From: a virus
Virus record (IMG/VR): IMGVR_UViG_3300028548_000482
Coordinates: 1-20,500 of that record
Reading direction: 5' to 3' (one strand)
DNA length: 20,500 bases
Shown: piece after piece, positions 1 through 20,500 of the stretch
How the letters are laid out: every line of letters starts with the position of its first letter
Numbering within the stretch: the first letter of the stretch is position 1
Translations under genes and position numbers: made by a program
Notes under the pieces: model-generated
Told to the model about the DNA's origin: nothing
What the model saw: only the letters and a program-made list of their open reading frames with translations
The model's database searches: none

Positions 1-1
1 A

Positions 2-1120
2 CCTACATTCATTAAGGAGATAACACCTAAGGTAAAGAAGGACGGCAGTTACTCAATAGTCGGCCTGAAGTTCTTAGGGGAACAGTGGACAACAGCAACA
101 GCACCATTCAGCAGACTGGATTATCCAGAGTTTAACTTAGGCTCACGTCAACAGATAGGACGTTACCTACAATATTTCGGATGGGTTCCAGAGACCTTTA
201 CAGAGAAAGGACAGCCAATCGTTGACGAAGGCGTTCTTAGAAAGGTAAAGGGTATACCGGAAGCGGAGCTGATAGGTGAGTACCTTATGGTACAGAAGCG
301 GATTGCACAGGTTCAGAGCTGGTTAGACGCTGTTAAGGATGATGGTAGAGTACATGGTTATGTTAATCCCAATGGCGCAGTAACCGGCAGGATGACACAC
401 TCTAGCCCAAACATGGGTCAGGTTCCGGCAGGGTATTCACCCTACGGCAAAGAGTGTCGAGAGGTATGGATAGTACCTAAAGGTTACAAGCTAGTAGGTA
501 TGGATGCAAGCGGCTTAGAGTTACGTATGCTTGCTCATTACATGAATGACGAGGGATACACTAATGAAATTCTCAATGGAGATATTCACACGGCAAACCA
601 GTTGGCTGCGGGCATTGCAACTAGAGACCAAGCAAAGACTTTTATCTACGCTTTCCTGTACGGAGCAGGAGATAGTAAAATCGGAAGTATCGTTGGAGGA
701 AGTGCAGGCGCTGGTAAGCGACTTAAAGAAAAGTTCCTTAACAATACGCCAGCTCTTAGAAAGCTACGAGAACGAGTTGCAATTGCTAGTCGAAGAGGTT
801 TCCTTCTTGGATTGGATGGAAGAAGGGTCGCTGTACGGTCAGAACACGCGGCGTTGAATACACTACTACAGAGCGCAGGGGCTATCGTTATGAAGAAAGC
901 ACTGGTTCTGTTAGATGAGTACGCAACTGCACATAAACTTGATTATAAATTTATAGGTAACATACACGATGAAATCCAGACGGAGGTCGCAGAGAAGGAC
1001 GCAGAAAGGTTTGGATGGCTCGCAACTGCTTGCATTGAAGCGGCAGGAAACTACTACAACCTCAACTGCCCGTTGGCAGGAGAGTACCAAGTCGGAGGAG
1101 ACTGGAGTGAAACCCACTAA
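2..1120 (+). CDS. Family A DNA polymerase, T7 gp5-like, C-terminal part (5' end outside window)
   Basis: Replicative DNA polymerase of the T7 gp5 type; it copies the phage genome. The reading frame is open from base 2, so 372 residues of the polymerase domain are present and the N-terminal exonuclease part lies off the left edge. Motifs in partial numbering: motif A GMDASGLELR with catalytic Asp168; motif B RDQAKTFIYAFLYGAG with Arg208, Lys212 and Tyr216; motif C HDE at 322-324. The segments VNPNGAVTGR and AALNTLLQSAG also match T7 gp5 closely as I remember it. Tyr216 is at the position of T7 Tyr526 / E. coli Pol I 762. The last 14 bases overlap the next gene, which points to coupled translation. 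The family is certain from the motifs; how much is missing upstream cannot be seen. Confidence 0.97.
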   Translation, partial: PTFIKEITPKVKKDGSYSIVGLKFLGEQWTTATAPFSRLDYPEFNLGSRQQIGRYLQYFGWVPETFTEKGQPIVDEGVLRKVKGIPEAELIGEYLMVQKRIAQVQSWLDAVKDDGRVHGYVNPNGAVTGRMTHSSPNMGQVPAGYSPYGKECREVWIVPKGYKLVGMDASGLELRMLAHYMNDEGYTNEILNGDIHTANQLAAGIATRDQAKTFIYAFLYGAGDSKIGSIVGGSAGAGKRLKEKFLNNTPALRKLRERVAIASRRGFLLGLDGRRVAVRSEHAALNTLLQSAGAIVMKKALVLLDEYATAHKLDYKFIGNIHDEIQTEVAEKDAERFGWLATACIEAAGNYYNLNCPLAGEYQVGGDWSETH

Positions 1121-1523
1121 GAGTGACAGAAAGAAGTTCGACTTAGATTTAGCATACGGTGAGGTACGGGAAGATAAGATTGCCGATATGCTACAGAACA
1201 AGAAGATAGAAGTTAAGTCGGAAAAGGAGATGTGGCAGAAGACTGGTAACATCTGTATCGAGTATCAGTCGTGGGGTAAGCCCTCAGGGATTGAAGCCAC
1301 AGAGTCTGACTACTGGTTCCATAACCTGTGTGTTGGAGAGGAAGAGTACTGTACCTTGGTGTTCGAGACTTCAGTACTTCGTAAGATAATCAAAGCTAAT
1401 AAGTTTAGGTCAGTCTCAGGTGGTGACAACAACGCAAGCAGGATGCACCTGATACCGTTAAACAAACTGTTCTTACCGGCAGCCATACAAGGATTCAAGG
1501 AATTAGAAGATGAAAGCAACTGA
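1107..1523 (+). CDS. PD-(D/E)XK-like small phage protein, probable nuclease
   Basis: A 138-residue protein. I chose the GTG at 1107 because a strong ribosome binding site, GGAGGAG, lies at 1094-1100 with a 6-base spacer. The frame stays open further upstream to 969, but that part lies inside the polymerase gene. Visible signature: FDLDLAYGEV (Glu19), then KIEVKSE (Glu35-Val-Lys37), then TGNICIEYQSWGKPSG and a DYW at 68-70. The E-x-K after a strand, with an upstream Glu, is what a compact PD-(D/E)XK nuclease core looks like. I have seen this TGN-IE-SG pattern in other phage proteins of unknown function, but I cannot name the family. The usual Asp just before the E-x-K strand is not obvious; Asp27 is a candidate. 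It sits between the polymerase and an exonuclease, consistent with DNA metabolism. Nuclease activity is inferred. Confidence 0.75.
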   Translation: MKPTKSDRKKFDLDLAYGEVREDKIADMLQNKKIEVKSEKEMWQKTGNICIEYQSWGKPSGIEATESDYWFHNLCVGEEEYCTLVFETSVLRKIIKANKFRSVSGGDNNASRMHLIPLNKLFLPAAIQGFKELEDESN

Positions 1524-2373
1524 GACTCTAGTAGACGATATATACGCCCTGATGAAAACAAAAGATGCAGACCCATCAGTAAACGTAGAGGCGGAGATTG
1601 AGAAGTACGGAGAGAACATTAAAGAGCTAATGCGTACAGAGTTTGGCAGAGAGAAGCGAAAGGACAATCGGACGCTTAGGTTGTCTAACATTGGACGCAC
1701 TGACAAATACCTCTGGAACCACATACACGGTACAGATAAGGAAGAGATTGAACCACACACTTATGTAAAGTTTATGTACGGTCACATGGTGGAAGAAATG
1801 TTGTTGTTTCTCACACGTATGGCAGGACACAGCGTCACCGACGAACAGAAGGTGTGTAAGGTAGGTGGTATTGTAGGTCACATGGATTGCAAGATAGACG
1901 GTATAGTGACAGACGTTAAGTCAGCCAGCGCTTTTGGTTTTAAAAAGTTTAAGGAAGGCAGCATACTCAACGATGACCCCTTTGGTTACGTAGACCAGAT
2001 TAGAGCCTACGCACACTCAGAGAAGACTCGTGACATTGGTTGGCTTGCTATTGATAAAACAAACGGACATTTAACCTTCTTGAAATATAATATGGACGGT
2101 AAAGAGTTTAAGGCTTACGAGGCATTTCACGGTACGGTAGAAGAGAGAGTAGAACATCTAAAAAAGCTCGCAGAGCGTCCAGAACCATCGGCAGTGTGCT
2201 ATACGCCACAACCAGATGGCAAGTCAGGAAACTTAAAACTGGCTATTGGATGCTCCTACTGCCAATACAAAAAACACTGCTATCCAGAGTTAAAGCTTTA
2301 CAACTATTCATACGCTCCAAAGTATTTATGCAAGGTAGTTAAAGAGCCAAACGTGCAGGAGCTTAAATTCTAA
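1510..2373 (+). CDS. Cas4/RecB-like PD-(D/E)XK exonuclease with cysteine cluster
   Basis: A 287-residue protein with the full motif order of the RecB/Cas4 exonuclease family: GHMVEE at 91-96 (motif I), GHMD with Asp126 (motif II), TDVKS with Asp135 and Lys137 (motif III), and DQIRAY with Gln163 and Tyr167 (the Q-xxx-Y motif). Near the C-terminus are Cys230, Cys248, Cys251 and Cys257. The CSYCQYKKHC spacing is typical of members that hold an iron-sulfur cluster. The likely role is 5'-3' or single-strand exonuclease, filling the place of T7 gp6 in host DNA degradation and recombination. The start overlaps the previous gene by 14 bases, and the stop shares a base with the next start (TAATG), so it is translated as part of one operon. 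Function as a nuclease is well supported by motifs; polarity and cluster content are inferred. Confidence 0.88.
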   Translation: MKATETLVDDIYALMKTKDADPSVNVEAEIEKYGENIKELMRTEFGREKRKDNRTLRLSNIGRTDKYLWNHIHGTDKEEIEPHTYVKFMYGHMVEEMLLFLTRMAGHSVTDEQKVCKVGGIVGHMDCKIDGIVTDVKSASAFGFKKFKEGSILNDDPFGYVDQIRAYAHSEKTRDIGWLAIDKTNGHLTFLKYNMDGKEFKAYEAFHGTVEERVEHLKKLAERPEPSAVCYTPQPDGKSGNLKLAIGCSYCQYKKHCYPELKLYNYSYAPKYLCKVVKEPNVQELKF

Positions 2374-2753
2374 TGACTAAAAAGAAGAAATTTAGGTCTG
2401 GCCTAGAGTCAGCCCTTAATGACAAACTAACCAGCGACTTTTTATACGAACCGTTTAGACTGCCTTATGTTACATATCGTAAGTACGTACCAGACTTTGT
2501 ACACAACGAAAAGAAAATACTCATCGAGGCTAAGGGATACTTCAGGGTAGGCGACACACAAAAGTACACCGCCATCCGAGATTCAATGCCTGAGTGGGAG
2601 TTAGTGTTTGTTTTGTCAGACCCTCTAAAGAAGGTACGGAAGGGCAGCAAGATGAACATGGGGCAGTGGTGCGAGAAGGAAGGCTTCAAATGCTACACTG
2701 TAAAAACTACGACTGAACTATTACAGTATGTGAGAGATAAAAATGTCATTTGA
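2373..2753 (+). CDS. Endonuclease I, T7 gp3-like Holliday junction resolvase
   Basis: A 126-residue protein of the T7 endonuclease I family. In T7 this enzyme cuts branched DNA, resolves replication and recombination junctions before packaging, and helps break down host DNA. The catalytic set is visible in the right order: FRSGLE with Glu12, PDF with Asp41, and IEAKG with Glu52 and Lys54, corresponding to T7 Glu20, Asp55, Glu65 and Lys67. The YGEWCEKHG region of T7 is matched by MGQWCEKEG. The family protein in T7 is 149 residues; this one is shorter, mainly at both ends. The ATG at 2373 overlaps the upstream stop by one base. Residues needed for catalysis all appear intact. Confidence 0.95.
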   Translation: MTKKKKFRSGLESALNDKLTSDFLYEPFRLPYVTYRKYVPDFVHNEKKILIEAKGYFRVGDTQKYTAIRDSMPEWELVFVLSDPLKKVRKGSKMNMGQWCEKEGFKCYTVKTTTELLQYVRDKNVI

Positions 2754-2889
2754 AGAATACAAGGAACAGTTCCTACGTGACCACGACGAGATACTAATAC
2801 TGGAAGTGCTGGAGATAAACGGTGAAGACTTACTGGAAGCATTTGAAGATAGACTACTTAGACATAGAGAGGATTCTTATGAGCATTAA
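2743..2889 (+). CDS. Small acidic phage protein (48 aa), unknown function
   Basis: A 48-residue reading frame that starts with ATG at 2743 inside the end of the endonuclease I gene (11-base overlap) and runs 11 bases into the next gene. The protein is rich in Glu, Asp and Leu and predicted helical. Its C-terminal half, with INGEDLLEAFEDRL, resembles a short motif (L-E-I-x-x-E-D-L-L-x-x-F-E-D-R) that I recall from many small phage proteins next to replication genes. No catalytic residues are apparent, and no function is known to me. It was accepted because it fits the overlap pattern of the operon and carries this recognisable motif; a short overprinted frame without these two points would not have been. 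Confidence 0.7.
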   Translation: MSFEEYKEQFLRDHDEILILEVLEINGEDLLEAFEDRLLRHREDSYEH

Positions 2890-3211
2890 TAAAGCAACAC
2901 CCGAGATGTGGGACATGTTACGTAAGAAGTACGGTGCAATGGCAAAGCAAGAACTAAAGGATGACGACAGGCAAGAGTACTTAGAGTATCCCTCAGTCGA
3001 TGACCCTGTAGAAAGCCCAATGCATTACAACGCTGGTTCTGTGGAATGTATCGAAGCTATTGAAGCCAGCATGTCTGACACAGAGTTCAAAGGCTACCTG
3101 AAGGGTAACGCTATGAAGTACCTTTGGCGTTATGACTACAAGGGTAAGCCTGTAGAAGACTTAAAGAAAGCACAGTGGTACTTAGAACGACTGACTGAGG
3201 AGGTAGAGTAA
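2879..3211 (+). CDS. DUF3310 protein (T7 gp1.7-related domain)
   Basis: A 110-residue protein. I chose ATG 2879, which has a GAGAGG-type ribosome binding site just upstream and overlaps the previous small gene by 11 bases; a longer frame from 2822 would overprint that gene. Residues 47-110 carry the DUF3310 signature: SPMHYNAGSVECIEAIE, then GYLKGNAMKYLWRY, DYKGK, and DLKKAQWYLERL. This domain is found in T7 gp1.7, a nucleotide kinase acting on dTMP and dGMP, and in many phage proteins where it stands alone. T7 gp1.7 is nearly twice as long, so kinase activity should not be assumed. The place between nucleases and the ribonucleotide reductase is consistent with a role in nucleotide metabolism. 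The final TAA shares a base with the next ATG. Confidence 0.88.
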   Translation: MSINKATPEMWDMLRKKYGAMAKQELKDDDRQEYLEYPSVDDPVESPMHYNAGSVECIEAIEASMSDTEFKGYLKGNAMKYLWRYDYKGKPVEDLKKAQWYLERLTEEVE

Positions 3212-3420
3212 TGTCAAAAAACAATAAGATGAGGTTTTACGCCTTACTGACTTTCCTTGCCTCTCCTGTCTATGTCCCTGCGGTTATCTGCTGGGAACAC
3301 AAAGACGAGATTATAGACTTCTACGTGTCCTGCTGGCAGATAGCAATCGGCACCTACCCACAAATGGAGAAAAAACAAAAATGCAGGGACAAACCCACGG
3401 TGGTAAAGGCTCAACAGTGA
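3211..3420 (+). CDS. Small membrane protein (69 aa), unknown function
   Basis: A 69-residue protein with a strong ribosome binding site (GAGGAGGT, 3197-3204) placed correctly before an ATG that overlaps the upstream stop by one base. Residues about 9-28 form one hydrophobic segment after a positively charged start (KNNKMR), so an inner-membrane protein with its N-terminus in the cytoplasm is likely. The C-terminal tail is basic and hydrophilic. The last 40 bases overlap the next small gene. I do not recognise a family. A role such as host takeover or superinfection exclusion is possible for such proteins, but nothing in this sequence shows it. Confidence 0.65.
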   Translation: MSKNNKMRFYALLTFLASPVYVPAVICWEHKDEIIDFYVSCWQIAIGTYPQMEKKQKCRDKPTVVKAQQ

Positions 3421-3518
3421 GACCTACCGACAAGAAGAAATACGAAAACAACTTTGATGCTATCTTCGGTAAGAAGAGCAAAGACAAACAAGATAAGGAT
3501 AAAAAGAAGAATGGATAA
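3381..3518 (+). CDS. Small HGGKGS-type phage protein (45 aa)
   Basis: A 45-residue frame from ATG 3381 to TAA 3516-3518, overlapping the previous gene by 40 bases and the reductase start by 8 bases. The protein starts MQGQTHGGKGS, has RPTDKKKYENNFDAIFGKK in the middle, and ends in a lysine-rich tail. The combination of GGKGS, an Arg-Pro, a Tyr and a D-x-I-F-G-K-K is one I have seen in very short proteins of many tailed phages, always without a known function. Its high charge suggests nucleic acid or protein binding, but that is a guess. It is too short for usual gene callers and is easily missed. Confidence 0.72.
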   Translation: MQGQTHGGKGSTVRPTDKKKYENNFDAIFGKKSKDKQDKDKKKNG

Positions 3519-5391
3519 GTACCAACAGTTTATACACAAGTCACGTTACGCACGATGGATGAAGGAAGAAGGTCGTCGGGAGACGTGGGAAGAAACAGTG
3601 CAACGTTATGTCGATTTCTGGACAAAACGTGGACAGATTGACAGTAAAGTGGCCAAGAAACTGTATAACTCTATTGTCAACTTGGAAGTCATGCCATCAA
3701 TGCGCTGCTTAATGACAGCCGGTGTAGCACTAGACAAGGACAACGTAGCCGGTTTCAACTGTAGTTACCTAGCCATTGACTCACCACGTAGCTTTGACGA
3801 GCTTATGTACGTGCTGATGTGCGGTACTGGTGTAGGGTTCAGTGTTGAACGTAACTTCATTACTAAGCTGCCTGTAGTTGCAGAGTCATTCCATAAGACT
3901 GACACAACAATTGTGGTAGGAGACAGTAAGGTAGGATGGGCATCAGCGTTCCGTGAGCTTATCGCTATGCTGTACGCAGGTAAGATACCTAAGTGGGATA
4001 TGAGTCAGGTACGTGGTGCAGGCGAACGCTTAGAGACCTTTGGTGGTCGAGCGTCAGGCCCACAGCCTCTCGATGACTTGTTCCACTTCTGTGTTGATGT
4101 CTTCCGTAAGGCAGAGGGACGTAAGCTGACATCCATTGAGTGTCACGATGTAGTATGTAAGGTTGCAGACATTGTAGTTGTTGGTGGTGTTAGACGTTCA
4201 GCTTTGATTAGCTTGTCAAACCTCTCCGATGGCCGTATGGCTAAGGCTAAGTCAGGGGCGTGGTGGGAGAATGACGGACACCGTAGACTGGCTAACAACA
4301 GCGTAGCGTACACAGAGAAGCCAGACTTCCAAGCGTTCCTCAACGAGATGCAGACGTTGTATGAGTCTAAGTCAGGTGAACGTGGTTTGTTTAGTCGTAT
4401 AGCAGCACAGAAGATTGCAGCTAGGAATGGTCGTCGAGACCCTACTTATGACTTTGGTACTAACCCTTGCTCTGAGATTATCCTACGCAGTAATCAGTTC
4501 TGTAACTTGTCAGAGATTGTAGTACGAGAGGATGACACGGAAGAGACGTTGAAAGCTAAGGCGGAAGTAGCAGCCATCATCGGCACACTACAGGCGACCT
4601 TGACTGACTTCAGATACTTACGTAACATCTGGAAGAAGAACACTGAGGAAGAGGCGTTGCTAGGCGTGAGCATGACAGGTATCATGGACAACAAACTGTT
4701 AAGCACACCTAACTCACCACACTGTGAAGTAGTCTTGGAGGCTGTAAGGGATGTCGCGATTGCAACTAATAAGAAGTGGGCTAAGAAGCTTGGCATTAAT
4801 CAGTCTACTGCCGTTACTGCTGTTAAGCCGAGCGGTACTGTGTCTCAGCTTGTTGACAGTGCTAGTGGCATTCACCCTCGGTTTTCTAAGCATTACATTC
4901 GACGTGTACGTTCGGACAAGAAAGACCCCTTAGCAGTCTTTATGAAGACAGCAGGGTTCCCTGTAGAGGATGACGTTATGTCTGAATCCTCATCAGTGTT
5001 TAGCTTCCCTGTCAAAGCACCAGAGACCAGTGTGACGGTCAGTGATGTAGGTGCAATGCATCAGCTAGAGCTTTGGAAGATGTACCAGAATAGTTGGTGT
5101 GAGCATAAGCCAAGTATCACAGTATACTACACTGACAGCGAGTTCCTTCAGGTAGCTCAGTGGATATGGGATAACTTTGACTTGTGTAGTGGTATTAGTT
5201 TGTTGCCTGTAAGTGAACATACGTATCAGCAAGCTCCTTATGAGGACATCAGTGCTGAGCAATATACTGAACTACTAGCATCAATGCCAAAAGATATTAA
5301 CTGGAATGACCTGCAATACTTTGAGCAGGAAGACAACACAACCGGCTCACAGGAGTTAGCGTGTACCGGCGGTGCTTGTGAAATAGTTTAA
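3511..5391 (+). CDS. nrdJ: Ribonucleotide reductase, class II, adenosylcobalamin-dependent (NrdJ/RTPR type)
   Basis: A 626-residue enzyme that reduces ribonucleotides to deoxyribonucleotides using a cobalamin-derived radical, supplying precursors for phage DNA. I chose ATG 3511; the in-frame ATG at 3454 would overprint the small gene ahead. Key residues: Cys84 in GFNCSY and Cys331 in NQFCNLS are the active-site redox pair; Asn318, Cys320 and Glu322 in FGTNPCSEIIL are the radical and acid-base residues; Cys618 and Cys623 in CTGGAC are the C-terminal shuttle pair. VKPSGTVSQLVDSASGIHP is the phosphate-binding region. The single-chain layout without a radical-bearing small-subunit gene, and the likeness to the Lactobacillus monomeric enzyme, support class II. 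It is over 100 residues shorter than that enzyme (739). The phage would depend on a host that makes or imports B12. Confidence 0.95.
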   Translation: MDKYQQFIHKSRYARWMKEEGRRETWEETVQRYVDFWTKRGQIDSKVAKKLYNSIVNLEVMPSMRCLMTAGVALDKDNVAGFNCSYLAIDSPRSFDELMYVLMCGTGVGFSVERNFITKLPVVAESFHKTDTTIVVGDSKVGWASAFRELIAMLYAGKIPKWDMSQVRGAGERLETFGGRASGPQPLDDLFHFCVDVFRKAEGRKLTSIECHDVVCKVADIVVVGGVRRSALISLSNLSDGRMAKAKSGAWWENDGHRRLANNSVAYTEKPDFQAFLNEMQTLYESKSGERGLFSRIAAQKIAARNGRRDPTYDFGTNPCSEIILRSNQFCNLSEIVVREDDTEETLKAKAEVAAIIGTLQATLTDFRYLRNIWKKNTEEEALLGVSMTGIMDNKLLSTPNSPHCEVVLEAVRDVAIATNKKWAKKLGINQSTAVTAVKPSGTVSQLVDSASGIHPRFSKHYIRRVRSDKKDPLAVFMKTAGFPVEDDVMSESSSVFSFPVKAPETSVTVSDVGAMHQLELWKMYQNSWCEHKPSITVYYTDSEFLQVAQWIWDNFDLCSGISLLPVSEHTYQQAPYEDISAEQYTELLASMPKDINWNDLQYFEQEDNTTGSQELACTGGACEIV

Positions 5392-5443
5392 ATAAGTAAC
5401 AATATACGGTGTAATACTACGTGTAATCAACTAAAAGTAAACT

Positions 5444-5468
5444 TGGGGGCGCAATGCCCCTTCGTTTA
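5444..5468. terminator. Hairpin terminator between the two convergent gene blocks
   Basis: GGGGC at 5446-5450 pairs with GCCCC at 5456-5460 around a five-base loop (GCAAT). On the + strand the hairpin is followed by TTCGTTT. On the - strand it is followed by the T-rich complement of AAAAGTAAACTT. It lies between the stop of the reductase gene and the stop of the last virion gene, so it probably ends transcription from both sides. The stem is short and neither T-run is perfect, so efficiency may be modest. Confidence 0.7.
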
Positions 5469-7487
5469 TTCCTCTTCTTCTGCTGCTGACAGCATCCCTA
5501 CTCCTGCCACTGTTGTAGCGCCTACTGCTGTTCCTTTGCCAATAACTTTGGCTGCTTCTAACTTAGTGATGCTACTGTTAGCTGCATCTATATCAGCCTG
5601 TGTTACTTTAGGTTCATAGTCATTCATGGCTCTTTTATTATAAGCCATTTGTTTGGCCTTAAAGTAGGGGTCTGCCATATCAGCCTCCTCCGCTGTCCTA
5701 GCCACTCCTGTTATCGACTCAACGCGCTTAGAAGCAGCCTCTAGTCTATCTGGAGTCAGCCTTCCTTGTATGTCTTTAACAAACTTTTGCTCGCCTCTAT
5801 ATGAGTGGGCGATTAAAGGTTGAACTGTTAGTACACCGTGACCTCCTATAGGGTTTATACCAAAGATGTCGTGACCATCGCTCAGACCTGTGTACATCTT
5901 CTCGTTGTAAGGGTCTATAGCCAGAAACGCATTCATTCCGCCTAGTTCTTGCTGTCTTGAGCTAAAGGACTGTTGAACTGCAAAATAACCTCTAGGTTTT
6001 TTAATGTCGCTTATTTGGTTGCCGCCTACTACCTGCCTATCGCCATCCCGCACAGGAGCCATTTTTAACTTAGGTTCTACCTTTCCTGTTCCGTAAAGTA
6101 AATCATCAAAGGTGTCACCTACAAGTTTTATCTTTTCCCCACCTGCGGGAAGACCTAGATGTCCAGCATACCTAGCCTTGAGAACCATCTCAGCAACTTT
6201 ATTAGCTGACTCAGGAGAGTAGTCATAAATACCTTCACCAGTAACAGGGTCTTTTGCCCATACTTTAGGAAGAACTTTAGGTTTTAAAGGTTTGCCTGTC
6301 TTCTCGCTAATCCTTGTCGGCCCTACCTTTTTATTCCCTTCGGCATCCAACTCGAAAACCATTCTCTTCTTGCCTTGAGGAAGAAGACCGGCTTCGTGAA
6401 AGTAATGTACAGCTCTATTGTCTATCGTTGTGCTTATCTGAGCAAGCTCCACAGCCAACTCAGGCGGTAGTTTATCAAACGGCTCCAAGCCTTTAGCTTT
6501 TCTCATGTTGTTGACGGTCTTTTCTAAATACCTATCAGACATCCCTGTACTGAAGGCACGTACAACAGGAGCGCCTGAGCCACCTGCTCCTACACCTTCT
6601 ATATAACCTTTACCGCCACCGCCTCCGTCAGGGTCTTTCATAAGCACTTCAAAAGGCTTCCCGTTAGTTTTATGAGTAGCGGGGATGTGAGCGGCATATC
6701 TTTCAGCTATTTCATCTGGAACAGTAGCTTCTCTTCTATATCCGTTGCCTACAGCGTTAACAAGTCTGGCTGTATCGCTTACATCAAAACCTTTTTCTAA
6801 ATAGTTAAGAGCAATCGGGCCTTGGAACAGAGCAGTGTTTTTAAAGACACCACCACCCATTTCCTTTCCTTGACCAGAGGCTATAGCAAAAGCTGTAAAC
6901 TCAGCGTCCTCCCCTTTTGCCCCTAGAACATCATCTAGTTTTTTATTCTGGATGCCGAGTACACGGGTAGATGCTCTTTTTGCAGGGTCAACGCTCTCTG
7001 CAATAGCCTCAGGAACTGAGTTACCAAAAGCCTTTAGGAAGTTTTTCTTACCTTCAATAGCACTACTGTAGAACTTAGGAATGTTAGTTTGTGTACCTAA
7101 CGCTGTTCTGTTGATAACGTTAGCAACACTTTCCCCTACTGCTCTAAGTCCCTTACCTACAAAAGGCACAGCACCTGCACTCGACAACACCATACCTAGT
7201 TTGTCGTCCCGTGCCCTTGCGTCCTCAAAATCACCGGCTGCCATACCCGCACCATAAACAGGGTTGACTACCTCTCCGATAGTCGTCAATTTCCGCGCCC
7301 GTTGTAAATTCTTACGCTCATCGTCATCAAAAAGACCCAAGGTAGTTGCAATCCCTTGCTCTACCTTACCTCTATTGTCGAATACAGACGGCTGAATAGC
7401 GTTGTAGTCGACAGCTACATTGCGGTCAGTTCTACTCTCTAAATCAGCAATAGTCTTGTCGTAAGAGTTTAAATATCTATCAGCCAT
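5466..7487 (-). CDS. Large virion protein, probable ejection protein; last gene of the structural operon
   Basis: A 673-residue protein whose ATG directly follows the stop of the gene before it. I do not recognise a named family. Residues 97-120 form a Gly/Ala/Val-rich hydrophobic stretch with SSAGAVPFVGKG, of a kind seen ahead of toxin modules in large secreted proteins and in phage proteins that cross membranes. Residues 288-306 are extremely Gly-rich and look like a flexible linker. Residues about 647-668 are again hydrophobic, followed by a four-Glu end. The middle has tyrosine/histidine-rich segments such as DGHDIFGINPIGGHG, without a catalytic signature I can name. Position at the end of the tail operon, beside two other large virion-type proteins, suggests a protein ejected with the DNA, in the role of T7 gp15/gp16. 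No lytic transglycosylase motif is visible. Confidence 0.8.
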   Translation of the reverse strand: MADRYLNSYDKTIADLESRTDRNVAVDYNAIQPSVFDNRGKVEQGIATTLGLFDDDERKNLQRARKLTTIGEVVNPVYGAGMAAGDFEDARARDDKLGMVLSSAGAVPFVGKGLRAVGESVANVINRTALGTQTNIPKFYSSAIEGKKNFLKAFGNSVPEAIAESVDPAKRASTRVLGIQNKKLDDVLGAKGEDAEFTAFAIASGQGKEMGGGVFKNTALFQGPIALNYLEKGFDVSDTARLVNAVGNGYRREATVPDEIAERYAAHIPATHKTNGKPFEVLMKDPDGGGGGKGYIEGVGAGGSGAPVVRAFSTGMSDRYLEKTVNNMRKAKGLEPFDKLPPELAVELAQISTTIDNRAVHYFHEAGLLPQGKKRMVFELDAEGNKKVGPTRISEKTGKPLKPKVLPKVWAKDPVTGEGIYDYSPESANKVAEMVLKARYAGHLGLPAGGEKIKLVGDTFDDLLYGTGKVEPKLKMAPVRDGDRQVVGGNQISDIKKPRGYFAVQQSFSSRQQELGGMNAFLAIDPYNEKMYTGLSDGHDIFGINPIGGHGVLTVQPLIAHSYRGEQKFVKDIQGRLTPDRLEAASKRVESITGVARTAEEADMADPYFKAKQMAYNKRAMNDYEPKVTQADIDAANSSITKLEAAKVIGKGTAVGATTVAGVGMLSAAEEEE

Positions 7488-9191
7488 TTAAATACCCTCT
7501 TCCTCTAGTTGGTCATCCGCTTGTGTAGTAGGTAACCGCATAAGTTCAACAATAAACGCCCTATCAGCCGCCAATGCTTTCTTCATGTCAGCATTCTTGG
7601 TAGCTCTTATTGCAACGTCGGCTTCCTTAAGAATCTTGGACAGGCTTTTACGCGCTCGCGGGCTAACAGCTCCACGGGCTAACATTACTCCAACAGCTCC
7701 TGTAGACACAAGGGCGGCAAACGTAGGCAACAGACCAGCGTAATGGGCGGCTCCCGTTGCAACAGCAGACGCAACAAAGTACTTACTCATTGCAGACTTA
7801 GGTGCAGGAGTTCCTGTAGCTCTTTCTATGTTCTGCATTATACGGCCTACTTTCATGTCAGCTTCTGGGCCTGCTTTATCTAAAACATTATCAGAGCCTT
7901 TCAACCAGAGGTGCATTTTACGTAACTGCTTTTTAACTTCAACATCAGGGACAGCTTCCGCAACTCTTAAGTTAAGCTCGTCTCTAATAGCACGCTGGGC
8001 TACTTGTATGGCACTTAGCTTACCATCACCATACTCAACCTTACCTAACTTCGCAAGCTCAGCGTCAAGCTCTCTACGCACGCTTAGAATAGAAACAGGG
8101 GAACCGTCTCCTTTTCTAATTAGTTTCTCTGCCAGTCTAAATATCTTCTTAGCAGCAGTACTAGCATCACCTGTTAAAGCAGGAGAAGTTTCTTGTAAAG
8201 TCTCAGCTATTTCTTTAAGGTCGTTTATAAGTTTATTCTTATCTAAACGTACCTTTGATTTGCCAAGTCTTTTATCTAAAAACTTACGTTTAGTGTCTAC
8301 AGCTTTTGTTATTGCTTGATAGTTTTCAGTTAAACTTGTGTTTGTATTCAAGTCTAGCTCTATCAAAGCACTTATTATTTCTTCTTCCTGCGCGTCTGGT
8401 TTGACAACAAAAGTACCATACTTGTTTTTTACCCTACGGCTAACTTGGTCTTTCTGAACTTCAGTGGTAACAAGAGGGCTAATAAGCTCCTGTAATCCTT
8501 CACGGGTAGCTTTTGTTTTCTTCTTAACGCCTGACTCGTACAGCGCGTCCCCTGCCTTACCTAAGAACGTAGGTCTAGCCGCTGCTTTAAGAGGGGCACG
8601 TAACGGAGGAGGATTAATAAACTCCGCTACGTTGACAATACCTTCTATAGAAATAGCATCGTTAGGGTTTTCTTCCTTAAACTTCTGCCACATCTCCATA
8701 GCGCCAGTGCCAGCCGTGGCTAACTTACGCATAAAGCCGTCAATCACAGGATTACTAGCTAAACTGTCAACGGCTGATATTGCCTTTTCAGCAACAAACT
8801 TCTCTATAGTATTAGGAACAACATTTACTAAGAAACTTTTACCTGCCAATTTAATACCTTCACCAACGGCAGTTTTAAGTACATCGCCTCCGCCTTTAGT
8901 AAAAACATTGCCCGCCATCTGGCTTGTACTAATGTTGCCCAGAGCTTGTTGTTCTCTTTGTTGAATGTCTAAGGCTTTAAGGTCTTCTACGGATTGGCCT
9001 ATAGCAGCACCGGCATCCGCAATAGAAGTACCCATATTAAGGTCAGGGACATACTCTCCAGAAGCTCGTCTCTCGCCAACCTCTCGTTCTTGTTGCATTC
9101 TCTGAAGCACAGGGGTTAGTTCATTTACCACCCCTACTTCATTAGCCTCAATAGCCTTTTTAATTGCACTTCTAAGTTCTACTTCGTTCAT
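7488..9191 (-). CDS. Probable ejection (internal virion) protein with helical core and membrane segment
   Basis: A 567-residue protein. I chose the ATG at 9191, with AAGG five bases before it; a GTG two codons earlier is less likely. Residues about 265-430 are highly charged and helical. They include SVRRELDAELAKLG, AQRAIRDELNLRVAEAVPD and a following LRKMHLWLKGSDNVL. I recall this order (S-x-R-R-E-L-D, then A-x-R-x-A-I-R-D-E-L-x-x-R-V, then P-D) from structural proteins of several podoviruses. Residues about 471-505 are a long hydrophobic stretch rich in Ala, Gly and Val, which could insert in a membrane; a basic region and an acidic end (QLEEEG) follow. It shares no base with the next gene, whose ATG directly follows its stop. 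A role in forming the DNA translocation channel at ejection is inferred from composition and place. Confidence 0.82.
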   Translation of the reverse strand: MNEVELRSAIKKAIEANEVGVVNELTPVLQRMQQEREVGERRASGEYVPDLNMGTSIADAGAAIGQSVEDLKALDIQQREQQALGNISTSQMAGNVFTKGGGDVLKTAVGEGIKLAGKSFLVNVVPNTIEKFVAEKAISAVDSLASNPVIDGFMRKLATAGTGAMEMWQKFKEENPNDAISIEGIVNVAEFINPPPLRAPLKAAARPTFLGKAGDALYESGVKKKTKATREGLQELISPLVTTEVQKDQVSRRVKNKYGTFVVKPDAQEEEIISALIELDLNTNTSLTENYQAITKAVDTKRKFLDKRLGKSKVRLDKNKLINDLKEIAETLQETSPALTGDASTAAKKIFRLAEKLIRKGDGSPVSILSVRRELDAELAKLGKVEYGDGKLSAIQVAQRAIRDELNLRVAEAVPDVEVKKQLRKMHLWLKGSDNVLDKAGPEADMKVGRIMQNIERATGTPAPKSAMSKYFVASAVATGAAHYAGLLPTFAALVSTGAVGVMLARGAVSPRARKSLSKILKEADVAIRATKNADMKKALAADRAFIVELMRLPTTQADDQLEEEGI

Positions 9192-9198
9192 AAACACC

Positions 9199-10560
9199 TT
9201 ACCTTATAAGACCTTGACTTCTTAAGAATGCTTCAGTTTCAGGAGTGTACGTTGGCTCTCCCGTTTCAACAGGAGCAGGGGCCGGAACAAAGGCTTCCGG
9301 TGTAGTCACGTACAACGAGTCGTACATCCCAGTGTTCATGCCTGAGCTTTCAATACCAGTTAAAGTATCTAAAGCACCGTTACTTCTGGTAATATAATCA
9401 CTAGCATATTTATTTTCAATACGTATAATATTTCTAATGGTTTTCTCATCTAAAGAAATACCACTGGCTTCAGCAGCTACAATGTTAGCAATAAACGTTC
9501 TATCCGTATTCGAGATACCAGTGCCTGAACCAAGAGCTTTAATAAGAGGCAAGACCATCTTAGCTCTTTCAATCATGAAGGTCTGAGTAGCTTGCATAGT
9601 GTCTTCTACACTTTCAGGAACCAGCCCTAGAAATTTACCTACACGAGAAATCTCTAACAAAGAGTTAGCACCAAAGCCTGTGTATATACCTGCCTCTAAA
9701 GCTGCTAAACTTTCGTTATTAGTGTTAAGGATTTTTTGACCATCCTTAGCTAAACCGTGTAGTTCACCAAAGTTTTCAACAAGCGTTCCTGTTAGTTTAT
9801 CAGCAATGTTTTGAGACTGGTTAAACACTTTACTAACTACAGGAGCAGGGGTTAGACCTAGAGTTACAGGAGACTCCCACTTACCTGAAGCTTCGTTGTA
9901 AACGTTAGCTGACTCGTCTACTCTACGGCTTTGTATTGAACCGTCTTCTGTTTTAAAAGCTTTAAGAGTAGCTTTCTTGCCCTCTAGCTGTTCCATAAAC
10001 AACTCATCGGACATCGCATCAAACTGACCATTCCTAATCTGAGCAAGTAGCTTAGGACTAGCGTTCTTATTTTCAGCTACAGCTATTTTACCTTTACGAC
10101 CCCCTTCGTTTACAGTCCGTCGTTCTTGTTCTTCGTAGATAGACTTAGCAGCATCTTCCGCAGAACCTCCCGATTGTAAAAGCTCTACAGTGCTTGTCAG
10201 ACCTAACTTAGTAGCAGTGTTAATTAACCCTTGTGTTTGAGCAAGTCCTGCATTCTTCTGTTTATACATTTGAGATAACTGCTGTGCTTTCATTGGGTCA
10301 ACTTTTTGTACAGTCTCTACATTTTTTTGTTGCTCTACTTTATCGTTAGTGTCTAAGTTAAGAGAGCTAAGTGCCGCGTTAGACTGTTGCTGTGGTGTTC
10401 TTGGGTCTTGACCTGCGGCCTGTAACATACCACCTGTCATTCTATTAGCAAACCCCTGCGCTCTTTGAGCCATACGGCCTTCTCTGTCTAACCCCTGCAT
10501 AGGGTTTCTAGGTCTAGTGTCTAAACCTGTAAGCAAACCTGCGTAATCTTGTTGTGCCAT
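9199..10560 (-). CDS. Probable ejection (internal virion) protein, GSGTGIS type
   Basis: A 453-residue soluble protein. The first 115 residues are Gln/Asn/Arg-rich with coiled-coil character. The segment at 337-355, with LPLIKALGSGTGISNTDR, is a pattern I recall from phage proteins that are packed in the capsid and leave with the DNA: a helix, then L-G-S-G-x-x-I-S-x-x-D-R. It is preceded by EAGIYTGFGAN at 289-299, also common in this group. The C-terminus has a proline-rich linker (FVPAPAPVETGEPTYTPE) and then a short helix, TEAFLRSQGLIR. AGGA lies about nine bases before the ATG. It is the first of three consecutive large genes that together probably replace T7 gp14-gp16. The exact T7 counterpart cannot be assigned. 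Confidence 0.82.
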   Translation of the reverse strand: MAQQDYAGLLTGLDTRPRNPMQGLDREGRMAQRAQGFANRMTGGMLQAAGQDPRTPQQQSNAALSSLNLDTNDKVEQQKNVETVQKVDPMKAQQLSQMYKQKNAGLAQTQGLINTATKLGLTSTVELLQSGGSAEDAAKSIYEEQERRTVNEGGRKGKIAVAENKNASPKLLAQIRNGQFDAMSDELFMEQLEGKKATLKAFKTEDGSIQSRRVDESANVYNEASGKWESPVTLGLTPAPVVSKVFNQSQNIADKLTGTLVENFGELHGLAKDGQKILNTNNESLAALEAGIYTGFGANSLLEISRVGKFLGLVPESVEDTMQATQTFMIERAKMVLPLIKALGSGTGISNTDRTFIANIVAAEASGISLDEKTIRNIIRIENKYASDYITRSNGALDTLTGIESSGMNTGMYDSLYVTTPEAFVPAPAPVETGEPTYTPETEAFLRSQGLIR

Positions 10561-10577
10561 TATATTAATATCCTATT

Positions 10578-11408
10578 TTAAAAGAGACCTAAGAAAGAAT
10601 CTACGAGACCAGGAGCGCGTTCGCCAGTAATGGGGTTTACGTACCCAGTAGCGGCGGTAAGCATACCTTCTGTTTGAATCTGACGTAACTCATTGGCTTG
10701 CTTCTGTCCTTCCATGAAGCTCTCTAAGCCACCTGACGCACCTTGACCATACAAAGAACCTTGCTGTCGACGAGCTGCATCAGCATAGGAAGCAGGAACA
10801 TTACCCGCACCGAATAAGTTAATAGCTTGCTGTTGTGGGTTATAACCCGCCCCTTGTAAGCCCTGCGCTCTTTGTAACATTTGAGCTTGTTCTTGCCCAA
10901 ACTGACCTCGTGCCGCTAACTGAGAATTAAGCATAGCTTCTTGACGTGCTTTTTCAAAGCCAAATGTCTCAACGTTACCACCACCAAACATACCTTGTTG
11001 TACACCACCACGACCACTAGAGAACAAACCCTGTTGCATTGCCATGCGCTGACGTTCTTCTTCAGGTCGCTGTGCGGCTCTCATCTGCTCATAGATAGCC
11101 TGTGAACCCGCAGCTACGTTATTACTAAGACCACCAAACATGTCCTGTGCTTGACCTAAGTACTGCTGCTGACGTGCTAGTTCCGCATCAGATAGGTTGA
11201 GGTTTAAGCCCCCATCAGCATTAGTTGTTCCTGTAGCTAATCCGCTAGTGACAGTGTAGGGTCTAAACTCAGCCATTCCTGCGGCTTCGGTGCCTATCTC
11301 TCTGCCAGTTGCTAATCCTAGCTCGCCTGCTTCAACTGCGTCCTCAATGCCTTCCTTACCCGCATAGTAAGCTGCACCACCTCCAAGTAAACCACCTAAA
11401 ACAGACAT
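10578..11408 (-). CDS. Gly/Gln-rich virion protein, probable internal core or tail component
   Basis: A 276-residue protein. The ATG at 11408 is preferred because GGAGGG lies about eight bases ahead and the previous gene stops two bases before it; a TTG at 11423 would add five residues and is less likely. The N-terminus is a short Gly/Ala-rich segment (GGLLGGGAAYYAGKEG) followed by an acidic helix. Then comes FRPYTVTSG, a motif I have met in structural proteins of many marine podoviruses. The rest is rich in Gln, Gly, Ala and Met, with several QQ pairs, and probably forms long helices. It lies between the tail fibre and the ejection genes, the place of T7 gp14-like small core proteins. No enzymatic motif is visible. 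Confidence 0.8.
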   Translation of the reverse strand: MSVLGGLLGGGAAYYAGKEGIEDAVEAGELGLATGREIGTEAAGMAEFRPYTVTSGLATGTTNADGGLNLNLSDAELARQQQYLGQAQDMFGGLSNNVAAGSQAIYEQMRAAQRPEEERQRMAMQQGLFSSGRGGVQQGMFGGGNVETFGFEKARQEAMLNSQLAARGQFGQEQAQMLQRAQGLQGAGYNPQQQAINLFGAGNVPASYADAARRQQGSLYGQGASGGLESFMEGQKQANELRQIQTEGMLTAATGYVNPITGERAPGLVDSFLGLF

Positions 11409-11409
11409 A

Positions 11410-13083
11410 TTACAACCCTCCAATAATAAATGCTAGTAACTCAGTGTAACGTACACCAAGTCTTGTTTGTTCTACACCACTTTCATCTTCCCAAGTATTG
11501 CTAACAAACAAACCGTAGTCGCCTGCGTCAAGACCTTCGGCTGTAAAGGCTGCCTGTACGTCCTGAGCGATAACACCAAAGTGATACCGAGCTTCACTGC
11601 CTTTCTTCTCTACTGCTGAGTTCCACTTGAACTTCCGTACCAAGCCTTTACAAGCCTGAGATACACGAGTTTCTGCTTCAGTTAGTTCCTCAATGCTTTG
11701 TTTCACATTGCGGTCAGAAGAAGTAGTAACAGCGTTTACTGAGAAGATGTCATCCCACTGTGCATTAGCTCGGCCTAAATCAACATTACCATTATTTTCA
11801 CTGTTATCGCTCATTTTATAAGGAGCAATGGCGACTACACCTGAACCGTTGAAGTATCTTAAAGATACGTTTCCGTTACCTATTGTTATGTCCTGTGGCC
11901 CACTCGATTGACTAACTCTTATAGCACCACATACAGTACCATCTTTTTTAAACTCAACAGCTACGCCATTAGCATCTTTATCTACAACTAGTGTGTCTGT
12001 AGTAGAAACACCAGTAACTGTGGAAGAGCCTAGAGTAGCTAAACCTGTAACTCCTAAAGTGTCTGTATCGACATCTCCTGTAACTTCAACACCTGTGTTT
12101 GTTGTCTCAAATTTCTTACCATTGTTAAAGTATAAATCAACTGAACCACCATTGGTAAACGCAGCATAAGCTTCGTCAATGTCTTGGTTCCCTATTAATA
12201 AAGAGTTAGCATTAAAAGCCATAGTTCGGTTGTTTTTGGATTGGAAGGTATTCACGTTATTACTTGATACGTGTGATATTTCCATGTCAACACCAGAACC
12301 AAACGACTGTTTAACATTGTCGTTGTTGCGCATGTTTTGCTTATTAACAGTAAGCACTTCACTGATGTTAAACTTTTCAGTAGCGTCAACTCGAAGACTT
12401 ATGTTTGAATCAGCAGCAGCACCGGCAGTGTCTGTGTTAATTGTTAAAGTGCCTGCATCTACTTTCAGTTGAGCTGTAGTTGTAGCGTCAATAAACTCTA
12501 CGCCTGCGCCTACATCTCCTGATTCAAACCTACCAACAACGTCCGTTGCCGCACTGAAAACGTGTAAAGGTTTAGCAGGAGAATCAATACCAACACCTAT
12601 TTTAGAAGATGCAACAAACTGACCAGTAACTTTAGCACCGTTAGTAAGAGTCTCTACTTTCTTACCGTTATCGAAGTAAAGCTCTACAGCGTCATTTTCC
12701 GTAGCCTTTATCATTGTCTCGCTGTCAGCAGGGTTTTTAACTACAAAAACACTAGAGAGAACACGTAAGTTTCCTGTACCGGCTTCCTCAATATAGCTAT
12801 TAGAACCATTGTGATAAAGTTTTAAATCTTGGCCTGTTCCTATCCGAATCTTTTTGTTATCAATTAAGTCTAACTGTGTAACCGTTGTAGTTCCTGCGAC
12901 GACTGTCGGCAAAGTAACCGTACCTGTAAACGTAGGGGAAGCCTCGTCAGCTTTTGTTTGACTCATGGTTGCAATGTTATTAAACTCTGCTGAAAACTCA
13001 GAGCCTTTAATAATCTTAGCAGCGTTACCCGAAGGGAGTGAATCCTTTGCTGCAAAATCAGTATCTGGAGAATAGTCGCTCAT
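11410..13083 (-). CDS. Tail fibre protein with C-terminal S74 intramolecular chaperone domain
   Basis: A 557-residue receptor-binding fibre candidate. The N-terminal part (about 1-45), with DFAAKDSLPSGNAAKIIKGS, is typical of fibres of marine podoviruses and probably attaches to the tail. The middle is beta-rich and repetitive: VELYFDNGKKVET at about 133-145 and VDLYFNNGKKFET at about 315-327 are two copies of one module, and KLYHNGSNSYIEEAGTGNL is a further strand motif. From about 455 the S74 auto-processing domain begins: SSDRNVKQSI with the predicted Ser456 and Lys461, then HFGVIAQDVQAAF. This domain helps the trimer fold and then cleaves itself off. It ends right after RYTELLAFIIGGL, so the long terminal helix seen in many S74 proteins is nearly absent. 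The start overlaps the previous stop by one base. Confidence 0.92.
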   Translation of the reverse strand: MSDYSPDTDFAAKDSLPSGNAAKIIKGSEFSAEFNNIATMSQTKADEASPTFTGTVTLPTVVAGTTTVTQLDLIDNKKIRIGTGQDLKLYHNGSNSYIEEAGTGNLRVLSSVFVVKNPADSETMIKATENDAVELYFDNGKKVETLTNGAKVTGQFVASSKIGVGIDSPAKPLHVFSAATDVVGRFESGDVGAGVEFIDATTTAQLKVDAGTLTINTDTAGAAADSNISLRVDATEKFNISEVLTVNKQNMRNNDNVKQSFGSGVDMEISHVSSNNVNTFQSKNNRTMAFNANSLLIGNQDIDEAYAAFTNGGSVDLYFNNGKKFETTNTGVEVTGDVDTDTLGVTGLATLGSSTVTGVSTTDTLVVDKDANGVAVEFKKDGTVCGAIRVSQSSGPQDITIGNGNVSLRYFNGSGVVAIAPYKMSDNSENNGNVDLGRANAQWDDIFSVNAVTTSSDRNVKQSIEELTEAETRVSQACKGLVRKFKWNSAVEKKGSEARYHFGVIAQDVQAAFTAEGLDAGDYGLFVSNTWEDESGVEQTRLGVRYTELLAFIIGGL

Positions 13084-14630
13084 TATAGTAGTCGTCCTGT
13101 TTTAGCTAGTATGTCAATCTTTTGTATTGAGAAAGCACTGTTATTTATTGTGGAGGTAACACCGATAGTTACTACGTTACCTGAGCCTGTTGTGTTTACC
13201 TTGGGAGTGTTTACAGTTTTACCACCAGAGTACTCTGCTGTTGTGTTAAACTCTGCTACGTTGAATTGTGCTATGTTTCCCGCGAGAAAACCAAAAGACT
13301 GTTTGGAAAAGTTTTGAGTGTAGTCATAACCCCAGTTAAGAACAGCAGTAGTTGCGGCTCCTCCAATAATTGTTAAGTTAAACTTCTTTAAAAACTTAAC
13401 AATAGAAGTATCGCCAAAGTCTAAAGGTTGACTAAAGTAACTCATAGCGTAAGTAGCTGTACCGTCAAGAAAACCTCCGTACTTAACAAGACCTGTAGAC
13501 ATACCCATGAAAAACCCATCATTTGCTATGTCCGAAAAAGACAAAGGTATGATGCCTGACCAAGTCGTAGCTCTAAATGACCCATCTTCCAAAGGTGTTC
13601 TAACGTCGAAACAGTAAACAGTATTACTAGAAGGAAGAGTCAAAAGATAAAAAGCATTATCAGGGCTGTAAATACTTTTAATAGGAGCGCTTTCAAAACC
13701 AACCAGCTCTAACAAATCACTACGTACATTCTTACTCACATCACGTAGAGGTAACGACTTCTCCTGTATAAGCCTTCCTAAGCTCATTAGGCCGCGATTA
13801 GATAGGAACAGTATGTCACTACCAGTAGCCTGTACAGAGTCTCTCTCAATGCATCCTACGCCCTCTATGGTGTCCTTTAGGAATATAGTAGAGCCTGCTG
13901 TGGATGGGCCGCTTGTAGAACCTGAACCCGCAGCACCTTGCGCGCCATCGTAAATCAACATGGAGTGTCTTCCAAAGATGATAAACAGGCCGTTATGTTC
14001 TGTTAAGGCAACAATCTCGTCATAACCTTGAGGCCAGAACTGAGTAATGTTTATAGTAAAGCTAGTACCTCCTGACCATGTAGTGCCGTCCAATAGAGCA
14101 GAGACTGAAACAGTGTGTTTGTCTCCCGCCACATCAGCCACCCAAAGACGGCCAAAGGCTGCCAAGACTTCATTACCCGCAGGTGCGCCGCTGATTGCAA
14201 CAAGAGTAGAACTTCCTACTGCCGACCTGAGAGGTGCGTGTCCTGCTTGAAAGAAGTACACGTCGTTGTTAAAGGACGTTATCTTCCAGTTGTTTGCTGT
14301 TATGTTATAACCGTTGGGAAGAGTACAAGCAGCTAGTGTAGTCGTTCCTGTAAATATTTTATTATTACCTGTTGAGAAGACTACAACGCCACCATCAAAC
14401 TTAGTAAACTCAAAAACACCTTCAAGGCCGCGACTACTCCCTAGCACTGCCGCACCGTTGGTAGAAACAGGTTGAAAACCTTCACGAGCGCCAACGCGCC
14501 CACGGTTGTCAATTACAGAATTATCAGCAATGGAAGCAAAGTTAGGGGACATCCCTACGGGAGACTCCTCGGTATTAATACCAAAGAAGGCAGGAGCCGC
14601 TACTGTTAAATTACGTAATTGTTGGCTCAT
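13083..14630 (-). CDS. Tail nozzle / tail tubular protein B-like
   Basis: A 515-residue, beta-rich protein with many Gly, Asn and Thr residues and few charged helices. Its opening, AFFGINTEESPVGMSPNFAS, then ADNSVIDNRGRVGAREGF, is the start I recall for tail nozzle or stabilisation proteins of many podoviruses (T7 gp12 or P22 gp10 position): the gene product is linked to an approach of x-x-x-D/E-x-x-x-P followed by a conserved N-x-V-x-x-x-G-R-x-G-x-R-x-G-F. GVVVFSTGNNKIFTG and similar repeats suggest a propeller-like fold. It would form the lower tube of the short tail under the adaptor ring. It is shorter than T7 gp12 (794). The ATG overlaps the upstream stop by four bases, directly after the adaptor-like gene as in T7. 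Confidence 0.78.
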   Translation of the reverse strand: MSQQLRNLTVAAPAFFGINTEESPVGMSPNFASIADNSVIDNRGRVGAREGFQPVSTNGAAVLGSSRGLEGVFEFTKFDGGVVVFSTGNNKIFTGTTTLAACTLPNGYNITANNWKITSFNNDVYFFQAGHAPLRSAVGSSTLVAISGAPAGNEVLAAFGRLWVADVAGDKHTVSVSALLDGTTWSGGTSFTINITQFWPQGYDEIVALTEHNGLFIIFGRHSMLIYDGAQGAAGSGSTSGPSTAGSTIFLKDTIEGVGCIERDSVQATGSDILFLSNRGLMSLGRLIQEKSLPLRDVSKNVRSDLLELVGFESAPIKSIYSPDNAFYLLTLPSSNTVYCFDVRTPLEDGSFRATTWSGIIPLSFSDIANDGFFMGMSTGLVKYGGFLDGTATYAMSYFSQPLDFGDTSIVKFLKKFNLTIIGGAATTAVLNWGYDYTQNFSKQSFGFLAGNIAQFNVAEFNTTAEYSGGKTVNTPKVNTTGSGNVVTIGVTSTINNSAFSIQKIDILAKTGRLL

Positions 14631-15277
14631 ATACTATACCACACTGTCTCCGTAGGGAAACGTCCTGCATCCATAGCAATAGCATCAGACATAGTAGACT
14701 TAGCCATGCTGTACAAGGTTGCACTTGAAGTTCCGCCAGTCTCCCCACGTTCTTCAGCAGCCATGGCGTGAGCAAACTGAACGATAGGTAAAAAAGGAAT
14801 TTCAATTACTTCCGAACCTGTAGTAAAGTCATCACTTCTGTCAACAGTTAAAAAGGTAAGGTCGTATACTTTGTCAGGGATAGGATACACTTGGAAATTC
14901 ATGCCCCCTGCACTTTCATTATAACCAGTAAAGACATAATTATCTGGAACACTTTGAGCAGCAGGGTTTATAAACTTGTCTTCCTGTAACTCACGTTGAG
15001 TACCCATGTTTACAAAACACTTTTCAGTGTTGTTAGTTACTTCTAAAGTTGTGAACATTTGAGAACTGCCAACTAAAGTGTAAGCACGTTGGCCTACTAC
15101 AGTGGGTATAGTTGTTTCTTTACGCAGGTCTGACCAGTTCCAAGTGTCCTCTACTAATCGTTTAGCATCGTTTACAAACTCACCTATCAGTTTAGAGTAC
15201 GCGCTGGTGTTGGGAGACGCTACTTCATCCTCCCGCAACCTACGAAGTACTTTATTAATTGCTTCTAAATATGTCAT
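14627..15277 (-). CDS. Tail adaptor / tail tubular protein A-like
   Basis: A 216-residue protein that begins MTYLEAINKVLRRLREDEV, followed by KLIGEFVNDAKRLVEDTWNW and an ETTIPTVVGQRAYTL strand. An N-terminal helix pair, a W-x-W/W-S-D segment, a beta domain and a C-terminal helix rich in Ala and Glu (VQFAHAMAAEERGE) match the layout of gp11-type tail adaptors, in which the ring joins the portal to the nozzle. Direct similarity to T7 gp11 is too low for me to claim from reading alone; its position immediately before the nozzle-like gene is the second argument. Its ATG shares one base with the stop of the 1004-residue gene. It may be annotated elsewhere as hypothetical structural protein. Confidence 0.68.
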   Translation of the reverse strand: MTYLEAINKVLRRLREDEVASPNTSAYSKLIGEFVNDAKRLVEDTWNWSDLRKETTIPTVVGQRAYTLVGSSQMFTTLEVTNNTEKCFVNMGTQRELQEDKFINPAAQSVPDNYVFTGYNESAGGMNFQVYPIPDKVYDLTFLTVDRSDDFTTGSEVIEIPFLPIVQFAHAMAAEERGETGGTSSATLYSMAKSTMSDAIAMDAGRFPTETVWYSI

Positions 15278-18200
15278 TATACATTCCTATCAAAAGTGCT
15301 TGCAAAGGGGTCGTCATCAAAATCATATAATTCTTCTTCGGGTTTTTCTTTAGGCATATCCTGAGTAAGAAGCTCTACTAAGCTAAAGTCTCTATCTTTA
15401 AACTTAAACAGCTCACGACCAAAGAGGGCGCTCGTAGTTCTAGTACCTTGATTCATGCCAAAGTCTAAGTCAAAACTAGGTAAGTCTATACTAGGTACGT
15501 CTATACTAGGTACGTCTATACTAGGTAAGTCTACACTAGGTACGTCTACACTAGGTACGTCTATGTCTTCGACAAACTCTTTAACAGGCTCGATAACAGC
15601 GTCATCTATAGCAGAACCTGCGTCTCTCACCACGTCCTCTATCATTGAACCAGTATCTTCTACTACTTCTTTAACAGGTTCAATAAGAGCATCATCTATA
15701 GCAGAACCAGTGTCTGTTACCACGTCTTCTATCATTGAACCAGTGTCTTTTACTACTTCCAAAGCAGGGTCTACAACTGTGTCTCCAACTTTATCAATAA
15801 CAGCATCTGCTCCATCAACAATAGGTTCTATAGCATCAGCAACATTATCCTTCTGGTCATCAATGAAACTTCCTACATTTCTAATAGTGTCTTCTAGCCA
15901 AGCGACATCAAAGTCAACAGGGAAGTCAAAATCAAAAGTAAAGCCTTCGTTAAGATTAAGTTCTAAGTCTCCAAAACTACCGCCTTCCTCTATGTACTTA
16001 ACAAAACCATCTTCCATTGCTTGTTGAATAGAGCCAGTACTATAATAAGTAGTAGTAGCTTTCTTTAGACCTACTAAGAAATCAGGGTCGCTTGATACTG
16101 TTTCAGGGATACCTAAGTCTGTTAATGATGAAGTCAGCCACTCATCTGTAACTACTACACTAGCGAAGGCCATGAGGTCTTGGTCAATAATTGCATTAAC
16201 AGCACCAATAGTTTCAGCAGGAGTAAGATGACCAATGCCTGTGTCTTCCGTTATGGCACCAGTAGACTTTAAAAGCACAGGAGCAATGGCTTTCCAATCT
16301 TCGCTGTTGCCCTCTCCTTTTAAAATATTCAGAGCAGCAGGAGTACCAGAGTAAAGACCGCCAGTTAGCCAGTTTAAACCTACAGTTTTAATAGCACCCT
16401 TTAATTCATCTTCTAAACCACCTTCGTACCATTCTTCTTTTTCAGGTATTTCTTGACCTTCCACTGTAGAACTAAAACGAACATTACCTGCATCTAAACG
16501 AGCTATCTGTTCACGCCTTTCATTCCACTCGTCAGAACCTTGAGCAAAGCTAGTAGGGCTATCCGTACCATAGTCGGCTTCTAAGTCTAAGCCGTTGTGT
16601 CTGGCGTAGTTAATCTCTGTTTGAGTGTATTCTTTATCTTCTAACTCAGGGAACTCAAGTACACGATAGTCTTCGTATATGTTATTACCTGTTCTATACG
16701 TGCCGTCTTCTAGTTGACTTATAACCGCACCGTCTTTAACAAGGTTTGAAACAACGGAGCGTTTGTAGCTCTCTTCGTCAATACTTCCGTCAGCTAATAA
16801 CTTACTTAAATAAGCGTTTCGAGTATCAATGTCTAACGCATAATAAGCTTCGTTAAAAGTTTCTGTGTCGCCTCCAATTAAAGCGTCTAAGCCACTAAAG
16901 GTCTGTGTATATTGTTCTTCCTTTTTAGTGTCGTACAGGTCATACACCTTATAACCTAAGTCAGCATCCTCATTATAAAAACTATCTACTGCGTTTTCAA
17001 ACACACCAAACGCGCCTTCCTTAGACCTGACCCCTTGTAAATCAAAAGGCTCCTCTTCAAAGGAATCTGAAAAGATAGAAATTTCTTCTTCGGTATAACC
17101 CGCATCCGTTAGTAATTCTTCGTATTCTCCTAACACGGCTGAATTTGTGCTTTCTCCTTCTTGGCTTCTACGTAAGCCATCATAATACCGTTCTAAGTCT
17201 TGTGTAGTATAGTCACCGTTAAGGTATGCTTCCTTTAAAAGACTTACATTTTTGTCGAAACCTATATTATTTATAGCGCCAAAAGCGTCAGCACCTTGAG
17301 TACCAAAGTTATATATATCTTTTGCAGCTTCTTGACGTGCTTCCCAGTTAGCTTGTTTCTCTTCTTCCGTAGCGTTAGCCCACTGTTCGTCCGTAAGTTG
17401 TAAATCATTAATACCGGCATTGAGCCAAGCATTACTAGCGTCAACACGACGATAAGCGTAAGGGTCGCCTTGGATACTTTCTATTTGATTAGTTTGATAA
17501 TTAAAGAAAGAACCTGCGGGTATGTCTAAATCTTCAGGGTTTAAAGGGTCTGTACCATAATGTATATACCCCGCATCCCCAGGGTTTGGCATATTCTGCC
17601 CACCAAGTGTTACAGTGCCGCCACCAGTTGTGACAATTGTGTCGCCTACTTCAGCGCCTTGACTGGCTAGACTATAACTACCATTTAATTGGGAGTAACC
17701 TTGATTTAATAGATTGTCGCTGTTAAATGTGCCAGAAGCTATTGTTGTAGGAGCGCCCCCATCTACTCCTTGCATACCTACTGACCATTGAGGAGGGTCA
17801 CCGTTTTCCCAGTTCAAAGGGTTCCAAGGGCTGTCTAGCCAAGAACCTAACCAATCTCCTGCGGCTGACATTAATGTGCCATCGTAGACTGCACTACCTA
17901 TCTGCCATATAGGAGTTTTTTGAATAAAATTAGACGCGGCCTCTGGTACACCTGCTATAAAGTCGTTAATACCTTGTCGTATTTCTTGGAAAGTAGGAAC
18001 GCCTCTACGTCCTTCGTCAAAGGTATTAAAGGGGTCTACACCACCCATGTCGTATTCGTCAACATTGAGCCAAGGAGTAAAGTTTCCAGTGCCTTGCCCT
18101 ACCGCTCCTGCCCCTGACTGGTTCTGAGTAGGGTTGGGGTTGCTTTGTTGATTGTTGCCACCCTGATTAGTAGGTAAACCTGTCTCAGCAAAAGGGTTAT

Positions 18201-18291
18201 AACTGTTGTCATATACTGAGAAGTTATTATTACCACCTTGACCGGTACCTGTGGTATAAGTACCGCCGTTGTTAGTCACACCTCTGGACAT
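15277..18291 (-). CDS. 1004-residue low-complexity virion protein with tandem repeats, function unknown
   Basis: The largest gene of the window. I do not recognise a family. Residues 1-72 are rich in Asn, Gln, Gly and Thr. Residues about 300-640 are strongly acidic and helical, with many short Glu/Asp/Tyr runs. Residues about 842-906 contain a 30-residue unit repeated twice plus a partial third, with DTGSMIEDVV and GSAIDDALIEPVKE in each unit; it looks amphipathic. Residues about 909-939 are a pentapeptide array of the form (V/I)-D-(V/L)-P-S. The end is mixed, with DPFASTFDRNV echoing DPFNTF near residue 86. No catalytic motif or membrane segment is apparent. It lies between the 3TM holin and the tail adaptor-like gene, and shares one base with each. 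A structural or ejected role is likely from place only. Confidence 0.85.
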   Translation of the reverse strand: MSRGVTNNGGTYTTGTGQGGNNNFSVYDNSYNPFAETGLPTNQGGNNQQSNPNPTQNQSGAGAVGQGTGNFTPWLNVDEYDMGGVDPFNTFDEGRRGVPTFQEIRQGINDFIAGVPEAASNFIQKTPIWQIGSAVYDGTLMSAAGDWLGSWLDSPWNPLNWENGDPPQWSVGMQGVDGGAPTTIASGTFNSDNLLNQGYSQLNGSYSLASQGAEVGDTIVTTGGGTVTLGGQNMPNPGDAGYIHYGTDPLNPEDLDIPAGSFFNYQTNQIESIQGDPYAYRRVDASNAWLNAGINDLQLTDEQWANATEEEKQANWEARQEAAKDIYNFGTQGADAFGAINNIGFDKNVSLLKEAYLNGDYTTQDLERYYDGLRRSQEGESTNSAVLGEYEELLTDAGYTEEEISIFSDSFEEEPFDLQGVRSKEGAFGVFENAVDSFYNEDADLGYKVYDLYDTKKEEQYTQTFSGLDALIGGDTETFNEAYYALDIDTRNAYLSKLLADGSIDEESYKRSVVSNLVKDGAVISQLEDGTYRTGNNIYEDYRVLEFPELEDKEYTQTEINYARHNGLDLEADYGTDSPTSFAQGSDEWNERREQIARLDAGNVRFSSTVEGQEIPEKEEWYEGGLEDELKGAIKTVGLNWLTGGLYSGTPAALNILKGEGNSEDWKAIAPVLLKSTGAITEDTGIGHLTPAETIGAVNAIIDQDLMAFASVVVTDEWLTSSLTDLGIPETVSSDPDFLVGLKKATTTYYSTGSIQQAMEDGFVKYIEEGGSFGDLELNLNEGFTFDFDFPVDFDVAWLEDTIRNVGSFIDDQKDNVADAIEPIVDGADAVIDKVGDTVVDPALEVVKDTGSMIEDVVTDTGSAIDDALIEPVKEVVEDTGSMIEDVVRDAGSAIDDAVIEPVKEFVEDIDVPSVDVPSVDLPSIDVPSIDVPSIDLPSFDLDFGMNQGTRTTSALFGRELFKFKDRDFSLVELLTQDMPKEKPEEELYDFDDDPFASTFDRNV
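15476..15565. repeat. 15-bp tandem repeat array (six units)
   Basis: Six adjacent 15-base units of the form CTAGGTA(A/C)GTCTA(T/C)(A/G), starting at 15476, 15491, 15506, 15521, 15536 and 15551. They differ at only two or three positions. Read on the - strand they encode the pentapeptide array (V/I)D(V/L)PS in the C-terminal region of the 1004-residue protein. The length, a multiple of three, keeps the frame, so copy number could vary without breaking the gene. Confidence 0.95.
15571..15765. repeat. 90-bp imperfect repeat (two units plus partial third)
   Basis: Matching segments recur exactly 90 bases apart: CTTTAACAGG at 15579 and 15669, CATCTATAGCAGAACC at 15603 and 15693, and TCTATCATTGAACCAGT near 15639 and 15729. 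Each unit encodes 30 residues of the large protein (EPVKE, EDTGSMIEDVV, GSAIDDA). The two copies differ by scattered silent and replacement changes, so this duplication is older than the neighbouring 15-base array. Confidence 0.9.
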
Positions 18292-18674
18292 TACTTAACT
18301 CCCTTTGTCTTTTCGTATGTACGTAAACCACCTAAACCAAGCATACCCATAAGAACAGGTATCATAGTAGATAAGTCTACAAGGGGTATAGTGATTGGAG
18401 AACTGGATAAAGCAAGCGCAAAGTTTGCCATCGGTATAACCAAGAAGTTACCGGCCATGCCCAAACAACACGTCCAACCAACAGCCGGTCTCCAACCTGC
18501 GACAAAGAAGCTATCATGCTTTGCTTCAACCTTGTTTACCTCTATCTGTGCCTGTGCTATCGTGTGTGCTTGTGTTGCAATCTCGTGCGCTATACGTTGC
18601 CTAGTATCAGCGTCAGGGATTACCTTGTCTAGTATAGTTGTTACAGGCGCTATAAGCGCACGAATGATTGACAT
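18291..18674 (-). CDS. 3TM-type phage holin (GTA holin family)
   Basis: A 127-residue membrane protein. Residues 20-55 form a charged amphipathic helix (DADTRQRIAHEIATQAH). The signature AGWRPAVGWTC at 59-69 is the hallmark I associate with the 3TM holin family found in marine phages and gene transfer agents. Hydrophobic segments lie at about 63-90 and 103-118, and the end is basic (RTYEKTKGVK). In the family these proteins make lesions in the inner membrane so that the endolysin can reach the wall. Its ATG overlaps the stop of the small holin by one base, so the two are probably translated together. No endolysin gene is next to it. Confidence 0.85.
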   Translation of the reverse strand: MSIIRALIAPVTTILDKVIPDADTRQRIAHEIATQAHTIAQAQIEVNKVEAKHDSFFVAGWRPAVGWTCCLGMAGNFLVIPMANFALALSSSPITIPLVDLSTMIPVLMGMLGLGGLRTYEKTKGVK

Positions 18675-18838
18675 TACTTTCTTCCTCTAAGTTCCATAAC
18701 TGTGTCTGATTCCCAAATGCGTAAACCCATCCAAACAATTGTGAACAGGGATGCGACTGGTGGCAGCCAAGCAGCTAAGGACAACACACCTGTTGACACT
18801 GCTGCTATATCTAACATTTCTTTAGTTTCCTCTACCAT
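18674..18838 (-). CDS. Small class II-type holin (54 aa)
   Basis: A 54-residue protein from ATG 18838, with AGGA eight bases before it. The sequence opens with a short acidic helix (MVEETKEMLD), then IAAVSTGVLSLAAWLPPVAS and LFTIVWMGLRIWESDTV. Two short membrane segments joined by a proline turn, and the I-W/Y-E-x-D-T end, fit the small holins of T7-like marine phages (the T7 gp17.5 role: timing of lysis). The frame is too short for many gene finders. It shares one base (TAATG) with the 3TM holin gene downstream. Confidence 0.85.
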   Translation of the reverse strand: MVEETKEMLDIAAVSTGVLSLAAWLPPVASLFTIVWMGLRIWESDTVMELRGRK

Positions 18839-18854
18839 GATTAAATCCTTTTAG

Positions 18855-19139
18855 TTAGTCATCGCTGTCCGTAACAACTTTTGTAAAGTTATTTGAAGTA
18901 AAAACTTCTGAATAGTCTTGCCCTTCTTCTATAATAAAAGGCAACCCAGAAGCCTCTAAAGCCTCAAACTCTTCTGTTAGAAAAGGGCCGTAACTTGTCC
19001 AGTACTTGCGATTAAAAGAACCTTTAAGTTCTATTTTAAAAAGGTTTAAGCCGTCGCTGTTACCGTACAGTTCAGAAATAACTTCTTGAGCCTGTGCTTT
19101 GCTAGAGTCTTTTACAATAATAGTAGCATAAGTATTCAT
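18855..19139 (-). CDS. Hypothetical protein (94 aa)
   Basis: A 94-residue soluble acidic protein that I do not recognise. It begins MNTYATIIVKDSSKAQAQEV, suggesting a beta strand followed by a helix as in small alpha/beta (ferredoxin-like) folds, and later has WTSYGPFLTEEFEALEASG and an acidic tail (VVTDSDD). No catalytic residues or membrane segment are visible. The ATG overlaps the stop of the LamG-like gene by one base, and the small holin gene follows 16 bases after its stop. It lies between capsid-associated and lysis genes, so it could belong to either group. Confidence 0.72.
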   Translation of the reverse strand: MNTYATIIVKDSSKAQAQEVISELYGNSDGLNLFKIELKGSFNRKYWTSYGPFLTEEFEALEASGLPFIIEEGQDYSEVFTSNNFTKVVTDSDD

Positions 19140-19924
19140 TATAAAGATACTCCTGATTTCCCTGCAAGGTAAGTTTCAATGAGTGAGATGTCGACTGCAC
19201 TTGAGACAGTATTTCTAATAATCAGACCGTAGATAAAACCAGTTAATCCTAAACTTCCGGCGTCTGCTCTAGCGCCGATGTTAATAGGTTTGTTGTTATA
19301 GTTTCCTGTGCCTTGGTCGTTTGTAGGAGTAGCTTCATCGTCACCATCAACTCTAAAGGTCAACTGGTCAGCACTTATATCACTTGTTCCTAACAACACG
19401 TTTGTTGTAGGAGAGTTAAAAGGAGTGCCTGTTCCGTTTACTATGTTTGAACCTTTAGAGGAGTAACGCCACAACGTGTTAGCAGCAAACAAACGGAAAG
19501 TGCCGTTGTGACCGCTTATAGTAGCAGACAGTTCAGCTACAACTTGGCTACCTGTTCCAGTTTTTCTACAGGCCGCAGCAACTGTCATTGTGTCTGTACC
19601 TGTAAAGTCTACACTGCCTGTCTGTAAACCCTGAGCGCCTGCAAACTCTAAGTAGTATAAACCACCTGCCTCTCTTAAGGTAGGTCGGTCATTCGCAGTA
19701 GCTTGTATAGCAGTGTTACCCTTGCCAGACTTATCTTCAATATAGCCTACAGGGGAGCCTACAGCCGCAGCAACTGTGCCGTCAGATACTTGTTTCATGG
19801 TGGAGAGGTCGGAAGGGTCATACCAAGCACCCTGCTCGCTGTTAGCAAACAGGTTTAAAGGGTTCCATTCAAAGGCCCCAGAAGACTTAGTAGCACCTAG
19901 TCTGTTTACACCTAAACTGTACAT
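19139..19924 (-). CDS. LamG/concanavalin A-like virion surface protein
   Basis: A 261-residue protein. Residues 33-43 contain AWYDPSDLSTM, followed by SPVGYIEDKSGKGNTAIQATANDRPTL and LYYLEFAGAQGLQTG. This succession (a W-Y-D-P-S-D-L, a D-K-S-G-x-G-N, an R-P-T-x, a Y-L-x-F-x-G) is familiar from phage proteins with a concanavalin A-like jelly-roll that bind sugars. The remainder is beta-rich with Gly and Thr, and ends in a short helix (SLIETYLAGKSG). The position just after the capsid gene suggests a head decoration or a virion surface protein for attachment to glycans. Sugar binding is inferred from the family. Confidence 0.8.
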   Translation of the reverse strand: MYSLGVNRLGATKSSGAFEWNPLNLFANSEQGAWYDPSDLSTMKQVSDGTVAAAVGSPVGYIEDKSGKGNTAIQATANDRPTLREAGGLYYLEFAGAQGLQTGSVDFTGTDTMTVAAACRKTGTGSQVVAELSATISGHNGTFRLFAANTLWRYSSKGSNIVNGTGTPFNSPTTNVLLGTSDISADQLTFRVDGDDEATPTNDQGTGNYNNKPINIGARADAGSLGLTGFIYGLIIRNTVSSAVDISLIETYLAGKSGVSL

Positions 19925-19927
19925 GAC

Positions 19928-20227
19928 TTACTTCATCGCCGTGAGGTGTGTGCTACCTGAAGCGCCTCCAGTAATAAAGGAAAAGACATCGCCAGTAACT
20001 GCATGAACGTATTCAATAACGTTTGCGGGAAGGAGAGTAGAGTTGACTGTAGCAGTACCCTGTAATGTGTAATGTACATCAACAGTAGAAACAAGACGTA
20101 CAACACGCGTACCTTCCGATACAGCAGTAGCAGAGACAGCGGAACCTGAGACAGATTTACGCTCGGTTGCGGTTGGACGTAGAACTTGGATTGGTTTTGA
20201 ATTTGCATCAATTGCTAGTGTGGACAT
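19928..20227 (-). CDS. Small capsid-adjacent structural protein (99 aa)
   Basis: A 99-residue beta-rich protein with AGGA about nine bases before its ATG. The order VLRPTATERKSVSGSA, then EGTRVVRLVSTVDVHYTL, then LLPANVIEYVHAVTGDVFSFI, and an end with HLTAM, is a pattern I recall from small proteins coded just after the capsid in many marine phages. It is rich in Val, Thr and Ser, has few charged residues, and is probably a compact beta sandwich. A head decoration or minor virion role is likely from its place; no function is proven to me. It is the first gene after the terminator that follows the capsid gene. Confidence 0.75.
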   Translation of the reverse strand: MSTLAIDANSKPIQVLRPTATERKSVSGSAVSATAVSEGTRVVRLVSTVDVHYTLQGTATVNSTLLPANVIEYVHAVTGDVFSFITGGASGSTHLTAMK

Positions 20228-20273
20228 AATAGTTTTCCTATGTTTATATAAGAAGGCGCGAAGGCCCGAAAGT

Positions 20274-20301
20274 AAAAAAGAGGCTCCCTTATGGAAGCCC
20301 C
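20274..20301 (-). terminator. Strong intrinsic terminator after the capsid gene
   Basis: On the - strand GGGGCTTCC (20301-20293), loop ATAA (20292-20289) and GGGAGCCTC (20288-20280) form a nine-pair stem with two G-U pairs, followed by six T (20279-20274). It lies 13 bases after the stop of the probable capsid gene and before the next structural gene, the same place as T-phi in T7. It probably lowers transcription of the genes downstream compared with the capsid. Confidence 0.9.
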
Positions 20302-20313
20302 TTAGTTTGTTAC

Positions 20314-20500
20314 TTAGCCATTTACAGCTAGTGAGAAGCCTGCGTCTGGACGTAAAACCTTAACACCGTACAGAGTATCAGCAGTGTACAGAGTGCTTAG
20401 GAACTCTTGCTTGTACTGAGTCTGTGAACGAATAGCCTGTTGCTCTGCAAGAACATAAGTGTCCTTGTGCAGAAGCTGAGCTGAACGAATACGTCCACCA
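20314..20500 (-). CDS. Probable major capsid protein, C-terminal end (rest outside window)
   Basis: The C-terminal 61 residues of a gene that continues past the right edge. It starts in the window with GGRIRSAQLLHKDTYVLAEQ and ends TADTLYGVKVLRPDAGFSLA-VNG. The LYGVK-LRP-AG ending is one I recall from major capsid proteins of marine podoviruses with the HK97 fold. A strong terminator follows, as after T7 gene 10, and small surface proteins come next. The gene is too incomplete to show the fold itself, so capsid identity rests on the ending and on the neighbourhood. Confidence 0.68.
   Translation of the reverse strand, partial: GGRIRSAQLLHKDTYVLAEQQAIRSQTQYKQEFLSTLYTADTLYGVKVLRPDAGFSLAVNG

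Follow-up and report, generated by a model that had tools for sequence, protein, structure and literature searches.

The tandem repeats in a 1004-residue protein of a marine podovirus-like genome exemplify a slot found throughout a gene family, in which the kind of repeat is exchanged and not just expanded. The window analysed here, a stretch of 20,500 nt (positions 1 to 20,500 of IMG/VR record IMGVR_UViG_3300028548_000482), encodes this protein, hereafter X, amid the genes listed in Table 1. Members of the X family comprise a variable N-terminus (N), a conserved central domain (D), an acidic spacer (S) and a conserved C-terminal motif (C).

Table 1. Position of gene X, its parts and its neighbours in the window
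Feature	Position	Strand	Basis
Nozzle-like tail protein gene, anchor for locating X genes	13083..14630	-	phrog_5107 2e-21
Tail adaptor gene, directly downstream of X	14627..15277	-	PF24175 SU10_adaptor 7e-12
Gene X, 1004 aa, hypervariable and length-variable, between holin and adaptor genes	15277..18291	-	ORF; syntenic X genes in 138 loci
C-terminal motif (RTTSALFGRELFKF...), most conserved end of X	15370..15441	-	Motif HMM
Acidic spacer S, about residues 717-950, contains both repeats	15442..16143	-	N-D-S-C division; hydrophobic moment, residues 797-905
15-nt array, 6 units, residues 910-939, (I/V)D(V/L)PS	15475..15564	-	TRF score 152; 5 units in L007/L008
90-nt repeat copy 2, residues 879-908	15568..15657	-	TRF period 90; copy comparison
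90-nt repeat copy 1, residues 849-878	15658..15747	-	TRF period 90; copy comparison
Part of conserved central domain D, residues 624-716	16144..16422	-	Domain HMM
Holin gene, directly upstream of X, one base common to both	18291..18674	-	PF11351 5e-17, phrog_3427 2e-31

The first-pass annotation of this DNA had described two in-frame arrays in gene X, one of six 15-base units and one of a 90-base, 30-residue repeat, and both were confirmed by TRF, the open reading frame and codon shuffling. The 15-nt array (period 15, 6.0 copies, 93% matches) adjoins the 90-nt duplication, which TRF placed at 15578-15759 (period 90, 2.0 copies, 88% matches, score 287). These were the two highest TRF scores of the whole window, and the best score obtained in 300 codon shuffles of gene X was 68. 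The pentapeptide units read, in order, IDVPS, VDVPS, VDLPS, IDVPS, IDVPS and IDLPS. Over all 15 unit pairs the six units showed no synonymous and 16 non-synonymous codon differences, the latter all Ile/Val or Val/Leu, and the two 90-nt copies were 14 bases apart, with eight synonymous and four non-synonymous codon differences. Since synonymous differences numbered none against eight, the 15-nt array is the younger and the 90-nt repeat the older, as had been proposed. Read by eye, the 30-residue unit consists of two 11-residue (hendecad) helical units plus eight residues, and there are therefore three repeat tiers; of the proposed two generations of repeats, both arrays stood and the count of tiers did not. 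The claim that the older repeat encodes amphipathic helices was supported by a hydrophobic moment at a period of 3.67-3.75 over residues 797-905, which was reached by none of 2000 shuffles. The spacer of the window protein is a hendecad helix block followed by the six pentapeptide units. A 190-aa antisense open reading frame (15455-16027, plus strand) overlapping the repeats was discarded, being probably a by-product of the repeat having no stop codon in that frame.

Relatives of the window protein were found in six IMG/VR loci. One of them, L001, also has six 15-nt units and shows 99.8% identity with the window across 6409 bases, whilst L007 and L008 (98.3% and 98.6% identical) have five, the difference from the window being a single clean in-frame 15-nt gap with the 606 compared bases otherwise identical. 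Copy number is not constant in related genomes, and the expectation of slippage-like variation in unit number was borne out. L007 and L008 originate from one dataset, yet are distinct contigs, each with its own differences. Short-read assembly may collapse or distort arrays longer than a read in such metagenomic contigs; collapse of the window's 15-nt array is unlikely, because an array of 75-90 nt should fit within an ordinary read. A separate 21-nt array (INIDTPE) occupies the corresponding linker of L004, a more distant relative, and in L003 no array was present there. The sole indel between L008 and the window besides the 15-nt unit was a 36-nt insertion in L008 near window position 11402, close to where the tail-fibre gene and the 281-aa gene overlap.

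Further X genes were located with the flanking nozzle-like gene as the anchor, distant relatives of which are annotated as ‘phage stabilization protein’ or tail structure protein. An X open reading frame was present in 138 of 160 loci; by the rule applied, the other 22 were without X, with too little upstream DNA in 21 cases and about 2.5 kb of it in the last, L114. The gene order holin, X, adaptor, nozzle was fixed in all 138 loci, and the end of X lay 632-665 nt ahead of the nozzle start in 130 of these (the twelve commonest spacings). Complete X proteins (n = 89) ranged from 363 to 1241 aa, with a median of 683. One archaeal MAG contig, found by a scan of genome contigs, was left out of the X counts; its slot open reading frame was without a clear C motif, and the contig is likely mis-binned.

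The central-domain HMM matched 106 of the 138 X genes, including that of the window, and the C-terminal motif HMM, run permissively (E up to 10, at most 150 aa from the protein end), matched 135. In the 105 X genes in which D and C were both located, array residues made up 20.9% of S (6412/30711), 2.3% of N (484/20743), 1.2% of D (200/16815) and 0.2% of C (9/5968). The spacers of these genes were 162-805 residues long (median 233), and their net charge was negative in 105/105, with a median of -0.137 per residue against -0.054 for N and D together. Arrays were found in 114 of the 138 X genes of the full set, and at TRF score 40 in 54/70 X genes versus 9/70 adaptor plus nozzle stretches of the first set. 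Across the whole loci of an earlier set (TRF score 50), they occupied 10.8% of X bases (14,187/131,937) and 0.63% of the rest (2,998/479,353), and were about 17 times rarer per base outside X than inside in the same loci; that such repeats are unusual in genomes of this type is hence true in relative terms. Every period in that set was a multiple of 3, in X and outside, and at score 40 the same held for all but one of 285 X arrays, the exception having a period of 11. Short 15-nt repeats were also seen in several loci early in the gene that follows the nozzle (L003:7977-8031, L016:5380-5425 and L017:4459-4515), and short PF-containing motifs (PFASTF, PFESSF) occur at both ends of X, at residues 33-38, 87-91 and 995-1000 of the window protein and also in other members.

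The kinds of repeat observed across loci were hendecad helix, xDLPS, collagen-like GXY and PTPV. Under coarse pattern rules, with near-identical loci counted separately, the 135 spacers comprised 20 xDLP, 19 GXY, 10 hendecad, 8 xDLP plus hendecad, 8 GXY plus PT/PV and 1 GXY plus xDLP, the largest class being the remaining 69 (‘other’). EF-hand-like stretches were noticed in some spacers, namely those of L067 (FNGDGVIDSSE) and L069, and Pfam EF-hand_5 matched 2/46 X proteins.

Changes in X were followed in 106 close pairs of loci with adaptor and nozzle at least 96% identical, of which 79 were usable and 27 were left out because their homologous 3' stretches were short. The usable pairs contained 32 indels in 14,757 array columns (2.17 per kb) and 49 in the other 63,105 (0.78 per kb), a contrast of only about 2.8-fold from pairs that have loci in common and so are not independent. 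All 32 array indels were multiples of 3. Several changes were steps of whole units; for instance, L016 and L169 differed by 174 nt, equal to two 87-nt helix units, L052 and L054 differed by an 11-aa unit, and other steps were of 12 nt, 81 nt (3 x 27), 33 nt and 30 nt. Between L018 and L169 (99.9% identical in adaptor and nozzle), 58 residues, equal to two 29-residue units, were missing in the protein alignment, with the gaps placed less cleanly in the DNA alignment.

Larger replacements were also evident. Among pairs with an identity of 97% or more, 29 could be read over the 450 nt preceding X, and this stretch was covered at a mean of 1.00. In 12/29 of them, with the holin side conserved, X coverage fell below 0.6, that is, X had been largely replaced. 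The clearest difference in repeat type between close relatives was that of L035 (DVPV and collagen-like) versus L044 and L038 (hendecad and DLPS), in which adaptor and nozzle were 98.9% and 98.7% identical and the holin was covered at 1.00, with X covered at 0.08. Variability at least equal to that of X was seen 1.5-3.5 kb beyond the nozzle (coverage below 0.5 in 17/26 pairs), and there are thus two variable zones, X being one.

Judged from genes and not from virions, the lineage appears to be that of a marine SU10/P22-like podovirus, as the portal of a 35-kb relative matched the SU10 and P22 portal models and the window adaptor matched the SU10 adaptor model. The closest capsid relatives in phage records were less than 60% identical, and the DNA polymerase was closest to pelagiphages HTVC103P, 104P and 115P (58-63%). 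A mosaic ancestry is suggested, with the polymerase nearest to HMO-2011-type pelagiphages and the capsid nearest to cyanophage-like records (window 287-1120; L005 2019-2975). The 35-kb relative (L175, L176) has a holin gene, and no endolysin was recognised among its scanned proteins (nine by Pfam, seven by PHROG).

The X gene family is not named in the libraries searched, nor did we find gene X described in the open-access papers searched. A tblastn search of 50,697 phage records returned no match for the 1004-aa protein (E<=1e-5) or for the central domain of L052 (E<=0.01), and the central-domain alignment was too divergent for a DNA-pattern scan. By annotation, the HMO-2011-type phages CRP-3 and HTVC033P have no X-sized gene between coat and nozzle match; the largest gene there, in HTVC033P, encodes 367 aa. 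The record of HTVC104P carries no annotation of an adaptor or a nozzle. In Anabaena phage A-4L a gene annotated ‘tail protein’ directly follows the major head protein. The window protein matched no Pfam family at E<=1, including the pentapeptide-repeat family (PF00805), and contained no GXY triplet repeats or Collagen match. No function emerged for domain D, which had no PDB sequence match (best E 0.087), no consistent PHROG match among 82 domain members and no Foldseek match at E<=0.001. The AF2 models were weak (mean pLDDT 43.9 for the full-length protein and 57.0 for the domain) and therefore lend no structural support to the spacer or to D; over residues 827-1004, the array included, pLDDT was below 50, which neither supports nor refutes helices, and the 3.67-3.75 periodicity is the better helix evidence. 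Tape-measure-like PHROG matches fell on the repeats of L051, L046 and L016 and weakly on those of the window protein (residues 829-941 only, E 6.9e-4). An identity of X as an endolysin was rejected, the PHROG ‘endolysin’ matches (L046, L016 and 2/82 domain members) being weak or on repeats, and no lysozyme domain was present among 46 X proteins.

The reading that we prefer, and hold with middling confidence, is that X is probably virion-associated and that S is a length-variable tether between D and C, built of exchangeable repeats. The position of the gene, the confinement of repeats to S, the in-frame unit steps, the acidity and the differing kinds of repeat all fit this reading. Arrays in S would gain or lose whole units in frame through slippage or unequal recombination, whole repeat types would be swapped between phages, and selection may hold S long enough, acidic and in frame whilst tolerating helical, extended or collagen-like chemistry. 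C would likely serve as an anchor, and the distance from it to the fast-changing N-terminal part would be adjustable, much as with the repeat shafts of tail fibres; we infer presence in the virion, the anchoring by C and distance as the selected trait. Of the earlier suggestion that the array sets a spacer or a binding surface, the spacer is the best reading and the binding surface found no support. In most tail fibres the N-terminal part is conserved and the C-terminal part variable. Against the tether reading, X has a polarity opposite to that of the fibres described in PMC3909814, its N-terminal part being variable and its C-terminal part conserved. A bolder form of the same reading, which we consider rather doubtful, is that S is a standing ‘repeat exchange slot’ in an undescribed phage protein family, where unrelated repeats (hendecad helix, xDLPS, GXY, PTPV) swap and vary in unit number between near-identical phages, thereby tuning tether reach rapidly and independently of the variable N-part, as a phase-like variation in host attack.

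It is also conceivable, though unlikely, that S is merely a tolerant, disordered region which collects repeats by neutral slippage, its length and chemistry having no function. Repeat kind varies freely between loci, the 15-nt units differ at non-synonymous positions only, nearly all arrays lie in S and the window array is modelled at low confidence, all as neutrality would have it. However, S was never shorter than 162 aa and was invariably acidic, and arrays are far rarer elsewhere in the same loci. Moreover, pN/pS between adjacent units was 0.53 for the helix/other class (61 rows) and 0.33 for the Gly-rich class (53 rows), values from overlapping rows, pooled after exclusion of array comparisons with differences at over 35% of sites, which weigh against pure neutrality as an indication only.

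Alternatively, X may be an internal ejection (pilot) or effector protein, with C as a packaging signal, S as a flexible, easily unfolded linker, and N and D as a variable cargo that is passed into the host. This we regard as quite unlikely, even though the hypervariable N-terminal part and conserved C-terminal motif, the tape-measure-like matches on helix repeats and the presence of any Cys in just 7/138 X proteins would all suit it. By position, other large genes downstream of the nozzle are more obvious ejection proteins, and neither the 46 X proteins nor the 82 domain members contained a recognised enzyme domain. As collagen-like repeats require trimers and do not pass easily through a portal, their occurrence in X further disfavours ejection. 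Those same repeats (Pfam Collagen in 7/46 members, best 3.5e-32), together with the PHROG tail-fibre matches of L067 over its Gly-rich part and the neighbouring adaptor and nozzle-like genes, would be expected if X were itself a tail fibre, needle or whisker that is trimeric and has a rigid shaft made of the repeats. That identity appears improbable, as many spacers consist of PT/PV or xDLP stretches, which are not known as trimeric shafts, and the window X protein has no receptor-binding or S74 domain by Pfam, with a separate S74 fibre gene present in the window.

If the spacer reading is true, the X family would provide a natural series of tethers, differing in length and chemistry at one place in an uncultivated marine phage lineage, and would allow one to ask whether reach or sequence is selected. 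Phage populations differ by in-frame unit number where neighbouring genes are near-identical, differences that surveys of conserved genes would miss.

Several known systems share features with X. Phage tape measure proteins have similar hendecad-like amphipathic repeats, which account for the PHROG matches; unlike in those proteins, the profile match is confined to the repeats, and the SU10/P22-like portal of the relative with the SU10 adaptor and nozzle-like gene of the window do not indicate a long-tailed virion. For SU10-type tails, to which these portal and adaptor matches relate, no counterpart of X was identified in the present analysis (PMC9509320). GXY repeats are shared with SPP1 gp12, described in PMC6316719 as a 64-aa capsid accessory protein, yet they occur in some X proteins only. 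The streptococcal Scl1/Scl2 proteins, as presented in PMC8968730, resemble X in combining a variable domain with a variable number of GXY repeats, but are cell-wall-anchored bacterial surface proteins of one repeat chemistry only. The closest published parallel that we found lies in marine T7-like (pelagiphage) tail fibres with their repeat shaft. These fibres form under-recruiting islands in marine viromes and have a conserved N-terminus and a variable C-terminus (PMC3909814). X differs from these in lying between holin and adaptor and in that PF03906 was absent from the families matched by 46 X members and by the window protein. Nonetheless, the layout of a variable end, an unrelated repeat shaft and a conserved end is present in X with its polarity reversed, and on this comparison X would be a mirror-image variant of the T7-like fibre.
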